NCBI RefSeq assembly: GCF_013391085.1
Contig: NZ_CP058334.1
Span: forward strand, 2,232,001-2,296,000
Direction of reading: 5' to 3'
DNA: 64,000 nucleotides
From: Natronomonas halophila
GTDB lineage: Archaea; Halobacteriota; Halobacteria; Halobacteriales; Haloarculaceae
The translations under genes and the position numbers were made by a program. This document shows positions 1-64,000 of this stretch, one piece after another. The first letter of the stretch is position 1. Every line of letters begins with the position of its first letter. The notes beneath the pieces are model-generated. The model was not told where the DNA came from and made no database searches. It saw only the letters and a program-made list of their open reading frames with translations.

Positions 1-212
1 GGACCACGCCCGTCACCGGCGCGGCCGGCACGCCCGGCGAGTCGGTGACGGCGTACTATCTGGCGTCGTCCTACGTCGACACCGGCGTCCACAACACGGT
101 GACGGCAGTGCTGGCCGCCTACCGTGGTTTCGACACCTTCGGCGAGGCCGTCGTCGTCTTCGCGGCCGGCGTCGCCGTTCTCGTCGTCCTACGCAAGGAG
201 GTATTCGCATGA
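1..212 (+). CDS. Mrp/Mbh antiporter subunit, MbhE / MrpA C-terminal-like (5' truncated by window edge)
   Basis: The open frame runs from the window edge to the TGA at 210-212 and leaves about 69 residues of a membrane protein. The segment NTVTAVLAAYRGFDTFGEA matches the conserved patch of the MbhE / MrpA C-terminal domain, where an N-V-x-V-x-L-x-D/A-x-R-G-F-D-T-x-G-E motif precedes the last transmembrane helix. The final hydrophobic helix is followed by the basic tail RKEVF. The protein belongs to the Mrp-type cation/proton antiporter encoded downstream. Its stop overlaps the MnhB start (ATGA), and an AAGGAGG Shine-Dalgarno-like stretch lies inside its last codons. The N-terminus, and whether it is fused to a larger subunit, cannot be seen. 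Confidence 0.75.
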   Translation, partial: TTPVTGAAGTPGESVTAYYLASSYVDTGVHNTVTAVLAAYRGFDTFGEAVVVFAAGVAVLVVLRKEVFA

Positions 213-673
213 GCCAGCAGGACCCCGAAGCACCCTACACGGAAAGCGAGATAATCATGACCGCCGTCCGGGTGGTGACGCCCTTCATCCTCACCTACGG
301 TCTGTTCATGATCTTCCACGGCGCGGACACGCCCGGCGGCGGCTTCCAGGGCGGCGCGCTGGTCGGCGTCGTCGTCCTCATGCTCGCGTTCGCCTTCGGC
401 GCCGAACCGACCCGCGAGTGGGTCGGCAACGACGCCATCACCGGCCTCGCCGCGGGCGGCGTCCTCGTCTTCGTGGGCGTCGGCCTCGGCGCCCTGGCCT
501 ACGGCGGCGCGTTCCTCGAATACGGCCGCTACGCGCCGATTCTCGGCAAGGACGCCACCAAGTACGGTATGGAGGCCATCGAAATCGGCGGCGTCGCCGC
601 CATCGTCTCCGGCGTCATCATGGGGCTGTTCTTCCTGACGGCCGCCGGCTTCAATGGAGGTGAGGAGGCGTGA
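209..673 (+). CDS. mnhB: Na+/H+ antiporter subunit B (MnhB/MrpB domain)
   Basis: A 154-residue integral membrane protein with about four hydrophobic helices. The motif HGADTPGGGFQGG (near residues 36-49) is diagnostic of the MnhB domain of Mrp antiporters and of the homologous membrane-bound hydrogenase subunit. It would sit in the cytoplasmic membrane as a small structural subunit of the antiporter complex that exchanges Na+ for H+. The start ATG lies inside the stop of the preceding subunit and is preceded by AAGGAGGT. The following gene starts inside this gene's stop, so all six genes form one translationally coupled operon. The family assignment is secure. The ion specificity is inferred from family knowledge. 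Confidence 0.9.
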   Translation: MSQQDPEAPYTESEIIMTAVRVVTPFILTYGLFMIFHGADTPGGGFQGGALVGVVVLMLAFAFGAEPTREWVGNDAITGLAAGGVLVFVGVGLGALAYGGAFLEYGRYAPILGKDATKYGMEAIEIGGVAAIVSGVIMGLFFLTAAGFNGGEEA

Positions 674-1056
674 TTCCCGACGTGCCGCTGTTCGTCGACG
701 TCCTGACGACTCGGTACGCCTACGCCACCTTCGCCGTCCTGCTTGCGGTCGGTCTCTATATGATGATTGCCAGCCCGAACCTCGTCAAGAAGGTCATCGG
801 CCTCAATCTCTTCCAGAGCGCCATCTTCCTGTTCTTCGTCGCGATGGCGTACGTGCAGGGTGGGTCCATCCCCGTCATCCCCTCGGAGGGCGGCGCGGTC
901 GGCGAGTACGCCAGCCCCCTGCCGCAGGTCATCGTGCTGACCGCCATCGTCGTCGGCGTCAGCCTGACGGCCGTCGCGCTGGCGCTTATTATCCGCATCT
1001 ACTCGGCGTACGGTACGCTGGACGAGAACACCATCCGGGAGGTGGCCGATGAGTAA
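670..1056 (+). CDS. mnhC: Na+/H+ antiporter subunit C (MnhC/NuoK-like)
   Basis: A 128-residue protein with three transmembrane helices, homologous to NuoK of complex I and MrpC. It has the typical MMIASPNLVKKVIGLNLFQS region linking the first two helices (residues ~34-53) and a third helix ending in IIRIYSAYGTLDE. The start is a GTG at 670 that overlaps the upstream stop (GTGA); a GGAGGTGAGG stretch just upstream can serve as ribosome binding site. It forms part of the small-subunit module that abuts the MnhD-like channels. The last eight bases overlap the next gene. The length is close to the family norm. Confidence 0.9.
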   Translation: MIPDVPLFVDVLTTRYAYATFAVLLAVGLYMMIASPNLVKKVIGLNLFQSAIFLFFVAMAYVQGGSIPVIPSEGGAVGEYASPLPQVIVLTAIVVGVSLTAVALALIIRIYSAYGTLDENTIREVADE

Positions 1057-2566
1057 CATCGAGATTCCGCTGCTGGTCGCGGTGCCCATCCTGCTGTCGA
1101 CGCTGCCGCTGCTGTTGGGCCTCCGATTCGAGAAGATCGGGTGGCCGATTGCGGTCCTCGGGGCACTCGTCAACGCCGGCCTCGTCGCGACTATCGGTCG
1201 ACGCGTTGCTACGGAGGGCCGACTCGTCCACAGCCTCGGCGGCTATCCCCGCCAGTACGGCATCGAACTCGTCGCCGACCAGTTCTCGGTCGTCGTCGCC
1301 GCGCTCATCGTCGTCGTGACGCTGGTCGTCCTCGGCTACGCCCGGACGGCGGGCCCCCGTCGCAACAGCTTCTACAGCACGTTCCTGCTGTTGTTCGGCG
1401 GCCTGCTCGGCGTCTCGATGACCGGCGACGTGTTCAACCTGTTCGTCTTCCTCGAAATCACGGGGCTGACGACCTACGCGCTGGTCGCCTCGGACCGCTC
1501 GCCGAAATCGGCCCTTGCGTCGCTGAAATACCTGATCATCGGGACCGCGGGCGCCTCGCTGTATCTGGTCGGCGTCGGCTTCCTCTTGGTGGCGACGGGG
1601 ACGCTGAACATGGTCGAACTATCGACGGCCATCGCCGACTTCGCGGGCTACCGGAACCCGCTTATCGTCGCCGCTTTCGCCTTCATCGTCGTCGGCCTGT
1701 CGGTCAAGGCCGCCGTCTTCCCGCTGCATACGTGGATGCCGGACGCCTACGCCGAATCGCCCGACACCGTCACCGCTTACATCTCGGGTCTGGTCTCGAC
1801 GGTCGGCGCCTACGCCATCGCCCGCCTCGTCTACACCGTCTTCACGCCCGCCTTCTTCGAGGCGGTGCCGCTGGCCCGCCGCGGCCTCGTGGCCGCGGGG
1901 ACGGTCAGCATCCTCGCCGGTTCCATCCTCGCGGTCACCCAGTCCGACGTCAAGCGAATGTTGGCCTACTCCTCGGTCGCCCAGTTCGGCATGATAATCG
2001 CCGCCTTCGGCCTCGCGACCGAACAGGCGCTGATCGGCGCCGTCATCCATCTGGTCGGCCACGGCATCATGAAGACCGGCCTGTTCCTCGCCGTCGGCGT
2101 TCTATCGAGCGCCTACGGCGTCCGCGTGGTCTCGAAGTACGCTAACCTCGGCTATCGTTCGCCCGTCACCGTCGCCGCGATGGGCGTGCTGTTGCTCTCG
2201 CTTGTCGGCATCCCGCCGTCCATCGGCTTCCTCGGCAAGTGGTACATCGCCTGGGGCGCCGTCGAGGCGGGCGCGCCAATCGTCGCTGGGGTTATCTTCC
2301 TCAGTACGCTGCTGACCCTGCTGTACGCCGCGCGCCTGCTGGAGACGATCTACTTCCGACCCGCCGAGGGCGTCGAGGGCGCCGTCGCCGCCGACGACGC
2401 GTCGCTGCGCTCGGATGGCGGCGCCGACATCGCCGACGCCGACCCCTCGGTTTCCGTCGGCATGATTCTCGCCGCCGTCGTGATGGCCGTCCTTGCCGTC
2501 GGCCTCGGCTTTTCCGCACCGACGATTGAGACGTTCCTTGCTCCCTTCCTGGAGGCTGTCCTATGA
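1049..2566 (+). CDS. mnhD: Na+/H+ antiporter subunit D, first copy (MnhD/NuoN-like)
   Basis: A 505-residue polytopic protein of the proton-translocating antiporter family shared by Mrp D/A and complex I NuoL/M/N. The conserved transmembrane-5 glutamate is visible in FLEITGLTTYAL, and the transmembrane-7 lysine in SVKAAVFPLHTWMPDAY (Lys220). A later VGHGIMKTGLFL helix carries another conserved lysine. It should carry out ion or proton transfer across the membrane. A short acidic loop rich in Asp and Ala (near residues 440-470) precedes the last helix, which suits a halophile. It overlaps mnhC by 8 bases and the next subunit by 4. All expected polar residues are present, so it looks active. Confidence 0.92.
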   Translation: MSNIEIPLLVAVPILLSTLPLLLGLRFEKIGWPIAVLGALVNAGLVATIGRRVATEGRLVHSLGGYPRQYGIELVADQFSVVVAALIVVVTLVVLGYARTAGPRRNSFYSTFLLLFGGLLGVSMTGDVFNLFVFLEITGLTTYALVASDRSPKSALASLKYLIIGTAGASLYLVGVGFLLVATGTLNMVELSTAIADFAGYRNPLIVAAFAFIVVGLSVKAAVFPLHTWMPDAYAESPDTVTAYISGLVSTVGAYAIARLVYTVFTPAFFEAVPLARRGLVAAGTVSILAGSILAVTQSDVKRMLAYSSVAQFGMIIAAFGLATEQALIGAVIHLVGHGIMKTGLFLAVGVLSSAYGVRVVSKYANLGYRSPVTVAAMGVLLLSLVGIPPSIGFLGKWYIAWGAVEAGAPIVAGVIFLSTLLTLLYAARLLETIYFRPAEGVEGAVAADDASLRSDGGADIADADPSVSVGMILAAVVMAVLAVGLGFSAPTIETFLAPFLEAVL

Positions 2567-4506
2567 TAGACGACCCACGTCCCCTGTACGCCGTGTTGGT
2601 GTCGTTCGCCGCGATGTTCGGCATCTTCGCCACTCATCGCCGGCCGAACGTCCGTGAAGCCGTGACCATCGTCGCCGCCGTCGCCAAGTTCGGCATCGTC
2701 GCCTCGATGGTGCCCGGCGTGCTGGACGGCGAAACCTACGTCTTCTCCGCCGGCGAGTTCGTCGCCGGCATCGAGTTCGTCCTCCGGGCGGACTCGCTGG
2801 GCACGCTCTTCGCGATGCTCGCCAGCCTGCTGTGGATCATCACCTCCTTCTACAGCATCGGCTACATGCGCGGCCTCGAAGAGCACGGCCAGACCCGGTA
2901 CTTCGCCTCCTTCGCCGCCTCGCTGTCGGCGACGATGGGTATCGCCTTCGCCGGCAACCTCGTCACCATCTTCCTCTTCTACGAGTTGCTGTCGGTGGCG
3001 ACCTACCCGCTGGTCGCCCACGACGAGACCGACGAGGCCCGTTCGGCCGGCCGGAAATACCTCGCCTACACCATGTTCGGCGGCGGCGTCCTCGTGCTGG
3101 CGGGGACGGTCATGGTCTACTGGCTGACGACGCTGGTCGGCACCGGCACCGTCACGTTCACCGCTGGCGGCATCGAGCAACTGGCGACGATGGCCAACGA
3201 GGACGAGACGCTGGTCCAGATTGCCTACCTCCTCTTGGCGGTCGGCTTCGGCGTCAAGGCCGGCCTGATGCCGCTGCATCAGTGGCTCCCCGTCGCGATG
3301 GTCGCGCCGACGCCCGTCTCCGGCCTTCTGCACGCCGTTGCGGTCGTCAAGTCGGGCGCCTTCGGCGTCGCGCGGGTGACCCTCTACGTCTTCGGCCCCG
3401 AGGTGGCCTACCAGATCGGCATGGGCCTGCTCATCTCCTCGCTGGCCGCGTTCACGCTGCTTGCGGCCTCCTTCATCGCGCTCCGGAAAGACCACCTCAA
3501 ACAGCGGCTGGCCTACTCGACGGTCTCACAGCTCAGTTACATCGTCCTCGGGCTGGGCCTGTTCGGCTGGCACGGGCTGGTCGGCGCGCTCTTGCACATC
3601 CCTGCCCACGCGTTCATGAAGCTCACCCTGTTCTTCTGTGCGGGTGCCATCCACGTCGAGACCCACACCGACCACATCTCGAAGATGGCCGGAATCGGCA
3701 AGCGCATGCCCGTCACGCTGGGCTGTTTCGCGCTGGCCGCGGCCGGGATGGCCGGTATCCCGCTTATCGCCGGCTTCGTCTCGAAGTACTACATGGTCAT
3801 CGGCGGCGTCCAGATGGGCATCGCCTACACGCCGATTGCCTACTACCTGGCCGGCGCGCTGTTGATCTCCGGCGTCCTCAACGTCGCCTACTTCTGGCCG
3901 GTCGTCTACACGGCCTTCTTCGAGGCCGAGGACGACCACGACGCCAAGCCGCTGGTCGATTACGCGCCCGGCGGCGAGCGGCGGTCGGTGCTGCCGGAGA
4001 CTGATGGGGGAAGCCCCATCGACGACGCCGAGGACGACGCTGACGACGACGTGGAAGACGACATCGACGTCGACCCCGCGGACCTCCAGCCGGATTTCTC
4101 CGGCGAGTCGGTCGAACGCGACTACAGCCAACCCGCCCCGCGCGTCGAGGGCGAGTACGCCGTCGACCAGAACCCGAGCGACCACACGATGCCCGAGGAA
4201 GGCGAAGCCGACGGTGACGCCGACGACGAGTCCGTGACCGACGAGACCACCGATGGCCACGACCCGGCCGTCCACGACCACGAGCATGATGACCACCACG
4301 AGGGGCCGCCGGCCGGTGGCTGGCAGCGGCTTTCGCCGCGTGAGGCCCTCGCGGGCACGGAGACGACGTGGTTCATGCTCGGCCCCATTGTCGCCGCGGT
4401 GACTGGGGCCATCCTGCTGGGTATCGTTCCCTCGGAGGCCGTCTTCCTCGACCTCATCGAGGTCATCGTCGATAACGTTCTCGCGGGCACGGAGGTGGCG
4501 CGATGA
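2563..4506 (+). CDS. Na+/H+ antiporter subunit D-like, second copy with long acidic/His-rich insert
   Basis: A 647-residue MnhD-like subunit. The antiporter core keeps the key residues: YELLSVATYPLV for helix 5, and GVKAGLMPLHQWLP for helix 7, with Lys232. After the core (from about residue 454) comes a very hydrophilic stretch of roughly 130 residues, almost entirely Asp/Glu with a His cluster (HDPAVHDHEHDDHHEG, near 566-581). One more transmembrane helix at the C-terminus follows. Ordinary MnhD proteins run to about 500 residues and lack this insert. The gene starts four bases inside its predecessor and overlaps its successor by four. The insert could be a salt-adapted linker or a cation or pH sensor; the sequence does not decide between these. 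Confidence 0.88.
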   Translation: MIDDPRPLYAVLVSFAAMFGIFATHRRPNVREAVTIVAAVAKFGIVASMVPGVLDGETYVFSAGEFVAGIEFVLRADSLGTLFAMLASLLWIITSFYSIGYMRGLEEHGQTRYFASFAASLSATMGIAFAGNLVTIFLFYELLSVATYPLVAHDETDEARSAGRKYLAYTMFGGGVLVLAGTVMVYWLTTLVGTGTVTFTAGGIEQLATMANEDETLVQIAYLLLAVGFGVKAGLMPLHQWLPVAMVAPTPVSGLLHAVAVVKSGAFGVARVTLYVFGPEVAYQIGMGLLISSLAAFTLLAASFIALRKDHLKQRLAYSTVSQLSYIVLGLGLFGWHGLVGALLHIPAHAFMKLTLFFCAGAIHVETHTDHISKMAGIGKRMPVTLGCFALAAAGMAGIPLIAGFVSKYYMVIGGVQMGIAYTPIAYYLAGALLISGVLNVAYFWPVVYTAFFEAEDDHDAKPLVDYAPGGERRSVLPETDGGSPIDDAEDDADDDVEDDIDVDPADLQPDFSGESVERDYSQPAPRVEGEYAVDQNPSDHTMPEEGEADGDADDESVTDETTDGHDPAVHDHEHDDHHEGPPAGGWQRLSPREALAGTETTWFMLGPIVAAVTGAILLGIVPSEAVFLDLIEVIVDNVLAGTEVAR

Positions 4507-6296
4507 TAGAGTCCATCCCGCCCTTCGCCTACGTCCTGCTGGCGGCCTTCGCCGTCGCGTTCCTCCCGCGACTGCCGGGCCACATCGTCGCCGCCGCCTC
4601 GACCGCGGCGGTCGGCGTGCAGGCGCTCCTGCTGGAGAACGGCCTCTATATCGACACCCAGTTCCTCGGCTTCGACGTCGTCTTCCTCAACGTTGACGAC
4701 CCGGCTCGCCTTGTGGCGGTCGCCGTCTCCATCCTCGCGACCGCCGCCGTGGTCTACGCCTACGAGACCGAGGCGACACCCGTTCAGACGGCCTTCGCGA
4801 TGAGCTACGTCGCCAGCACCGTCGGCGCCGTCTTCGCCGGCGACTGGCTGACGCTCCTGTTCTTCTGGGAGTTGATGGCCGTCACCTCGACGCTGCTGGT
4901 CTGGTATTACGGCGGCGAGGCGGTCCGGGCCGGCTACCGCTACGCGCTGTACCACGGCACCGGCGGCACCATCCTGCTGGCCGCGGTCGTCGTCCACTTC
5001 GTCGAAATCGGGTCGTTCCGCTACGACGCGGCGACCGGTATCGCCGAGGCCGCCGTCCCGCTGGCTGCCATCGGTATCGGCATCAACTGCGGGTTCATCT
5101 TCCTGCACTCGTGGCTGCCCGACACCTACCCGCGGCCCCACGTCGCGGCCTCGGTGTTCCTCTCGGTCTTTACCACGAAAATCGCCGCCTACGCCATGTA
5201 CCGGGCGTTCCCCGAGGGCGCGCTGTGGCTGGCCTATCTCGGCGGTGCGATGGCCGTCTACGGCGCCTTCTTCGCGCTGCTGCAGTACGACCCTCGGCGC
5301 CTGCTCTCCTACCACATTCAGGCACAGATCGGCTACATCCTCGCCGGCATTGGCCTCGGGACGGAGAAAGCAATCGCCGGTGGCCTCGCGCACCTGTTCA
5401 ACAACATCCTCTTCAAGGCGCTGCTGTTCATGGCGGTCGGCGTCGTCGTCTACCGCACCGGCGAGGAGAACATCAAGAAGTTGGGCGGCCTCTGGAACGT
5501 GATGCCGCTTGCCTTCGTCGGGTATCTGCTGGGGGCCGTCTCCATTACGGCCGTGCCGGGCACCAACGGCTTCGTCTCGAAGGGGATGATTCTCGACGAG
5601 GCCCACCACATCCACAACTTCGAGTTCGGTATCGAGGGCTTCGCTTACGGGGACGCCCTCTGGTGGCTGCTGCTTCTCGGCGCCGTCGGGACGTTCATGT
5701 CCTTCATCAAGTTGGGCTACTACATGTTCTTCCACGGCGACAACACCGTCGAACCCGACGACGCCACGCTCGGCCAGACCGCCGCCATGTTCACCGTCGG
5801 CGGCGCCTGTCTCCTCTTCGGTCTGATGCCGGGGCTGCTCTTCGAGTTGCTGCCCTTCACCGACTACCTCGCCGCGGAACTCCACCCCTACAGCACGGGC
5901 CACCTCGCCGAGAGCGCCGTCCTGCTTTTCGTCGGCTTCGCCGGCTTCTTCAGCCTCAAGGGGCCGCTGGCCCGCATCGCGTGGCTCCCGGATGTCGACC
6001 GCATCGTCTTCCCGGCCGGCTTCTATCTCGGCCGGTGGTTGACGTGGGGCGTCACCGAACTGTGGGCCGCCGTCGACCGCGTCGTGATGGCGACGGCGGG
6101 CGCCTCGATGCGCGTGGGCGCCGACCCCGGCGGCTACGCCTACCGGACCGCCGAGCGCGTCCCCGGCGTCGACGTTTCCGAACTCCCCGAAGGCAGCGAG
6201 GAAGGGACGGTCCGACTGCGTGCCTCCGCCGGCACCAGCGTCTTCCTCGTCACGCTGGCGCTGTTCGTCGGCCTCTCGGCGCTCGTGTTGCTGTAG
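4503..6296 (+). CDS. Na+/H+ antiporter subunit D-like, third copy lacking the helix-7 lysine
   Basis: A 597-residue polytopic protein of the same antiporter family. FFWELMAVTSTLLVWYY gives the helix-5 glutamate, and SVFTTKIAAYAMYR keeps the helix-8 lysine. In the helix-7 motif, which normally reads G-x-K-A-G-x-x-P-L-H-x-W-L-P, this protein has INCGFIFLHSWLPDTY, so Asn195 stands where the conserved lysine should be. The C-terminal third continues with further helices and a soluble segment. It closes the operon; 81 bases follow before the next gene. It is probably the subunit equivalent to the distal MrpD/MbhH-like channel, perhaps with altered or no proton transfer. Confidence 0.85.
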   Translation: MIESIPPFAYVLLAAFAVAFLPRLPGHIVAAASTAAVGVQALLLENGLYIDTQFLGFDVVFLNVDDPARLVAVAVSILATAAVVYAYETEATPVQTAFAMSYVASTVGAVFAGDWLTLLFFWELMAVTSTLLVWYYGGEAVRAGYRYALYHGTGGTILLAAVVVHFVEIGSFRYDAATGIAEAAVPLAAIGIGINCGFIFLHSWLPDTYPRPHVAASVFLSVFTTKIAAYAMYRAFPEGALWLAYLGGAMAVYGAFFALLQYDPRRLLSYHIQAQIGYILAGIGLGTEKAIAGGLAHLFNNILFKALLFMAVGVVVYRTGEENIKKLGGLWNVMPLAFVGYLLGAVSITAVPGTNGFVSKGMILDEAHHIHNFEFGIEGFAYGDALWWLLLLGAVGTFMSFIKLGYYMFFHGDNTVEPDDATLGQTAAMFTVGGACLLFGLMPGLLFELLPFTDYLAAELHPYSTGHLAESAVLLFVGFAGFFSLKGPLARIAWLPDVDRIVFPAGFYLGRWLTWGVTELWAAVDRVVMATAGASMRVGADPGGYAYRTAERVPGVDVSELPEGSEEGTVRLRASAGTSVFLVTLALFVGLSALVLL

Positions 6297-6320
6297 TCGG
6301 ACCGACGCCGACCCCGAAAC

Positions 6321-6356
6321 CCCGGTCGACGTACCGGGAAGACAAGCGTCTTTTGA
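6321..6356 (+). promoter_or_regulatory. promoter with palindrome upstream of the flavin oxidoreductase
   Basis: A perfect 6-6-6 inverted repeat CCCGGT-N6-ACCGGG lies at 6321-6338. It is followed by a T-rich TATA-like element (CTTTTGAG) centred about 25 bases before the ATG at 6378. That placement fits a leaderless transcript, with an operator just upstream of the BRE/TATA. Regulator binding is inferred. Confidence 0.4.
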
Positions 6357-6377
6357 GCAGGAATCGAAGGTCCGGTA

Positions 6378-7448
6378 ATGCATCTCTTTACGCCGTTCGA
6401 GGTCCGCGACGTGACCGCGCGGAACCGGGTGATGGTCTCGCCGATGTGTCAGTATTCTTGTGACGAGGACGGCCTCGCCACCGACTGGCATCAGGTCCAT
6501 CTCGGCAGTCGAGCGTCCGGCGGCGCCGGCATCGTCATGGCCGAAGCCACTGCCGTGACGCCGCGCGGCCGCATCACGCCCCACGACCTCGGCATCTGGA
6601 GCGACGAACACGCCGACGCCCTCGAACCGACCACCGAGTTCATCAAATCACAGGGCGCGACGCCGGCCATCCAGTTGGCCCACGCGGGCCGGAAGGCCTC
6701 CACGGAACGTCCCGCCGACGGCGGCGGTCCGGTTCACGACGACCGCGGCTGGACGCCCGTCGGCCCGACCGAAACGCCGTGGCCCCACGACGAACCGCTC
6801 GAAACCGAACGGCTCGACACTGATGGCATCGCACGCATCGTCGATGCCTTCGTCGACGCTGCGCTCCGCTCGCTCGATGCCGGTTTCGAAATCCTCGAAA
6901 TCCACGCTGCCCACGGCTATCTACTCCACGAGTTCCTCTCGCCCGTGACGAACACCCGCGAGGACCAGTACGGCGGCAGTTTCGAAAACCGGACGCGCCT
7001 GCTTCGGGAAATCGTCGCGGCCGTCCGCAACGAGATTCCCGAGGGGACGCCGCTTTTCGTCCGCATTTCGGCGACCGACTGGCTCCCGGACCGCCAGTCG
7101 TGGACGGTCGGCGACTCGGCCCGCCTCGCCCGTGACCTCGAACCCCTCGGCGTCGACCTCATCGACGTCAGCGCGGGCGCCATTCATCCCGACCAGCAGA
7201 TTCCCGACACCGGCCCGCACTTCCAGGTCCCATACGCCGAGCGCGTCGGCGAAAGCGGGATGCCGGTCGGCGCGGTGGGGAAGATTACGACCGCGGAGGG
7301 AGCAGACGCCATCATCCGAAACGACCGCGCTGACCTCGCGGTCATCGGCCGGGAACACCTCCGGGACCCCTACTTCGCGATTCGAGCGGCCAAGGAACTC
7401 GGCCACGAGGCGCCGGTCCCGCGGCAGTACTATCGCGGCTTCAACTAA
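6378..7448 (+). CDS. NADH:flavin oxidoreductase, old yellow enzyme family (YqjM-like)
   Basis: A 356-residue FMN-dependent TIM-barrel ene-reductase. Near the N-terminus, SPMCQYSC contains Cys24 and Tyr26, the pair that marks the thermophilic-like (YqjM) class of old yellow enzymes. The motifs QLAHAGRKAS and HAAHGYLLHEFLSPVTN contain the substrate-binding His residues, and DQYGGSFENR is the family signature. It should be cytoplasmic, reducing activated C=C bonds of enals, enones or nitro compounds with NAD(P)H. It stands alone between the Mrp operon and the convergent tungstate operon. The physiological substrate cannot be read from sequence. Length is normal. Confidence 0.93.
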   Translation: MHLFTPFEVRDVTARNRVMVSPMCQYSCDEDGLATDWHQVHLGSRASGGAGIVMAEATAVTPRGRITPHDLGIWSDEHADALEPTTEFIKSQGATPAIQLAHAGRKASTERPADGGGPVHDDRGWTPVGPTETPWPHDEPLETERLDTDGIARIVDAFVDAALRSLDAGFEILEIHAAHGYLLHEFLSPVTNTREDQYGGSFENRTRLLREIVAAVRNEIPEGTPLFVRISATDWLPDRQSWTVGDSARLARDLEPLGVDLIDVSAGAIHPDQQIPDTGPHFQVPYAERVGESGMPVGAVGKITTAEGADAIIRNDRADLAVIGREHLRDPYFAIRAAKELGHEAPVPRQYYRGFN

Positions 7449-7507
7449 CGGTCGGCAGTAGCGGCCGTGAAGGTATGAAGCAACGGACCAGTTGGCTACG
7501 TCCGGAC

Positions 7508-8197
7508 TTACGAATCCAGCGCCGTCGCCCTCGCGGCCGTCGTTTTGAACGCAGTGATTACCTCGGTGCCTTCCTTCAGGTCGAGCCGGTCGACGCTTTC
7601 CTCCGTCACGACTGAGGTTATCGTTACGCTGTCTGCGACTTCGACACTCACCGTGGCCGTTGCGTCCTCGATGTCGAGTTCGTTGACGACGCCCCGAAGT
7701 TGATTTCGGAGGCTGGTGTGGCCATCCGACGGCGAGTGAGGGTCCATCAGCACGACGGCATCGGCTCGCACGGCGATTTCGACGTCTTCGGCTGCTTCCG
7801 GCACGCGGGCCGATATCTCCCCGGCAGCCGTTTGGACGGTCGCCAGTTCGCCGTACTGGTCGGTGACCGTTCCCGAGATGACGGATTCGGGGACGCTCGT
7901 CACGCCCGAGAGTTCGACGCGCAACCGCTCGAACCGTCGGATGAGGTCGAGCGCGTCGTCGGTCAGTTCGGTTCCGCCGCCGTCCTTGCCGCCGCGGGCC
8001 CGCCGCGTCAGTTGGCCGATGGCGTCCTCCAGTTCGACTACGCGCCGCTGGAGGTGTGGATACGACCGGCCGAGTTCGTCGGCTGCTCTGTGCATCGACC
8101 CGAACCGGTCGATGGCTCGCAGCATCTCGATATCGCGGCCGGTGACCGTCGTCTCGCCGATGGCGAGGTGCGGTTCGAAACCCTTCCTGAGCGTCAT
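7508..8197 (-). CDS. ModE-like transcriptional regulator (winged helix + TOBE domains)
   Basis: A 229-residue protein. The N-terminal ModE/LysR-type winged helix spans about residues 15-85: IEMLRAIDRFGSMHRAADEL, then SYPHLQRRVVELED. Two mop/TOBE-like oxyanion-binding segments follow (about 105-165 and 165-229; note ISARVPEAAEDVEIAVRADAVVL and VTITSVVTEESVDRL). Such proteins bind molybdate or tungstate through TOBE and control the cognate transporter. It is the last gene of the tup operon, 40 bases after tupC. The likely target is the palindromic upstream region at 10702-10832, which would give autoregulation. Tungstate rather than molybdate is inferred from the neighbouring TupA. Confidence 0.85.
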   Translation of the reverse strand: MTLRKGFEPHLAIGETTVTGRDIEMLRAIDRFGSMHRAADELGRSYPHLQRRVVELEDAIGQLTRRARGGKDGGGTELTDDALDLIRRFERLRVELSGVTSVPESVISGTVTDQYGELATVQTAAGEISARVPEAAEDVEIAVRADAVVLMDPHSPSDGHTSLRNQLRGVVNELDIEDATATVSVEVADSVTITSVVTEESVDRLDLKEGTEVITAFKTTAARATALDS

Positions 8198-8237
8198 TGA
8201 TGACTCCTTCGAGGCGGTGACGACACGGCGTTTCGGC

Positions 8238-9002
8238 TCAGTATATCAACTCTCCCGAGATAAACTTCCGGGTGCGGTCGTCCGATGGGTCCTCGAAGAT
8301 GACCTCCGTCGGCGCGATTTCCGTGATGCTCCCATCGAGCAGCACCGCGACGCGGTCGGCGACGCGCTCGGCCTGATGCATGTCGTGTGTCGCGACGACG
8401 ACGCCGATACCCCGGCTCCGGGCCTCGGCGATTGCTTCCTCGATGACGGCCGTGTTTCGCGGGTCCAGGTCCGAGGTCGGCTCGTCGAGCAACAGGACGT
8501 CCGGGTCGTAGGCCAGCGCGCGGGCGAAGGAGACACGTTGGGCCTCGCCGCCCGAGAGGGAGCCGGCGTGTTGGTCCATCTTCTCGGTCAGGCCAACGAT
8601 ATCGAGGGACTCGCAAACGGCGTCGGCGGTGCCGTTCGCCCCGACGAGCGAGCGGAGTTCGCTACGGAACCGTTCGCCCCACGACCTGCGGATGCGAAGC
8701 CCGTATTCGACGTTGCGGGCGACCGACCCATCGAAGAGGCTGGCCTCCTGAAAGACCATCCCGATACGGCGGCGCAGCGACAGCCGCTCGGTTTCGTCGG
8801 CGGTCCACACGTCCGTTCCGTCGAAGGTGACGGCCCCGTCGTCCGGTTCGAGCGACAGCGCGAGCATCCGGAGCAGCGTCGTCTTGCCGACGCCCGAGGG
8901 GCCGATGACGGCGACGACCTCGCCGGGTTCGATGTCGATAGAGACGTTTCGGAAGACGGCTTCGTCGCCGTAGGCCTGTGTAACGTCGGTCGCACGGAGC
9001 AT
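8238..9002 (-). CDS. tupC: tungstate ABC transporter, ATP-binding protein
   Basis: A 254-residue ABC ATPase. Walker A is GPSGVGKT (residues 34-41), the signature is LSGGEAQR, Walker B is LLLDEPTSDLDP, and the switch His is in VVATHDMHQ. There is no C-terminal TOBE extension, so oxyanion sensing is left to the separate ModE-like protein. It energises import of the oxyanion captured by the TupA protein through the TupB permease. Its start overlaps the stop of tupB by one base, which indicates coupling. The assignment to tungstate rests on the operon. Confidence 0.9.
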   Translation of the reverse strand: MLRATDVTQAYGDEAVFRNVSIDIEPGEVVAVIGPSGVGKTTLLRMLALSLEPDDGAVTFDGTDVWTADETERLSLRRRIGMVFQEASLFDGSVARNVEYGLRIRRSWGERFRSELRSLVGANGTADAVCESLDIVGLTEKMDQHAGSLSGGEAQRVSFARALAYDPDVLLLDEPTSDLDPRNTAVIEEAIAEARSRGIGVVVATHDMHQAERVADRVAVLLDGSITEIAPTEVIFEDPSDDRTRKFISGELIY

Positions 9003-9724
9003 CAGCGCTGGACCCCCTGGTCGCCGAAGCGGACGACGATGGCGTTGATGGTCAACACGAGGACGACCAAAATCGCGCCGAGCACCATCGCGGTCTCGTA
9101 CTGGCCCTGCCGGGCTTCGAGTTGGATGGCGGTCGTCAGCGTCCGGGTCTTCGAGACGCCATCGGCGCTCGTGATGTTGCCGCCGACGATGAGGACGGAC
9201 CCGACCTCGCTGATGGCGCGGCCGAACCCGGCCAGGATGGCCGTCGCGATGCCGTACCGCGCCTCCTTGATGACGACGAGCGCCACGTCGAGTCGCGTGC
9301 CGCCGAGGACGTGGGCGGCATCGCGGACGTTCTCGTTCACGCTCGTGATAGCTGCGAGACTGATGGCCGTAATCGGCGGCGTCGCGAGGACGAACTGCGA
9401 CATGATCATCGCCTCTTTGGTGAAAATCAGGTTCAGCGACCCGAGCGGTCCCTGATTGGAGACCGCAAACAGGACCACGAGGCCGACGACGACGCTGGGA
9501 AAGCCCATCCCTGTGTTGATGACCGACTTCACGAACTGCTTGCCGGGGAAGTCGGTAAAGCCCATCACGATGGCGACTGGGATGCTGAACAGCGTACTCA
9601 GCGTCACGGCGATGAGGCTCACGTACAGCGAGACGTAGATGATGCTCGCGACGTAGCCCTCCCGAAACGGGAGGTCGAGGAAGGCCGGCAGTAGCTGTAG
9701 CGCCGAATCGAGCGGCACGGTCAC
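9002..9724 (-). CDS. tupB: tungstate ABC transporter permease
   Basis: A 240-residue membrane protein with about five or six helices and a binding-protein-dependent permease domain. The EAA-like cytoplasmic loop is visible as [21 protein letters not shown] (near residues 170-190), and the SEVG tail is characteristic of TupB/WtpB-type permeases. It forms the channel for tungstate import. The start overlaps the 3' end of tupA by four bases. The length is normal for TupB. The N-terminal helices follow a short leader that includes [12 protein letters not shown]. Confidence 0.9.
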
Positions 9725-10656
9725 TCGTCGGAGGAGTCGCTACTCCAACCTTCCGGAACGTACTGTTGGAAGTTCGGGTCCTCGGAGACGGCCTCGGGGA
9801 AGAACAGCTGTTCGCCGTTCATCTGGTAGTTCGAAATGGCCTCCTGTGCGCCGGGGCTGGTAATCCAGCCGATGTAGGCCATCGCGAGGTCGTAGTTGGC
9901 GTTGTCGTGGACGCCGGGGTTGACCGCCATGATGCCGTAGGGGTTCGCGAGGATTTCCGGGCCGTCCTCGATGGGGCCCTGTACGAGGATGGTGAGGTCG
10001 ATTTCGGAGCGCTGGGAGATGAAGGTCCCGCGGTCCGAGAGAGTGTAGGCGCCCTGCTGGTTGGCGATGTTCAGCGCCTCGCCCATCCCGCTGCCGGTCT
10101 CCTGATACCAGTCGCCGCCGGGTTCGGTTCCCGCCGCCGCCCAGAGGTTGCGTTCCTTGGCGTGGGTCCCGGAGTTGTCACCACGGGAGACGAACGGCGC
10201 TTCCGTGTCGGCGATGGCGTCGAGCGCCTCGGTCGCCGAACTCATCCCCTGAACGCCCGCCGGGTCGCTTTCGGGGCCGACGATGACGAAGTCGTTGAAC
10301 ATCAGGTCCCGGCGGTTGATGCCGTAGCCGTTGCGCATGAACTCGTCTTCGAGGCCGCGGGCGTGGACCATCACCACGTCCGAATCGCCGTTGCGGGCCG
10401 ATTCGAGGGCCGCGCCGGTCCCCTGTGCGACGGCGTCAACGGTCACGCCGTACATCTCCTCGAAGTCGGGATGAATCTCGTCGAGCAGCCCCGTGTCGTA
10501 GGTGCTCGTCGTCGTCGTAAGCGTCAGCGTCTCGCCGGCTACGTCCGGTTGGTTGCCGCCGGCGCCGTTGCCGCCGATGGCCTGTCCACACCCCGCCACG
10601 CTCGTGAGCGTCCCCGCGCCCACCGCCGCGATGAACTGTCGCCGTTGTATCGGCAT
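9721..10656 (-). CDS. tupA: tungstate-binding lipoprotein
   Basis: A 311-residue substrate-binding protein. The N-terminus has a Tat motif (RRQF, residues 5-8), a hydrophobic stretch and a lipobox ending in VAGC (Cys23), so it is exported folded and anchored by lipid. TTTTS at residues 47-51 is the TupA signature for oxyanion contact. The chosen ATG at 10656 gives a canonical Tat signal and lies about 27 bases from a TATA box on this strand. The in-frame ATG at 10701 would add 15 residues upstream of that promoter and is rejected. It is the first gene of the tupABC-regulator operon. Tungstate selectivity follows family knowledge; molybdate is possible. Confidence 0.9.
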
Positions 10657-10680
10657 GGGAACACCGATGGGCCCATCCCA

Positions 10681-10719
10681 ATTATACTTTCCGTCCCTCA
10701 TGTAACCAAAGAGGGTTAC
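10681..10719 (-). promoter_or_regulatory. tup operon promoter and palindromic operator candidate
   Basis: On the minus strand a TATA-like TATAAT (complement of 10681-10686) lies about 27 bases upstream of the tupA ATG. Immediately upstream is a perfect inverted repeat GTAACC-N6-GGTTAC (10702-10719). The order operator-BRE-TATA-start fits control by the ModE-like protein at the end of the operon. Binding is inferred. Confidence 0.55.
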
Positions 10720-10811
10720 TCTTCCGTAGGCGGTAATCGAAATTATACATGGGTAAAAGCGTATTTTGGGCTACTATTCTACGTATTCGGGGTGTAGTAC
10801 GAAACCTTGGA

Positions 10812-10832
10812 TGTAAGCTATAATTGGTTACA
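10812..10832. promoter_or_regulatory. second TGTAA-N11-TTACA inverted repeat upstream of tup operon
   Basis: An inverted repeat TGTAA-N11-TTACA includes the half-site GGTTAC (10826-10831) also present in the promoter-proximal palindrome. It is in the AT-rich spacer 10657-10934, which contains no convincing gene and separates tupA from the 3' end of pth2. It could be an auxiliary regulator site. Confidence 0.35.
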
Positions 10833-10934
10833 AAGGTCGGTTCGAGTTCTCCGATACCTCGCTCACACGTCCTTGCGGTGTCCGTGATGGCCGCCCCGAA
10901 AAGGCATGCAGACAGGCACGCAAACGTTCCGAAT

Positions 10935-11273
10935 CTAAAAGAGGCTGAGGTCGCCCGTTACCTTGTCGACGACGTTCTCCGGGCCGGGTCCGACCGCGAG
11001 CGCGGTGACGGTGCCGGGTTCCAGTTGCGTGTGGCCGGCGTCACGAACCAGCGCGTAGGGCAGTCCTTCACGCCGGGCCTTGTCGGCGAGTTCCTGTAAC
11101 TGCGATTCGCTTTTGCCTTTCAGGACGATTTTCTTCTGACCGCCGGATTTCCACGACGATTGGGTACTGGAATCGGCGTCCTCGTAGGCCTGCAGCGAGG
11201 CGTGTGCGACCTGTGCGGCGAGTTTACCTTTCCCCATCCCAACGTCGGTGCGGGCGACGATGGCCTGTTTCAT
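10935..11273 (-). CDS. pth2: peptidyl-tRNA hydrolase, Pth2 type
   Basis: A 112-residue protein of the archaeal/eukaryotic Pth2 family. The N-terminus [26 protein letters not shown] carries the conserved basic and GKxAAQ residues. The middle KIVLKGKSE, the central [10 protein letters not shown] and the [12 protein letters not shown] stretch are all family signatures. It releases peptides from peptidyl-tRNA dropped by ribosomes, so peptidyl-tRNA can be recycled. The start at 11273 gives the standard length; the longer open frame upstream is not part of the protein. It is divergent from the Yip1-family gene, with 100 bases between the two starts. Confidence 0.95.
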
Positions 11274-11342
11274 ACTACGGACTGGGCGGGTGACGGACAA
11301 AAACCGGGCGGTTACCGTGCCGTCGCTCGACGATACTGGAGG

Positions 11343-11349
11343 TTTATAC
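11343..11349 (+). promoter_or_regulatory. TATA box of the Yip1-family gene
   Basis: TTTATAC lies with its centre 28 bases before the ATG at 11374. This fits a leaderless transcript and supports that start over the in-frame ATG at 11248. Confidence 0.55.
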
Positions 11350-11373
11350 CGCTTGGCGGGCAAGCCAGGCGCG

Positions 11374-11991
11374 ATGGCCCTCCACGCCCTCCGGGACCTG
11401 CTCGTGTCCCCGAGAGACTTCTTCGAATCGCGCCACCCGCAAACGCTCGTCTGGCCCGCTATCGGTGCTATCCTGCTGGTGGCAGTCGTCACCGCCGTCG
11501 GCCTGTGGGCGGTGATGCAACTCGCGCTCGCGGACCTCCCGCCCGAGGGGCGCGACGCGTTCCAGCGGGTGTTCGGCACCGTCGTCGTCCTCCTTCCGAT
11601 TATCATGCTTATCAGTTGGGCCATCATCGCCGGCGTCGTCCACCTTCTCGTCCGTGGCGATGCCGAGGCGGCGACCTACGGCCGGACGTTCGGTATCGTC
11701 GGCCTCGCGGCCCTCCTCGAAATCCCCGCGACCGTTATCGGCTTCGCGCGGGCCTACATGCTGTTCGCATCGGTGTCGTTTTCGGACCCCCAAGTGGCAC
11801 AGCGACAAATCGAAACAGCATCAGGCGGCGGCGACCCGCTTGTGTTGCTCGTCTGGGTTCTCGTGACGCTCTGGAAAGGCTACGTCTGGAAGGAGGGGCT
11901 GATCGGTGCCTACAACCTCCCAAGCGACAGCGCGACGCTGGCCGCGGCCGCCGCCGTCGCCATCTCGCTTCTCATGGTGTTCTTCGGTTAA
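11374..11991 (+). CDS. Yip1-domain integral membrane protein
   Basis: A 205-residue membrane protein. It begins with an amphipathic segment [16 protein letters not shown] typical of haloarchaeal Yip1-domain proteins. About five transmembrane helices follow (for example [19 protein letters not shown] and [20 protein letters not shown]). The conserved helix-loop [18 protein letters not shown] near the C-terminus is also a Yip1 feature. The function in archaea is unknown; in eukaryotes Yip1 proteins act in membrane trafficking. The start at 11374 is favoured because it follows the TATA box by 28 bases and gives the usual N-terminus. It is divergent from pth2. Confidence 0.75.
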
Positions 11992-12036
11992 CTCGCATCG
12001 TGGACCTTTAAGCCCCTGAAGCCCCCCTCTCAGGGC

Positions 12037-12633
12037 ATGATACTCTCCGATGCGGACATCCGCCGTCGCCTGACGGACGGCGACCTCGTCGTCGAACCTC
12101 TCGACGACCCCGAGTTGCAGATTCAGCCCGCCAGCATCGACCTCCGACTCGGCCGGGAGTTCCTGGAGTTCCAGCGCACCAACATCCCCTGTATCCACCC
12201 CAACAGCGAACAGGAGGTCGACGAGTACGTCGACGAGACCTACGTCGAGGAAGGCGAGGACTTCATCCTCCATCCCGGCGATTTCGTCCTCGGGACGACC
12301 AAGGAACGCGTCGAAATCCCGGCGGACCTCATCGCCCACGTCGAGGGCCGGTCGTCGCTCGGCCGGCTCGCGGTCGTCGTCCACGCGACGGCGGGCCTCT
12401 GTGACCCCGGCTACGAGGGTCAGATCACGCTCGAGTTGTCGAACCTCGGGACCGCGCCGGTCGCGCTGACGCCCGACATGCGCATCTCGCAGTTGACCTT
12501 CACCGAACTGAAAAACCCCGCCGAACGGCCCTACGGCGCCGAGCGCGGGTCGAAATATCAGGGACAGGCCGGGCCGCAGGCCTCCCGCATCCAGTCGGAT
12601 GAGGAGTTCGGCGGCGAGCAACTGGACCGATGA
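12037..12633 (+). CDS. dcd: dCTP deaminase
   Basis: A 198-residue trimeric nucleotide deaminase of the Dcd/dUTPase fold. Visible motifs are [11 protein letters not shown]-like [14 protein letters not shown], the nucleotide-binding EGRSSLGRL (about residue 109 onward), the core [15 protein letters not shown] with the catalytic Glu, and the C-terminal YQGQ lid. It converts dCTP to dUTP (or dUMP if bifunctional) for dTMP synthesis. A TATA-like CTTTAAG lies about 27 bases before the ATG. The stop overlaps the start of thiR by four bases, so dcd and thiR are probably co-transcribed although functionally unrelated. Mono- versus bifunctionality cannot be decided here. Confidence 0.93.
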
Positions 12634-13526
12634 AGTTCATCGAAGAGGTCGTCGTCGAGGAGTTCCTCCCGACGTTTCGGGCGATGCTCGCAGGGGAGTT
12701 GCGCGACCGGGACCGCACCCAAAGCGAGGTCGCCGAACTGCTCGGAATCAGCCAGAGCGCCGTCTCGAAGTACGCCCACGGCGAGGTCGAGACCAACGAC
12801 GTCCTCGCCGAGGACGACCGGGTCGTCGAGTTGGTCGACCGACTGGCCGACGGCCTCACCTCCGGCGACATGACACGCGTGCAGGCGCTCGTCGAGACCG
12901 AGGTACTCATCCGGAAACTGGAGCGCGGCGACGTGCTCGCTCGCCTCCACGAGGAGGCCTTCCCGCCGCTTGCCGACTACGAGGGCGCGCTTGATATCCA
13001 CGACCCCGAAAGCGAACTGCGGACGGCCGAACGCGTCCGGTCGTCGGTCCGCCGCGGCGTCCGGACCCTCGAAACCATCAGCGGCTTCGCGGCGCTCATC
13101 CCGGCGGTCGGTTCGAATCTCGTCGAGGCGTTGCCGGACGCGAAGGGCATCGACGACGTCGCCGCCGTTCCCGGCCGAATCCTCGATATCAAAGGGCGGG
13201 CGACGGTTCCCAGCGACCCCGAGTTCGGTGTCTCCGAACACGTCGCCTCGGTTCTGCTGGCGGCCCGGAGCGGCGGCCACGACGCCCGCGCGGCACTGAA
13301 CGTCCGCTACGACGAGGACATCATCGGGAAACTCGAGGCGGCGGGCTACGAGACCGTCGAGTTCGACGCCGAGGCGGACGTCGGGACGGCGATTGCCGAC
13401 GCGCTGGCCGACGAGTCGAACCCCGACGTCCTCTATCAGACCGGCGGGTTCGGTATCGAACCCGTCTGCTACATCCTCGGTGCCGACGCCTCGGCGGTCG
13501 TCGGGACCGTCCGCGATATCGTCTGA
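12630..13526 (+). CDS. thiR: ThiR-type regulator: HTH fused to ThiN domain
   Basis: A 298-residue protein. Residues ~25-60 form an XRE/Cro-like helix-turn-helix ([21 protein letters not shown]). The C-terminal ~170 residues form a ThiN (thiamine-phosphate synthase-like) domain with [28 protein letters not shown] and the end [16 protein letters not shown]. ThiR of Haloferax volcanii has this architecture and represses thiamine biosynthesis and uptake genes, sensing thiamine phosphates through the ThiN domain; I infer the same role here. A target, thi4, lies 4 kb downstream. It overlaps dcd by four bases and the methyltransferase by one (TGATG). Confidence 0.88.
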
Positions 13527-14200
13527 TGGCTATCGCCGAGTTCTACGGCCGCTGGGCCGACTGCTACGACCGCATCGCGACCGCACCCGGTGTCGGCCGC
13601 TGGCGTCGCGCGGCCGCCGCGGCCGTCGCCTCGCCCGGCGACACCATCGTCGAGATGGGCTGTGGAACCGGCGCGAACCTCCCGTATCTCCGTGAACGGG
13701 TCGGCCCCGAGGGCCACGTTATCGGCCTCGATATCACGCCCGAACTGCTCGACCGGGCGCGGAGACGCGCTGTGGAATACGACAACGTCGAGGTGCTGCG
13801 GGCCGACGCGACGCGGCCGCCGTTCGGTGGCGGCGATGGGACCAACATTGACGCTATCGTCGGCAGTTTCGTCTGCGGGATGTTCGAGGACCCGGCGGCC
13901 GTCGTCGGCGACTGGTGTGACGTCGTGGGAACCGGTGGCCGCATCGCATTGCTCGAAGCCACGGCGACCGACGAGTTGCTGGGTCGGCCGCTGAACCCGC
14001 TTTTCAGGGCCTTCACCGCTGTCGGAGCGCCCGGGACGGACGCTTGGGACGTACTCCGAGCGCCGTTCAGAGGTGTCGACACCGTTCTCTCGGAGCGAGT
14101 AAGCGCGGCACAGAGCGTCCTCGCTGACCGGACGGTCGAGCGACGCCACGAGACGTTCGCGCTCGGGTTCGTCGACCTGCTGTCCGGCCGCGTTCGCTAA
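13526..14200 (+). CDS. class I SAM-dependent methyltransferase
   Basis: A 224-residue methyltransferase of the UbiE/MenG-like type. Motif I is VEMGCGTGANLPYL (about residues 36-49). Motif II follows in GHVIGLDITPELLDRAR, and the post-II region VLRADATRPPF carries the adenine-contacting acid. The N-terminal EFYGRWADCYDRI is common in haloarchaeal methyltransferases of this group. The substrate cannot be deduced. The ATG overlaps the TGA of thiR, which suggests a dcd-thiR-methyltransferase operon, but I see nothing linking it to thiamine. Confidence 0.85.
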   Translation: MAIAEFYGRWADCYDRIATAPGVGRWRRAAAAAVASPGDTIVEMGCGTGANLPYLRERVGPEGHVIGLDITPELLDRARRRAVEYDNVEVLRADATRPPFGGGDGTNIDAIVGSFVCGMFEDPAAVVGDWCDVVGTGGRIALLEATATDELLGRPLNPLFRAFTAVGAPGTDAWDVLRAPFRGVDTVLSERVSAAQSVLADRTVERRHETFALGFVDLLSGRVR

Positions 14201-14230
14201 CGTTTTCGGCCGAGCGCGCTACCGGGTGGT

Positions 14231-14632
14231 ATGGACCGACGCGTACTCGCCGGTGCGGCGGCGACCTGTTTCGTCTTCGTCGGCGCCGCCGTCGCCGATT
14301 TCTTCCTTGCCGACGGCTTCGCGCCCCTCGTCCTGCTGGCCGGCCTCGCCGGGGGGCTGGTCGCCGGCCTGCTGTCGGCTTCCCCGGGCCACCTCGGTGC
14401 GGGCGCTCTGGCCGGCGGCTACGGCGCCGCGGCGGGCTTTCTGGCCTTCCTCGTGGTCGGTGTCGTCCAATCGGTCGTCAGCGGCGATTTCGGCGTACTC
14501 CTGCTCGGGTTCCGGACGCTGCTCATCGCGCTCCTGCTGGTGCCGGTTCATGCGCTGTTGGGGGCGATGACGGCACCGCTGGGCGTTCGGATTCGGCGGG
14601 CCGCGGGACTTGAGACCTCGCTGCCGGAGTAG
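14231..14632 (+). CDS. DUF5518-like small membrane protein
   Basis: A 133-residue protein with four predicted helices rich in Gly, Ala and Leu (ADFFLADGFAPLVLLAGLAGG, GALAGGYGAAAGFLAFLVVG and so on) and a short basic C-terminal tail. It resembles haloarchaeal DUF5518 membrane proteins, which have no known function. It lies alone, convergent with the following Tat-exported protein (12 bases between the stops). The family assignment is from general resemblance only. Confidence 0.6.
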   Translation: MDRRVLAGAAATCFVFVGAAVADFFLADGFAPLVLLAGLAGGLVAGLLSASPGHLGAGALAGGYGAAAGFLAFLVVGVVQSVVSGDFGVLLLGFRTLLIALLLVPVHALLGAMTAPLGVRIRRAAGLETSLPE

Positions 14633-14644
14633 ACGCTTGGACGC

Positions 14645-15916
14645 TTAGACGCTGCCATCCGGTCGCGGGAGCGCGCGCTGCTCCCGCGAGGGGACGAGGA
14701 AGTTCCCGCGGTGTTTGACGAAGATGTAGCGGAGGATGCCGTTGTTGACCCGTTGGCGGATGGCCGGCGTTTCGGCGACGACGTCGGCGGCGTTCATCGC
14801 CTCGCGGACCTCCTCGAAGGTGGAGATGCCCTGCTGGAGGCTCGGGAAATGGAGGCTGGCGACGCCCTCGTCGGTGGATTCGACGTGGCGGCGGACCGTC
14901 CGGATGTTGCCCTCGTCGTCGCGGTTGGCCGCGGCCATCTTCTGAGCGTGGCCGATGGCGCCGTGGTCGTTGGCTTCCCCGACGAGGCTCTCGATGTCCT
15001 CGGGAACGACGCCGCTGTTGTCGCCGAGGTTGTCGCCGACGCCCTCGACGTCGCCGACCAGACGGGTGCTGAACAGTTTCTTGACCATGCTGTCGTGGTC
15101 GTTGTCGCCGTACCAGCGGCCGAGGCGCTGCTGGAGGTGGCTGACGTGCTTCGTCGTCCCGCCGGCGAAGGGGCCGTCCTCGATGGTGACGTACTCCTCG
15201 GTGGCCTGGTTGCCCCGGAAGCCGGCGTCGAAGCCCATGAACAGTTTGGCGGCCTCCGGCACGTCGGCGTCCTCGGGAATGCCGTCGACTTCGTCGGCGC
15301 GTTCGGCGGGCATCCCTTTGCCGATAAAGCCCGTTCGCCGCTCGGCGACCGTTCCGGGGAAGGCAACCGCGTCGATGCCGTTGGCCGTCTCGCCGTCGCC
15401 GAAGAGGGCTTCTTCGGCCTCCAGCACGACGTCCGCGCGGTCGGAGGCCACCTGCAGGAGAGCGTCCTGCGTGTCGAAATCGGGGCTTTCGAAATCCGAG
15501 AGCGCGCGCGGTTCGGGGAGGTCGACGCCCTCGGGGGCGGCCCCGTAGCGCTGGAAGTAGGCCGGCGAGTAGCCGATGGAGTAGAGCAGGCCGGCCGACG
15601 AGCGCTCGTAGGCCCGGTCGAGGACCGAAAGCGCCTCGTCGACGGCCGCTCGCGTCTCGTCGCTCGGTTCGCCCGACTCGTCGAGGTCGATATAGAGGAA
15701 GGCGTGGTGCTGCGGCAGGACTGGGTTGCCGTGCTCGTCGGTGGCCATCGCATCCCGCCACGCGTGCTGGCGGGCGGGGAGGGTCGAGGGGTCGTCGACG
15801 CCCTCGGGGACCGGCTCGTCGGTTATATCGAGGCAGGCCGAAAGTCCCGCGGTGCCGCCGACTGCAACGGCGGCCTTCAGGAAGCGTCGGCGGGTCGGCG
15901 TGTACCGACGTGTCAT
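14645..15916 (-). CDS. Tat-exported Dyp-peroxidase-like lipoprotein (DUF7405-type)
   Basis: A 423-residue secreted protein. The N-terminus has a Tat motif (RRRFLK) and a possible lipobox ending in LSAC. The body resembles dye-decolorizing (Dyp) peroxidases. A Gly-rich turn GGTTKHVSHLQQRLGRW matches the GGSY...W element. The segment GHAQKMAAANRD with His323 matches the haem-proximal SHIRxANPR motif, followed by RTVRRHV, and then GVASLHFPSLQQGISTFEEV matches the Dyp C-terminal core. The distal GxxDG-type motif appears only as GFRGNQ, without the catalytic Asp. It may therefore bind haem extracytoplasmically but have altered chemistry. The haem-binding claim is inference from motif order. Confidence 0.65.
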   Translation of the reverse strand: MTRRYTPTRRRFLKAAVAVGGTAGLSACLDITDEPVPEGVDDPSTLPARQHAWRDAMATDEHGNPVLPQHHAFLYIDLDESGEPSDETRAAVDEALSVLDRAYERSSAGLLYSIGYSPAYFQRYGAAPEGVDLPEPRALSDFESPDFDTQDALLQVASDRADVVLEAEEALFGDGETANGIDAVAFPGTVAERRTGFIGKGMPAERADEVDGIPEDADVPEAAKLFMGFDAGFRGNQATEEYVTIEDGPFAGGTTKHVSHLQQRLGRWYGDNDHDSMVKKLFSTRLVGDVEGVGDNLGDNSGVVPEDIESLVGEANDHGAIGHAQKMAAANRDDEGNIRTVRRHVESTDEGVASLHFPSLQQGISTFEEVREAMNAADVVAETPAIRQRVNNGILRYIFVKHRGNFLVPSREQRALPRPDGSV

Positions 15917-15966
15917 TGGTCGAAGTTGGTCGCCGAGGAGGATGGGCGTTTTGGTCCGCGAACGGC

Positions 15967-16719
15967 TTACCCGTACCGGGCGGCGTGGGCTTCACAGAAC
16001 GGCGAACCCTGCAATTGCGCCGCGAGCAGTTCCGGCTGTCGGTGGGCGTTATACAGCCGGCAATCGGAGTCCTCGCAGAACGCCTCGCCGGTTTCGAGGT
16101 AGTGGTAGGCAGCCAGCACGGCGCCTTTCAGGGCGTCGGTCGTTCGGGGGTCGTCGGCGACGAGGAAGTCCCCCTCGACTTCGTTTTCGAGGACCTCCCG
16201 CGGCGGCGCGTCGCCGGACAGCAGGGCGTGCTGTTGCTTGGCTTTATAATACGATTCGGGCTTGGCCGGGGCTTCGTAGAGGCCGGGGACCGAAACGACA
16301 GCGGGTTGACCCAGAACGTTCACGCGCTTGTGCCAGCGGCCGTCGTGGTCGCCCCATGTGCCGACGACGCGGTCCAGCAGGACGACGTGGAGGTGGTCAA
16401 GCGGGCAGTCTAGCCGTTTGCGGAGAGCATCCTGAACCGCCAAGCCGTCGTAAATGACGCCGCCGGCACGCTCGGGTGATTCGAGGGCCCGTTCCTCGTA
16501 GCGGAGGATGCCGGTCATCGTGTTGCCGGTCTCACGCTCGTAAGGGGAGACGACGCGGGCCTCGGCGAATTCTCGTGCTAACTCTTCGTCACCGATATCG
16601 TCCAGCATCCGGTCCTCGATAGCCACTTCGGCGTCGACACGCTGTGCTAACCACTCGCCGAGTTCGTCGGCGTCGGCTTCCGTCGTCGGTGCGCGATAGA
16701 GCGTGACTCGGTCGGGCAT
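15967..16719 (-). CDS. archaemetzincin-like protein with lost HExxH (DUF6775-like)
   Basis: A 250-residue protein. The C-terminal segment follows the archaemetzincin zinc pattern in order: Gly211, three residues, Cys215, four residues, Cys220, then CxxH with Cys242 and His245 (Cys-x2-Cys in the family). At the place of the catalytic HExxH there is AYHYL (residues 204-208), so both His ligands and the Glu are gone. The middle DHLHVVLLDRVVGTWGDHDGRWH resembles the metzincin core strands. It may keep a structural zinc site and act as a binding protein or pseudo-protease. The spacing between the second and third Cys is slightly longer than usual. The start is uncertain: the only strong TATA-like element is too close. 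Confidence 0.6.
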   Translation of the reverse strand: MPDRVTLYRAPTTEADADELGEWLAQRVDAEVAIEDRMLDDIGDEELAREFAEARVVSPYERETGNTMTGILRYEERALESPERAGGVIYDGLAVQDALRKRLDCPLDHLHVVLLDRVVGTWGDHDGRWHKRVNVLGQPAVVSVPGLYEAPAKPESYYKAKQQHALLSGDAPPREVLENEVEGDFLVADDPRTTDALKGAVLAAYHYLETGEAFCEDSDCRLYNAHRQPELLAAQLQGSPFCEAHAARYG

Positions 16720-16754
16720 AGCGGTGTTAGTTTATAAGCGGAGCATCCGCTGAG

Positions 16755-16920
16755 GGGGGCGTTCGAAGAACGCCCCCGAGGCGGTTCGCGGCGACGAGCG
16801 AAGCGAGTCGCCGTAGCGCGCACGGACTGGAGCGCCCGAAGGGCGCGGAAGGAGTACGCGCGCATATTTTCCCCACGTTTTTGCCGCGGAGGTGGGTTCG
16901 GCGCCGTAGCGCGCCGAACC
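16755..16920. repeat. cluster of four GC-rich perfect hairpins
   Basis: Four perfect inverted repeats stand in series in this gene-free stretch (16720-16946). Their arms are 16755-16764/16768-16777 (10 bp), 16790-16795/16807-16812, 16832-16837/16841-16846 and 16895-16904/16911-16920 (10 bp). The loop GAGCGAAGCGA is typical of haloarchaeal intergenic repeats. No coding potential is seen. Similar clusters occur at 35572-35658 and inside metG. They may be non-coding mobile repeats or transcription-end structures. Confidence 0.7.
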
Positions 16921-16932
16921 GCCGGAGCGTGC

Positions 16933-16937
16933 AAAAA
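16933..16937 (-). terminator. oligo-T stretch after thi4
   Basis: Five consecutive T on the minus strand lie ten bases after the thi4 stop, followed by the 10-bp hairpin at 16895-16920. Archaeal transcription ends at oligo-T runs, so this is the likely thi4 terminator. Confidence 0.4.
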
Positions 16938-16946
16938 GTGGGCGTT

Positions 16947-17910
<964 letters not shown>

Positions 17911-17955
17911 GTCGTTCGGGTCGACGGTGGCGACATCTCGGGCCGCCGGTATTCC

Positions 17956-18432
17956 TTAGAAAAGCGCCAGCGTCTGCGCGAGCAGGGCGATTCCGGCCCC
18001 GGCGCCGAACAGCGCGACGTTGGCGCGGCGGTTCGCGGCGGGGATTACGTCGAAGGAGTGGTGCCAGTCCGAAAGCGGCGCGAAGGGACGAACGCCCATC
18101 GGCGTGATGCTGTCGGCCAGCAGATGCGAGACGAGGGAGACGGCGGTCGCGGTGGCGAAAACGGTGGCCAACGTTGACGGACCGCCGAGGCGCGCGCCAG
18201 CCACGACCCCGATGACGGCCGCCAGCAGCGAGCAGGCGGTGACGAACCAGACGGTATGGGTCGGCCCGCGGTGCGGAATCGGAAGCACCTCGTCGACGTC
18301 GGGCAGCGACGAGCAGGCGACCGCGATGGCGGTGCCGGCGACTGCGAGCGTCGGGTCGCCGCCCGCTGACAGCAGGGCGGCGACGGGCCCGTAACAGCAT
18401 AGCGCCGCGCCCGCGTGGCCCAGTCGGTACAT
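17956..18432 (-). CDS. YdjM-like membrane-bound metal-dependent hydrolase
   Basis: A 158-residue protein with about four hydrophobic helices and the conserved polar motifs of the YdjM/LexA-regulated membrane hydrolase family. These are LPDVDEVLP followed by HRGPTHT, and later SHLLADSITPMGVRPFAPLSDW. The Asp and His residues are thought to bind a divalent metal at the membrane face. The substrate is unknown; some relatives act on phospholipids. It is a single gene divergent from the DUF5789 gene (98 bases between the starts). Length is typical. Confidence 0.8.
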   Translation of the reverse strand: MYRLGHAGAALCCYGPVAALLSAGGDPTLAVAGTAIAVACSSLPDVDEVLPIPHRGPTHTVWFVTACSLLAAVIGVVAGARLGGPSTLATVFATATAVSLVSHLLADSITPMGVRPFAPLSDWHHSFDVIPAANRRANVALFGAGAGIALLAQTLALF

Positions 18433-18530
18433 ACCGGTCCTTCGGCCGGAGCGGTATCAATGTCTCGTGACCTCCGAGCGCCCACGACTCGTTCGTAAGG
18501 ATTACGACGGGATGCCGCAAACACCGAGGT

Positions 18531-18824
18531 ATGAGCGACAACGGCGAGGAAGCAGAAGACGAAGGGCCCGCGGTCGAACTCGGCGAGGGCGACTCCGTCG
18601 AGGGCGCGCCGCTGGCACGGGTCGCCTCCCGACTCCACTACGCCATCGAGAAGAGCGAAGTCGAGCGCCGCGAGGGTGATACCACGATTCGGACGCCCGA
18701 CGGTCCCCGCGAACTCGGCGCGGTTCTCGAAGAGACCGACGAGGTCTACTTCGACACCCGCCAGTCCTTCGAGGACGCGGTCCGCGAGGTCATCGGGACA
18801 GGACCGATTCCGACCGAGGAATAG
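18531..18824 (+). CDS. DUF5789 family protein
   Basis: A 97-residue, very acidic soluble protein. The pattern PLARVASRLHYAIEKSEVERREGDTTIRTPDGPRELG and the end SFEDAVREVIGTGPIPTEE matches haloarchaeal DUF5789 proteins, whose function is unknown. No catalytic or metal-binding motif is visible. It has its own start 98 bases from the divergent hydrolase gene. The stop codon lies in a short sequence that is repeated directly downstream (see the tandem repeat at 18821-18896). Confidence 0.7.
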   Translation: MSDNGEEAEDEGPAVELGEGDSVEGAPLARVASRLHYAIEKSEVERREGDTTIRTPDGPRELGAVLEETDEVYFDTRQSFEDAVREVIGTGPIPTEE

Positions 18825-18896
18825 CGCGGGTCGGAACGAACGAAGTGAGCGAGCCCCGCGAAGATAGCGCGGGCCGGAGTGACCGAGCCCCACGGG
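18821..18896. repeat. imperfect tandem repeat at the end of the DUF5789 gene
   Basis: Two copies begin with ATAGCGCGGG (18821 and 18864) and both contain CGGA, then GTGA/TGAG, then CGAGCCCC. The first copy includes the DUF5789 stop codon. The second copy is shorter by about six bases. The rest of the spacer to 19048 shows no supported gene. Confidence 0.5.
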
Positions 18897-19048
18897 ACGA
18901 CCATCGGTGGAAACGGCCACCGCGCGAACCTTTTGCGGAAGAACGCGCAGTAGTAGCCACGAGTCTCGTGTTCAGCTCCTCCTTCGACTCGGCGGACACC
19001 GGTGAACCCGTCGAGGCGTTCTTCGAGCGGGTCTGACAGGGCGGTCGG

Positions 19049-20470
19049 CTACCGACGGTCGACGATGGCGATGTCCGTCTCGACGTCCGGGAGGTGCTCG
19101 AACGTCGGCGGTGAGATGAGCCGGGAGGTGCGACTCCGGTCCCGACTCGACCCGATGATGATGAGGTCGTTCGTCCGGGCGACGCGCCGGAGGAATCGAC
19201 CGAAGGAGGCGTTGATAACGCGGGTTTCGATGCGGCCATCGGCGGTGCCGACCAGGTTGGCGAGCATTTCGTCGGCCGACCGCCGCTGTTTTTCGGTGTC
19301 GATACACCGGGCAACGCTGGCGTGGCCGTCCGACCCGACGAGTCGGAGCGCGAAATCGATCATCGCGTGGGCGGTGTCGCTCGCGCGGCGGACCGGGACC
19401 ATGACGCGGTTCCACTCGGTCCGGCCGTCGTGGGTCCGGTGGACGAGCACGTCGATTTCGGCGTTCATCAGCCGCCTGATGTACGACGCCAGTTCACCGT
19501 CGCTGGCCTCGTAGGGGACCGCGACTATATCGCAGTTCGTCTCGGCGGCAGTCTGCCGAATCGTCTCGCCGAGAACCGGCCCCTCGGAGACGACGACGAC
19601 CTGACAGGGAACGTCGAGGGTCGTCTCGATGCGGTCGCCCAGCGCCTCGAGCTCCGCGGCGACGGCCGCGGTCGCCGCGCCGGCTCTCGCCTCGTCGGAG
19701 GCCGTTTCTGCCCCCTCGTTGTCTTCGGTTACCTCCTCGCTGGCGACGTCGAGCAGGACGACCTTCCCGGCGTCGTGAGCGGCGGCGAGTCGGGCGCCGA
19801 GCATGGCCGTCGCCTCGGGATGCTCGCCGCGCATCGGGACGAGCACGCGGTCGTCGTCCTTCGTCGACCGGTAGAGATAGCGGGCCCGCTGTTCGTAGAA
19901 GTAGCTCCGCCAGACGGCGAAGACGCCGGCGACGATGGTCGACGAGAGGAAGACGCTGATGACGAAGGCGGCCTGTTGGCCGGGGTCCACGAGCAGACCG
20001 AGCAACGCCACCGCGAAGGCCGTCGCCTCCTCGATATCGAGCGCCCACGTGAGCGCGCCCGTGAGGAGGACGGCGAAGGCGGCCCCGGGTGCGTCGACTT
20101 CGATGGCACTCGGCGGTGCGGTCGGGTAGACGAAATGGACGGCAATCAGGATCGCGACCCACGAACAGAGCGCGCCCGCGGTGAGGCCGCCGACGAACCG
20201 GACCGGCGAGGCGTGCTTGCCCTCAGGGTTCGAAAAGAGCGCGTAGGTGCCGGCCGCGAGCGGCGGGAAGACGAAGAATGACAGCGAATCGAGATGGTTC
20301 GACAGGTAGGTCAGAAGCGCCACGAGCGACGGCACGAAGACGAGCATCGAGACGTGGATGATGACGTTCGTCTCCTCGAGCCGCCGGAAGAACAGGCGAA
20401 TCGGCCGGCGGTCGAACCACGGGAGGCGTCGCAGGCGCCGCTCGATTCGGTCACGGAGCGACTCCGGCAT
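19049..20470 (-). CDS. HPP-family membrane protein fused to universal stress domains
   Basis: A 473-residue protein. The N-terminal half (about residues 35-200) has five or six hydrophobic helices with the HPP signature FFVFPPLAAGTYALFSNPEG. The C-terminal half holds two UspA-like domains (about 205-330 and 340-473). The first begins DDDRVLVPMRGEHPEATAML, and the second has EWNRVMVPVRRASDTAHAMI and ends with the Gly/Ser-rich IIIGSSRDRSRTSRL nucleotide-loop pattern. Bacterial HPP proteins have been linked to nitrite transport; the fused UspA domains suggest regulation by a nucleotide. A TATA-like TTTAAG 27 bases upstream indicates a leaderless transcript. Confidence 0.8.
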   Translation of the reverse strand: MPESLRDRIERRLRRLPWFDRRPIRLFFRRLEETNVIIHVSMLVFVPSLVALLTYLSNHLDSLSFFVFPPLAAGTYALFSNPEGKHASPVRFVGGLTAGALCSWVAILIAVHFVYPTAPPSAIEVDAPGAAFAVLLTGALTWALDIEEATAFAVALLGLLVDPGQQAAFVISVFLSSTIVAGVFAVWRSYFYEQRARYLYRSTKDDDRVLVPMRGEHPEATAMLGARLAAAHDAGKVVLLDVASEEVTEDNEGAETASDEARAGAATAAVAAELEALGDRIETTLDVPCQVVVVSEGPVLGETIRQTAAETNCDIVAVPYEASDGELASYIRRLMNAEIDVLVHRTHDGRTEWNRVMVPVRRASDTAHAMIDFALRLVGSDGHASVARCIDTEKQRRSADEMLANLVGTADGRIETRVINASFGRFLRRVARTNDLIIIGSSRDRSRTSRLISPPTFEHLPDVETDIAIVDRR

Positions 20471-20502
20471 ACTCCATCGTCGCCGTAGAGATGCCTTAAA
20501 CC

Positions 20503-20520
20503 CCCGGCGAACACGCCGGG
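20503..20520. repeat. 7-bp hairpin between two minus-strand genes
   Basis: A perfect inverted repeat CCCGGCG-AACA-CGCCGGG lies just downstream of the 47-residue ORF and upstream of the HPP promoter. It is likely a transcription-end or insulating structure. Confidence 0.4.
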
Positions 20521-20532
20521 TCAGGTGGCCCG

Positions 20533-20676
20533 TCAGTCGCCGAGCCAGCGCCGAAAGACGCCGCGTTCCGCCAGCGCCTGATACAGATAGGCGCAGGGAA
20601 GCGCCAGCGAGACGACCGCCAGCAGCGCGATGAAAAGCGCTGGCCCCGACAGCAGGCCGCTGAGTGATGCGAACAT
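20533..20676 (-). CDS. 47-residue single-helix membrane peptide
   Basis: A short ORF starts directly after the TAG of the aminopeptidase gene and encodes 47 residues. It has one hydrophobic helix (GPALFIALLAVVSLALPCAYLY) and a charged C-terminus (ERGVFRRWLGD). Such small membrane proteins are frequent in haloarchaea. The immediate adjacency suggests co-transcription and coupled translation with the aminopeptidase. I recognise no family. The main support is the clean hydrophobic/charged layout and the codon use. Confidence 0.5.
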   Translation of the reverse strand: MFASLSGLLSGPALFIALLAVVSLALPCAYLYQALAERGVFRRWLGD

Positions 20677-21660
20677 CTACTGGACGTCGGGGAGGTCGAT
20701 TTCCTCGCCATCGACATAGACGGTCGGCTCCCGCAGGACGCCGTCCATGTGGATGGGTGCGTCGTTATCGCCGCCGATGCCGGCGTCGTCGCCCAGCGCG
20801 ATGTGGACGGTGCCGCCGGCCTTCTCGTCCAAGAGGGTGCTACCGATGAGGTCGGTCACGCCGATGTTGGTGCCGATGCCGAGTTCGGCCATGTTGTAGG
20901 CGTTCCGTCCGACCTGCTCGGCGGCCTCCTCGACGTCCGCGCGGATGGCGTCGTCCGAGATGTCGGTGATGTAGCCGTCCTCGACCTCGAAGGTGACCGT
21001 CTGGCCCGCGTCGAGCAGGCCGTGGGGCCGGATGGTGCCGTCGACGACGTAGGTGCCGTTGGCGTTCACGGGACTGATAAATACCTCGCCCGCGGGGAGG
21101 TTCGAGAAGTCCCCGTCCTCGTGGACGATGCCGGTGTCGTCGTGCCATTGGCGGTCGCCCAACTCGAAGGTGATGTCGGTGCCCTGTGGGGAGGTCACCC
21201 GCACCTCGTCGGCGCCCTCGACCTGTTCGAGCATGGTCTCGCACTCGGCGGCGATATCGTCGTAATCGGCGTCGAGGCCAGTCGTGAAGACCTCCTCGGT
21301 GATGCCGGGTAGGGTGGCGCCGCGGGCGCCGGCCTCCGTCGCGTTCGAGCGCGCGCGAGTGTGACTGAGGCTCTTGGAGGTGGGCGCGAGGAAGACGTCG
21401 GCGGCTTTCAGCGCCGCGGCGACGGGCGCGGGCGGTTCGGCGCCGTGCTGTGGGCCCGGCGGATAGCGGACGATGACGGCCTCCTCGGTCACGTCGAGGG
21501 CGGCATCGTAGAGGGCCTCGCCGATGGGTTCGCGGCGGTCGTCGGTGACGACGACACAGGTCTCGTCGGGCTGGACGTTCAGACACTGTCCGACGGCGGT
21601 TTCGGCGGCCGCGGCGACTGCATCCGGGTTCTCGATATCGAACGGCTCGGAATCGCTCAT
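20677..21660 (-). CDS. M29-like leucyl aminopeptidase
   Basis: A 327-residue protein resembling the M29 (thermophilic aminopeptidase T) family. The expected metal ligands appear in order near the C-terminus: Glu in NMAELGIGTN, His in GTVHIALGDD, and His and Asp in APIHMDGVLREPTVYVDGE. Upstream FLAPTSKSLSHTRAR and the substrate segment SPVNANGTYVVDGTI also match. It should remove N-terminal residues from peptides in the cytoplasm using two divalent metals. It is somewhat shorter than the bacterial enzymes (about 400), lacking part of the N-terminal domain. It is probably expressed together with the small membrane peptide downstream. Confidence 0.8.
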   Translation of the reverse strand: MSDSEPFDIENPDAVAAAAETAVGQCLNVQPDETCVVVTDDRREPIGEALYDAALDVTEEAVIVRYPPGPQHGAEPPAPVAAALKAADVFLAPTSKSLSHTRARSNATEAGARGATLPGITEEVFTTGLDADYDDIAAECETMLEQVEGADEVRVTSPQGTDITFELGDRQWHDDTGIVHEDGDFSNLPAGEVFISPVNANGTYVVDGTIRPHGLLDAGQTVTFEVEDGYITDISDDAIRADVEEAAEQVGRNAYNMAELGIGTNIGVTDLIGSTLLDEKAGGTVHIALGDDAGIGGDNDAPIHMDGVLREPTVYVDGEEIDLPDVQ

Positions 21661-21756
21661 GCGCCCGGATTCGGCCGGCGACGGGATATGCGTTCCTGCT
21701 TCGGATTCGGTCGCGGGCTATCGTTTAAAAGAGGAAGCTCGAAACGGCGGTCGTTC

Positions 21757-21990
21757 TCAGGCGGTTTCGCCGAGGGTCGTCAGGCCGCTGCCGCCGGCGA
21801 CGATGGCGGCCGCGGCGATGATAGCCGCCGCGAGGACGACGAAGTTGCCGTCCGGCGAGAGCCCGGCCACGCCGGCCGCGGTGCTGACGACGAAGACCGT
21901 AACGAACAGGCTCAGAATGGCGAAAACCAGCATCACGACCGCCGCGACGATACTACTGACTAACGCGCCGAAGGAATCTAAAAATCCCAT
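21757..21990 (-). CDS. small two-helix membrane protein
   Basis: A 77-residue protein with two long hydrophobic helices (FGALVSSIVAAVVMLVFAIL and FVVLAAAIIAAAAIVAGGSG) separated by a short polar turn. The start at 21990 is favoured because a TATATA box (22015-22020) lies 27 bases upstream. The longer in-frame ATG at 22122 would precede that promoter. No family is recognised with confidence. It is divergent from the GAPDH gene, and the spacer between them carries an inverted repeat. Confidence 0.6.
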   Translation of the reverse strand: MGFLDSFGALVSSIVAAVVMLVFAILSLFVTVFVVSTAAGVAGLSPDGNFVVLAAAIIAAAAIVAGGSGLTTLGETA

Positions 21991-22068
21991 ATCAGTCGCC
22001 TCGCCCCCTCGTCGTATATAAGGACGGGCGATAGGCCTCAGTCCGGGTCGCCGAACGGCCGTGACTAC

Positions 22069-22097
22069 GGACGGGAACGAAACGGCTATTCCCGTCC
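22069..22097. promoter_or_regulatory. 9-bp inverted repeat upstream of gap
   Basis: Perfect arms GGACGGGAA (22069-22077) and TTCCCGTCC (22089-22097) with an 11-base loop lie 18 bases before the GAPDH start. It could be a repressor or activator site of the gluconeogenic gene, or a hairpin of the 5' leader. Confidence 0.45.
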
Positions 22098-22114
22098 GGT
22101 GACGACGCCCATCC

Positions 22115-23131
22115 ATGAGCATTCAGGTCGCGGTCAACGGCTACGGCACTATCGGCAAGCGAGTCGCCGATGCGGTCGAACTCCAGCCCGATATGGAGCT
22201 TATCGGCGTCGCCAAGACCAGCCCGAACCACGAGGCGGAACTCGCCGTCGAGAACGGCTATCCCCTCTATGCCGCCATCGAGGAGCGCGTCGAACTCTTC
22301 GAGGACGCGGGCATCGACCTCGCGGGCAGCGTCGAGGAACTGGTCGACGCCGCCGACATCGTCGTCGACGCCTGTCCGTCCGGCATCGGCGCCGAGAACA
22401 AGTCGATGTACGAGGAATACGACACGCCCGCGCTGTATCAGGGCGGCGAGGACGCCGACATCGTCGACGCCTCCTTCAACGCCCGGAGCAACTTCGAGGA
22501 GGCCGCCGACGCCGACCACGTCCGCGTCGTCTCCTGTAACACGACCGGCCTCTCGCGACTGCTCGCGCCCCTGCAGGAGGAGTACGGCGTCGAGAAGGCC
22601 CGCGTCACGCTGGTCCGTCGTGGGGGCGACCCCGCCCAGTCCGGTCGCGGCCCCATCAACGACATCCTGCCGAACCCCGTCTCCCTGCCGTCCCATCACG
22701 GCCCCGACGTCAACACCATCTTCCCGGACCTCAGCATCGACACGCTCGGCCTGAAGGTGCCGGCCACGCTGATGCACACCCACTCGGTCAACGTCACGCT
22801 CGAAGACGTCCCGAGCGAGGACGAGGTCAAGGAACTGCTCGGCTCCCAGAGCCGAACCTTCCTCGTCCCGCCGAAATACGACATCGACGGCGCCGGCAAA
22901 CTCAAGGAGTTCGCCATGGACCGCGGCCGTCCCCGCGCCGACATCTGGGAGAACTGCGTCTGGGAGAAATCCATCAGCATCGAGGACGACGACCTCTATC
23001 TGTTCCAGGCCATCCACCAGGAATCCGACGTCGTCCCCGAGAACGTCGACGCGATTCGCGCGGTGCTGGAAACCGCCGACGCCGAGGAATCCATCGAGCG
23101 AACCAACGAGACGATGGGCGTCGGCTTCTAA
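22115..23131 (+). CDS. gap: type II glyceraldehyde-3-phosphate dehydrogenase (archaeal)
   Basis: A 338-residue archaeal-type GAPDH. The nucleotide-binding start is [17 protein letters not shown]. The catalytic Cys141 sits in SCNTTGLSR, and further signatures are [12 protein letters not shown] and [11 protein letters not shown]. It reversibly converts glyceraldehyde 3-phosphate and phosphate to 1,3-bisphosphoglycerate with NAD(P). In haloarchaea the type II enzyme serves gluconeogenesis, next to a bacterial type I enzyme used for sugar breakdown. It is a single gene with its own upstream palindrome. It has normal length and no missing residues. Confidence 0.95.
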
Positions 23132-23223
23132 CCCGACTCGCTTGCCGACCCCGTTTTAGCTGGACGAACGTTCTGCGGGACACCGTTTCGGATACAGAGC
23201 CCCCCGTTAAGCCCCGGTTAGTT

Positions 23224-23239
23224 ATGTGGTAGCACACAT
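23224..23239. promoter_or_regulatory. inverted repeat upstream of the GAF/winged-helix regulator
   Basis: ATGTG-N6-CACAT precedes a TATA-like CATATTG. The leader to the ATG at 23298 would then be about 28 bases. The repeat may be an autoregulatory operator. The rest of the spacer 23132-23297 shows nothing else. Confidence 0.35.
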
Positions 23240-23297
23240 CATATTGTAACGTTGGCCGAGCTATCAGCAAGGGAAACCCAACCGACCTGCCCACGTA

Positions 23298-24155
23298 ATG
23301 ACCCATAGCATCTGTACATCGGAGTCGGGGGAGTTGTCGTACTTTCAGCGACTGTGGCGGACGTTGTTGACACCCGGTATCGACCCACGAACCAAAATCG
23401 AGCAACTGTTCGCGCACGAAACCGCCGAATTCGGCATGGCTTACGCGTTTCTGTCGCGTATCGACCTCGAAGAGGAAACGGAGCACCTCGAACTCGTCTA
23501 TGGCCTCCACGAGGCATTACGGAAGGGTGTGACCATCCCACTCTCGAAGACCTACTGTCGGAAAACCATCGCCGAGCCCGAAGGGATACTAGCCGTCAGC
23601 GATGCCCTCGCCGAAGGGTGGGGAGACGACCCAGCATACGAAACGTTCGGGTTAGGGAGTTACCTCGGGACGACCGTCTCGCTGGACGACGAACTATACG
23701 GAACGCTCTGTTTCGCGAACATCGCTCCCCGTGACGAACCGATTACCGACGAGGAGAAAGCCCTCATCGAGATGCACGGTCTGTGGGCGGAGTACGCATT
23801 GCACCTCTGGAACGGGCCGCCAATCGATGGGGCGAACAGCGATACAATCGAGCAACGGGCCGTGTCCTCGGACGCGATCGATTCGATGATGGGCGCGCTC
23901 AAAAACCGCGCACGGCGAGTCGTTCTCATGTCGCTGCTAGATACCGCCGAGACCGGAATCGCTACGCTCGAACGGGACTTAGATGGCGACTATACTCGGG
24001 CCTACCTACACCACTCCCACCTGCCTAAATTAGCCAATGCCGGATACATCAACTGGGATAGCGATGCCGATACCATCTCCAGAGGTCCGAACTTCTTCGA
24101 GGTGAAACCGCTCATCGAGCTACTGGACGATTATAATACGATGTTCTCCGAGTAG
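23298..24155 (+). CDS. GAF-domain sensor with C-terminal winged helix (DUF7344-like)
   Basis: A 285-residue protein. Residues ~30-170 form a GAF-like sensor domain (FGMAYAFLSRID, then GILAVSDALAEGWGDDPAY, then YLGTTVSLDDELYGTLCFAN). The C-terminal ~90 residues (ALKNRARRVVLMSLLDTAE to HHSHLPKLANAGYINWDSD) match the DUF7344 winged-helix type found in haloarchaeal regulators. It probably senses a small ligand, light or redox state and binds DNA. The coding sequence is visibly less GC-rich than its neighbours, suggesting more recent acquisition. It has no partner gene. Confidence 0.75.
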   Translation: MTHSICTSESGELSYFQRLWRTLLTPGIDPRTKIEQLFAHETAEFGMAYAFLSRIDLEEETEHLELVYGLHEALRKGVTIPLSKTYCRKTIAEPEGILAVSDALAEGWGDDPAYETFGLGSYLGTTVSLDDELYGTLCFANIAPRDEPITDEEKALIEMHGLWAEYALHLWNGPPIDGANSDTIEQRAVSSDAIDSMMGALKNRARRVVLMSLLDTAETGIATLERDLDGDYTRAYLHHSHLPKLANAGYINWDSDADTISRGPNFFEVKPLIELLDDYNTMFSE

Positions 24156-24199
24156 GCGGCAGCCGTCAGCCCTCATAAGGCACATCTCCAGAAACCGGT

Positions 24200-24829
24200 C
24201 TACTCCTCTCGTCGTTGTCGTTCGATAACGCGCCCGTCGACGTCCTCCGCCTGCGTTCCGACGCCGTCGGGCCAGCCGGTCGGCCGCGCGGCCGTCGGCT
24301 CCGCGGCTGCCCGTTTCAGCACCATCGGCGTCCGCTCCAGCGAAAGCACCAACTCGTCGTCCTGATTGTAGGCTCGTAGCTCCGTGGTCACGATACCGAC
24401 GTGGTCCCGCGAGTCGCTTTCCCGCTTCGAGAGCACCTCGCTTTCGGCGAAGATGGTGTCGCCGTGGAAGACGGGCGCGTGGTGGCGGACCCGGTCGTAG
24501 CCGAGGTTGGCGGTGGCGTTCGCCGAGATATCGATGACGCTCATCCCCACCGCCAAGGCGATGACGTAGAGGCCGTCGACGAGGCGCTCGCCGAACTCCG
24601 TCTGGGCGGCGTAGGCCTCGTTGAAGTGCATCGGGTTGACGTTCATCGTCAGGTTCGTCAGCCAGACGTTGTCCGTCTCGGTCACGGTTCGGCCGTAGGG
24701 GTGCTTGTAGACGTCGCCCACCTGAAAGTCCTCGAAGTACCGTCCCTGCCAGCCGGCAACGAGACGACGTTCGTCGGCATCGGTCACATCGGGGTCGGCG
24801 AGCGGTATCTCCTCAGCATCGTCGCTCAT
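24200..24829 (-). CDS. MaoC family dehydratase
   Basis: A 209-residue hotdog-fold protein. The region FEDFQVGDVYKHPYGRTVTETDN, then MNVNPMHFNEAYAAQTEFGERLVDGL, corresponds to the R-specific hydratase motif with catalytic Asp/Asn and His. It should hydrate or dehydrate an acyl-CoA in the cytoplasm. It resembles the N-terminal half of mesaconyl-CoA hydratases, but that longer enzyme is not present here. The start at 24829 is chosen because the ATG at 24865 would lengthen the N-terminus and overlap the upstream gene's end. It lies after the PurM-like gene, perhaps in an operon. Confidence 0.8.
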   Translation of the reverse strand: MSDDAEEIPLADPDVTDADERRLVAGWQGRYFEDFQVGDVYKHPYGRTVTETDNVWLTNLTMNVNPMHFNEAYAAQTEFGERLVDGLYVIALAVGMSVIDISANATANLGYDRVRHHAPVFHGDTIFAESEVLSKRESDSRDHVGIVTTELRAYNQDDELVLSLERTPMVLKRAAAEPTAARPTGWPDGVGTQAEDVDGRVIERQRREE

Positions 24830-24865
24830 GGCTGTCCCAACGGCGGAAGCGAGCAAAAAGACCAC

Positions 24866-25873
24866 TCACAAATCCAGCAGTCGCTCGTAGACCGGCCAAC
24901 CGGAGTCACCTTCGGGCGGTTCCGTCGACTCGCCGTCAAGTAGGACGCCGGATCCCGATTCGACCGCCCCGACGTGGGCGACGGGCGTCCCGCGGTCCTC
25001 CAGCGCCGACAGCACGGCGTCGGTATCGGTGGGGTCGACGGCGATGACGAGCGTCCCGGCCGTCGAGGCCCGCCACGGGTCCATCGACAGCGCCTCGCTC
25101 AGCACCTCGACGCCCGGCCGCATCGGCACCGTGTCGCTGTCGACGGTCAGGCGGACGCCGGCGCTCTCGGCGACCTCGTGGAGCGCGCCGAGCAGGCCAC
25201 CCTCGGTCGCGTCGTGCATCGCGGTGACGTCGCCGGCCGCCGCGGCGGTGAGGGCGTCCCGAACGGTGCCCGTCTCGTCGAGCCGTTTTCGGGCAGTCGC
25301 GAGGGTCTCTTCCGGCAGGTCGATTTCGTCGCCGAACAGCGTCGCGAACAGGCCCGTCACCTCGACGGCCGGGCCTTTCGTCACGAGCAAGTCGTCGCCG
25401 GGGCGGGCGCCGTCCGGCCGGACGATATCGTCGGGGTCGCCGACGCCCATCGCCGTCGCCGCGCCGACCCACGGGAACGAACACCCCTCGTAGCGGGCGG
25501 TGTGGCCGGTGACGATTGAGACGCCCAGATCGCGGCATTCGGCGTCGATGGCCGACCAGACCCGACCGAACTCCTCGTCGGTGATTTCGGGCGGCAGCGA
25601 AAAGGAGATGGTGAGGTGTGAGGGCGGAACCCCGGAGACGGCGACGTCCGAGAGGACGATACCGACCGCGAACTTTCCGGCCCGCTCGAAGCCGAGTTCG
25701 GGGAGAATCGAGATGGGGTCGGTCGCCGTCACGATGGCGCTGTCGTCGATGTCGATGACGCCGAAATCGACGCCGTGAGTCGGCCCCAGCGCGACGTCGT
25801 CGCGGTCGGCGCCGAGGCGGGTGGCGATGTGGTCCTCGAAGAAGGCCCGCGAGACTTTCCCGGTCCGTGGCAT
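24866..25873 (-). CDS. PurM-like (AIR synthase / HypE / ThiL family) protein
   Basis: A protein of 335 residues from the ATG at 25873; an ATG at 25915 would add 14. It has the two-domain ATP-binding architecture of the PurM superfamily: THGVDFGVIDIDDSAIVTATDPIS in the N-terminal domain, LSDVAVSGVPPSHLTISF, and the C-terminal PGDDLLVTKGPAVEVTG and HDATEGGLLGALHEVAE. The last motif is typical of the HypE/AIR-synthase-related group. The exact reaction is unknown; no hydrogenase or purine gene is nearby. It is divergent from the response regulator gene. Confidence 0.75.
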   Translation of the reverse strand: MPRTGKVSRAFFEDHIATRLGADRDDVALGPTHGVDFGVIDIDDSAIVTATDPISILPELGFERAGKFAVGIVLSDVAVSGVPPSHLTISFSLPPEITDEEFGRVWSAIDAECRDLGVSIVTGHTARYEGCSFPWVGAATAMGVGDPDDIVRPDGARPGDDLLVTKGPAVEVTGLFATLFGDEIDLPEETLATARKRLDETGTVRDALTAAAAGDVTAMHDATEGGLLGALHEVAESAGVRLTVDSDTVPMRPGVEVLSEALSMDPWRASTAGTLVIAVDPTDTDAVLSALEDRGTPVAHVGAVESGSGVLLDGESTEPPEGDSGWPVYERLLDL

Positions 25874-25959
25874 GGGGAGTGGTCGGCCGGCGACGGCTTG
25901 GGTGTGTTGCTCCACGGTGGCCGCCGCGGCCCCAGGTTTCGACTCGAAACGTCTGTGCC

Positions 25960-25966
25960 TTTTATT
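25960..25966 (+). promoter_or_regulatory. TATA box of the response-regulator gene
   Basis: TTTTATT is centred 27 bases before the ATG at 25990, as expected for a leaderless transcript. Confidence 0.5.
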
Positions 25967-25989
25967 GTGCGGGTGTGCTATTTTGACCT

Positions 25990-27009
25990 ATGACACCGGA
26001 CACGGGACGGCCGTCGGACGATGACGACGCGGACGACGGCGGTGCCTTCGTCGCCGAGCGGTTCGTCGGTCGAACCGGCGTCGACGAGATAACGCTGCTC
26101 GTGGTCGACGACGAGCGCAACCTCCTTTCAATCGTCGCCTCGCGCCTCCGGGAGCGCCTCGATTCCCTGGAGGTCATCACGGCAAAACACGCCACCGAGG
26201 CCCTCGAACTGCTCGACCAGAAGGACGTCGACTGCGTCATCAGCGACTACAAGATGCCCGGCATGAACGGTCTGGAGTTCCTCGAAAAGTGCCGTGCGGC
26301 CGAACCGGACATCCCCTTCATCCTCTTTACTTCCAAGGGGTCCGAAGACGTCGCCATGGACGCCATCAACGCCGGCGTCACCGACTACCTCCAGAAGAAC
26401 CTCGGCGACGAGGGCTTTGCCCTGCTTGCGAACCGCATCGAAAACGCCGTCGAACAGTACCGGACCCGAAAACTGGCCCGCGACGCCCAACAGCACGTCC
26501 AGCGAATTCACGACCACGTCACCGACGCCTACCTCGGTCTGGACGCCGAGTGGCGAGTCACCTATCTCGACGAATTCGGCGCGCGCCTGCTGGGCGGCAC
26601 GCGCGAGGAGTTTCTCGGCGAAGAACTCTGGACGGCCGTGCCCGCGGCGGCCGATTCGCCGCTCCAGTCGGCCTTCGAGCGCGCCGTCGAAAACGAGGAG
26701 ACGGTGACGTTCCGGATGTCCCACGACAGGTTGGGAACGCACTTCGAAGTTCACGCCGTCCCCTCGGCCGACGGCCTCTCGGCGTACTTCCGGGACGTCA
26801 CCGACCGCATCGACCAAGAGCGGACGCTCGACGAGGTCGCCGACCTCGCGGTTTCGCTCCGGGAGACGACTGACGCCCTCGGCGAGGCGACCGACCGCGC
26901 CAGCGAGGCCTGCGACTGTGAGGAAACCCACGCCATCGCTGGCGAGTACAACGACCTGGAGGACCTCGTTTCCGACCTCGAATTGCTGATTGCGGGCGAC
27001 GAGGAATAG
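25990..27009 (+). CDS. response regulator with PAS domain
   Basis: A 339-residue protein. After an acidic leader, residues ~33-150 form a receiver domain: TLLVVDDERNLL has the acidic pair, CVISDYKMPGMNGLEF the phosphoacceptor Asp, LFTSKGSEDVAM the Thr/Ser, and TDYLQKNLG the Lys. A PAS domain follows (about 165-275; DAYLGLDAEWRVTYLDEFGARLLGG). The C-terminal ~60 residues are helical, with a CDCEETH segment. There is no DNA-binding or kinase domain, so it is probably an output module working with an unlinked histidine kinase. The receiver appears phosphorylatable. Confidence 0.85.
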   Translation: MTPDTGRPSDDDDADDGGAFVAERFVGRTGVDEITLLVVDDERNLLSIVASRLRERLDSLEVITAKHATEALELLDQKDVDCVISDYKMPGMNGLEFLEKCRAAEPDIPFILFTSKGSEDVAMDAINAGVTDYLQKNLGDEGFALLANRIENAVEQYRTRKLARDAQQHVQRIHDHVTDAYLGLDAEWRVTYLDEFGARLLGGTREEFLGEELWTAVPAAADSPLQSAFERAVENEETVTFRMSHDRLGTHFEVHAVPSADGLSAYFRDVTDRIDQERTLDEVADLAVSLRETTDALGEATDRASEACDCEETHAIAGEYNDLEDLVSDLELLIAGDEE

Positions 27010-27013
27010 CGAC

Positions 27014-27838
27014 CTACCCGCCGAACGGTTCCCAGCCCAGTCCTTCGACGACCACGAACTCGACGGCGTTGACGACGTAGTGAGCCACGACGACCACGAG
27101 CAGGCTGTTCGTGAGGACGAAGACGGCCGCCAGCGCGAAGCCGAGCAGGCCGGTGACGACGATACCGAGACCGCCCTGTGCGCCGTGGCCGGCGGCGAAG
27201 GCTATCGACGAAAGAACCGCCAACAGCCACGGTGAAACGCCGAAGCCGACGGCCATGGCTCCGATGAGCGCGCCCCTGAAAAGCAACTCCTCGAAGCCGG
27301 CGATAAGCGGCAGGACGCCGCCCAATAGGAGCACCCATCCTCTCGCCGTCTCGGGGGCGAGCATCTCTCGGAGTTCCTCGCTGGGGTCGGAATCGAAGAT
27401 GTCGACGAGGCCGGCCGCCAGCGTGTTCGCCAGCGAAATGGCGATACCGACGGCGATGCCCACGCCGACGCCGAACAGTCCGGAGCCGATGGGGTCGGCG
27501 GTGATGCCGAACGCCGACGCGGGCACGTCCGCCATCAGCGCGCCGCCGACGAGCAGCGCCGCAAAGAGGCCGTGCGAGACGGCGACGTTCGCCAGCAGGG
27601 CCGTCGTCGTCAGTTCCTGGCCGGAGTCCAGCGTCGTTTCGGCGGGCGTCTTGCGGTCGGGTTCCGGCGCGGCCCCGGTATCGAGGTGGTCGGCGCCGTC
27701 CGGCAGGCGGTCGAGCCACCGCTGTTCGTCGCGGGTGACGTAGCGGCCGCCGACGACCGACTGTGAGGCGCGCGCCAAAAGAAGCAGCAATACGAGCGCG
27801 GTGAGCGTGATACCGGCGAAGACGGCCCACCGGGTCAC
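27014..27838 (-). CDS. CPBP-family intramembrane metalloprotease
   Basis: A 274-residue polytopic protein. Motif 1 of the CPBP/Abi family is AGFEELLFRGALIGAM (with EExxxR), and the following conserved His is in SSIAFAAGHGAQGGLG. These residues form the metal site of the Rce1-like glutamyl proteases. It has about eight helices. It may process prenylated or membrane substrates, or give protection against peptides; the substrate is unknown. It is downstream of lonB with three bases between the genes, so the two may be co-transcribed as a membrane proteolysis unit. Confidence 0.85.
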   Translation of the reverse strand: MTRWAVFAGITLTALVLLLLLARASQSVVGGRYVTRDEQRWLDRLPDGADHLDTGAAPEPDRKTPAETTLDSGQELTTTALLANVAVSHGLFAALLVGGALMADVPASAFGITADPIGSGLFGVGVGIAVGIAISLANTLAAGLVDIFDSDPSEELREMLAPETARGWVLLLGGVLPLIAGFEELLFRGALIGAMAVGFGVSPWLLAVLSSIAFAAGHGAQGGLGIVVTGLLGFALAAVFVLTNSLLVVVVAHYVVNAVEFVVVEGLGWEPFGG

Positions 27839-27841
27839 GCC

Positions 27842-29947
27842 TTATTGCGGGCTGGGGCTGGTGCCGCCGACCTCGCGCTGTTCGAGCGCAGAGCCGGTGA
27901 TGTTCTTGAGGCGGTCGATGAGCGAGTCCTTCTCGGGTTCGCCCGCGAGCGCCACGTCCAGCACCTCGGAGATGTGCGAGACCGGGATGATCTCGATTTC
28001 GTCCTTGTACTCGTCTTCGATCATCACGTCCTGCTCGTTGGCTTTCGGGATGATGACCGTATCGAGGCCGGCCTTCGCGGCGGCCTCGATTTTGTGCGTG
28101 ACGCCGCCGACCGGCAGGACGTCACCGCGGACCGACAGCGAACCGGTCATCGCGAGGTCCTGACGGACGGGGATGTCCTCCAGCGCCGAGATGACGGCGG
28201 TGGCGACCGTAATCGAGGCAGAGTCGCCGTCGACGCCGCCCTCGCCGGTCTGGACGAACTGGATGTGGATGTCCTTCTCGGAGATGTTCTCGTCGCTGAA
28301 CTTCTTGATGATCGCCGAGACGTTCGAGACGGCCTCCTGAGCCATCTCCTTCAGTTGGCCGGTGGCGATGACCTCGCCGGGCCCCTGTGAAGGGGCGACC
28401 TCCGCCATGACGGGCAGGACGATACCGGAGTCCTCGCCCATCACCGCGAGGCCGTTGACGCGGCCGACCACGTCGCCCTCGCTGACGGTGAGTTCGTAGT
28501 CCTTCCGGCGCTCGATGTAGTCGTCGGCCAGCTGCTGTTCGATGGACCGCGAGCGCGCTTTCGCCTGCAGGACGTCCTCGCGTTCGGTGAGCTCCTTGTC
28601 CTCGGCGCGGGCGATGTCGCCAGCGACGCGGACGAGGCCACCGACGTCACGGAACTCCAGCGTGAGGTGGCCCTTGCGGCCCGCACGGCGGCGGGCTTCG
28701 AGGATGACTTCCTCGATGGCTTCGTCGGTAAAGGCCGGGAGACGACCGTCGTTGTCGACCTCCTGGGCGACGAAGCGGGCGTACTTGCGGCGCATTTCCG
28801 GAGTGTCCTCGATGGTGTCGTCCATGTACACCTCGTACCCGTAGCCCTTGATACGGCTCCGGAGCGCGGGGTGCATGTTCTCCATCGCGTCGAGGTTCCC
28901 GGCGGCGACCATGACGAAGTCGGTCGGGACGGGTTCGGTCTGGACCATCGCACCCGAGGAGCGCTCGGACTGGCCCGTAATCGAGAACTCGCCCTCCTGA
29001 ATCGCCGTCATCAGCTTCTGCTGAGAACGGATGTCGAGGGTGTTCATCTCGTCGATGAACAGCACGCCCTTGTTGGCTTTGTGGATGGCGCCAGCCTCGA
29101 CGCGGTCGTGGCTGGGCGTCTCCATGCCGCCGGACTGGAAGGGGTCGTGGCGGACGTCGCCGAGCAGGGCGCCGGCGTGGGCGCCGGTCGCGTCCTCGAA
29201 CGGCGCGACCTGCTGGTCGGCGTTGTTGACGAGCAGGTTCGGAACCATCGCGTCGCTGCCGCGGCTCATGTACTTGAACGCGAGGTAGATGATACCCGCG
29301 GCGATGATGCCCAGCAGGAGTTGCTGGGCGATGAGGATGGCGTAGCCGAAGACGACGGCGATGATGATCCACATCAGGAACGACCGCATCTGGTTGCGCT
29401 TGCGGGCTTCCTCCTTGTGGGCGTCGACGATCTGGTCGCCCTTGCCTGCGGGGACGGTACGGACCTTCGGCTCGTTGCCGTCGTCCGGGTTGTGGTAGAC
29501 CAGCACGTCCTGCAGTTCCTCCTTGGGGAGGAGCTGGCTCATCGCCTTCGCGAGCATCGACTTCCCGGTACCCGGGGAGCCGATCATCATCACGTGGCGG
29601 CGCTGTTTGGCCGCCTTCAGGACGATATCGCGAGCGTGGTCCTGCCCGATGACCTGGTCGACGAGTCGGTCAGGGACCGAAATGTCCTCGCTCGAATCTA
29701 TCTGGAGGCCGCCGAGAAGGTTGTCCTCCTTCTCTTCGTCGATTTCGACGTCGCCCTCGACCTCGACGTCGCTGCCGAGGTCGGAGCCGTCGAGCAACTC
29801 CTCGTCGTCGTCGAGCTGCTCATTGGCGCCCTCTCGAGCCGGCGTCGGAGGCTCCTCGGGGGGGTCCCGAGGCGCCTTTTCGTCCGGCTCCTCAGTCGGG
29901 GTCCGACGCTCGTCGGCGTCGGCGTCTGCGTCTTTGTCGTTGCTCAT
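27842..29947 (-). CDS. lonB: ATP-dependent protease LonB
   Basis: A 701-residue membrane-bound Lon. A long acidic N-terminus is followed by the AAA+ domain with Walker A GSPGTGKS (residues 123-130). Inserted in that domain are two transmembrane helices (about 185-225), as in other archaeal LonB. The serine-lysine protease has Ser576 in GDSAS and Lys619 in THKIEAA, 43 residues apart as in characterised Lon enzymes. In haloarchaea LonB is essential and controls carotenoid and membrane-protein turnover. The ATG at 29947 is chosen over 29974 because a GTATATC promoter lies just upstream (29987-29993). Confidence 0.95.
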   Translation of the reverse strand: MSNDKDADADADERRTPTEEPDEKAPRDPPEEPPTPAREGANEQLDDDEELLDGSDLGSDVEVEGDVEIDEEKEDNLLGGLQIDSSEDISVPDRLVDQVIGQDHARDIVLKAAKQRRHVMMIGSPGTGKSMLAKAMSQLLPKEELQDVLVYHNPDDGNEPKVRTVPAGKGDQIVDAHKEEARKRNQMRSFLMWIIIAVVFGYAILIAQQLLLGIIAAGIIYLAFKYMSRGSDAMVPNLLVNNADQQVAPFEDATGAHAGALLGDVRHDPFQSGGMETPSHDRVEAGAIHKANKGVLFIDEMNTLDIRSQQKLMTAIQEGEFSITGQSERSSGAMVQTEPVPTDFVMVAAGNLDAMENMHPALRSRIKGYGYEVYMDDTIEDTPEMRRKYARFVAQEVDNDGRLPAFTDEAIEEVILEARRRAGRKGHLTLEFRDVGGLVRVAGDIARAEDKELTEREDVLQAKARSRSIEQQLADDYIERRKDYELTVSEGDVVGRVNGLAVMGEDSGIVLPVMAEVAPSQGPGEVIATGQLKEMAQEAVSNVSAIIKKFSDENISEKDIHIQFVQTGEGGVDGDSASITVATAVISALEDIPVRQDLAMTGSLSVRGDVLPVGGVTHKIEAAAKAGLDTVIIPKANEQDVMIEDEYKDEIEIIPVSHISEVLDVALAGEPEKDSLIDRLKNITGSALEQREVGGTSPSPQ

Positions 29948-30087
29948 AGAACCGTTGCTATTACCGAAAACCAAGGGTCGTCAACTGATATACTTTCTCC
30001 CCCCGTCACGCGCTGCCCCTGCTAAAAACCGCCGTAACAGACCGGGATACGCCGGTGTGGCTTTTCAGCCATGCCGGACTCGTCGGG

Positions 30088-30096
30088 TTTATAAAA
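30088..30096 (+). promoter_or_regulatory. TATA box of nadM
   Basis: TTTATAAAA is centred 26 bases before the ATG at 30118 and decides the start, excluding the longer in-frame ATG at 30055. Confidence 0.6.
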
Positions 30097-30117
30097 TCGG
30101 ACTCCGAGGCCCCTCAT

Positions 30118-30654
30118 ATGACCCGGGGGTTCTACATCGGCCGCTTTCAGCCGTTCCACGAAGGTCACCACGCCATGGTCGAACGCATCGGCGAGGAGGT
30201 CGACGAACTCGTCGTCGGTATCGGGAGCGCCGACCAGTCCCACACCGTCCGTAACCCGTTTACCGCGGGCGAGCGCATTATGATGATTACCAAGACGCTT
30301 GCGGACCTCGACATCATCACCTACGCCGTCCCCATCGAGGATCTCAACCGCAACTCGGTGTGGGTCAGCCACGTCCAGTCGATGAGTCCGCGCTTCGAGG
30401 TAGCGTTCTCGAACAACCCGCTCGTGGTTCGCCTCTTCGAGGAGGCCGGCATCGAGGTCCGGCAATCCCCGATGTATCGCCGCGAGGAGTTCGAAGGCAC
30501 CGAGGTTCGCGAGCGCATCGCCGCCGACGGCGACTGGGAGTCGCTCGTTCCGGACGCCGTCGTCGAGGTTATCGACGAGATCGACGGCGTCGAACGCATC
30601 CAGCAGATAACCGCCAGCGACGCCAACGGCAACGGCGACCCCGCCGACGAATAG
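30118..30654 (+). CDS. nadM: nicotinamide-nucleotide adenylyltransferase
   Basis: A 178-residue archaeal-type NMN adenylyltransferase. The nucleotidyl-transferase HxGH motif is His14-Glu-Gly-His17 in GRFQPFHEGHH. The second conserved segment GSADQSHTVRNPFTAGER carries the adenylate contacts, and GTEVRERI is the ISxTxxR-like motif. It joins NMN and ATP to form NAD in the cytoplasm. The stop is directly followed by the start of the SAM hydrolase gene, so the two are probably one operon. Length and motifs are normal. Confidence 0.95.
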   Translation: MTRGFYIGRFQPFHEGHHAMVERIGEEVDELVVGIGSADQSHTVRNPFTAGERIMMITKTLADLDIITYAVPIEDLNRNSVWVSHVQSMSPRFEVAFSNNPLVVRLFEEAGIEVRQSPMYRREEFEGTEVRERIAADGDWESLVPDAVVEVIDEIDGVERIQQITASDANGNGDPADE

Positions 30655-31434
30655 ATGATTACGCTCGCATCCGATTTCGGCACGCCGTATCCCGCGGCGA
30701 TGAAAGGCGCTATCCTCAAACGCTGTGACGCACGCCTCGTCGACGTCGCCCACGACTTCCCCCGGCAGGACGTCCGTGCGGCCGCCTTCTGGCTGACGCA
30801 GGTCCTCCCGGAGTTCCCGCCGTCGGTTCATCTGGTCGTCGTCGACCCCGGCGTCGGCACCGACCGCGACGCGCTTGTCATCCGCGCCGGCGACCACCTG
30901 CTGGTCGGCCCCGACAACGGCGTCCTCCTGCCGCCCGCCCGAGAACTCGCCAGCGGCGGCAACGGCGACGACTACGAGACGGACATCGACGCCTACGAAC
31001 TCGAAGTCGAAGACCCCCGCAGTTCCACCTTCCATGGCCGCGACGTCTTCGCCCCCGCCGCCGCGGCCGTCCACGAGGCCGGCATCGACCGCCTGCCCGA
31101 AGTCGACGGCGTCACGCCGGCCGAGGACGTCACCGACCTGCGACTTCCCGACCCCGAACTCGGCGAGAACGGTGCAACCGGCGAAATACTCGCCATCGAC
31201 GATTTCGGCAACACCATCACGAATGTTCCTGGCGACGTGGTCGACGGCCGCGATACCGTCCGCGTCGACGGCGAGAAAGTGCCCGTCGTGGCCTCCTATG
31301 CCCACGCCGAGGTCGGCCAGCGCGTCGTCACCGTCGGCAGCCACGACAACGTCGAGTTCGCGGTCAATCAGGGCCGCGGCGACGAGGCCTTCGGGTTCCC
31401 GGTCGGCGATTCGGTCCGCATCGAGTGGGCCTAA
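30655..31434 (+). CDS. SAM hydrolase / SAM-dependent chlorinase-fluorinase family
   Basis: A 259-residue protein of the DUF62 family. It starts with MITLASDFGTPYPAAMKGAI, has HLVVVDPGVGTDRDALV with the conserved Asp, GPDNGVLLP with the substrate Asn, and ends in a barrel domain with DDFGNTITNVP. Archaeal members hydrolyse SAM to adenosine and methionine with a water-derived hydroxide; the halogenases of this family share the fold. It is immediately downstream of nadM. Its last four bases overlap the convergent membrane protein gene. No halide-specific residues were examined in detail. Confidence 0.85.
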   Translation: MITLASDFGTPYPAAMKGAILKRCDARLVDVAHDFPRQDVRAAAFWLTQVLPEFPPSVHLVVVDPGVGTDRDALVIRAGDHLLVGPDNGVLLPPARELASGGNGDDYETDIDAYELEVEDPRSSTFHGRDVFAPAAAAVHEAGIDRLPEVDGVTPAEDVTDLRLPDPELGENGATGEILAIDDFGNTITNVPGDVVDGRDTVRVDGEKVPVVASYAHAEVGQRVVTVGSHDNVEFAVNQGRGDEAFGFPVGDSVRIEWA

Positions 31435-31859
31435 CCCGACTCCGTTCGGCCGTCGAAGAGATGTGCCAGCAGTTCCTCGGCCAAAAGCAGCAGGTTGTAC
31501 GTGACGGTGACCGAAAAGCCGACGAGCAGGAACGTCCACAGCGGCGGAATCAGCGAAAAGCGAATCACGCCCGAAGCGATAGCGAGACTGCCACCGGTCG
31601 AGACGACGTGGACCGTCGAGACGACAAGCGGCGAATCCGAGGTTTCGACCCGCGTCGTATCGAGAAAGCCGCCGAAGGCCACCGCGACCAGCGTGGCGAA
31701 GCCGGCAAGCGCGCCGCCGAGATACGCCGTGACGCCGGGGATACCCGGCACGCCGTAGGTATTGACGAGTAGCGCGCCGGCGCCCCAGATGGAGAGGGTA
31801 TACCCGTAGGCTTCCGATTCGTTCGCCAGGTTGTTGGCGAGTTCCGAGCGCGGTTTCAT
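31431..31859 (-). CDS. integral membrane protein of unknown family
   Basis: A 142-residue protein with about four hydrophobic helices (for example GYTLSIWGAGALLVNTYG, LGGALAGFATLVAVAFGGFL and LWTFLLVGFSVTVTYNLLLL). I do not recognise the family. The ATG overlaps the stop of the upstream APC permease by four bases, so it is translationally coupled to it. It may be a small partner of the transporter, but no motif shows this. Its stop overlaps that of the SAM hydrolase on the other strand. Confidence 0.7.
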   Translation of the reverse strand: MKPRSELANNLANESEAYGYTLSIWGAGALLVNTYGVPGIPGVTAYLGGALAGFATLVAVAFGGFLDTTRVETSDSPLVVSTVHVVSTGGSLAIASGVIRFSLIPPLWTFLLVGFSVTVTYNLLLLAEELLAHLFDGRTESG

Positions 31860-33232
31860 GGCTCCTCCCGGTCGTGGCCGATGTTTTCGACGGCCGCTTC
31901 GACGTCACGCTCGAAGGCGACGACTTCCTCCTTGAGGGCATCGTGTTCGAAGTAGAGCACCTCGGCGAGCGCGACGACGACGGCGATAGCCAGCACCGTC
32001 ACGAACGTCTCGGGTTCGTTGTGGTAGAGATGCCAGAACAGCAGCGGCAGGAAACTCACCGCACCGACCATCCCGACGAGCGGCGGGAGGGGGTTGATGG
32101 TCGCCTCCTCGCGGTGGCGGAAGGCGAGATAGCTCACCGACCCGAAGACGACGATGAACGCCAGCGACGCGAAGGAGGTGACTGCTCCGAGGCTTCCGGG
32201 TACCGTGAGCGCCGCCGTGATAGCGCCCAGAACGACCAGCGTCGTCGGCGGGACGCCGTCGGCCTCGCCGTCGCTGATACGGTCCGGCAGCAGGTTCTGT
32301 GAGACCATCCCCTTGGCGAGATGGCCCGACGAGAACAGCGTCGCGTTGAGCGCCGACCCCGTCGAGAGCAGCGCCGCCAGCGAGACGATGGTAAAGCCGA
32401 CGCTCGCGTAGCCGAAATAACCCAGCAGCGGTTCGGCCGCGCTCGCGAGCGCCGTATGCGGGTGGGTCCGGAGGGCCTCGCTGGCCAGATTGGTCGTCAC
32501 GACGGCGACGACGACGTAGATGGCGACCGCCGACGGAATCGCGATGTAGACCGCCTTGCGGATGGTCTCGGTCGGGTTCTCGATGCTCTCCTGGTCGTAG
32601 AAGAGCAACTGCCACCCCTGAAAGGCGACGAAGGAGACGGCGGCGGACATGATGGGTCCGAACGCAGGCAGGCGGTCGAGACCGTAATCGAGCGGCCGCG
32701 GCTCGACGGCCGTCGCGAAGACGATTCCGCCGACGCCGAGTGCGACCAAGACGGCGATTTTCCCGCCTACAAGCGCGTTCTCGGCGGTTCCACTCGCGCG
32801 GGCGCCGAGCAGGTTCAGGCCGACGAAGAGGGCGACGACGCCGACCGACAGAACCGGCCGCAAGGGCACGCCCCCGAGACTCGACGGGAGCGCCGAGAAC
32901 CCGAGGGCGAACTCGCTGAACGCGACGGCGTACATCCCCATCGAGCCGATGTAGCCGACCAGCAGCGTCCAGCCGACCATGCCGGCGAGGGTGGTGTTGC
33001 CGACGAAACACCGGACGAACGTGACCGACCCGCCCGAGGCATCGACCAGCGCGTTGAGCGCGTTATACGAGTATCCGGCCCCGAGTGCGACGAGGCCGGC
33101 GAGGACGAACGCCAGCCACGTCAGCGAGCCGGTGATACCAGCGACGACGCCCAACACGGCGAAGATGCCGCCGCCGATCATCCCGCCGAGCGCGATGGAG
33201 AGGCTCCCGGGCAACCCGAGTTCTTCGGCCAT
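31856..33232 (-). CDS. APC-family amino acid permease
   Basis: A 458-residue transporter with twelve predicted helices. The first helix carries LSIALGGMIGGGIFAVLG, the G-G-x-I-G-x-G-I-F unwound helix of amino acid-polyamine-organocation permeases. Later FVAFQGWQLLFYDQESIENP matches the helix-6 region. A C-terminal cytoplasmic helix ends in DVEAAVENIGHDREEP. The substrate is probably an amino acid; which one cannot be told. The coupled small membrane protein follows directly. An AGTAG-TCG-CTACT palindrome (33234-33246) sits just before the start. Confidence 0.85.
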   Translation of the reverse strand: MAEELGLPGSLSIALGGMIGGGIFAVLGVVAGITGSLTWLAFVLAGLVALGAGYSYNALNALVDASGGSVTFVRCFVGNTTLAGMVGWTLLVGYIGSMGMYAVAFSEFALGFSALPSSLGGVPLRPVLSVGVVALFVGLNLLGARASGTAENALVGGKIAVLVALGVGGIVFATAVEPRPLDYGLDRLPAFGPIMSAAVSFVAFQGWQLLFYDQESIENPTETIRKAVYIAIPSAVAIYVVVAVVTTNLASEALRTHPHTALASAAEPLLGYFGYASVGFTIVSLAALLSTGSALNATLFSSGHLAKGMVSQNLLPDRISDGEADGVPPTTLVVLGAITAALTVPGSLGAVTSFASLAFIVVFGSVSYLAFRHREEATINPLPPLVGMVGAVSFLPLLFWHLYHNEPETFVTVLAIAVVVALAEVLYFEHDALKEEVVAFERDVEAAVENIGHDREEP

Positions 33233-33313
33233 CAGTAGTCGCTACTACTCAACACAACAACATGGGCCTGATGGACGACTCAACTCAGGCCGAAAGAAGG
33301 TGCCGTCGCTGAT

Positions 33314-33348
33314 CTACGGGCTCAGACGTTGGCGATCGCGCGGGAACA
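33314..33348 (-). pseudogene. duplicated 3' tail of aspS (remnant copy)
   Basis: The last 35 bases of aspS (33406-33440) are matched here by a second copy with six differences. Read on the minus strand both encode [10 protein letters not shown] and a TAG stop, and all six differences are synonymous. The similarity stops upstream of these codons. The sequence between (33349-33405) has no coding match and contains a GTGAGAC...GTCTCAC inverted repeat. The silent pattern indicates that this copy was once the end of an expressed aspS allele, left behind after recombination or replacement. Confidence 0.7.
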
Positions 33349-33405
33349 CCGTGAGACTCACTCCGTTCGTCTCACGAGCTCCCGCTCGCCCGACAACGGT
33401 TTCGC

Positions 33406-34710
33406 CTATGGGCTCAACCGTTGTCGGTCTCGCGGGAACAGCACAGCCTCGCGGATGTTCGAGAGGTCGAGCATCGTCATGAGGAGCCGCTCGGCACCGA
33501 GGCCCCAGCCGGCGTGCGGCGGCATGCCGTACTTGAACATCTCGGTGTAGTACTCGAAGGCCTCGGGGTCGAGCCCCTGCTGTTCGAAGCCCTCGATGAG
33601 GTGCTGTTCGCGGTGTTCACGCTGGCCGCCGGAGACCAGTTCCATCCGCGGATGCATCATGTCGAAGCCCGTCGAGAGCTGGTCGTCCTCGTCGTTGTCC
33701 ATGATGTAGAACGGCTTGATTTCGCTGGGCCAGTCGGTGATGAAGTAGTGGCCGCCGACGTCGTCGCCGAGAGCCTTCTCGCCTTCGGTGGGCAGGTCGT
33801 CGCCCCAGACGAGTTGCTCGTCGAGTTCGCCCGTGGCGTTGATGCGCTCGATGGCCTCCTCGTAGGAGATGCGCGGGAACGGCGTCTCGGGGGCCTCGAA
33901 GGAGTCGGCGATGCCGAGGGCCTCGAGCTGGTCTTGGCAGTTCTCCTCGACGGCCTCATAGGCGGCGGAGACGACCTGCTCGCAGACGTCCATCGCGTCG
34001 GTGTGGTCACAGAAGGCGCCCTCGAAGTCGATGGAGGTCGCCTCGTTGAGGTGCCGCGGCGTGTTGTGTTCCTCGGCGCGGAAGATGGGGCCGATTTCGA
34101 AGACGCGTTCGAGGTTCGAACCCGCGATGAGCTGTTTGAACAGCTGGGGGCTCTGGTTCATGAACGCTTCCTCGCCGAAGTAGGTGATGGGGAAGAGTTC
34201 GGTGCCGCCCTCCGTCCCCGTCGCGACGATTTTCGGCGTGTTGATTTCGGTGGCGTCGGCATCGCGGAAGGCCTCACGAACGGCGCGGAGGACTTCGGCG
34301 CGAATCTCGAAGATGGCCTGGCCCTCCTCGCGGCGGAGGTCCAGCGTCCGGTTGTCGAGGCGGGTCGAGAGTTCGGCTTCGACCTTGCCCGAGGGGTCGA
34401 GCGGCAGTTCCGTGTCGGCCTCGGAGATGATTTCGACCGATTCCGGGACGACTTCGACGCCGGTCGGGGCGCGGTCCTCCTCCTCGACGGCGCCGGTCAC
34501 GGAAACGACCGACTCGCGGGAGGCGTTCAGTCCCGTCTCGACCAGTTCGTCGTCCATCTCGTCCTTCTCGAATTTGACCTGGATGCGACCCGTGGTATCG
34601 CGCAAAATCAGAAACGCGATACCGCCGAGGTCGCGGACTTCGTGGACCCAGCCGGCGACGGTCGCGTCCGTCCCGGGCTCGGCATCCGCCGTGTACGTTC
34701 GGTTCTCCAT
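33406..34710 (-). CDS. aspS: aspartyl-tRNA synthetase, non-discriminating type
   Basis: A 434-residue archaeal class IIb synthetase with an N-terminal OB fold and the class II core. Motif 2 is visible in [14 protein letters not shown] and motif 3 in GWGLGAERL. In the anticodon domain [13 protein letters not shown] has His23 where discriminating archaeal enzymes have Trp, and the loop RAPTGVEV has Pro where they have Lys. These two residues (positions 26 and 85 of the Thermococcus enzyme) mark a non-discriminating AspRS that charges both tRNA-Asp and tRNA-Asn. That fits gatB in this window. A diverged duplicate of its C-terminal codons lies downstream. Confidence 0.95.
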
Positions 34711-34796
34711 ACCCGCGATTCTCGTCCGCGCGACTTAAGCGCGGCTTTTCGTCACGGCCGAAACGAGACGTAACACGAGAGAAAAACGGGCCGCCG

Positions 34797-35513
34797 TCAG
34801 TTCCGGTCGGCCTTGGCGTCCTTGGCGCCCCGAACCGTCTCGGCGACGGCGTCGGCGCCCTCGTCGTGGACCAGGTCGCCGACGATGACGGTGTCGGCGT
34901 GGGTCGCCATCTCGTAGGCGGCGTCGTAATCGCCGATACCGCCGCCGTAGAAGACCGTCGCGTCCTCGACGGCGTCGGTCGCGGCCTGGACGACCTCGGG
35001 GTCGCCGTAGGTGCCCGAATATTCGACGTAGACGATGTCCTGGCCGAGCATCTCCTCGGCGACTTCGGCGTAGGCGGCCACGTCGTCGGCTTCGAGGTCA
35101 CAGTCGGCCTCCGTGTACTCGGCGACGGACGCCTCCGGGTTCATGATGACGTAGGCCTCGGTGAAGGTGCGGTCCCAGTCGATGTCGTCGTCGAGTCGGA
35201 CCCATTCCTTGTGTGCGCCGACCGCCCAGAAGGGGTCGCCGGCGTTGAGGACGACGGGCACGAGATAGCCGTCCAACTCGTCGCGGTGGACGACCGAGGC
35301 GACGTTCGACGGCTCGATGTAGACGGGGATGTCGTAGGCGCCGGTCGCCTCGACGACGCGGGCCATCTTCTCTTCTGTCATGCCGGTCGTACCGCCGATT
35401 TCGAGGGCGTCGGTCCCCGTCGCGCAGACGTCCTCGAAGGTTTCCCCCTCCACGAGCGTCTTGTCGGGGTCGATTTTGACGATGTGGTCCCACTCGGCCC
35501 AGGGAGCGCTCAT
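34797..35513 (-). CDS. geranylgeranylglyceryl phosphate synthase
   Basis: A 238-residue TIM-barrel prenyltransferase (PcrB/GGGPS family). The N-terminal [20 protein letters not shown] has the conserved Asp/Lys. [10 protein letters not shown] follows, then EPSNVASVV, and the C-terminal phosphate site is [14 protein letters not shown]. It links geranylgeranyl diphosphate to glycerol 1-phosphate, the first committed step of archaeal ether lipids. It has the shorter acidic form usual in haloarchaea. The spacer to aspS has no shared feature; the two are on the same strand, about 90 bases apart. Confidence 0.92.
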
Positions 35514-35571
35514 ACCCTCCCGATGCCCGCGCCCGGCTAAAACCGCTTCGACTCGACGTTTTTCCCGCTCG

Positions 35572-35658
35572 GGTGCGCCTTCGGCGCACCACTCGCGGCA
35601 AAAAAGTCCTCAGAACGCTCAGCGTTCTGATGGGCTGCGTCAGAGCGGAGCTCTGACG
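35572..35658. repeat. cluster of three GC-rich perfect hairpins
   Basis: In the spacer 35514-35721 three perfect inverted repeats follow each other. Their arms are 35572-35579/35583-35590 (8 bp), 35611-35619/35621-35629 (9 bp) and 35638-35646/35650-35658 (9 bp). A run of six A lies between the first two. The layout resembles the cluster at 16755-16920. No gene is seen in the spacer. Confidence 0.65.
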
Positions 35659-35721
35659 AACGTCGATGAAAAAGGCCGTCGGTGAAAGGCCTCGATCCGC
35701 TCGGCGTATGCTTCCCACCGT

Positions 35722-36897
35722 TTACGGTTCGGCCGTTTCCGGTGCGAACGTCACGTTCCGCGTGTACTGCATGCGGTCTGTCGTGTACGTCATCTCGACG
35801 GAGGTGCTGTAGACTGCAGTCGTAGTATACGGGTTACCATCATCTGGACTGTCATGATAGAGTTCGTTGCTAGTCAGGCTGTCCACGCCCAACAGTTCTA
35901 AGAGATAATCACCAACATCGTCCAATTCGTTTTCAAGATAGGTGCCATATCTGTCCTCTAGGTCGTTCCGAAATTCCGACTCTGGTTCATCAGATATGAA
36001 GCTATACCGCCCCTTGACTTCGTCACCTCCAGCGTAGTATATATCCTGTGAGTCACCGCTGGTCGCGTTCTGTAACGCGCGGCAAGGAACCTTCCCGTTC
36101 TTCCCTACTAGTTCGCCTGCAGTCAATCCTACGGTGACATTCGTTCCATGAGCAGAACAAACGTCGACTGACTCTCTGACGACTCCATCGTATTTAGCAA
36201 CGATTGTCCTCACGGAATTGTTGGATTCGTCATTAAACATATATATACGCCAGACTTCGTCATCCGTTTCGTCATTATCTATCTCAACCCAGAACGAACT
36301 GCTCCCAGAGATAACCCATGATCCAAACGGATCCTCTAAGTAGTCCAGGAGGTCTGCGTTTGTCTCCTCCAGTTCAGTTCTATCGACCGTCATCTCGAAC
36401 GATCGAATATCAGTGTCCTCAGCAACCATCCAGTTCTTTTTGTCTCCAAGTCCCAGAAGATCTATTCTGAAACCATCAGTTAGAAAATCAGAAACTTCGT
36501 CTAATAGCGTCGATTCGGCCGGCATAAAATGCCCGTAGCCGTCCTGCGATACCCGCGTCCCGTTCTGCATCCCCGTCACCTCGGTTGACATGTATTGGCC
36601 GTTTTGAGCACTGATATTCGCCTGTCGATGTTTCCACTCGGAGACGTTCCGTTGGATCATCGCTCGTCGCGGGCCGTAGTCGGCCGTATCGTTGTGGTAA
36701 TTCGCAGTCCGCATCGACGCCGAGAGGCGATTGACCGTCGTCGGGTCATCGGTGAACGGTTCCATGGAGCCGCCGGCCTCCCGCGTCGAGAGGTTCTGGG
36801 CATAAATACCGCTGTTGAGGATGAGGGCCAGTCCGACGAAGAGAATTGCCAGTAGTAACGCCGTGATTATCAGTAACTGACCCCGGTCTCGTTTCAC
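35722..36897 (-). CDS. surface protein with N-terminal anchor (DUF7261-like)
   Basis: A protein of 391 residues from the GTG at 36897. The N-terminus KRDRGQLLIITALLLAIL continues into an anchor helix and a Ser/Thr-rich extracytoplasmic domain with many Asn-x-Ser/Thr sites. This layout recalls the pilus-assembly-associated DUF7261 group of haloarchaea, but its usual pilin partners are absent. TATTTATG (36934-36940) places transcription start near 36910, so the ATG at 36933 cannot be used and GTG is preferred. The coding sequence is clearly less GC-rich than its neighbours, which suggests transfer or rapid evolution. It may be a cell-surface or secretion component. Confidence 0.65.
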   Translation of the reverse strand: MKRDRGQLLIITALLLAILFVGLALILNSGIYAQNLSTREAGGSMEPFTDDPTTVNRLSASMRTANYHNDTADYGPRRAMIQRNVSEWKHRQANISAQNGQYMSTEVTGMQNGTRVSQDGYGHFMPAESTLLDEVSDFLTDGFRIDLLGLGDKKNWMVAEDTDIRSFEMTVDRTELEETNADLLDYLEDPFGSWVISGSSSFWVEIDNDETDDEVWRIYMFNDESNNSVRTIVAKYDGVVRESVDVCSAHGTNVTVGLTAGELVGKNGKVPCRALQNATSGDSQDIYYAGGDEVKGRYSFISDEPESEFRNDLEDRYGTYLENELDDVGDYLLELLGVDSLTSNELYHDSPDDGNPYTTTAVYSTSVEMTYTTDRMQYTRNVTFAPETAEP

Positions 36898-36933
36898 ACA
36901 GGCCACCCCGATGGAGCATTGTGGGCATGACAC

Positions 36934-36940
36934 ATAAATA
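36934..36940 (-). promoter_or_regulatory. TATA box of the surface-protein gene
   Basis: TATTTAT on the minus strand lies about 40 bases before the GTG at 36897, predicting a leader of about a dozen bases. It overlaps the rejected ATG at 36933. Confidence 0.45.
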
Positions 36941-36963
36941 CCGAGATGGGCTCAAAACTCGAT

Positions 36964-39468
36964 TCAGTCGGCCGCAGCGCCCGCGTTGGCCTCTGCCTGC
37001 CACTCGCGGATGCGGTCCTCGGAGACGCCCTGGACCTCGCCAGCGACCGTGGCGGCGTCGACCGTCCGGAGGTCGTCAAGCGATTCGACACCGGCATCGG
37101 CCAGTTTCTCGGCGGTCTTCGCGCCGATACCGTCGAGGTCCTCGATTTCGGAAGCGGCCTGCCGCTCCTGATATTCGGCGTAGTTACAGATGGGACAGCC
37201 GAGTTCCCACGGGTCGTCGTCGTCCTCGCCGTCGACGATTTCCAGATGCGGCAGGTCGTGTTCCTCGCAGCGGTCGGGCGTGACGACGATATCGCCGCGC
37301 CGGGGCAACGGCAGGGAGTACTCACAGTCGGGATAGCGCGTACAGCCGACCAGCCGCGAGCCCGAGCGGAGTTGCTTGATAGCCAACTCCCCGCCGTGCT
37401 CGTCGCCGCAGTCGGGACAGGCGCCGATAATCTCGTCTTCGGCCTCGTCTGCCTCCTCGGCCTTACAGCGCGGACAGCCGTGGACGAACGTGTTGCGCCC
37501 CGCCAGCATCTTGACCTTCCGGAGGCCGTGTTCCTCGCATTCCTCGTCGAGGACGGTCGGTTCGCCCTGATTCGGCAGCGGGAGGGTGTACTTGCAGTCG
37601 GGGAAGCCGTCACAGCCGACGAAATACGACCCACGCCGGGAGCGGCGGACGAGCAGGTCCTCGCCGCAGTCGGGACACGGCCCGAGCGTCTTGTCGGCCT
37701 TCATCGAATCCCGGAGGTGCTCGCCGATTTCCTCCCGGGAGTCGTGGAGTTCCTCGAAAATCTTTCCCAGCATCTCGCGGGACTCCTCGGTCACCTCGTC
37801 GTAGTCCTTCTCGCCTTCGGCGATGGCGCGCATGTCCTCCTCCAGTTGCGCGGTCATCTCCTCGTCGACGATGCGGTCGGCGAAGGCCTCGGCGGCCTCG
37901 ACGACGGCCATCGCGAGTTTCGTCGGCCGCGGCGGGTCGCTCTCGATGTAGCCGCGGTCGTAGAGCTTCTGGAGGGTGTTGTGCCGTGTCGCCTTCGTCC
38001 CGAGGCCGAGGTCCTCCATCGTCTCGATGAGTCGCGACTGGCCACGGCGACGGGGCGGTTGGGTCTGCTTGGCCTCGATTTCGACGTCGTCGATGCCGAG
38101 CGGTTCGCCCTCCTCGACGTCGGGGACGATGTTCTCGGAACTGGAGGCGTAGGGGTAGACGTCGAGGTAGCCGGCTTCAAGCAGGCGTTTGCCGTTGGCC
38201 TTCAGCAGCGCGCCGTTGGCGTCGGCGACCACCTTGAGGTGTTCCCATTTGGCGGGTTCGGCGACGGTGGCGAAGAAGCGCCGGACGACGAGTTCGTAGA
38301 CCTCCCACTCGTCGTCCGAGAGGTCCTGTTTCCCCGGAATCTCGCCGGTCGGGTGAATCGGCGGGTGGTCGGTCGTCTCCTCGTCGCCCGAGGTAGGTTC
38401 GATGGCCTCGGCTTCGAGCAGGTCCTCGGCGTCGTCGCCGAAGGGATGGTGGCCGACGAAGTCCTCCAGCAGTTCCTCGGGGTCGAGGTCGTCGGGATAG
38501 ACGGTGTTGTCCGTCCGGGGGTAGGTGATGTACCCGGCCGTGTAGAGCTCCTCGGCGACGCTCATGGCCTTCTGGGCCGAGAGACCGAGCGAGCCGGCCG
38601 CACGGATATACTGGGTGGTGTTGAACGGCTCCGGCGGGTCGTCGGTGCGGGTGCGGCGGCGGACCGAATCGACGACGGCCTCGCCGGCGCCCTGCAGGCG
38701 CTCGAAGGCATCGTCGGCGTCGTCTTCGTCCCAGACGCGTTCCTGTTCCTTGCCGTCTTCCTTGTAGAAATACTGGGCCTCGAAGGGCGTCTGGTCCTTC
38801 TGGAGTTCGGCGAACAGTTCCCAGTAGTCGTCGGGGTCGAAGGCCTGAATCTCGCGTTCGCGCTCGACGATGAGCCGCAGGGTCGGCGACTGCACCCGCC
38901 CGACCGAGATGAAGTCGTCGCCGAGTTGTTTCGCAGAGAGCGAGAGGAACCGCGTCAGGGCGGCGCCCCACAGCAGGTCGATGACCTGTCGGGCCTCGCC
39001 GGCCGCGGCGAGGTCGAAATCCAGTTCGTCGGGGTTGCCGAAGGCGTTCTTCACCTCGTTTTCCGTAATCGAGGAGAAGCGCACCCGCTGGATGGGGATG
39101 TCAGCGACCTCGTCGATGAGTTCGTAGGCCTCCTTGCCGATGAGTTCGCCCTCGCGGTCGTAGTCCGTCGCGATGACGGCCTCGTCGGCGTCCCTGGCCA
39201 ACTGCTGGAGGGTGCGGACGATGTTTTCCTGGGTGGGCGTCTTCACGACGTCGGCGTCGACCAACTCGACCGGCTGGACGTCCCGCCAGTCCGAATACTC
39301 CGAGGGGAAGTCCACGCCGACGACGTGGCCGGAGAGGCCGACACACCGCTTGTCGCCCCAGCGATACACGTTGACGCCGTTGCGCCGATTCGCGGACGCG
39401 CCGCCGTCGGAGAGTATCTCCGCGATGCGACGGGCGGCGTTGTCCTTCTCGGTGACGATGAGTTCCAC
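36964..39468 (-). CDS. topA: DNA topoisomerase I (type IA)
   Basis: An 834-residue enzyme that relaxes negative supercoils. The TOPRIM domain starts with VELIVTEKDNAARRIAEIL, and the acidic motif ATDYDREGE is visible. The catalytic Tyr316 sits in YITYPRTDN. The C-terminal part has several Cys4 zinc ribbons (for example CPDCGEDLLVRRSRRGSYFVGC and further CxxC pairs) and ends in a helix-hairpin-helix DNA-binding domain (LDGIGAKTAEKLADAGVE). The start is a GTG at 39468 because the conserved N-terminus begins there; upstream codons do not match the family. It is monocistronic. Confidence 0.95.
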   Translation of the reverse strand: MELIVTEKDNAARRIAEILSDGGASANRRNGVNVYRWGDKRCVGLSGHVVGVDFPSEYSDWRDVQPVELVDADVVKTPTQENIVRTLQQLARDADEAVIATDYDREGELIGKEAYELIDEVADIPIQRVRFSSITENEVKNAFGNPDELDFDLAAAGEARQVIDLLWGAALTRFLSLSAKQLGDDFISVGRVQSPTLRLIVEREREIQAFDPDDYWELFAELQKDQTPFEAQYFYKEDGKEQERVWDEDDADDAFERLQGAGEAVVDSVRRRTRTDDPPEPFNTTQYIRAAGSLGLSAQKAMSVAEELYTAGYITYPRTDNTVYPDDLDPEELLEDFVGHHPFGDDAEDLLEAEAIEPTSGDEETTDHPPIHPTGEIPGKQDLSDDEWEVYELVVRRFFATVAEPAKWEHLKVVADANGALLKANGKRLLEAGYLDVYPYASSSENIVPDVEEGEPLGIDDVEIEAKQTQPPRRRGQSRLIETMEDLGLGTKATRHNTLQKLYDRGYIESDPPRPTKLAMAVVEAAEAFADRIVDEEMTAQLEEDMRAIAEGEKDYDEVTEESREMLGKIFEELHDSREEIGEHLRDSMKADKTLGPCPDCGEDLLVRRSRRGSYFVGCDGFPDCKYTLPLPNQGEPTVLDEECEEHGLRKVKMLAGRNTFVHGCPRCKAEEADEAEDEIIGACPDCGDEHGGELAIKQLRSGSRLVGCTRYPDCEYSLPLPRRGDIVVTPDRCEEHDLPHLEIVDGEDDDDPWELGCPICNYAEYQERQAASEIEDLDGIGAKTAEKLADAGVESLDDLRTVDAATVAGEVQGVSEDRIREWQAEANAGAAAD

Positions 39469-39658
39469 GTTGGGGCAGTCTACGCCGACACCCGTTTTCA
39501 ACCTTTCGTCGCAAACGCCGGAAAACCGCCATAGGGCACGCCTGCGGGCGTATGAGCGCGTTCGAGCGAGCGCCCGCGCGCACGGTGGTGGCCCCACCGC
39601 CGGCCGCCCCGCTGTCGGCTTTCGGCACGCTCTTGGCTACCCAGTCCCGAGCGCGTGT

Positions 39659-40258
39659 ATGGAGGAAGCCACCGCCCGGAAACTCCGTTTTCTGACCCTG
39701 CAGGTCGTCGGCGCCGTCGCCGTCGTCCACTTCGTCGTCGGTGTCTCGGAACTCGCTCGCTTCAACCGGGCGGGCCTGCTCGGGGAGTACTTCTTCGGCG
39801 GGCAAGCCCTCGTTCAGCCCGAACCGTGGCTCTTCGTGCTCTCGTCGGTGGCGATTCTGGCCGGCATCGGCGCCGTCGCGGCCGGCTATCTCGACTTCCG
39901 CCGGGCGTACGTCCTCGGTATCGCGGCGATGGCTGTCTACGTCCTCGGATGGTTCGCGTGGCACACCGTGCTGGGCCACGGTGCCGGTGGGGGCCCTGCC
40001 GCCGCACCCGGTGGGAACGATTCGGCCCACCCCGGCCTGCTCGGCGTCCTCATCAGCCACTACGTCGAACCGCTGGTCGGTATCTTCACGGGCGCCGACC
40101 AGCCCGGTCGCGTGACCCTCGCAGTGCTCTCGAAGACGCTCGAAGTCGTCGCACTCGCGCTGCTGGCGACGCTTCTGGCGTTCGACCCGCGCGTTGAAGA
40201 CCCGGAGAACCCGGTTGCCGGCATGAGCGGCGATACGAGCGAGCACACCGAGAGATAA
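39659..40258 (+). CDS. haloarchaeal membrane protein of unknown function
   Basis: A 199-residue protein with about five helices. The N-terminal helix follows EATARKLRFL, and later helices include EPWLFVLSSVAILAGIGAVA and RRAYVLGIAAMAVYVLGWFA. Conserved-looking His residues occur in AWHTVLGHGAGGGP and ISHYVEPLVG, which might bind a metal or haem, but no known motif fits. The start ATG at 39659 follows the position where coding-type sequence begins; the frame is open far upstream only because it mirrors topA. It is divergent from topA and followed by the low-GC cassette. Confidence 0.65.
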   Translation: MEEATARKLRFLTLQVVGAVAVVHFVVGVSELARFNRAGLLGEYFFGGQALVQPEPWLFVLSSVAILAGIGAVAAGYLDFRRAYVLGIAAMAVYVLGWFAWHTVLGHGAGGGPAAAPGGNDSAHPGLLGVLISHYVEPLVGIFTGADQPGRVTLAVLSKTLEVVALALLATLLAFDPRVEDPENPVAGMSGDTSEHTER

Positions 40259-40396
40259 CCCCTTCGCAGGCGGCATTTTCCCCGACTGGACGTACTGTGT
40301 GGAATGATGAATTATTGAAAAGAAGGTGGACTACAGTGAATAGAGTACGCAAATATCGGAGGAAGATTTTTTCGTTAGTCTACTTATTTGAGGTAT

Positions 40397-40909
40397 ATGG
40401 GTATCGGTAATCCAATAGGGAGACAAGTCCTCGACCTCGTTGACCAATGGATTCCTTCAGCGGTACATGGTCACGAAAGAGAATATCAATCTGAACTTCA
40501 GGACTACCTCGACGAGGCTCTTAATCAGCAGTCTGGTGGACTCGGATTGAGTGCTGGCGGTGGCAGCCACGTCGTCAGTACGGAGCGGGGAACTTCGTAT
40601 GGAGACGTAGTGGTAGATGATGAAGTTGGAATCGAACTGAAACGCGACTTCACGAACTCCCAGAAAAAGAAGCTACGTGGCCAGTTGGAGGACTACGCAG
40701 ACAATTACGATTACGTCATTGCCTGTGCTTGTGGCATTGAGGATATGGATGGTTGGAGGGAGTTGGAGAACAAGTTCATCGACAGTAACCGGGGGATGAT
40801 GGACATGACCCAATTCGCTTTCGTGATTAAACGGCGTGAAGATATGGGCAAAAACCCCGATTCTAGAGGTAACGGTGGAGGGCTCTTCGGCGGTGATGGA
40901 CTTTTCTAA
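40397..40909 (+). CDS. candidate PD-(D/E)XK nuclease-fold protein
   Basis: A 170-residue soluble protein of unrecognised family. Residues 69-82 read GDVVVDDEVGIELK, with Asp70, nine residues, then Glu80-x-Lys82. This is the core pattern of PD-(D/E)XK nucleases, in which Asp, Glu and Lys bind the metal. A preceding helix with acidic residues (HEREYQSELQDYLDEAL) and a following QLEDYADNYDYVIACACG strand match the usual fold order. The C-terminus is Gly-rich (GNGGGLFGGDGLF). The coding sequence is clearly lower in GC than its flanks. The ATG at 40397 is preferred over the TTG at 40388. A small membrane protein starts one base after its stop. A defence or toxin-like role is possible; this is inference. 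Confidence 0.6.
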   Translation: MGIGNPIGRQVLDLVDQWIPSAVHGHEREYQSELQDYLDEALNQQSGGLGLSAGGGSHVVSTERGTSYGDVVVDDEVGIELKRDFTNSQKKKLRGQLEDYADNYDYVIACACGIEDMDGWRELENKFIDSNRGMMDMTQFAFVIKRREDMGKNPDSRGNGGGLFGGDGLF

Positions 40910-40910
40910 T

Positions 40911-41072
40911 ATGGCTGGTCAGGATGTAACTGCTCCGTTGGCAGTCGCCGGACTCACGATTGCTATTCTCCTAATTGCCCAACCGTTGAGTGGCACGTTG
41001 TGGGGCATCTCGCTGAATTTGGTCGGTGCTGGAATCGTAGCTATCGGGGGCCTGTCTGCTTTAGCGGCTTAA
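40911..41072 (+). CDS. small two-helix membrane peptide paired with the nuclease-like gene
   Basis: A 53-residue protein with two hydrophobic segments (LAVAGLTIAILLIAQPLS and ISLNLVGAGIVAIGGLSALAA). The ATG at 40911 is two bases after the TAA of the nuclease-like gene, so the two are co-transcribed and probably translated in tandem. An ATG at 40896 would add five residues and overlap. I know no family. In gene pairs of this kind the membrane peptide may be the effector or anchor for the nuclease. Confidence 0.5.
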   Translation: MAGQDVTAPLAVAGLTIAILLIAQPLSGTLWGISLNLVGAGIVAIGGLSALAA

Positions 41073-41236
41073 TTATCGGCGCCATCTACGAGGCGTAGTG
41101 TTGACTTTTGGGAAGAAAGCAGCCGGTAACGGTGACACTTAGGTTATCCACGGTTCGAACGGAGCGGTTCAAAGGCATCATTTATACCAACAATACGGTT
41201 CCGTCGGGCGGTGCGTGCTTCTCGCCGGGATTTATC
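41073..41236. other. low-GC spacer after the cassette
   Basis: No gene is seen. A TTTATACC element on the plus strand (about 41179) could start a short transcript towards the 3' end of gatB, but no ORF follows. Confidence 0.3.
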
Positions 41237-42727
41237 TCACTCGGCTAGTTCCTCACGAAGGAGTTCGTTGACCGTACCGGGGTCCGCGCTTCCGCCCGTC
41301 TTCTGCATGACCTGTCCGACGAGGAAGTTCAGCGCACCGTCCTCGCCTGCGTGGTAGTCCTCGACGGCGTCGGGGTTCTCCTCGATGGCCTCGGTGACGG
41401 CGGCGGCGACTTCGCCCTCGCCGGTCTTGCCGAGGTCCTCGTCCTCGACGATATCGTCGGGGGCCATCCCGTCGTCGAGCATCCGCCGGAGGACGATTTC
41501 CTCGGCGTTCTTGACGGTAATCTCGTCCTCGGCGACCAACTCGACGAGGCGGGCGAACTCGTCGAGGCGCTCCTCGACGTCGGTAATCTCCATGTCGCGG
41601 TAGTGGAGTTCGCCGAGCAGGTTGTCGGCGACCCACGTCGCGGCGAGTTGGGGGTCGAACGCCTCGGCGACGCGCTCGTAGAAGTCCGCGACCTGCTTCG
41701 TGGAGGTGAGTTTGGAGGCGTCCTCCGAATCGAGGCCGTACTCCTCGACGAAGCGCTCCCGTCGGGCGTCCGGCAGTTCCGGGATGTCGATGCGCTCCTT
41801 CCAGTCGGAGACGCGAAGCGGCGGCAGGTCGGCCTCACGGAAGTAGCGGTAGTCCTTCTCTTCCTCCTTGGAGCGCATCGAGACGGTGACGCCGCGGGAT
41901 TCGTCCCAGTGGCGGGTCTCCTGTTCGACCTCGCGGCCGCGCTGGATGGCGTTCTTCTGGCGAGTCTCCTCGTAGGCCAGCGCCTTCTCGGCGGCCTTGT
42001 GGCTGGAGATGTTCTTGACCTCAGTGCGGTTGGCGGATTCGAGGACGTCCTCGCTGATTTCGCCGCCGTCGCCGACTTTCTCGGCATCGACGATAGAGAG
42101 GTTGGCGTCGACGCGCAGCGAGCCGTCGCGGGTGACGTCGAAGACGCCGAGGTATTCGAGGACCTCGGTCAGTTTGGCGAGGAACGCGCGGGCCTCCTCG
42201 GCGCCGCGGAAGTCCGGCGCGGTGACGATTTCCATCAGGGGCGTGCCGGCGCGGTTGTAGTCGACCTTGGTGTAGTCGGCGGTGTCGATGGAGCCGCCGG
42301 CGTGCTGGAGGCTGCCGGGGTCCTCCTCGAGGTGGGCGCGTTCGATACCGACCGTCTTGGTCTCGCCTTCGACGCTGAACTCCAGCTCGCCGCCGTCACA
42401 GACGGGCGCGTCGTACTGGGTAATCTGGAAGTTCTTCGGCAGGTCAGGGTAGTAGTAGTTCTTCCGGTGGAACCGGGTCTCCTCGGGAATCTCCGAATCG
42501 AGCGCTTTGCCGACCTTGACGGCGGCTTCGACGGCGCCCTCGTTGAGGACGGGCAAGGCGCCCGGCAGGCCGAGACAGACCGGACAGGTCCGGGTGTTCG
42601 GTTCCTCGTCCTCGGCGGGGTCCGTCGAACAGCCACAGAAAATCTTCGTCTCCGTCTCGAGTTGGACGTGGACCTCCAGCCCGATGACGGCCGCGAGTTC
42701 GCGCGTCTCCGCGGTCTGTGCAGTCAT
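41237..42727 (-). CDS. gatB: Asp-tRNA(Asn)/Glu-tRNA(Gln) amidotransferase subunit B
   Basis: A 496-residue GatB. The N-terminal kinase-like part begins AAVIGLEVHVQLETETKIFCGC and includes TCPVCLGLPGALPVLNE; these Cys residues form the zinc site. FHRKNYYYPDLPKNFQITQYD is the family signature. The C-terminal YqeY-like helical tail (about residues 350-496) binds tRNA. It phosphorylates mischarged Asp-tRNA or Glu-tRNA so that GatA-derived ammonia can amidate it. GatA and GatC are not in the window. Together with the non-discriminating AspRS it implies indirect Asn-tRNA synthesis. Confidence 0.95.
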   Translation of the reverse strand: MTAQTAETRELAAVIGLEVHVQLETETKIFCGCSTDPAEDEEPNTRTCPVCLGLPGALPVLNEGAVEAAVKVGKALDSEIPEETRFHRKNYYYPDLPKNFQITQYDAPVCDGGELEFSVEGETKTVGIERAHLEEDPGSLQHAGGSIDTADYTKVDYNRAGTPLMEIVTAPDFRGAEEARAFLAKLTEVLEYLGVFDVTRDGSLRVDANLSIVDAEKVGDGGEISEDVLESANRTEVKNISSHKAAEKALAYEETRQKNAIQRGREVEQETRHWDESRGVTVSMRSKEEEKDYRYFREADLPPLRVSDWKERIDIPELPDARRERFVEEYGLDSEDASKLTSTKQVADFYERVAEAFDPQLAATWVADNLLGELHYRDMEITDVEERLDEFARLVELVAEDEITVKNAEEIVLRRMLDDGMAPDDIVEDEDLGKTGEGEVAAAVTEAIEENPDAVEDYHAGEDGALNFLVGQVMQKTGGSADPGTVNELLREELAE

Positions 42728-42911
42728 TGCTCGTTTGTTTTCGCGCGAACGCTTTAGCCTAACCCTTCGGTGGCCGAGGTCCCGTTGCTCGTTTCAGCAC
42801 CCACGAACCCCCGTCGGAACCTCGATACGAAACGGTGGGGCGACCGCATCACAACGGCGAGCGTCGCCCGATTTCGGATGTATCAGAACAGTTGTCAATG
42901 TCTGACGCACC

Positions 42912-42918
42912 TTTATAC
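42912..42918 (+). promoter_or_regulatory. TATA box of the coiled-coil gene upstream of smc
   Basis: TTTATAC is centred 27 bases before the ATG at 42942, marking the likely leaderless promoter of the DUF7518-smc-scpA unit. Confidence 0.6.
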
Positions 42919-42941
42919 GTTCGGGGGCGCGATTCGGTGGT

Positions 42942-43244
42942 ATGTCAGGGAACCGTGTGGAGGAGCTTGAGGCCAAGGTGCGCGAACTCGAAGCGACGAT
43001 CGATGGGCTGACCGACGAACTGGTCGAGACGAAGGAGCGACTGCAGGTTCTCGAAGAGGGCTCCGACGTGGATACGGACGTCCTCACGCGGGGCACCAGC
43101 AGCGCACAGTCGACGACGACCGAGCAGGCAACCGAGGCGACCGACGAAGAGGTCGAGGCGTCGGCCGACGAGGTTAACACCGACGAGGACGACGGAGAGG
43201 ATAACACGGACTCCGAGTCCGGCGACGATATCATCGTGGCCTGA
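42942..43244 (+). CDS. DUF7518-like short coiled-coil protein
   Basis: A 100-residue protein. The first 45 residues form a clear coiled coil (RVEELEAKVRELEATIDGL...) with regular Leu/Val heptads. The rest is an acidic, Thr/Ser-rich disordered tail. Proteins of this form often lie upstream of smc in haloarchaea; the function is unknown. The 22-base gap to smc suggests co-transcription. It could be an accessory or assembly factor for the SMC complex, but the sequence alone does not show this. Confidence 0.75.
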   Translation: MSGNRVEELEAKVRELEATIDGLTDELVETKERLQVLEEGSDVDTDVLTRGTSSAQSTTTEQATEATDEEVEASADEVNTDEDDGEDNTDSESGDDIIVA

Positions 43245-43266
43245 TTCGGGGCGCCACGAGCACCCC

Positions 43267-46200
43267 ATGCACATCAAAGAGCTCGTCCTCGACAACTTCA
43301 AGAGCTTCGGCCGTAAGACGCGAATCCCTTTATACGAGGATTTCACCACCATCAGCGGCCCGAACGGCTCCGGCAAGTCCAACATCATCGACTCGATTCT
43401 CTTCGCCCTCGGACTGGCCCGTACCTCGGGCATCCGGGCCGACAAACTCACGGACCTTATCTACAACCCGGGCCACGATGACGCCGACGAGGAGTTCGGC
43501 GGCGAACGCGAGGCCAGCGTCGAGGTCATCCTCGACAACGACGACGGCACGCTCTCCCGGGAGCAAATCGTCTCCGCGGCCGGTTCAGACAAGGTCGGCG
43601 ACGTCGACGAGGTGTCGATTCGCCGCCGCGTCAAGCAGACCGACGAGGACACCTACTACTCCTACTACTACCTCAACGGTCGCTCGGTCAACCTCTCGGA
43701 CATCCAGGACCTGCTCGCGCAGGCCGGCGTGACGCCCGAAGGGTACAACGTCGTGATGCAGGGCGACGTGACCGAAATCATCACCATGACGGCCGGTTCC
43801 CGCCGGCAGATCATCGACGAAATCGCCGGCGTCGCGCAGTTCGACGCAAAGAAGGAGGACGCCTTCGAGGAACTGGAAACCGTCCAGGAACGGGTCGACG
43901 AGGCCGAACTCCGCATCGAGGAAAAGCAGGAGCGCCTCGACCAACTCGAAGACGAGCGGGAGACGGCGCTGGAATATCAGGACCTCCGTGACGAGAAACA
44001 GGAGTACGAGGGCTACCTGAAGGCCGCCGAACTCGAAGACAAGCGCGAGGAACTCGAGGAGACGACGGCGGCTATCGACGAAAAGGAGGAGGGCCTCGAA
44101 GACCTCCAGCGCGAACTCGACGAACGGCAGGGCCGCGTCACGCGCCTGCAGGAGGACCTCGAAGACCTCAACGCCGAAATCGAGCGGAAGGGCGAGGACG
44201 AACAGCTCGCCATCAAGCGCGATATCGAGGAAATCAAAGGCGACATCTCGCGGCTCGAGGACAAAATCGAGGCCGAAGAGGAACGCATCGAGGAGGCCGA
44301 GAACAAGCGCCGCGAGGCCTTCGTCCAGGTCGACCGCAAGCAGGAGAAAATCGATGAACTGGACGGCGACATCCGCAACAAGAAAGTCGAGAAATCGTCG
44401 CTGAAGGCCGACATTCAGGAGAAGGAAGCCGACCTCGAAGAGGTCGAAGCCGAGATTCAGGCCGTCGACACCGAATACGAGGAAGTACGGGACGCCCTGG
44501 AGGAGAACCGCGAGCGGATTCAAAAGCTCAAAGACGAGAAGAACGACCTCCAGCGCGAGCAGGACCGCCTGCTCGACGAATCGCGGCGACGCTCGAAGGA
44601 AGAACGCGAGAAGAAGGCCGAAATCGAGGAGGCCGAAGACGAACTGCCGGAACTGGACGCCCAGTTGTCGGACCTCGAAAACGAACTGGAAAAGGCCGAG
44701 GCCAACCGGGAGACGATTACCGAAGTCGTCGAGGACCTCAAACAGGAGAAACGCGAACTGCAAGAGGACCTCGAAAGCGTCGAGGACGACCTTTCGGCGA
44801 AACAGCAGGAGTACGCCGAGTTAGAGGCCCGCGCGGGCGAAAGCGGCGACAACTCGTACGGCCGCGCGGTGACGACGATTCTGAACGCCGAGAAGGAGGG
44901 CGTCCACGGGACGGTCGGACAACTGGGCAGCGTCGCCCCCGACTACACGACCGCCTGTGAGACGGCTGCCGGCGGCCGACTGGCGAACGTCGTCGTCGAC
45001 GACGACGGCGTCGGTCAGGACTGTATCGAATACCTGAAATCCCGCAACGCCGGCCGGGCGACCTTCCTGCCGATGACGGAGATGAACGGCCGGTCGCTGC
45101 CGTCCGCACCGGACCTGCCCGGCGTGGTCGATTTCGCGTACAACCTCATCGACTTCGACCCGACCTACGCGGATATCTTCTCCTACGTCGTCGGCGACAC
45201 GCTCGTCGTCGAGGACATGGAGACGGCCCGCGACCTGATGGGCGAGTTCCGCATCGTGACGCTCGACGGCGACCTCGTCGAGAAGTCGGGCGCGATGACC
45301 GGTGGCTCGAAATCCGGTTCCCGCTACTCCTTTACCAAGAGCGGGAAGGGTCAACTCGAACGCGTCGCCGAACAGATTACCGACCTCGAAGACGAGAAAC
45401 AGTCGATTCGGTCGGACATCCGCGACGTCGAGGGCCGACTCGACGACGCCCGCGACCGGCAGACCGACGCTGCCGACCAGGTCCGTGATATCGAATCGGA
45501 TATCGAGTCGATAGAAAGCGAACGCGAGGAAATCGAAGCCCGAATCGAACGCCTCCAGGACGAACTCGCCGAAATCGAGGGCGAACGCGAGGAGGTCGCC
45601 GAAGAGATGGAGGAACTGGAGGCGGACCTCGAAGCGAAAAACGAGGAAATAGACGCCGTCCAGGAGGACATCGACGAACTCGAAGCCGAACTGCAGGCCT
45701 CCGAGATTCCCGAACTGACGAGCAAGGCCGAGGAGATTCGCGAGGAAATCGCCGAGTTGGAAGACCGGATGGACGACCTCGACGGCGACCTCAACGAACT
45801 GCAACTCGAGAAGCAGTACGCCGAGGAGGCCATCGAGGACCTCCACGACGATATCGAGTCGGCCCAGAACAAGAAGGCCGACGCCGAAGAGCGCGTGGTC
45901 GAACTCGAAGCACAAATCGACGAGAAGGAGGCCGAACTCGAGGAGAAGGAGGCCGAAGTCGCGGAACTCGAAGAGGAACTCGCGGACCTCAAGGCCGACC
46001 GCGAGGAACTGAAAAACGAACTCGGCGACGCCAAGGGGGCCCGCGACGAGCAGAAAGAGCAGGTCTCCCGCGTCGAATCGAAACTCGAGGACCTCCGAGA
46101 CCAGCGTGACCGCCTCGAATGGGAGGTCGACGAACTCGCCTCGCAGGTCGAAGAGTACGACCCCGAGGAGATTCCGGACCACGACACTGTCAAGCAGGAA

Positions 46201-46845
46201 ATCCAGCGCCTCGAAGCCGAAATGTCGGCCCTAGAGCCGGTCAACATGCTGGCTATCGACGAATACGACGAGGTGCAGGACGACCTCGAAGACCTCGAAG
46301 CAAAGCGGGATACGCTGGTCGACGAGGCCGACGAGATTCGCGACCGCATCGACCAGTACGAAGCCCGCAAGAAGGAGACGTTCATGGACGCCTACGAGGG
46401 CATCAACGAGCAGTTCGAGGACATCTTCTCGCGACTCTCGGGCGGGTCGGGCGAACTCGTCCTCGAGGACCCCGAGGACCCCTTCGAGGGCGGCCTGACG
46501 ATGAAGGCCCAACCGCGGGACAAGCCGGTTCAGCGCCTCGACGCCATGTCCGGCGGCGAGAAATCGCTGACGGCGCTGGCGTTCATCTTCGCCATCCAGC
46601 GGTACAACCCCGCACCCTTCTACGCGCTGGACGAGGTGGACGCCTTCCTCGATGCCGCCAACGCCGAGATGGTCGGCGAGATGGTCGAGGAACTGGCCGG
46701 CGACGCACAGTTCGTCGTCGTCTCCCACCGCTCGGCACTCTTGGAGCGCTCCGAGCGCGCCATCGGCGTGATGATGCAGGACGACAACGTCTCCGCGGTG
46801 ACGGGTATCGACCTGTCGTCGGAGGGGGTGCCGGCGGATGATTGA
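43267..46845 (+). CDS. smc: chromosome segregation protein SMC
   Basis: A 1192-residue condensin core. The N-terminal ATPase half has Walker A GPNGSGKS (residues 31-38). Two very long antiparallel coiled coils flank a hinge (roughly residues 510-690; GTVGQLGSVAPDYTTACETAAG marks its start). The C-terminal half has the ABC signature MSGGEKSLTALAF and Walker B FYALDEVDAFLD. It loops and compacts chromosomal DNA. The last eight bases overlap scpA, so the kleisin partner is made in step. All ATPase motifs are intact and length is normal. Confidence 0.97.
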   Translation: MHIKELVLDNFKSFGRKTRIPLYEDFTTISGPNGSGKSNIIDSILFALGLARTSGIRADKLTDLIYNPGHDDADEEFGGEREASVEVILDNDDGTLSREQIVSAAGSDKVGDVDEVSIRRRVKQTDEDTYYSYYYLNGRSVNLSDIQDLLAQAGVTPEGYNVVMQGDVTEIITMTAGSRRQIIDEIAGVAQFDAKKEDAFEELETVQERVDEAELRIEEKQERLDQLEDERETALEYQDLRDEKQEYEGYLKAAELEDKREELEETTAAIDEKEEGLEDLQRELDERQGRVTRLQEDLEDLNAEIERKGEDEQLAIKRDIEEIKGDISRLEDKIEAEEERIEEAENKRREAFVQVDRKQEKIDELDGDIRNKKVEKSSLKADIQEKEADLEEVEAEIQAVDTEYEEVRDALEENRERIQKLKDEKNDLQREQDRLLDESRRRSKEEREKKAEIEEAEDELPELDAQLSDLENELEKAEANRETITEVVEDLKQEKRELQEDLESVEDDLSAKQQEYAELEARAGESGDNSYGRAVTTILNAEKEGVHGTVGQLGSVAPDYTTACETAAGGRLANVVVDDDGVGQDCIEYLKSRNAGRATFLPMTEMNGRSLPSAPDLPGVVDFAYNLIDFDPTYADIFSYVVGDTLVVEDMETARDLMGEFRIVTLDGDLVEKSGAMTGGSKSGSRYSFTKSGKGQLERVAEQITDLEDEKQSIRSDIRDVEGRLDDARDRQTDAADQVRDIESDIESIESEREEIEARIERLQDELAEIEGEREEVAEEMEELEADLEAKNEEIDAVQEDIDELEAELQASEIPELTSKAEEIREEIAELEDRMDDLDGDLNELQLEKQYAEEAIEDLHDDIESAQNKKADAEERVVELEAQIDEKEAELEEKEAEVAELEEELADLKADREELKNELGDAKGARDEQKEQVSRVESKLEDLRDQRDRLEWEVDELASQVEEYDPEEIPDHDTVKQEIQRLEAEMSALEPVNMLAIDEYDEVQDDLEDLEAKRDTLVDEADEIRDRIDQYEARKKETFMDAYEGINEQFEDIFSRLSGGSGELVLEDPEDPFEGGLTMKAQPRDKPVQRLDAMSGGEKSLTALAFIFAIQRYNPAPFYALDEVDAFLDAANAEMVGEMVEELAGDAQFVVVSHRSALLERSERAIGVMMQDDNVSAVTGIDLSSEGVPADD

Positions 46846-47866
46846 CGAAAACGAGCCGGAAGACGACGAGAAACGCACCGACGGCGGTGCGGCCGACGAC
46901 ATCCCGCTGAACATCGCGGGCCACGAGAAGGAGAAGAAGCGCCGAGAGCAGGAAAACGGCGCGAGTACGAACGGTACGGAGCCGGACGTCAACGGAAACG
47001 GAACGGGTGACGTGGACGGAGATGAAGACGACGCAGTCCTCTCGGAGTTCGACGTTTCCGAATCGGACGCTGACGACGACGAGGTCGAACCCGTCGAGTT
47101 GCTCGTCCAGTTGGCCAAGGACGGCGAAATCGACCCGTGGGACATCGACGTCGTGACGGTCACCGACAAGTTCCTCGACCGCCTCGATGAGGCGGACCTC
47201 CGAACCGGCGGCCGGGCGCTGTTCTACGCGTCGGTACTGCTACGGATGAAAAGCGACGCGATGTGGGTCGACGAAGACGAGCAGGAGGAGGAGTGGGCCG
47301 AGGAGCCCTGGGAGGAGGGCCCGCCGCCCGAGGAGGGCGGGCCGGTCGTCGACCCCTTCGACGAACTGGAGCGGGAAATCGACCGGCGTATCGACCGGAA
47401 ACGGGCCCGTGGAATGCCGGAGACGCTGGACGAGCTGGTTCGGGACCTCCGGGAGCACGAACGCGATACGTGGTGGAAGGAATCGAGGACCTACGACACC
47501 TCGGAGTCGCCGTCCGGGTTCTCTCGCGGCGCGCAGACGCTGGATTACCACTCGGGCGACGACTTCCGGATGGACGACGAACCGACCGCCGACGACGTGA
47601 CGGGGACGGCCCACGACGAGCACATGGAGGATATCATCAACGACGTCTACGTCGAACTCCAGAGCCACTACGAGCAGGGCCGCGACGAGGTGCTCTTCGC
47701 CGAGGTGCGTGAGGCCGGCGGGTCGACGGTCAACACCTTCCTCGGATTGCTCTTCTTGGCTCACCGCGGACAGGTCAAACTCCAGCAGGACGACCTCTTC
47801 GGCGACCTCTGGGTGCAGGACCCCTCGGCGACGCCCGTCGAGGAACCCGCAGCGGCCGACGACTGA
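46838..47866 (+). CDS. scpA: segregation and condensation protein A (kleisin)
   Basis: A 342-residue kleisin. The first ~82 residues are an acidic, low-complexity extension not found in bacterial ScpA. The conserved N-terminal kleisin domain then begins at PVELLVQLAKDGEIDPWDIDVVTVTDKFLD. The C-terminal winged helix that binds the SMC head includes FAEVREAGGSTVNTFLGLLFLAHRGQVKLQQDDLFGDLWV. It bridges the SMC heads. No scpB gene follows, as is usual in haloarchaea. It overlaps smc by eight bases. Confidence 0.93.
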   Translation: MIDENEPEDDEKRTDGGAADDIPLNIAGHEKEKKRREQENGASTNGTEPDVNGNGTGDVDGDEDDAVLSEFDVSESDADDDEVEPVELLVQLAKDGEIDPWDIDVVTVTDKFLDRLDEADLRTGGRALFYASVLLRMKSDAMWVDEDEQEEEWAEEPWEEGPPPEEGGPVVDPFDELEREIDRRIDRKRARGMPETLDELVRDLREHERDTWWKESRTYDTSESPSGFSRGAQTLDYHSGDDFRMDDEPTADDVTGTAHDEHMEDIINDVYVELQSHYEQGRDEVLFAEVREAGGSTVNTFLGLLFLAHRGQVKLQQDDLFGDLWVQDPSATPVEEPAAADD

Positions 47867-47898
47867 CTTCTTGAAACTCCGGAACCATTTGCCGATAC

Positions 47899-47908
47899 AT
47901 TTATATTT
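47899..47908 (+). promoter_or_regulatory. TATA box upstream of the 36-residue ORF
   Basis: ATTTATATTT lies about 30 bases before the ATG at 47935, in an AT-rich spacer after scpA, and supports separate expression of the short ORF. Confidence 0.55.
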
Positions 47909-47934
47909 GAAACTGTGGTAGGGTATAGCACATC

Positions 47935-48045
47935 ATGACGCCGTCACGATTCAGAGAGCGGCTCGCCGAGACCCGCGACCGAGTAGACCCCGACGACGTG
48001 GTGACGGCGCTGACGTACGTCCGCGAGGACGCCCGTCAGCGATAA
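47935..48045 (+). CDS. 36-residue basic/acidic small protein
   Basis: A short ORF with its own strong TATA element encodes a 36-residue soluble protein. It begins MTPSRFRERLAETRDRV and ends YVREDARQR. It is charged, helical and without Cys. It sits between scpA and the convergent mtnP gene and overlaps the mtnP 3' end by ten bases. I recognise no family. The promoter placement and complete codon structure are the evidence for a real gene. Confidence 0.5.
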   Translation: MTPSRFRERLAETRDRVDPDDVVTALTYVREDARQR

Positions 48046-48881
48046 TCCTCGATAAGTAGTTCGACGTCCTCGCGCGTTTCGCGGCCGATAGCCTCGGGTG
48101 GGGTGTTGATTGCGCCGTCGAGCGCCTGCTGACACGCGCAGTCGGGGTGCTCGTCGAGCGACCCGATTATCGAATCCAGCAGGTCGGACATCGACCCCTC
48201 GTTCGCTTCAGCGTTTGCCAGCACCGTCTCCAGTGAGACTTCTTCGCCCTCGTACCAGACGTCGTAGTCGGTGACGCCCGTAATCGTCGCATAGCAGAGT
48301 TCGGCCTCGCGGGCGAGATGCGCCTCGGGGACCGTCGTCATGCCGATGACGTCGAAGCCGCGGTCCCGGTAGAACTCGCTTTCGGCCTGCGTGGAGAACT
48401 GCGACCCCTCGATACAGACGTAGGTACCTTCCTCGACCACCTCGGCGTCCGTCGCGTCCGAATGGGCGGCCAGTTCTTCGGTCAGATGCGGACAGTAGGG
48501 GTTGGCCATCGAGACGTGGACGGTGATGCCGTCGCCGAAGAAGGAGCGCGGCCGGTCGCGGGTGCGGTCGAACAGTTGGTCGGGGACCACGAGCGTCCGC
48601 GGCGGGAGGTCCTCACGGAGGCTGCCGACGGCGTTGGTCGCGACGATGCGGTCGACGCCGACCTGCTTCAGTGCGTGAATGTTCGCCCGATAGGGGACGT
48701 TCGTCGGGTCGTACTGGTGGTTGCGGCCGTGACGCGGGAGGAAGGCGACCTTCGTGCCGTCGACGTCGCCGACTTCCAGCGGCGCGCTCGGGGCGCCGAA
48801 GGGGGTCTGGACCCGCTCTTCGTAGGTGTTCTCGAAACCCAGCGCCTCGTAGATGCCGCTGCCGCCGATGATGCCGAGCAT
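48036..48881 (-). CDS. mtnP: S-methyl-5'-thioadenosine phosphorylase
   Basis: A 281-residue phosphorylase. MLGIIGGSGIYEALGFEN starts the protein, and PRHGRNHQYDPTNVPYRANI holds the phosphate site. IVATNAVGSLREDLPPRTLVVPDQLFDRT and CIEGSQFSTQAESEFYR are further signatures, and GMTTVPEAHLAREAELCYATI has the conserved Met. It cleaves methylthioadenosine (by-product of polyamine or other SAM reactions) to adenine and 5-methylthioribose 1-phosphate. The start at 48881 begins with the family N-terminus. It is divergent from the RecA-like gene. Confidence 0.93.
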   Translation of the reverse strand: MLGIIGGSGIYEALGFENTYEERVQTPFGAPSAPLEVGDVDGTKVAFLPRHGRNHQYDPTNVPYRANIHALKQVGVDRIVATNAVGSLREDLPPRTLVVPDQLFDRTRDRPRSFFGDGITVHVSMANPYCPHLTEELAAHSDATDAEVVEEGTYVCIEGSQFSTQAESEFYRDRGFDVIGMTTVPEAHLAREAELCYATITGVTDYDVWYEGEEVSLETVLANAEANEGSMSDLLDSIIGSLDEHPDCACQQALDGAINTPPEAIGRETREDVELLIEDYR

Positions 48882-48940
48882 GGGTCGACCTACGTCGCCC
48901 GGTGACTTCCCTTTATGCCCCGCGAGTCCTACTTTCGGGT

Positions 48941-49534
48941 ATGATTCCGACGGGGATGGACCCCCTCGACAGACGCCTCCGCGGCGGCGTCCCACCGGGA
49001 ACGTTGCTGACGTTTACCGCGCCGCCGGAAACCCAATCGGAACTCGTCCTCGAGGAGGTTGCCCGTAAAAACGAGTCGACGTACGTCTCCACGGTTCGGG
49101 ACGCGTCGGTCGTCGCCGAGCGCCTCCCGGACACCTCGGTGACCGCGACGACGCCGGAGGAGTTGCTGGCGGCCCCGGAGGAGTTCCTCTCGGTTCCCGA
49201 CGGTGGCTGTCTCGTCGTCGATGCGGTGACGGCTCTCGAACTGAGCGACGATGCGGCGGCCTACCGGGCGTTCCTCGACGCCGCCGCCGATGCCGCTGGG
49301 GCGTCGAACGGCCTCGTCCTTCTACACGGCCACGAACCCGAGACGGAGCCACCCCAGCGATGGCTCACCTACGCTCGCGCGGACATGACCTGGCGGCTCT
49401 CGCTGGTCGTCAACCCGCTGGCCGTCGAAACCCGTCTGTCCATCACGAAGAACCGCGACGGGGTTGCGCTGGACGAACCGCTGAAACTCCGCCTGACGGA
49501 CCACGTCGTCGTCGACACCAGCCGGGACATCTGA
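48941..49534 (+). CDS. RecA-superfamily-like protein without Walker A
   Basis: A 197-residue protein resembling the KaiC/RadA-like HTR proteins of haloarchaea. The start IPTGMDPLDRRLRGGVPPGTLLTFTAPPE corresponds to the region before Walker A. At that loop it reads TAPPETQSE instead of G-x-x-x-x-G-K-T. VPDGGCLVVDAVTALE marks the Walker B-like strand. It should therefore not hydrolyse ATP and may act as a regulatory or partner subunit. A TTTATGC TATA element 26 bases upstream supports the start at 48941. Confidence 0.7.
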   Translation: MIPTGMDPLDRRLRGGVPPGTLLTFTAPPETQSELVLEEVARKNESTYVSTVRDASVVAERLPDTSVTATTPEELLAAPEEFLSVPDGGCLVVDAVTALELSDDAAAYRAFLDAAADAAGASNGLVLLHGHEPETEPPQRWLTYARADMTWRLSLVVNPLAVETRLSITKNRDGVALDEPLKLRLTDHVVVDTSRDI

Positions 49535-49547
49535 GTGCGCACCGGAC

Positions 49548-50156
49548 TCAGGTATCGGCCTTCGCTGCTTCGTACTTCTCCCGCACCCGTTCGAACAACT
49601 CTTGCCCCCGCTCGGTCGAGAGCCGTGGCTCGCTGGTCGCGAAGAACTCGTCGAGGGCGTCGTATTCCTCGAAGTGTTCGTTGTCGGCGTCGGGGTCGTA
49701 GCGGCCCGCCCGCTCGTAGACCAGCGCCTGCAGGCAGGTATCCAGCAGGTCCATGTCCTTGACGAACCGGGCTTCCGGGCTCTCGCGGGCCTCGTAGTCC
49801 TCCCAGACCTCCCGAACGTCCGCACCGAGGCCCGAAAGCGGCCCTTCCATGGCCGCGCGTTCGCGGCGTTCCTTCTCGGCTTTCTCGACTGTCTGGGCAC
49901 CTGCTTCGGCCCGCGTCGCGATATCGCCGATTTCGGCCTCGGCGACGTCGTGGACGGCCGCGAGTTCGAGCGCGCGTTCGCGGTCGAGGTCCGACGGGCA
50001 GAAACGGACGACGAGCAGGCTCACGCCCCACGAGTGGGCGGCGACGGATTCGGGGTTCTCGATTCCGCGGAGTTGCCAGCCCGTGCGAATCTCGTCTTTC
50101 AGGTCGTAGGAGCGGACGAGTGCCTCGATGGCGTCCTCGCTCTCGTCGTCGGTCAC
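49548..50156 (-). CDS. HD-domain hydrolase (5'-nucleotidase YfbR-like)
   Basis: A 202-residue HD-superfamily protein starting at a GTG. The metal-binding residues appear in order: His in SVAAHSWGVSLL, the HD pair in ELAAVHDVAEAEIGDI, and a later Asp in RFVKDMDLLDTCLQA. These match YfbR-like nucleotidases that hydrolyse dNMPs or related nucleotides. The GTG is chosen because the conserved protein begins there, one base after the phosphoribosyltransferase stop. The pair therefore forms a nucleotide-metabolism operon. The exact substrate is not determined. Confidence 0.88.
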   Translation of the reverse strand: MTDDESEDAIEALVRSYDLKDEIRTGWQLRGIENPESVAAHSWGVSLLVVRFCPSDLDRERALELAAVHDVAEAEIGDIATRAEAGAQTVEKAEKERRERAAMEGPLSGLGADVREVWEDYEARESPEARFVKDMDLLDTCLQALVYERAGRYDPDADNEHFEEYDALDEFFATSEPRLSTERGQELFERVREKYEAAKADT

Positions 50157-50157
50157 G

Positions 50158-50850
50158 CTATGCGAGTTGCCAGCGCCCGTCGCCGGCCGAGTCGGCGACG
50201 TTGCGGCGCTCCATTTCCTCCAGTACCTCGTCGAGGCGGTTCGGCTGGGCGATTTCCATCTCGATGCGCTCGACGCGGTGATACTCCGAGAGGAAATGGC
50301 GGATATCGGCCTTGGTGAACGTCTCCTGGTCGGCCTTCTCCATGACGCCGCTGATGAGGTCAATCATGTCCTCGATGAAGTTCCAGGGGTAGACGACCCA
50401 CGTCCACTCCTCGAGGCGCTCGCCGACGAACTCGGGTTCGAACTCGCTGGTCTGGAGCAACTGCAGCGTTGCGGTCCGGACGTTTGCGCAGTCGCGGTCG
50501 TTGACGTACTCGTGGGCGCGGCGAATCGAGCCGCCAGTGTCGGCGATGTCGTCGATGACCAGCACGTCCTTGCCCTCGACGCTGCCTTCGGGCATCGGGT
50601 ATCGGACCTGCGGTTCGTCGGCCTTCTGACCGGTGCCGACGTAGTGTTCCATCTTCAGGCTCGTCAGGTCGTTGAGACCGAGGAAGTCACAGATACAGCG
50701 CCCGGCGAACCAGCCGCCGCGGGCCAGCGCGACGACGACGTCCGGTTCGAAGTCGGCGGCCTTGACCTGATTCGCGACGTTCCGACAGAGGCCGTAGATG
50801 TACTCCCAGTTGGTGACGGTGCATTTGAACTCGTCCGGGAGGTCGCTCAT
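50158..50850 (-). CDS. purine-type phosphoribosyltransferase
   Basis: A 230-residue type I phosphoribosyltransferase. VVVALARGGWFAGRCICDFLG forms the first phosphate loop, and VLVIDDIADTGGS is the PRPP-binding motif. It is longer at the C-terminus than bacterial enzymes, with an added helical region including EYHRVERIEMEIA. It probably salvages a purine base such as hypoxanthine or xanthine with PRPP. The start at 50850 gives the family N-terminus MSDLPDEFKCTVTNWEYIYG. The HD hydrolase gene follows immediately. Confidence 0.85.
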   Translation of the reverse strand: MSDLPDEFKCTVTNWEYIYGLCRNVANQVKAADFEPDVVVALARGGWFAGRCICDFLGLNDLTSLKMEHYVGTGQKADEPQVRYPMPEGSVEGKDVLVIDDIADTGGSIRRAHEYVNDRDCANVRTATLQLLQTSEFEPEFVGERLEEWTWVVYPWNFIEDMIDLISGVMEKADQETFTKADIRHFLSEYHRVERIEMEIAQPNRLDEVLEEMERRNVADSAGDGRWQLA

Positions 50851-50941
50851 GTCCCGAAACTCTGGGGCGGCCAGCATTAATCCCACCGACCCGCGACGTT
50901 CGTGGCCGAACCTCTAAGCCGCAGGCGCCGAAACGCGAGCC

Positions 50942-51391
50942 ATGTCCGAGTTCGAGACCTTCGACCACGAGGCCCACATGGGGGCAGCTATCGACCTCGC
51001 CCGTGAGGCCGCCGAGCGCGGGGACCGCCCGTTCGGCTCCGTGCTGGTTCGTGACGACGAAATCGTCATGCGGGAGTCCAATCGCGTCCTCACCGAGGAC
51101 GACATCCGCCGGCACCCGGAACTCCATCTCGCCCACCGGGCGATGCGCGAAATGGACCCCGACACACGCGCGGAGACAGTCATGTACACGAGTACCGAGC
51201 CGTGTCCGATGTGTAGCGGCGGGATGCGGTACGCGGAACTCGACCGCGTCGTCTACAGCGTCAGTGCCGAGGAAGTCGTCGAGTTCACGGGCGGCGAGCC
51301 GGCGACCCGCGCCTCCGAGATACTCGACTGTGAGGTGGTCGGCGGCGTCGCCAACGGGGCCGGCAGAGCCGTCCACGAGGAGTTCTGGTAG
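50942..51391 (+). CDS. nucleoside/nucleobase deaminase (CDA fold)
   Basis: A 149-residue zinc-dependent deaminase of the guanine/tRNA-adenosine type. The zinc and proton-shuttle motif is RRHPELHLA (H-P-E in place of the usual H-A-E), and the second zinc motif is TEPCPMCSGGM. DRPFGSVLVRDDEIVMRESN starts the family domain. It probably deaminates a free base or nucleoside such as guanine; tRNA editing is less likely because the RNA-binding tail is missing. It is divergent from the phosphoribosyltransferase operon. Confidence 0.88.
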   Translation: MSEFETFDHEAHMGAAIDLAREAAERGDRPFGSVLVRDDEIVMRESNRVLTEDDIRRHPELHLAHRAMREMDPDTRAETVMYTSTEPCPMCSGGMRYAELDRVVYSVSAEEVVEFTGGEPATRASEILDCEVVGGVANGAGRAVHEEFW

Positions 51392-51477
51392 CGGGCGGGT
51401 CGGGTGACACGAATCGGTTCGGCGCACTGCTCCGGTCCCGTCGCCCGACTTAAGAACCGCGGGCGAGACGTGCGGGT

Positions 51478-52380
51478 ATGGACACGCGACGTACGCTGCT
51501 GGTCGACGCCTTCACCGACGAGCCGCTTTCGGGGAACCCGGCGGGGCTGGTCCCCGACGCCGAAGGGCTCTCTGAGGACGCGATGGGTGCGATAGCCGAC
51601 GAACTGAACGCCTCCGAAACAGCCTTTCTGCTCCCGAGCGAGGAGGCCGACCGCCGGGTTCGCTACTTCACGCCGACACAGGAGGTCGACCTCTGTGGGC
51701 ACGCGACGGTCGCTAGCCACGCGTGGCTCGCCGAGGACGGCCAACTCGACGACGGCGAACACACCCTCGAAACGAACGTCGGCGTCCTCGATATCGAAAT
51801 CGAGGACGGAACGGTCTGGATGACACAGGACACCGCCGACGTGAACCGGGTGGACCTCGACTACGAGCGGGTCGGTTCGGCCCTCGGTGTCGACCCGGCG
51901 ACGCTGACCGATATCGGTGCTGACATGCCGCTGGCGACGGCCTCGACCGGCCTCGGCTTCCTCATGGTTCCCGTCAACTTCCTCGAAGCCCTCTCGGGGA
52001 TGGACCCCGATATGGGCGCAATCGCCGAACTGACCGAGGAGTTGGACGTGACCGGCATCTACGCCTTCACCTTCGATTCGCTGGACCGGGATGCGACGCT
52101 CCACGCGCGGATGTTCGCACCCGCGGCGGGCGTCGACGAGGACCCGGTCACCGGGACGGCCTCCGGCGCAGCGGGTGCCTACCTTCGGGAATACAGGGCC
52201 TTCGACGGCGAGTTCCCCGACGAGATGGTCTTCGAACAGGGGCACTTCCTCGACCGGCCGGGACGGGTTCGGGTGCGTGCCCGGAGCGACCCCGTAACGG
52301 TCGGCGGGCGGGCGGTGACGGCACTCGACGGTAGTATCGTCGTTCCGGAGTTCGACGAGGACGACATCATCGAAGCCTGA
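51478..52380 (+). CDS. PhzF-family isomerase/epimerase
   Basis: A 300-residue protein of the PhzF (diaminopimelate epimerase-like) fold. LLVDAFTDEPLSGNPAGLVPDAEGLS is the start signature with the conserved GNP, SETAFLLPSEEADRRVRYFTP contains the catalytic Glu, and DEDPVTGTASGAAGAYL is the C-terminal signature. The family contains phenazine-pathway isomerases, but no phenazine genes are nearby and the substrate is unknown. A CTTAAG element 26 bases upstream supports a leaderless transcript. Confidence 0.9.
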   Translation: MDTRRTLLVDAFTDEPLSGNPAGLVPDAEGLSEDAMGAIADELNASETAFLLPSEEADRRVRYFTPTQEVDLCGHATVASHAWLAEDGQLDDGEHTLETNVGVLDIEIEDGTVWMTQDTADVNRVDLDYERVGSALGVDPATLTDIGADMPLATASTGLGFLMVPVNFLEALSGMDPDMGAIAELTEELDVTGIYAFTFDSLDRDATLHARMFAPAAGVDEDPVTGTASGAAGAYLREYRAFDGEFPDEMVFEQGHFLDRPGRVRVRARSDPVTVGGRAVTALDGSIVVPEFDEDDIIEA

Positions 52381-52448
52381 GAACGCCCGGTAGGGTGCGG
52401 CTACCGGCGGCCGAATTCGGCCGTGTGCCCCGCTAACAACCCTATATC

Positions 52449-52472
52449 GTTTCCGACAATCCTTGTCGAAAC
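52449..52472. promoter_or_regulatory. near-perfect inverted repeat upstream of ppsA promoter
   Basis: GTTTC(C)GACAA-TCC-TTGTCGAAAC is a symmetric 10-bp element with one bulged C. It lies about 20 bases before a TTCTTTAGC TATA-like element that precedes the ppsA ATG by 29. It may be the operator of the gluconeogenic gene. It does not match the TrmB consensus TACT-N7/8-GAGTA. Confidence 0.5.
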
Positions 52473-52523
52473 GGCGCGCTTCGGAACCTTCTTTAGCGGT
52501 GTGGACGGTGGTTCACCTACAAG

Positions 52524-54785
52524 ATGGCTGTACTCTGGCTGGACGAAATCGGCGCCGACGACCTCGGGGCGGTCGGCGGCAAGGGCGCATCCCTCGGCGA
52601 AATGACGGCCGCGGGACTGCCCGTTCCGCCCGGTTTCGTAGTCACCGCGCAGACCTACCGAACGTTCATCGAGGAGACCGGAATCGACGACGAGCTGTTC
52701 GAGGCAGTCGACGTCGATTCGGACGATTCCGAGGCGCTGGCCGAAGCGGAGGCCAGAGCGAAGGAACTCATCCTCGAGACGGAACTACCCAAGCCGGTCC
52801 GAGAGGACATCCTCGCGTCCTACGACGAACTCGACGATGGCAAGGCGTTCGTCGCGGTTCGGTCCTCCGCGACCGCCGAGGACCTGCCCGATGCCTCCTT
52901 TGCGGGTCAACAGGAGACGTTCCTCAACATCACCCGCGAGGACCTCATCGACCGGGTCAAACACTGTTGGGCGTCGCTGTTCACTCAGCGTGCTATCTAC
53001 TACCGCAACGAGCAGGGCTTCGAACACGACGTCGTCGACATCGCCGTCGTCGTCCAGAAGATGGTCGCCGCCGACAAATCCGGCGTCATGTTCACCTCCC
53101 ACCCCTCGACCGGTGAGCCGAAAATCATCATCGAGGCCGCGTGGGGGCTCGGCGAGGCCGTCGTCTCCGGGTCGGTCTCCCCGGACAACTACGTCGTCGA
53201 CCGCGAGACCGGCGAGATGCTGGAGACCACCGTCGCCGACAAGAAGGTCCAGATGGTCAAAGACGAGGCCACCGGCGAGACCGTCGAACGCGACGTGCCC
53301 GAGGACAAACGGCACGAACAGGTCCTCGACCGGAACGAAATCGAGGAACTCATCGACCTCGGCGAGCGCGCCGAGGACCACTACGACGAACCGCAGGACA
53401 TCGAGTGGGCCATCGCGGACGGCGACGTCTACATGCTGCAGTCCCGTCCGATTACGACGATTTCCGACGATGCCGCCGGGGAAGCGACCGCCGACGGCAA
53501 CGGCAACGGCGAGGGCGAGCAACTCGTCCAGGGCCTCGGCGCCTCGCCTGGCATCTCCTCTGGTCCGATCCGCATCGTCCGCAAACTCGACCAGCTCGAC
53601 AAGGTCAGCGAGGGCGACATCATCGTCACCGAGATGACGACGCCCGACATGGTGCCCGCGATGAAACGCGCCAGCGGCATCATCACCGACGAGGGCGGCA
53701 TGACCAGCCACGCCGCCATCGTCGCCCGCGAACTCGGCGCTCCGGCAGTCGTCGGCGCCGGCAACGCCAGCGAAGTCCTCAGTGACGGCCAAACCGTCAC
53801 CATCGACGGCGACAAGGGCACCGTCACCGAGGGGTCGGTCGAACCCGAAGAGGAGACCGACGCCGTCGAGGAGGTCCGTCCGCAGAGTCCCGTCAAGCCG
53901 ATGACGGCAACCGAAGTGAAGGTCAACGTCTCCATTCCGGAGGCCGCCGAACGCGCCGCCGCGACCGGCGCCGACGGCGTCGGCCTGCTCCGGATGGAAC
54001 ACATGATTCTCTCGACGAACAAGACGCCCGAGCGCTACCTCGAAGACCACGGCGAGGACGCCTACATCGACGAAATCGTCGAGGGCGTCCGCGGCGTGGC
54101 CGACGAGTTCTACCCCCGCCCCGTTCGCGTTCGCACCCTCGACGCGCCGACCGACGAGTTCCGGCAACTCGAAGGCGGCGAGGACGAACCCCACGAGCAC
54201 AACCCAATGTTGGGCTACCGTGGCATCCGTCGGAGCCTCGACCGGCCGGACGTCTTCAAATACGAACTGGAGGCGTTCAACCGACTCTTCGACATGGGTT
54301 ACGACAACGTCGAAATCATGTTCCCGCTGGTCAACGACGCCGAGGACGTCCTGCAGGCGCGGAACCTGATGGAAGAAGCCGGCATCGACCACGAGAAACG
54401 CCGCTGGGGTGTCATGATCGAGACGCCCGCCTCGGCGCTGACCATCGAGGACATGGCCACCGAGGGCATCGACTTCGCCTCCTTCGGCACCAACGACCTC
54501 ACCCAGTACACCCTCGCGGTCGACCGGAACAACGAGCACGTCGCCGACCGCTTCGACGAACTCCACCCCGCGGTGCTGAAACTCATCGAGACGACCATCG
54601 AGACCTGCCGCGAACACGACATCGACACGTCGATTTGTGGGCAGGCCGGGTCCAAGCCGGAGATGGTCCAGTTCCTCGTCGAGGAGGGCGTCTCCTCAAT
54701 CTCCGCGAACATCGACGCCGTCCGCGATGTCCAACACGAGGTCAAGCGGAAAGAGCAGAAACTGCTGCTGGATTCGGTCCGCTAA
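52524..54785 (+). CDS. ppsA: phosphoenolpyruvate synthase
   Basis: A 753-residue PEP synthase. The N-terminal ATP-grasp domain starts AVGGKGASLGEMTAAGLPVPPGF and includes VRSSATAEDLPDASFAGQQETFLN. The central swivelling domain has the phospho-His396 in GGMTSHAAIVARELG. The C-terminal TIM barrel ends with the catalytic Cys705 in SICGQAG. It converts pyruvate and ATP to PEP, AMP and phosphate for gluconeogenesis. It is monocistronic. A Gly/Asn-rich linker (GNGNGEGEQ) separates the first two domains. All catalytic residues are present. Confidence 0.97.
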   Translation: MAVLWLDEIGADDLGAVGGKGASLGEMTAAGLPVPPGFVVTAQTYRTFIEETGIDDELFEAVDVDSDDSEALAEAEARAKELILETELPKPVREDILASYDELDDGKAFVAVRSSATAEDLPDASFAGQQETFLNITREDLIDRVKHCWASLFTQRAIYYRNEQGFEHDVVDIAVVVQKMVAADKSGVMFTSHPSTGEPKIIIEAAWGLGEAVVSGSVSPDNYVVDRETGEMLETTVADKKVQMVKDEATGETVERDVPEDKRHEQVLDRNEIEELIDLGERAEDHYDEPQDIEWAIADGDVYMLQSRPITTISDDAAGEATADGNGNGEGEQLVQGLGASPGISSGPIRIVRKLDQLDKVSEGDIIVTEMTTPDMVPAMKRASGIITDEGGMTSHAAIVARELGAPAVVGAGNASEVLSDGQTVTIDGDKGTVTEGSVEPEEETDAVEEVRPQSPVKPMTATEVKVNVSIPEAAERAAATGADGVGLLRMEHMILSTNKTPERYLEDHGEDAYIDEIVEGVRGVADEFYPRPVRVRTLDAPTDEFRQLEGGEDEPHEHNPMLGYRGIRRSLDRPDVFKYELEAFNRLFDMGYDNVEIMFPLVNDAEDVLQARNLMEEAGIDHEKRRWGVMIETPASALTIEDMATEGIDFASFGTNDLTQYTLAVDRNNEHVADRFDELHPAVLKLIETTIETCREHDIDTSICGQAGSKPEMVQFLVEEGVSSISANIDAVRDVQHEVKRKEQKLLLDSVR

Positions 54786-54852
54786 CGCCGCTCCGTATTC
54801 GACCGGAACCGCCCATCACGTCACTTTTATTCGCCGATTCCCTGGTTGGCCC

Positions 54853-55593
54853 ATGCGACGAGGCCTCGCGGCTGTTGCGTTGGTGTGTTTAGTAGCGCTC
54901 GCCGGGTGTTCGGCCCTTCCCGGTTCCGGAACGTCAGACAGCAGTGCACCGGGCATCGAGAACGGCGAACTGAACGACTCCGAGGCGTTGCTCGACGCCC
55001 ACGTCGAGGAGTTGACGGCATCTGGCTACGCCCACGAACTCAACGTCAGCCAGCGGGTCGGCCCCGAGGGCGACCGGATGGAGGTCGAACGCCGCCAGCG
55101 AACCAGCGTGGCGCCCAACGCCACCGAGTATCAGTCCCAGTTGGTAAACAACGGACGGACGTCCTCGCGGTTCATGATTTGGGGCAACGAGACGGTCGAA
55201 TTCCGGAGCATCGAGGCGGGCGGTACCCGCGACTTCCAGCGCGCGGACCCGACACCACCTGCGGCGCTGGCGGGCAGCCAGTTATTCGAATCGCACCTGA
55301 CGGCACCCTTCGAGGTCGAGGAAGTCGACGAACGCGAGGGGCCGAACCGTATCCATCTCCGTGCGACGGGCCGGCCGTCGGACACGTCGGCGTTCCCACG
55401 CGGCGCGACGAACATCAGCAACTACGAGGTGGAACTGGTCGTCGACGAGCGCGGGCGGATTCTGACGTTCAGCGCGCAGGCCGACTACCAGCTCAACGGC
55501 GAGCCGGCCGACTACCGGCTCGATTTCAACGTCACGGCGACGAGCGACCCGGGCGTCGAACGACCCGAGTGGGTCGACGCCCTCGAATCGTAG
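54853..55593 (+). CDS. secreted lipoprotein (DUF7537-like)
   Basis: A 246-residue protein with a Sec-type signal (RRGLAAVALVCLVALAG) and lipobox LAGC, followed by a Ser/Gly linker. The mature part is rich in Asp, Glu and Asn-x-Ser/Thr sites and has a beta-sandwich pattern resembling LppX/LolA-like haloarchaeal lipoproteins. It has no recognised enzyme motif. A CTTTTATTC element about 28 bases upstream of 54853 fixes the start and excludes the longer frame that overlaps ppsA. Confidence 0.75.
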   Translation: MRRGLAAVALVCLVALAGCSALPGSGTSDSSAPGIENGELNDSEALLDAHVEELTASGYAHELNVSQRVGPEGDRMEVERRQRTSVAPNATEYQSQLVNNGRTSSRFMIWGNETVEFRSIEAGGTRDFQRADPTPPAALAGSQLFESHLTAPFEVEEVDEREGPNRIHLRATGRPSDTSAFPRGATNISNYEVELVVDERGRILTFSAQADYQLNGEPADYRLDFNVTATSDPGVERPEWVDALES

Positions 55594-55641
55594 CGGGAAA
55601 CAACACAACGGATAAAGGTGCGGACACGAATTCGGGAACGT

Positions 55642-56694
55642 ATGCAGCGGGCCGAACCGCAGGATTTCAGCCGAGTGCTGTCGTCGATGTGCACGGAGCC
55701 ACATCCGTCGGCCCGTGAGGCGGCCGAACGCTTCCTCGCGACCAACCCCGGCGACCCCGGCACCTACGAAACGGTCGCCAAACTCGAACGCGAAGCCGTC
55801 GACATGCTCGGGGAGGTGGCCGGCCTGCCCGACGCGGCGGGCTACATCTCCTCGGGCGGCACCGAGGCCAACATTCAGGCGGTCCGCATCGCTCGCAACC
55901 GCGGCGACACTCGCAACCCGAACTTCGTTGCGCCCGCCTCCGCGCACTTTTCCTTCCGCAAGGCCGCGGACATCCTCGGCGTCGAGTTACGGACCGCGCC
56001 GCTCGAAGACTACCGCGCGAACCTCGACGGCGTCGCCGAACTCATCGACGACGACACCGTGCTGGTCGTCGGCGTCGCCGGCACCACCGAATACGGCCGC
56101 GTCGACCCGATTCCCGCCTTGGCGGACATGGCCAACGACGTCGACGCGCTCTGTCACGTCGACGCCGCGTGGGGTGGGTTCGTCCTGCCGTTTACCGCCC
56201 ACGCGTGGAACTTCGATGACGCCGACATCGACACGATGACCATCGACCCCCACAAGATGGGGCAGGCGGCAGTCCCTGCCGGCGGCCTGCTGGCCCGCGG
56301 GCCGGAACTGCTGGACGAACTCGCCATCGATACGCCGTATCTGGAATCCACCTCGCAGGTGACGCTGACGGGGACCCGCAGCGGCGCGGGCGTCGCAAGC
56401 GCCGTCGCCGCGATGGAGGAGTTGTGGCCCGAGGGCTACGAGGCCCAGTACCGTCGCTCTCAGACCAACGCCGACTGGCTGGCTGCCGAGGTCCGTTCCC
56501 GCGGCTTCGATGTCGTCTCGCCCGTCCTCCCCATCGTCGCGATGGATTTCTCCCGGGACCGCATCGCCGAACTGCGCGACCACGGCTGGCGCATCTCGCC
56601 GACCGAAAACGGCGAGGCCCGCGTGGTCTGTATGCCCCACGTCACCCGGCCGATGCTGCAGGAGTTCCTCGACGACCTCGACCGACTGTCCTAA
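55642..56694 (+). CDS. mfnA: pyridoxal-dependent aspartate/tyrosine decarboxylase (MfnA family)
   Basis: A 350-residue group II decarboxylase. The motif [18 protein letters not shown], then HVDAAWGGF, then DPHKMGQ with the pyridoxal Lys205 are all visible. Methanogen MfnA decarboxylates tyrosine for methanofuran; haloarchaea lack methanofuran, and this enzyme is thought to decarboxylate aspartate to beta-alanine for coenzyme A. The start at 55642 ([22 protein letters not shown]) follows a GATAAAGG TATA-like box by about 30 bases. Substrate is inferred. Confidence 0.9.
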
Positions 56695-56796
56695 GGACGA
56701 ACGGCGGGTTTCGACCCGCTAAACTGTTCATAAACCGTCTAAACGGTCGAACGGTCTCGCCGGTTGAAGTCCATCCGGTGTCTCCAATCGGGTACA

Positions 56797-57048
56797 ATGA
56801 AGCGAACGATAGCAATCCTGTTCGCCGTGCTGGTCGTCGCGAGTGCCTTCGCCGCGCCCGCGGCCGCACAGCCCGGCGACACCGTCGACGAGTGTCAGAA
56901 CGCCGACGAAGGCCCGAGCGGCGATGCGGGGCCGCCGGGCTTCGTGGGCGGCCTCCTCGGCGGCGTCGCCGGGTTCCTCGGTGACCTCTTCAGCGGGCTG
57001 CCGGTGCCCAACTTCGTCAAGGGCTTTTTCGGCGCTTCGACCTGCTGA
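56797..57048 (+). CDS. small secreted Gly-rich protein
   Basis: An 83-residue protein with a Sec signal peptide (KRTIAILFAVLVVASAFAAPAAAQ). The mature part is short and has Gly/Leu/Phe-rich repeats (GFVGGLLGGVAGFLGDLF). It contains two Cys residues (DECQ and the C-terminal STC). It may be a surface peptide or a small pore-forming or antimicrobial (halocin-like) product; the sequence does not settle this. No known family. It stands alone. Confidence 0.6.
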   Translation: MKRTIAILFAVLVVASAFAAPAAAQPGDTVDECQNADEGPSGDAGPPGFVGGLLGGVAGFLGDLFSGLPVPNFVKGFFGASTC

Positions 57049-57120
57049 CGGAGCGGCTGTCGGCACGTAAATAAACGGTAACCGACGTGGTCGAATTCGG
57101 TGTTTTTCGTCCGACGGTCC

Positions 57121-57130
57121 AAACTTAAGG
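57121..57130 (+). promoter_or_regulatory. TATA-like element of the BNR-repeat protein gene
   Basis: AAACTTAAGG centred about 28 bases before the ATG at 57154 supports that start over the upstream in-frame ATG at 57100. Confidence 0.45.
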
Positions 57131-57153
57131 TGGGCCCCGTACTGAGGCCACCC

Positions 57154-58077
57154 ATGAACCTGCTTTTGGGGGCACGGACCGGGGTGTTTCGGGGCGACCC
57201 CGAGGCGGCCGAGGACCCGGTTCGCGTCCTCGATTCCGACCGCGTGCTCCGCGTGCGGACGTTCGGCCCGCGGGTCTATGCGGCGACCCGCGGCGGCCTC
57301 TACCGCTCGCTCGATAGCGGCCGGTCGTGGACCCATATCGAGACGCCGCGGCCGGAGGTGTATTCGGTGCTGGAAGCGCCGGTCGGCGAACGACTCTACA
57401 TCGGCACCCATCCCGCCCATATCTACGTCTCCGAGGACGCGGGCGAGACGTGGGACGGGTGTGAGAGCCTCCAAGACCTCCCCTCACGCGAGGAGTGGTA
57501 CACGCCGCGGCATCGCAACGAGTCTCACGTCCGGGCGCTCCGGTCTGCGGGCGGCGAGCGCGTCGTCGCCGGCATTGAGGTCGGTGGCGTCCACCTCAGC
57601 GAGGACGGCGGGGAGACGTGGACCGAGCGGCGACAGGGCGTTCACGACGATATCCATCACGTGCTCGTACGGAGCGTCGACGAATGGGTCGCCTCGACGG
57701 GCAACGGCCTCTATCGGACGCGCGATTCGGGGCGTTCGTGGACCCGCCTCGACGATGGCGGCGACCGGCGGTACTTCCGGGAGGCCTTCGCGTACGACGG
57801 CCGCCTCTATGCGGCCGCGGCGGCCGGCCCGCCGGCGACGTGGGATGGCCCGAAGGGAACCGATGCTGCCCTCTATGAGTCCTGCGACGGCGGCGACACG
57901 CTCGAACCCGTCGAGTACGCGGGCTCGCCCGGCGGGTTCGTCCTCTCGTGGGCCGCGGCCGACGGGGAGGTGTACGCGGGCACCACCGACGGCCTCCTGC
58001 TACACCGGGAAGCCGACGGCTGGTTCGGCGTCGGGTCGGTGCCGGCCGAAATCGGGTCGCTTGCGGCCGTCGAGTAG
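57154..58077 (+). CDS. BNR/sialidase-type beta-propeller protein
   Basis: A 307-residue protein made of repeated Asp-box units: SLDSGRSWTHIE, SEDAGETWDG, SEDGGETWTE, RDSGRSWTRL. Such S-x-D-x-G-x-x-W repeats form the blades of a beta propeller and are common in sialidase-like and YCF48-like proteins. There is no signal peptide, so it is probably cytoplasmic. A catalytic sialidase set is not seen. It may act as a binding or scaffold protein. It is upstream of the membrane protein gene with 53 bases between. Confidence 0.7.
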   Translation: MNLLLGARTGVFRGDPEAAEDPVRVLDSDRVLRVRTFGPRVYAATRGGLYRSLDSGRSWTHIETPRPEVYSVLEAPVGERLYIGTHPAHIYVSEDAGETWDGCESLQDLPSREEWYTPRHRNESHVRALRSAGGERVVAGIEVGGVHLSEDGGETWTERRQGVHDDIHHVLVRSVDEWVASTGNGLYRTRDSGRSWTRLDDGGDRRYFREAFAYDGRLYAAAAAGPPATWDGPKGTDAALYESCDGGDTLEPVEYAGSPGGFVLSWAAADGEVYAGTTDGLLLHREADGWFGVGSVPAEIGSLAAVE

Positions 58078-58130
58078 GTTCCGGCGGCGGACCCCGCACA
58101 CATATGTCGACGGAACGACACCACTGAGAT

Positions 58131-59621
58131 ATGGACCTCTGGAGTCCCGAGAGCTACTGGCTCGTCCGACTCCTCTTTCAGCGCGCGCTTGCGGTCATCT
58201 ACCTGCTTGCCTTCCTCGTCGCGGCGACACAGTTCCGGCCGCTGGTCGGCGAGGACGGCCTGCTGCCGCTTTCCGAATACGCCGACAACGCGGCGTTCAA
58301 GGAGCGGCCGGGCCTCTTCCATCTCGTTCCGAGCGACCGGGCTATCGGCATCGCGGCGTGGTCGGGGGTCCTCCTCGCGGTGGCTGCCATCGTCGGCGTG
58401 CCCTACTGGCTGCCCGACCCGTTCGCGATTCCCGCCTCGATGCTGCTGTGGGCGGCGATGTGGGGACTCTACCTTTCCTTCGTCAACGCCGGCCGAATCT
58501 TCTACGGCTACGGGTGGGAGTCGATGCTGCTGGAGACGGGCTTTCTCGCGATTTTCTTGGGCGCCGGCGCCTCGGGGCCGCCGGTCCTCGTCGTCTGGCT
58601 GGTCAAGTGGGTGCTGTTCCGCAACATGTTCGGCGCGGGCCTCATCAAGATTCGCGGCGACGATTGCTGGCGGGAGTTGACCTGTCTCGATTATCACTAC
58701 GAGACCCAACCGATTCCGAACCCCCTGAGCTGGTTCGCCCATCACCTGCCGGACCGCTTTCACCGCGTTGAGGTGCTGGGCAACCACGTCGTCGAACTGG
58801 CGGTGCCGTTCCTCTATTTCGCCCCGCAACCCTACGCGTCCATCGGCGGCGCGCTCACGGTCGGCTTCCAGTTGTGGCTCATGACGACGGGCAATTTCGC
58901 GTGGCTGAACGCGCTGACCATCGTGCAGGCGATTCCGACCTTCAGCGACGAGGTGTTGCTGTCGCTCGCGCCCTCGTCGGTCGGGGCCTCGGTGCCGTCG
59001 GCCGCCCCGACGCCGACCTACCTGCAGGTCGCCGCAGTCGCCCTGACAGCCGTCGTGGTCGTCCGGAGCGTCAAGCCAGCGGCGAACATTCTCTCGCGGA
59101 CGCAGGCGATGAACGCCTCCTTCGACCCGGTACATCTGGTCAACACCTACGGCGCCTTCGGGTCGATTACCAAGCGCCGGTATCAACTCGTTATCGAGGG
59201 GACGGACGCCGAAGAGCCCGGCCCCGACGACTGGCAGGAGTACGATTTCAAGGGCCAACCGGTCGCGACCGACGAGCGGCCGCCTCAGTGGGCGCCGTAC
59301 CACCTCCGACTCGACTGGCAGTTGTGGTTCGCGGCGATGCGACCCCAACCCGGCCCCCGACAGCGGTGGCTCTTCCGGCTGCTCGAAAAACTGCTGGAGA
59401 ACGACGAGGCGACGCTTTCGCTTATAAATCACAACCCGTTCCCCGATGACCCGCCGGAGCAGATTCGGGTGTTGCGATACCGCTACGAGTTCACCGACCC
59501 CGAGGAGCGCGCCGAGACGGGCGAGTGGTGGAACCGACGGCAGGTCGGCACCTACGTCGAGGCGACCGACCGTTCGGCGCTACGAACGGGCGGCATCGGC
59601 CGACGCCGACGGAGGTTCTGA
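58131..59621 (+). CDS. lipase maturation factor family membrane protein
   Basis: A 496-residue protein. About eight or nine helices occupy the first 330 residues. The signature GWESMLLETGFLAIFLGAGASGPP and the conserved loop RGDDCWRELTCLDYHYETQPIPNPLSWFAHHLP match the LMF1/LMF2 family. The C-terminal soluble domain starts at NTYGAFGSITKRRYQLVIEGTD. In animals LMF1 is an ER chaperone for lipase folding; the archaeal role is unknown. A small membrane protein gene follows directly. Confidence 0.88.
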   Translation: MDLWSPESYWLVRLLFQRALAVIYLLAFLVAATQFRPLVGEDGLLPLSEYADNAAFKERPGLFHLVPSDRAIGIAAWSGVLLAVAAIVGVPYWLPDPFAIPASMLLWAAMWGLYLSFVNAGRIFYGYGWESMLLETGFLAIFLGAGASGPPVLVVWLVKWVLFRNMFGAGLIKIRGDDCWRELTCLDYHYETQPIPNPLSWFAHHLPDRFHRVEVLGNHVVELAVPFLYFAPQPYASIGGALTVGFQLWLMTTGNFAWLNALTIVQAIPTFSDEVLLSLAPSSVGASVPSAAPTPTYLQVAAVALTAVVVVRSVKPAANILSRTQAMNASFDPVHLVNTYGAFGSITKRRYQLVIEGTDAEEPGPDDWQEYDFKGQPVATDERPPQWAPYHLRLDWQLWFAAMRPQPGPRQRWLFRLLEKLLENDEATLSLINHNPFPDDPPEQIRVLRYRYEFTDPEERAETGEWWNRRQVGTYVEATDRSALRTGGIGRRRRRF

Positions 59622-59623
59622 GC

Positions 59624-59821
59624 ATGAAGGACCGACTTTCCGACATTCGGATGGAACCGTTCGTGAAGTACATCGTCGCCGGCGGCCTCGCGCTGGTGGC
59701 GGGCCTCTGGGCCGCCGAGTTGGCCGCCTTCGGGACGATTGCGTGGGTCGTCGGCCTTGCGCTGGTCGTGTCGGGCATCGCCGGCCTGTCGGTCGGCATT
59801 CACAGCGAAATCGAATACTGA
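59624..59821 (+). CDS. small two-helix membrane protein
   Basis: A 65-residue protein with two hydrophobic helices (FVKYIVAGGLALVAGLWAAE and GTIAWVVGLALVVSGIAGLS). It begins two bases after the stop of the lipase-maturation-factor-like gene, so it is in the same operon. No family is recognised. The start at 59624 is the first ATG after that stop. Confidence 0.65.
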   Translation: MKDRLSDIRMEPFVKYIVAGGLALVAGLWAAELAAFGTIAWVVGLALVVSGIAGLSVGIHSEIEY

Positions 59822-59888
59822 CCCATCGAATCCCGAAGGTGCGTCCCATAGCGGGACTGTTTTACCCTCCACGGTCCGCATGTCGTGT

Positions 59889-62039
59889 ATGCACGAGGAG
59901 TTCCCTACCGACGAGCCCGCGGTGGTCACCTGCGGGTTGCCGTACGCCAACGGCGACCTGCACGTCGGCCATCTGCGGACCTACGTCAGCGGTGACGCCT
60001 TCTCCCGGGCGCTGGACCGTGTCGGCCAGAACGTCGCCTTCGTCTCCGGGTCGGACATGCACGGCACGCCCATCGCCGTCAACGCCGCCGAGGAGGGCGT
60101 CGACCCCGAGGAGTTCGCCCTCGAGTACCACGAGCAGTACGAGGAGACGTTCCCGAAGTTCAACGTCGACTTCGACAACTACGGCCACACCCACGACGAG
60201 ACGAACACCGAGGTCACACGGGAGTTCGTCCGGTCGTGGATCGACAACGACCACATCGTCGAGAAGGAAATCGAGGTCGCCTGGGACGCCGAACAGGACC
60301 AGCCGCTTCCGGACCGATTCGTCGAGGGCACCTGTCCCTACTGCGGCGAGAAGGCCCGTGGCGACGAATGTGACGAGGGCTGTCAGCGCCACCTCGAACC
60401 CGGCGAAATCGAAGACCCCGTCTCGACGATTACGGGCAACCCCGCCGAGTATCGCACCCGACCCCACAAGTTCCTGCGCCTCTCGGATTTTCAGGATTAC
60501 CTGCAGTCCTTCATCGACCGGCTCGAGGGCACCGAGAACGCCCAAAATCAGCCCCGAGAGTGGATCGAGGGCGAACTCGAGGACCTCTGTATCACCCGCG
60601 ACATGGACTGGGGTATCGACTACCCCGGCGAGGGTGAGGAAGCCGAGGACCTCGTCCTCTACGTGTGGGTCGACGCGCCCATCGAGTACGTCGCCTCCAC
60701 CAAGCAGTACTCCGAGCGGGTCGGAACCGAGGAGTTCGACTGGGAAGCCGCCTGGAAGAACCAAAGCGACGGCACGCCCCCCGAGGGGGGTGAGGCGAGC
60801 GATGCGAGCCGATCCTCGTCGGGGTCGGGAACCGTCCCCGACGGCGGCGACATCGTACACATCATCGGCCACGACATTATCCAGCATCACACCGTCTTCT
60901 GGCCGTCGATGCTCCGGGGCGCCGACTACAACGAACCCCGCGCCGTGATGGCCTGTGGCTTCGTCAACCTCGCGGGCAAGGCCTTCTCGACGTCCCGCAA
61001 CCGGGCCGTCTGGGCCGACGACTACATCGAGGCGGGCCTGCACCCCGACCTCTACCGCTATCACATCATCACCGGCAGCGAATTCACCGCCGACGTGAAC
61101 TTCTCGTGGGACGGCCTCCAAGAGCGCGTCAACAGCGAATTGGTCGGCACCCTCGGGAACTTCTGCTATCGCTCGCTGCTCTTCGCCGAGCGGAACTACG
61201 ACGGCACGCCCGATACCGACGTCAGCGAGGAGGTTCGGGACCGCATCGAGGAGGCGATGGCCGGGTTCCGCGAGGCCATCAACGACTACCGGGTCCGCGG
61301 CCTCGGTCGCGCGCCCGTCGAACTCGCGAAGTTCGGCAACGAGTACATCCAGCAGCACGAACCCTGGAAACTCACCGACGACGACCCCCAACTGGCCGCA
61401 CAGGTCATCCGCGACTGCGTCCAGATTTCGAAGGCCGTCGCGGTCCTGATGGAACCCGTCCTGCCCGGCAAGGCCGAAGAGCTGTGGGCCCAACTCGGCG
61501 AGGACGGGTCGGTCCACGACGCCGCCCTCGGGGATGCGCTTGCGGCCCCGCCCGCCGAGTTCGGCGAACCCGAGGAACTCTTCGAGGGTCTCGAAGACGA
61601 ACGCGTCGAAGAACTCAACGAGCAACTCGAAGCGAGCATCGCTGCGGCCGAGGCGGAAACCGAAAGCGACGAGGACGCCGCCGCCGAGAGCGACGACATG
61701 GACATCGAACCCATCAACGACGAACGAGTCAGTTTCGAGGAGTTCCAGGACCTCGACCTCCGGGTCGCCGAGGTGCTGGAAGCCGAACCCATCGAGGGCG
61801 CCGACAAACTCGCGAAACTGCAGGTCGATATCGGCGTCGAAGAACGGCAAATCGTGGCCGGCATCAAGCAACTCCACGACCTCGATGAGTTGCCCGGCAC
61901 GCGCATCGTCGTCGTCGCCAACCTCGAAAAGAACGAACTGTTCGGCGTCGAGTCCAACGGCATGCTGCTGGCGGCGGGCGAGGACGCGGACCTGCTGACG
62001 ACCCACGGCGACTCCGAACCCGGGACGAAGGTTCGATAA
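59889..62039 (+). CDS. metG: methionyl-tRNA synthetase with C-terminal tRNA-binding domain
   Basis: A 716-residue class I synthetase. The HIGH-like motif is HVGH (residues 25-28). A zinc knuckle CPYCGEKARGDECDEGC follows, and the KMSKS-like motif is FSTSR (residues 366-370) in GKAFSTSRNRAVW. The C-terminal ~110 residues after the acidic linker form an EMAP-like tRNA-binding domain (FEEFQDLDLRVAEVLEAE). A Gly/Ser-rich insert of about 25 residues before DIVHIIGHDIIQHH carries two hairpins at DNA level and looks derived from an intergenic repeat. The start at 59889 is preferred to 59880 by TATA spacing (TTTTACC near 59859). Confidence 0.95.
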   Translation: MHEEFPTDEPAVVTCGLPYANGDLHVGHLRTYVSGDAFSRALDRVGQNVAFVSGSDMHGTPIAVNAAEEGVDPEEFALEYHEQYEETFPKFNVDFDNYGHTHDETNTEVTREFVRSWIDNDHIVEKEIEVAWDAEQDQPLPDRFVEGTCPYCGEKARGDECDEGCQRHLEPGEIEDPVSTITGNPAEYRTRPHKFLRLSDFQDYLQSFIDRLEGTENAQNQPREWIEGELEDLCITRDMDWGIDYPGEGEEAEDLVLYVWVDAPIEYVASTKQYSERVGTEEFDWEAAWKNQSDGTPPEGGEASDASRSSSGSGTVPDGGDIVHIIGHDIIQHHTVFWPSMLRGADYNEPRAVMACGFVNLAGKAFSTSRNRAVWADDYIEAGLHPDLYRYHIITGSEFTADVNFSWDGLQERVNSELVGTLGNFCYRSLLFAERNYDGTPDTDVSEEVRDRIEEAMAGFREAINDYRVRGLGRAPVELAKFGNEYIQQHEPWKLTDDDPQLAAQVIRDCVQISKAVAVLMEPVLPGKAEELWAQLGEDGSVHDAALGDALAAPPAEFGEPEELFEGLEDERVEELNEQLEASIAAAEAETESDEDAAAESDDMDIEPINDERVSFEEFQDLDLRVAEVLEAEPIEGADKLAKLQVDIGVEERQIVAGIKQLHDLDELPGTRIVVVANLEKNELFGVESNGMLLAAGEDADLLTTHGDSEPGTKVR
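60777..60843. repeat. hairpin repeat inserted in the metG coding sequence
   Basis: CCCCCC-GA-GGGGGG (60777-60790) is followed by GAGGCGAGCGATGCGAGCC, and then CGTCGGGG/CCCCGACG (60818-60825/60836-60843). The arrangement and the GCGAGCGATGCGAG core resemble the intergenic hairpin clusters at 16755-16920. The frame is kept and translates to a Gly/Ser/Asp-rich insert. Confidence 0.55.
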
Positions 62040-62118
62040 CGCCGCCGATTCGCCTTTTATAGACAGCAACGGCGTCCGGTCCCGACAACCATTTGCGCGG
62101 CCTCTCCCTAACCCAGTT

Positions 62119-62331
62119 ATGAGCGACCGCGAGGACCCCCCGGCATCGGCCGAGGACGAAGACGACGATGAATGGGCCTACACGCTCTCGGACCTCGAGG
62201 ACCGTGATGCGGCCGCCGAGGAGCGTATCCGGCCAATCGAGGCCGGTACGCCGTCGCTGGAGGGGACCGTCTTCGTCCTTCTGGGCGTCGCCTTTGCCGT
62301 CTTCATCATCTCGCGGCTTTTCTTGGGTTGA
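62119..62331 (+). CDS. small acidic single-helix membrane protein (DUF7312-like)
   Basis: A 70-residue protein. The first 45 residues are acidic and hydrophilic (DEDDDEWAYTLSDLED). They are followed by the conserved-looking RIRPIEAGTPSLEGTVFVLLGVAFAVF and a single membrane helix. It resembles a widespread haloarchaeal small family with no known function. A TTTTATAG promoter element (about 62055) lies upstream. Confidence 0.6.
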   Translation: MSDREDPPASAEDEDDDEWAYTLSDLEDRDAAAEERIRPIEAGTPSLEGTVFVLLGVAFAVFIISRLFLG

Positions 62332-62402
62332 GGCATCTGACTCGCGCTATGCGGTGCGGTTTCGGTCCGAACCATTAACCTCCGGTACCTCTAAGCGGTG
62401 GT

Positions 62403-62975
62403 ATGGCCGAACTCTTCGGCTACTCGGTACCGTTCCTGCTCGTCGTCGCCGGAGCGGTGCTGATGGTCATGGAGGCGTTCGCCCCCGGCGCACACTTCAT
62501 CGTCATCGGACTCGCCCTGCTCACGGCGGGTCTCGTCGGGTTGGCCGTCGGGCCAGCGCTGCCGACGGCCGTCCTGCCGTTGGTCCTTGCTGGCGTCGTC
62601 CTCGCTGCTGGCGGCGCCGCCCTCTACGTCTACCGGACGTTCGATTTCTACGGCGGAAAGGGCGCCGGCACGACCTCGGATTCGGCGTCCCTGCGCGGCA
62701 AGACCGGCCACGTCACCGAACGGGTCACGAAAAACGACGGCGAGATAAAACTGGACAGTGGCGGTTTCAACCCCTACTATCAGGCTCGTGCGATGGACGG
62801 CGAGATAGCCGAAGGCGAGGAAGTGATGGTCGTCGACCCCGGCGGCGGCAACGTGGTCACCGTCGAATCCGTCTCGGCCTTCGAGGACGACATCGACCGC
62901 GAACTCGCCGCCGACCGTCAGCAGGAGGACACCGAGGCCGAGCGGAACGCCGACGAGGAACGCGACGCCGCCTGA
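62403..62975 (+). CDS. NfeD family protein
   Basis: A 190-residue protein with three or four membrane helices. The start FLLVVAGAVLMVMEAFAPGAHFIVIGLALLTAG is the NfeD signature. A C-terminal OB-fold domain follows (about residues 95-165; SLRGKTGHVTERVTKNDGEIKLDSG) and then an acidic tail. NfeD partners stomatin/SPFH proteins and is thought to organise membrane microdomains. No SPFH gene is in the window. It follows the small membrane protein gene. Confidence 0.88.
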   Translation: MAELFGYSVPFLLVVAGAVLMVMEAFAPGAHFIVIGLALLTAGLVGLAVGPALPTAVLPLVLAGVVLAAGGAALYVYRTFDFYGGKGAGTTSDSASLRGKTGHVTERVTKNDGEIKLDSGGFNPYYQARAMDGEIAEGEEVMVVDPGGGNVVTVESVSAFEDDIDRELAADRQQEDTEAERNADEERDAA

Positions 62976-62997
62976 GGCCCGCTCGGCGGTCGGGTGA

Positions 62998-63564
62998 CTA
63001 TGTTTCGCCGAGCGTGGCGACCACGAGGAACGTTTCGGGTCGAACCGCCTCGTGGACGATTTCGAAGCCGTGGTCGCCGAGCGCTGCCGTCGCCTCTTCG
63101 ACGGTGAATCGCTCGTCGACCGGCGGGCCGTGTTCGCCGCTGCCCGTCGCGGCCCAGTCGACGATGGCGAGTCGTCCGCCGGGCGCCAGGACGCGGCTGA
63201 TTTCCGCAATGGCCTCGTCGCTCGCGAACTCGTGGTAGGTCATCGTCGAGAACGCGGCGTCGAGGCCGTCGTCGGCCAGCGGGAGGTCGCCCACGCCGCT
63301 GGTTACGGGTTCGACGTTCTCCGGGAGGCCCTTCTCCCGGTAGTAGTCGTGCATCTCCTCCTGTATATCGACGGCGTACACCCGGTCTGCATGGGGGGCG
63401 ACCTCGTCGGTATAGAAGCCGGTGCCGCTCCCGAGGTCGGCGACGGTGTCGGTCCCTTCGGGGGCGACGGCCCAGAGCAGTTCCTCCGCCGAGAGGAACC
63501 GGTACCGTCGGGCGGCGTCTTCGAGTCGGTCGGCACCGGCGGCGTCGAAGGTGTGATACCCCAT
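62998..63564 (-). CDS. class I SAM-dependent methyltransferase
   Basis: A 188-residue methyltransferase. Motif I is VADLGSGTGFYTDEVAP (about residues 40-56). DRVYAVDIQEEMHDYYREKG follows, then DAAFSTMTYHEF as motif IV and RLAIVDW as motif V. The start MGYHTFDAAGADRLEDAARRYRFLS is common in haloarchaeal members. The substrate is not known. The ATG overlaps the stop of the upstream DUF302 gene by one base (TAATG), so the two are coupled. Confidence 0.88.
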   Translation of the reverse strand: MGYHTFDAAGADRLEDAARRYRFLSAEELLWAVAPEGTDTVADLGSGTGFYTDEVAPHADRVYAVDIQEEMHDYYREKGLPENVEPVTSGVGDLPLADDGLDAAFSTMTYHEFASDEAIAEISRVLAPGGRLAIVDWAATGSGEHGPPVDERFTVEEATAALGDHGFEIVHEAVRPETFLVVATLGET

Positions 63565-64000
63565 TACAGGTTCCCGAAGGCGTCGTCGACGAGTTCGCCG
63601 GTTTCGGCGATGATGTCGGCCATTTCCTCGTCGTCGGGCGACATCCCGAGGAGGCGAGCGATGCGCATGATGGAGACGTGGTAGACGCGCTGTCGGCCGG
63701 GCGCTTCCTCCCAGACGACGACGTTGCAGGGCATCAGCGCGCCGAGGCGGTTGTCGGTGGCGTCGAGCGCACGGTCGGCCATGTTCGGGTTGCACGCGCC
63801 GAGGACGTGGTAGGGGTCCCGCCCCGCGTCGACCTTCTCGTTGAGCATCTCGGAGACGGAGAACTCGACGGGGATGCCGAACCCGGCGTCCGTGAAGGCC
63901 TCACGGACGTGTTCGATGGCTTCCTCGTGGCCCATCTCGAGGGTCGTCTGTTCTTCACCGATTTCGTCCGGGTCGATCTGCGAGGGGTCGATAGGGAGTG
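63564..64000 (-). CDS. DUF302 family protein (5' end cut by window edge)
   Basis: The frame continues upstream of the ATG at 63935 to the window edge, reading LPIDPSQIDPDEIGEEQTTLE before MGHEEAIEHV. That upstream sequence resembles the start of haloarchaeal DUF302 proteins, so the true start is just outside. About 144 residues are visible. The domain has VREAFTDAGFGIPVEFSV, the conserved HVLGACNPNMADRALDAT and LMPCNVVVWEE, typical of DUF302. Family members are thought to bind small ligands or haem; the function is unknown. It overlaps the methyltransferase gene. Confidence 0.85.
   Translation of the reverse strand, partial: LPIDPSQIDPDEIGEEQTTLEMGHEEAIEHVREAFTDAGFGIPVEFSVSEMLNEKVDAGRDPYHVLGACNPNMADRALDATDNRLGALMPCNVVVWEEAPGRQRVYHVSIMRIARLLGMSPDDEEMADIIAETGELVDDAFGNL

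What the first reader, a model, noticed from the sequence alone, without database searches (positions are those of the whole stretch)
15967..16719. Archaemetzincin-like protein that has lost its catalytic HExxH
The C-terminus follows the archaemetzincin pattern G-x3-C-x4-C...C-x2-(C/H) in register, but the HExxH positions read A-Y-x-x-L (residues 204, 205, 208). The cysteine zinc site is kept. A conserved pseudo-protease with only the structural zinc site would be a new function for this fold.
Basis: partly seen in the sequence, partly recalled or inferred. Interest (0 to 1): 0.5.

Follow-up and report, generated by a model that had tools for sequence, protein, structure and literature searches.

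The report
Dead archaemetzincin beside vitamin-B1 thiazole gene
A conserved archaeal protein has the shape of a zinc protease but has lost the whole cutting site; its gene often sits next to the self-sacrificing enzyme that makes the thiazole half of vitamin B1, so it may help that enzyme rather than cut proteins.

Summary
The 250-aa gene (window 15967-16719, minus) is real and belongs to Pfam DUF7001/DUF6775, called "Probable metallopeptidase family"; the sequences do not support that label. HExxH is absent in 106 of 106 distinct members; the third-ligand and Met-turn places are Phe and Leu in 105 of 106; the second zinc site persists as Cys3His in 106 of 106.

New here is a link to thiamine. 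In 6 of 7 non-haloarchaeal genomes the gene directly follows thi4 (thiazole synthase), and in 59 of 81 haloarchaeal loci thi4 lies upstream on the same strand, though often kilobases away. All 26 carriers among 59 genomes of the order have Thi4. The 28 carriers whose Thi4 was read all have the Cys-type "suicide" enzyme; none of 53 genomes where only His-type was read carries the gene.

Best explanation: a non-proteolytic archaemetzincin-fold accessory of Cys-type Thi4. The step is inferred, and the gene is not universal: 25 Cys-type genomes lack it. A non-catalytic archaemetzincin, CarG, is known, so this is a new variant, not a new kind.

The parts
15967..16719 (-). DUF7001/DUF6775 gene: 250-aa archaemetzincin-fold protein without HExxH
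   Evidence: ORF; PF22529 370.6 bits and PF20565 291.8 bits; AlphaFold2 pLDDT 81.1, pTM 0.80; archaemetzincins best structural matches
16096..16110 (-). codons of residues 204-208 (A-Y-H-Y-L), the place of HExxH in archaemetzincins
   Evidence: register from the fixed spacing to C215 and C220; 0 of 106 members have HExxH; in the model they lie in helix 191-210
16060..16077 (-). codons of C215 to C220 (C-x4-C), first half of the retained zinc site
   Evidence: 106 of 106 members
15985..15996 (-). codons of C242 to H245 (C-x2-H), second half of the retained zinc site
   Evidence: 106 of 106 members
16947..17879 (-). thi4, Cys-type ADP-thiazole synthase, upstream on the same strand (227 bp between the ORFs)
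   Evidence: TIGR00292 213 bits, PF01946 200.2 bits; active-site Cys in ...PREITCVDP...
12630..13526 (+). HTH plus ThiN-domain protein, a likely thiamine regulator in the neighbourhood
   Evidence: PF10120 ThiN 182.8 bits and PF01381 HTH_3 26.3 bits; the regulator role is recalled and inferred, not tested

Best explanation
The protein is a non-proteolytic member of the archaemetzincin fold that serves the thiazole branch of vitamin B1 synthesis as an accessory of Cys-type Thi4. Shown by computation: the fold, the erased peptidase site (hydrophobic residues at the old zinc and Met-turn places), the retained Cys3His set, the operon-like arrangement with thi4 outside the haloarchaea, the looser same-strand arrangement within them, and the restriction to Cys-type Thi4 among the genomes read. 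Inferred: the Cys3His site binds zinc and only holds the C-terminal part together, as the Cys4 site is thought to do in archaemetzincins and CarG; the conserved Arg/Lys/Asp/Glu/His set on strands 109-132, in loop 143-158 and at the start of the old active-site helix (R192) forms a new binding or reaction site. My commitment is that this surface binds Thi4 or its adenylated product (ADT) and helps with a step that only the Cys-type enzyme needs, such as handling the spent enzyme or freeing its product. The exact step is not shown.
For: Fold: archaemetzincins are the top four matches for two predicted members (Z 14.6, 14.2, 13.8, 13.6 with 154-163 residues at 2.8-3.2 A, next row ADAMTS4, also a metzincin, at 8.3; Z 14.7, 14.3, 14.0, 13.8 with mostly other metzincins below); 2X7M is the only Foldseek match with E<=0.001 (2.2e-4, first model). 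Dead site. Link to Thi4: in 6 of 7 non-haloarchaeal genomes the gene directly follows thi4, five with a short overlap and one with a 21-bp gap; in 59 of 81 haloarchaeal loci including the window thi4 is upstream on the same strand within the DNA held, 17 of them within 30 bp. In 59 genomes of the order all 26 carriers have Thi4 and none of the 12 genomes without Thi4 carries the gene (Fisher P 5.5e-4); in the 44 of good quality, 20 of 20 carriers and 0 of 6 (P 0.025). 8 of the 26 carriers (5 of the 20) have no ThiC match. In 246 genomes of the phylum all 20 carriers are among the 210 with Thi4. Thi4 type: 28 of 28 carriers read are Cys type; 0 of 53 genomes where only His-type was read carry the gene.
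Against: 25 Cys-type genomes lack the gene, and none of the 14 control genomes has it; these include Haloferax volcanii (named), whose Cys-type Thi4 is essential for thiamine synthesis (PMC4215014, abstract). So the protein is not obligatory for a Cys-type Thi4. In haloarchaea 36 of the 59 gaps to thi4 exceed 600 bp, 19 of 81 loci have no thi4 in the DNA held (two of them, L075 and L100, with under 1.2 kb upstream) and one has it on the other strand. Six of the 12 Thi4-less genomes are under 90% complete, which inflates the first P value. Haloarchaea share ancestry, so all P values overstate independence; the Thi4 proteins read were top-scoring or chosen by me to span families, not drawn at random. 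Carriers also tend to have ThiC (18 of 26 against 11 of 33, P 0.009; 15 of 20 against 11 of 24 in good genomes, P 0.07), so the link could be to thiamine synthesis more broadly. The member in G184 is divergent (102 bits).
Confidence: 0.57

Rival explanations
1. It is the missing archaeal ADT hydrolase: an enzyme that splits the Thi4 product ADP-thiazole into thiazole phosphate (or its carboxylate) and AMP, using the conserved polar site on a metzincin frame.
For: [quoted passage not shown] 22 near-invariant positions outside the zinc site are charged, His, Tyr, Ser, Thr or Gln, as expected of an enzyme that handles an ADP compound.
Against: In two loci a NUDIX protein already lies just upstream of thi4 beside the gene (L157, L158). 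Sulfide-using THI4 of methanogens makes the same product (PMC8454699, passages), yet 0 of 53 genomes where only His-type was read carry the gene; note that some His-type archaeal THI4s have been described as ribose-1,5-bisphosphate isomerases (PMC4215014, abstract). H. volcanii does without it.
Confidence: 0.18
2. It is a regulator or scaffold like CarG: a dead archaemetzincin that binds another protein, here perhaps the ThiN-HTH regulator, and tunes thi4 expression.
For: CarG is a proteolytically inactive archaemetzincin acting in transcription regulation (PMC3427221, passages). A ThiN-HTH gene lies nearby in the window, and relatives of it lie in 9 of the 19 thi4 loci (one scanned and confirmed as ThiN).
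Against: 7 of those 9 loci belong to genomes without this gene, so the ThiN-HTH gene keeps its place near thi4 regardless. In the non-haloarchaeal operons I saw no ThiN-HTH gene by eye among about five neighbours on each side; two HTH genes scanned there, in L152 and L153, have no ThiN domain, but HTH genes as such are near.
Confidence: 0.13
3. It is an active metallopeptidase with an unusual site, as Pfam's label 'Probable metallopeptidase family' suggests, for example one that removes spent Thi4.
For: Pfam name; archaemetzincin fold; spent Cys-type Thi4 has to be replaced after one turnover in plants (PMC8454699, passages).
Against: No HExxH in 106 of 106; the three zinc-ligand places and the Met-turn place are nearly always non-ligand residues. 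HxxxH occurs in only 4 of 106.
Confidence: 0.05
4. The thi4 neighbourhood is only inherited gene order and the protein does something unrelated.
For: The distance to thi4 is large in many haloarchaea, one non-haloarchaeal genome (G068) has the two on different contigs, and 25 Cys-type genomes lack the gene.
Against: Tight adjacency in four separate non-haloarchaeal families; no carrier without Thi4 in the 59 genomes of the order or the 246 of the phylum; no carrier among genomes where only His-type Thi4 was read.
Confidence: 0.07

Closest known systems
Archaemetzincin (MEROPS M54, Pfam PF07998; AfAmzA 3ZVS/4AXQ, MkAmzA 2X7M, MlAmzA 3LMC)
   Same: Fold (Z 13.6-14.7); C-x4-C ... C-x2-ligand pattern after the active-site helix
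   Different: No HExxHxxGxxH, no Met-turn Met, His in place of the fourth Cys, longer chain (250 against 158-191 residues of the solved ones), no PF07998 match listed at E<=10, linked to thi4
CarG of Myxococcus xanthus (non-catalytic archaemetzincin, as described in PMC3427221)
   Same: A pseudo-archaemetzincin with a retained cysteine zinc site
   Different: CarG is reported with Gln for Glu in HExxH; here the whole motif and the Met-turn Met are gone. CarG is a bacterial transcription factor part; this is archaeal and tied to thi4. Not compared by sequence here
Pfam DUF6775 (PF20565) and DUF7001 (PF22529)
   Same: The window protein is a full-length member of both, and the two distant members scanned match both models, so they seem to describe one family
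   Different: Pfam's 'probable metallopeptidase' is not supported by the sequences examined
TRASH-family proteins encoded beside non-Cys THI4 genes (PMC8454699, passages)
   Same: A small cysteine-rich metal-binding protein encoded next to a THI4 gene
   Different: Different family, and those are reported beside non-Cys THI4; this one was found only with Cys-type THI4

Membership tests
Archaemetzincin peptidase (M54) | Archaemetzincin/metzincin fold | tested here: met
Archaemetzincin peptidase (M54) | HExxHxxGxxH catalytic zinc motif | tested here: not met
   0 of 106 members have HExxH
Archaemetzincin peptidase (M54) | Met-turn methionine (C-x-M) | tested here: not met
   Leu in 105 and Phe in 1 of 106
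Archaemetzincin peptidase (M54) | Cys4 structural zinc site | tested here: not met
   Cys3His instead, in 106 of 106; zinc binding itself not testable here
Archaemetzincin peptidase (M54) | Match to PF07998 | tested here: not met
   Only PF22529 and PF20565 listed at E<=10 for the window protein
Archaemetzincin peptidase (M54) | Peptidase activity | not testable with these tools
   needs experiment
Pfam DUF7001 / DUF6775 | Score above gathering cut-off over full length | tested here: met
   370.6 and 291.8 bits against 27, nearly full length
Thi4-linked accessory (proposed group) | Genome has Cys-type Thi4 | tested here: met
   28 of 28 carriers read
Thi4-linked accessory (proposed group) | Effect on Thi4, ADT or thiamine in the cell | not testable with these tools
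   needs experiment
CarG-like transcription factor part | Binding to a CarD-type or other regulator | not testable with these tools
   no interaction data

The most novel reading that the evidence does not exclude
A dead protease has been turned into a helper that lets a suicide enzyme work more than once: its former peptide-binding cleft holds the active-site loop of spent Cys-type Thi4 (where sulfur loss leaves dehydroalanine), so that the product ADT is released or the cysteine is rebuilt. Some archaea would then have solved the single-turnover cost that plants and yeast pay.
Probability: 0.1. Interest if true: 0.88.

Novelty: new variant of a known kind. Interest (0 to 1): 0.58.

Why it matters
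It gives an uncharacterised archaeal family a fold, argues against the suggestion that it is a peptidase, and ties it to one enzyme, Cys-type Thi4. How archaea live with a one-shot thiazole synthase, and which enzyme processes its product, look open (PMC4215014, of 2014, calls the ADT hydrolase yet to be identified; PMC12029414, of 2025, still speaks of a presumed NUDIX hydrolase; passages). This protein is a concrete, deletable candidate for that part of the pathway. It also shows a more thorough route to a non-catalytic archaemetzincin than CarG.

Tried and rejected
Active peptidase: judged unlikely on the sequences. Decaying remnant: rejected, because 106 distinct members keep 43 near-invariant positions; of the 80 loci only L110 (Natronorubrum bangense) has an in-frame stop. 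Viral origin: two scans of viral contigs found no relative. A direct sequence match to solved structures: none with the single protein or a 26-row profile. A replacement gene beside thi4 in haloarchaea that lack this gene: none stood out among clusters shared by five or more of the 19 loci, 16 of them from genomes without the gene; clusters were judged mostly by eye. A sulfur-relay cysteine: no Cys other than the three zinc-site ones is near-invariant. TPP riboswitch near the non-haloarchaeal operons: none at gathering threshold in six loci. A replacement for archaemetzincin: 3 of 7 non-haloarchaeal carriers and the own genome also have PF07998, so the two can coexist. Range outside the window's phylum: not determined; the genome search was used only within the phylum, and the one genome-contig scan kept the best 80 of 277 relatives, whose record titles are haloarchaeal. 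In the structure lists, absence of other folds is not evidence.

Literature: the held library has no paper naming DUF6775, DUF7001, PF20565 or PF22529. The listings (10 to 20 titles each, from up to 172 papers) showed no title or abstract start linking an archaemetzincin-like protein to thi4; the unlisted papers were not looked at. For most papers I saw the listing only. I saw outline and abstract plus passages of PMC4215014; outline, abstract, part of section 4 and passages of PMC3427221; and passages of PMC4681839, PMC8454699, PMC8305020, PMC12029414, PMC11266112 and PMC12236431. Papers on the archaeal thiamine regulator in a subscription journal were not read, so prior notice of this gene there is possible.

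Full report
The observation. Pfam places it in DUF7001 (370.6 bits) and DUF6775 (291.8 bits, 'Probable metallopeptidase family'); no NCBIfam model at E<=1 and no PDB sequence at E<=10 matches. Two distant members scanned match both Pfam models, so the two seem to describe one family.

The fold. AlphaFold2 with 54 haloarchaeal sequences gave pLDDT 81.1 and pTM 0.80 for the window protein, and 81.6 and 0.82 for a second member, from Halorussus. For both, the four best structural matches are archaemetzincins: 3LMC, 3ZVS, 4AXQ, 2X7M, with Z 14.6, 14.2, 13.8, 13.6 in the first (2.8-3.2 A over 154-163 residues) and 14.7, 14.0, 13.8, 14.3 in the second. After a clear step down follow ADAMTS proteases from Z 8.3 in the first (mixed folds below Z 7), and TACE, snake-venom proteases and ADAMTS from Z 9.8 in the second. 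Sequence profiles agree in register but only weakly: E 0.0089, 2.2e-4 and 0.028 with probabilities 4.6, 45 and 1.8.

The site. HExxH occurs in none. Position 204 is Ala in 94 and never His, 205 is never Glu, 208 is His in three, 214 (third ligand place) is Phe in 105, 222 (Met-turn place) is Leu in 105. C215, C220, C242 and H245 are in all 106. So the catalytic zinc site and the Met-turn Met are gone, mostly replaced by hydrophobic residues, while the second site is kept as Cys3His. That it binds zinc is an inference. In all, 43 positions are at least 97% identical; 22 of these outside the zinc site are polar, among them R55, E75, R77, D91, R117, D126, R128, H130, R132, E149, K153, Y158, E175, D190 and R192. 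Such a set suggests a working site or interface, not a bare remnant. Where they lie in space was not computed.

The neighbourhood. In the window the gene upstream on the same strand is thi4, ADP-thiazole synthase (16947-17879), 227 bp away; a ThiN-HTH gene is nearby (12630-13526). In 81 haloarchaeal loci (80 named plus the window) thi4 is upstream on the same strand in 59 by the counting rule, plus L140 whose longest ORF overlaps thi4; 19 have no thi4 in the DNA held, one has it on the other strand, one (L110) has no intact gene. The gap is 30 bp or less in 17 of the 59 and above 600 bp in 36. In the seven non-haloarchaeal genomes found, six have the gene directly after thi4: L152, L153, L154, L156 and L158 with a short overlap, L157 with a 21-bp gap; in the seventh (G068) the two are on different contigs. 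The L156 member is divergent (102 bits). L157 and L158 have a NUDIX gene just upstream of thi4.

Co-occurrence. In 59 genomes of the window's order, 26 have the gene, 47 have Thi4, 29 have ThiC. All 26 carriers have Thi4; none of the 12 genomes without Thi4 carries the gene (Fisher P 5.5e-4). Six of those 12 are under 90% complete; in the 44 good genomes the numbers are 20 of 20 and 0 of 6 (P 0.025). Eight of the 26 carriers have no ThiC match, the window's genome among them, but carriers still have ThiC more often than non-carriers (18 of 26 against 11 of 33, P 0.009; 15 of 20 against 11 of 24 in good genomes, P 0.07; among Thi4-bearing genomes P 0.37). In 246 genomes of the phylum, 20 have DUF6775 and 210 have Thi4; all 20 are among the 210. 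The Thi4 active-site residue was read for 112 genomes, not a random draw: Cys in 53, His in 53, Ala in 5, Ala and His in one; in a few genomes a second Thi4 copy was not read. The gene is in 28 of the 53 Cys genomes, 0 of the 53 His genomes and 0 of the other six (P 5e-11). Shared ancestry of the haloarchaea makes all these P values too small, but the carriers outside them fall in five families. The converse fails: 25 Cys-type genomes do without the gene, and so does H. volcanii (control set, named), whose Cys165 Thi4 is essential for thiamine synthesis (PMC4215014, abstract and passages).

What it most likely does. A gene found only with that type, and sometimes in one operon with it, most likely serves a need that the His-type enzyme does not have. 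I commit to an accessory of Cys-type Thi4 that does not cut peptide bonds (0.57), with the step itself open: handling spent enzyme, freeing the product, or keeping the enzyme in shape. That yeast Thi4 keeps its product tightly bound is recalled, not looked up. The missing ADT hydrolase (0.18) is the main rival; it is weakened by the NUDIX genes in two operons and by the lack of carriers among His-type genomes. A CarG-like regulator (0.13) remains possible.

Known and new. A non-catalytic archaemetzincin is known: CarG, with Gln for the catalytic Glu, whose cysteines are described as structural (PMC3427221, passages). The present family goes further (the whole motif lost) and lies in another pathway and domain of life. 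No paper in the held library names either DUF, and the listings seen showed no thi4 link; many papers are not held or were not listed. I rate it a new variant of a known kind.

Noticed in passing
G044, G106, G134, G177, G227, G270 (L221, L222, L224, L227, L229, L257): In one non-haloarchaeal family (f22) some Thi4 proteins have Ala at the place of the active-site Cys while others keep Cys; what the Ala form does is unclear.
   Followed up: partly
L153:13715-15340: An IscU/NifU-like ORF seems, by eye, to be interrupted by an intein-like insert; a HEARO RNA lies at L153:19443-19681.
   Followed up: no
L110 (Natronorubrum bangense): The DUF7001 gene has an in-frame stop at residue 141; real pseudogene or sequencing error not decided.
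   Followed up: no
whole genome G000: No ThiC match although Thi4 and a ThiN-HTH gene are present, so the pyrimidine half of thiamine may be taken up.
   Followed up: no
window 14645-15916: A DUF7405 protein with a twin-arginine signal lies just downstream; 3 of the 80 haloarchaeal loci share it.
   Followed up: no
window 44001-48000: Strong AT skew (0.33), with G+C of 0.63, a little below most of the window.
   Followed up: no
window 16720-16946: The 227-bp gap between thi4 and the gene looks, by eye, rich in short palindromic stretches.
   Followed up: no
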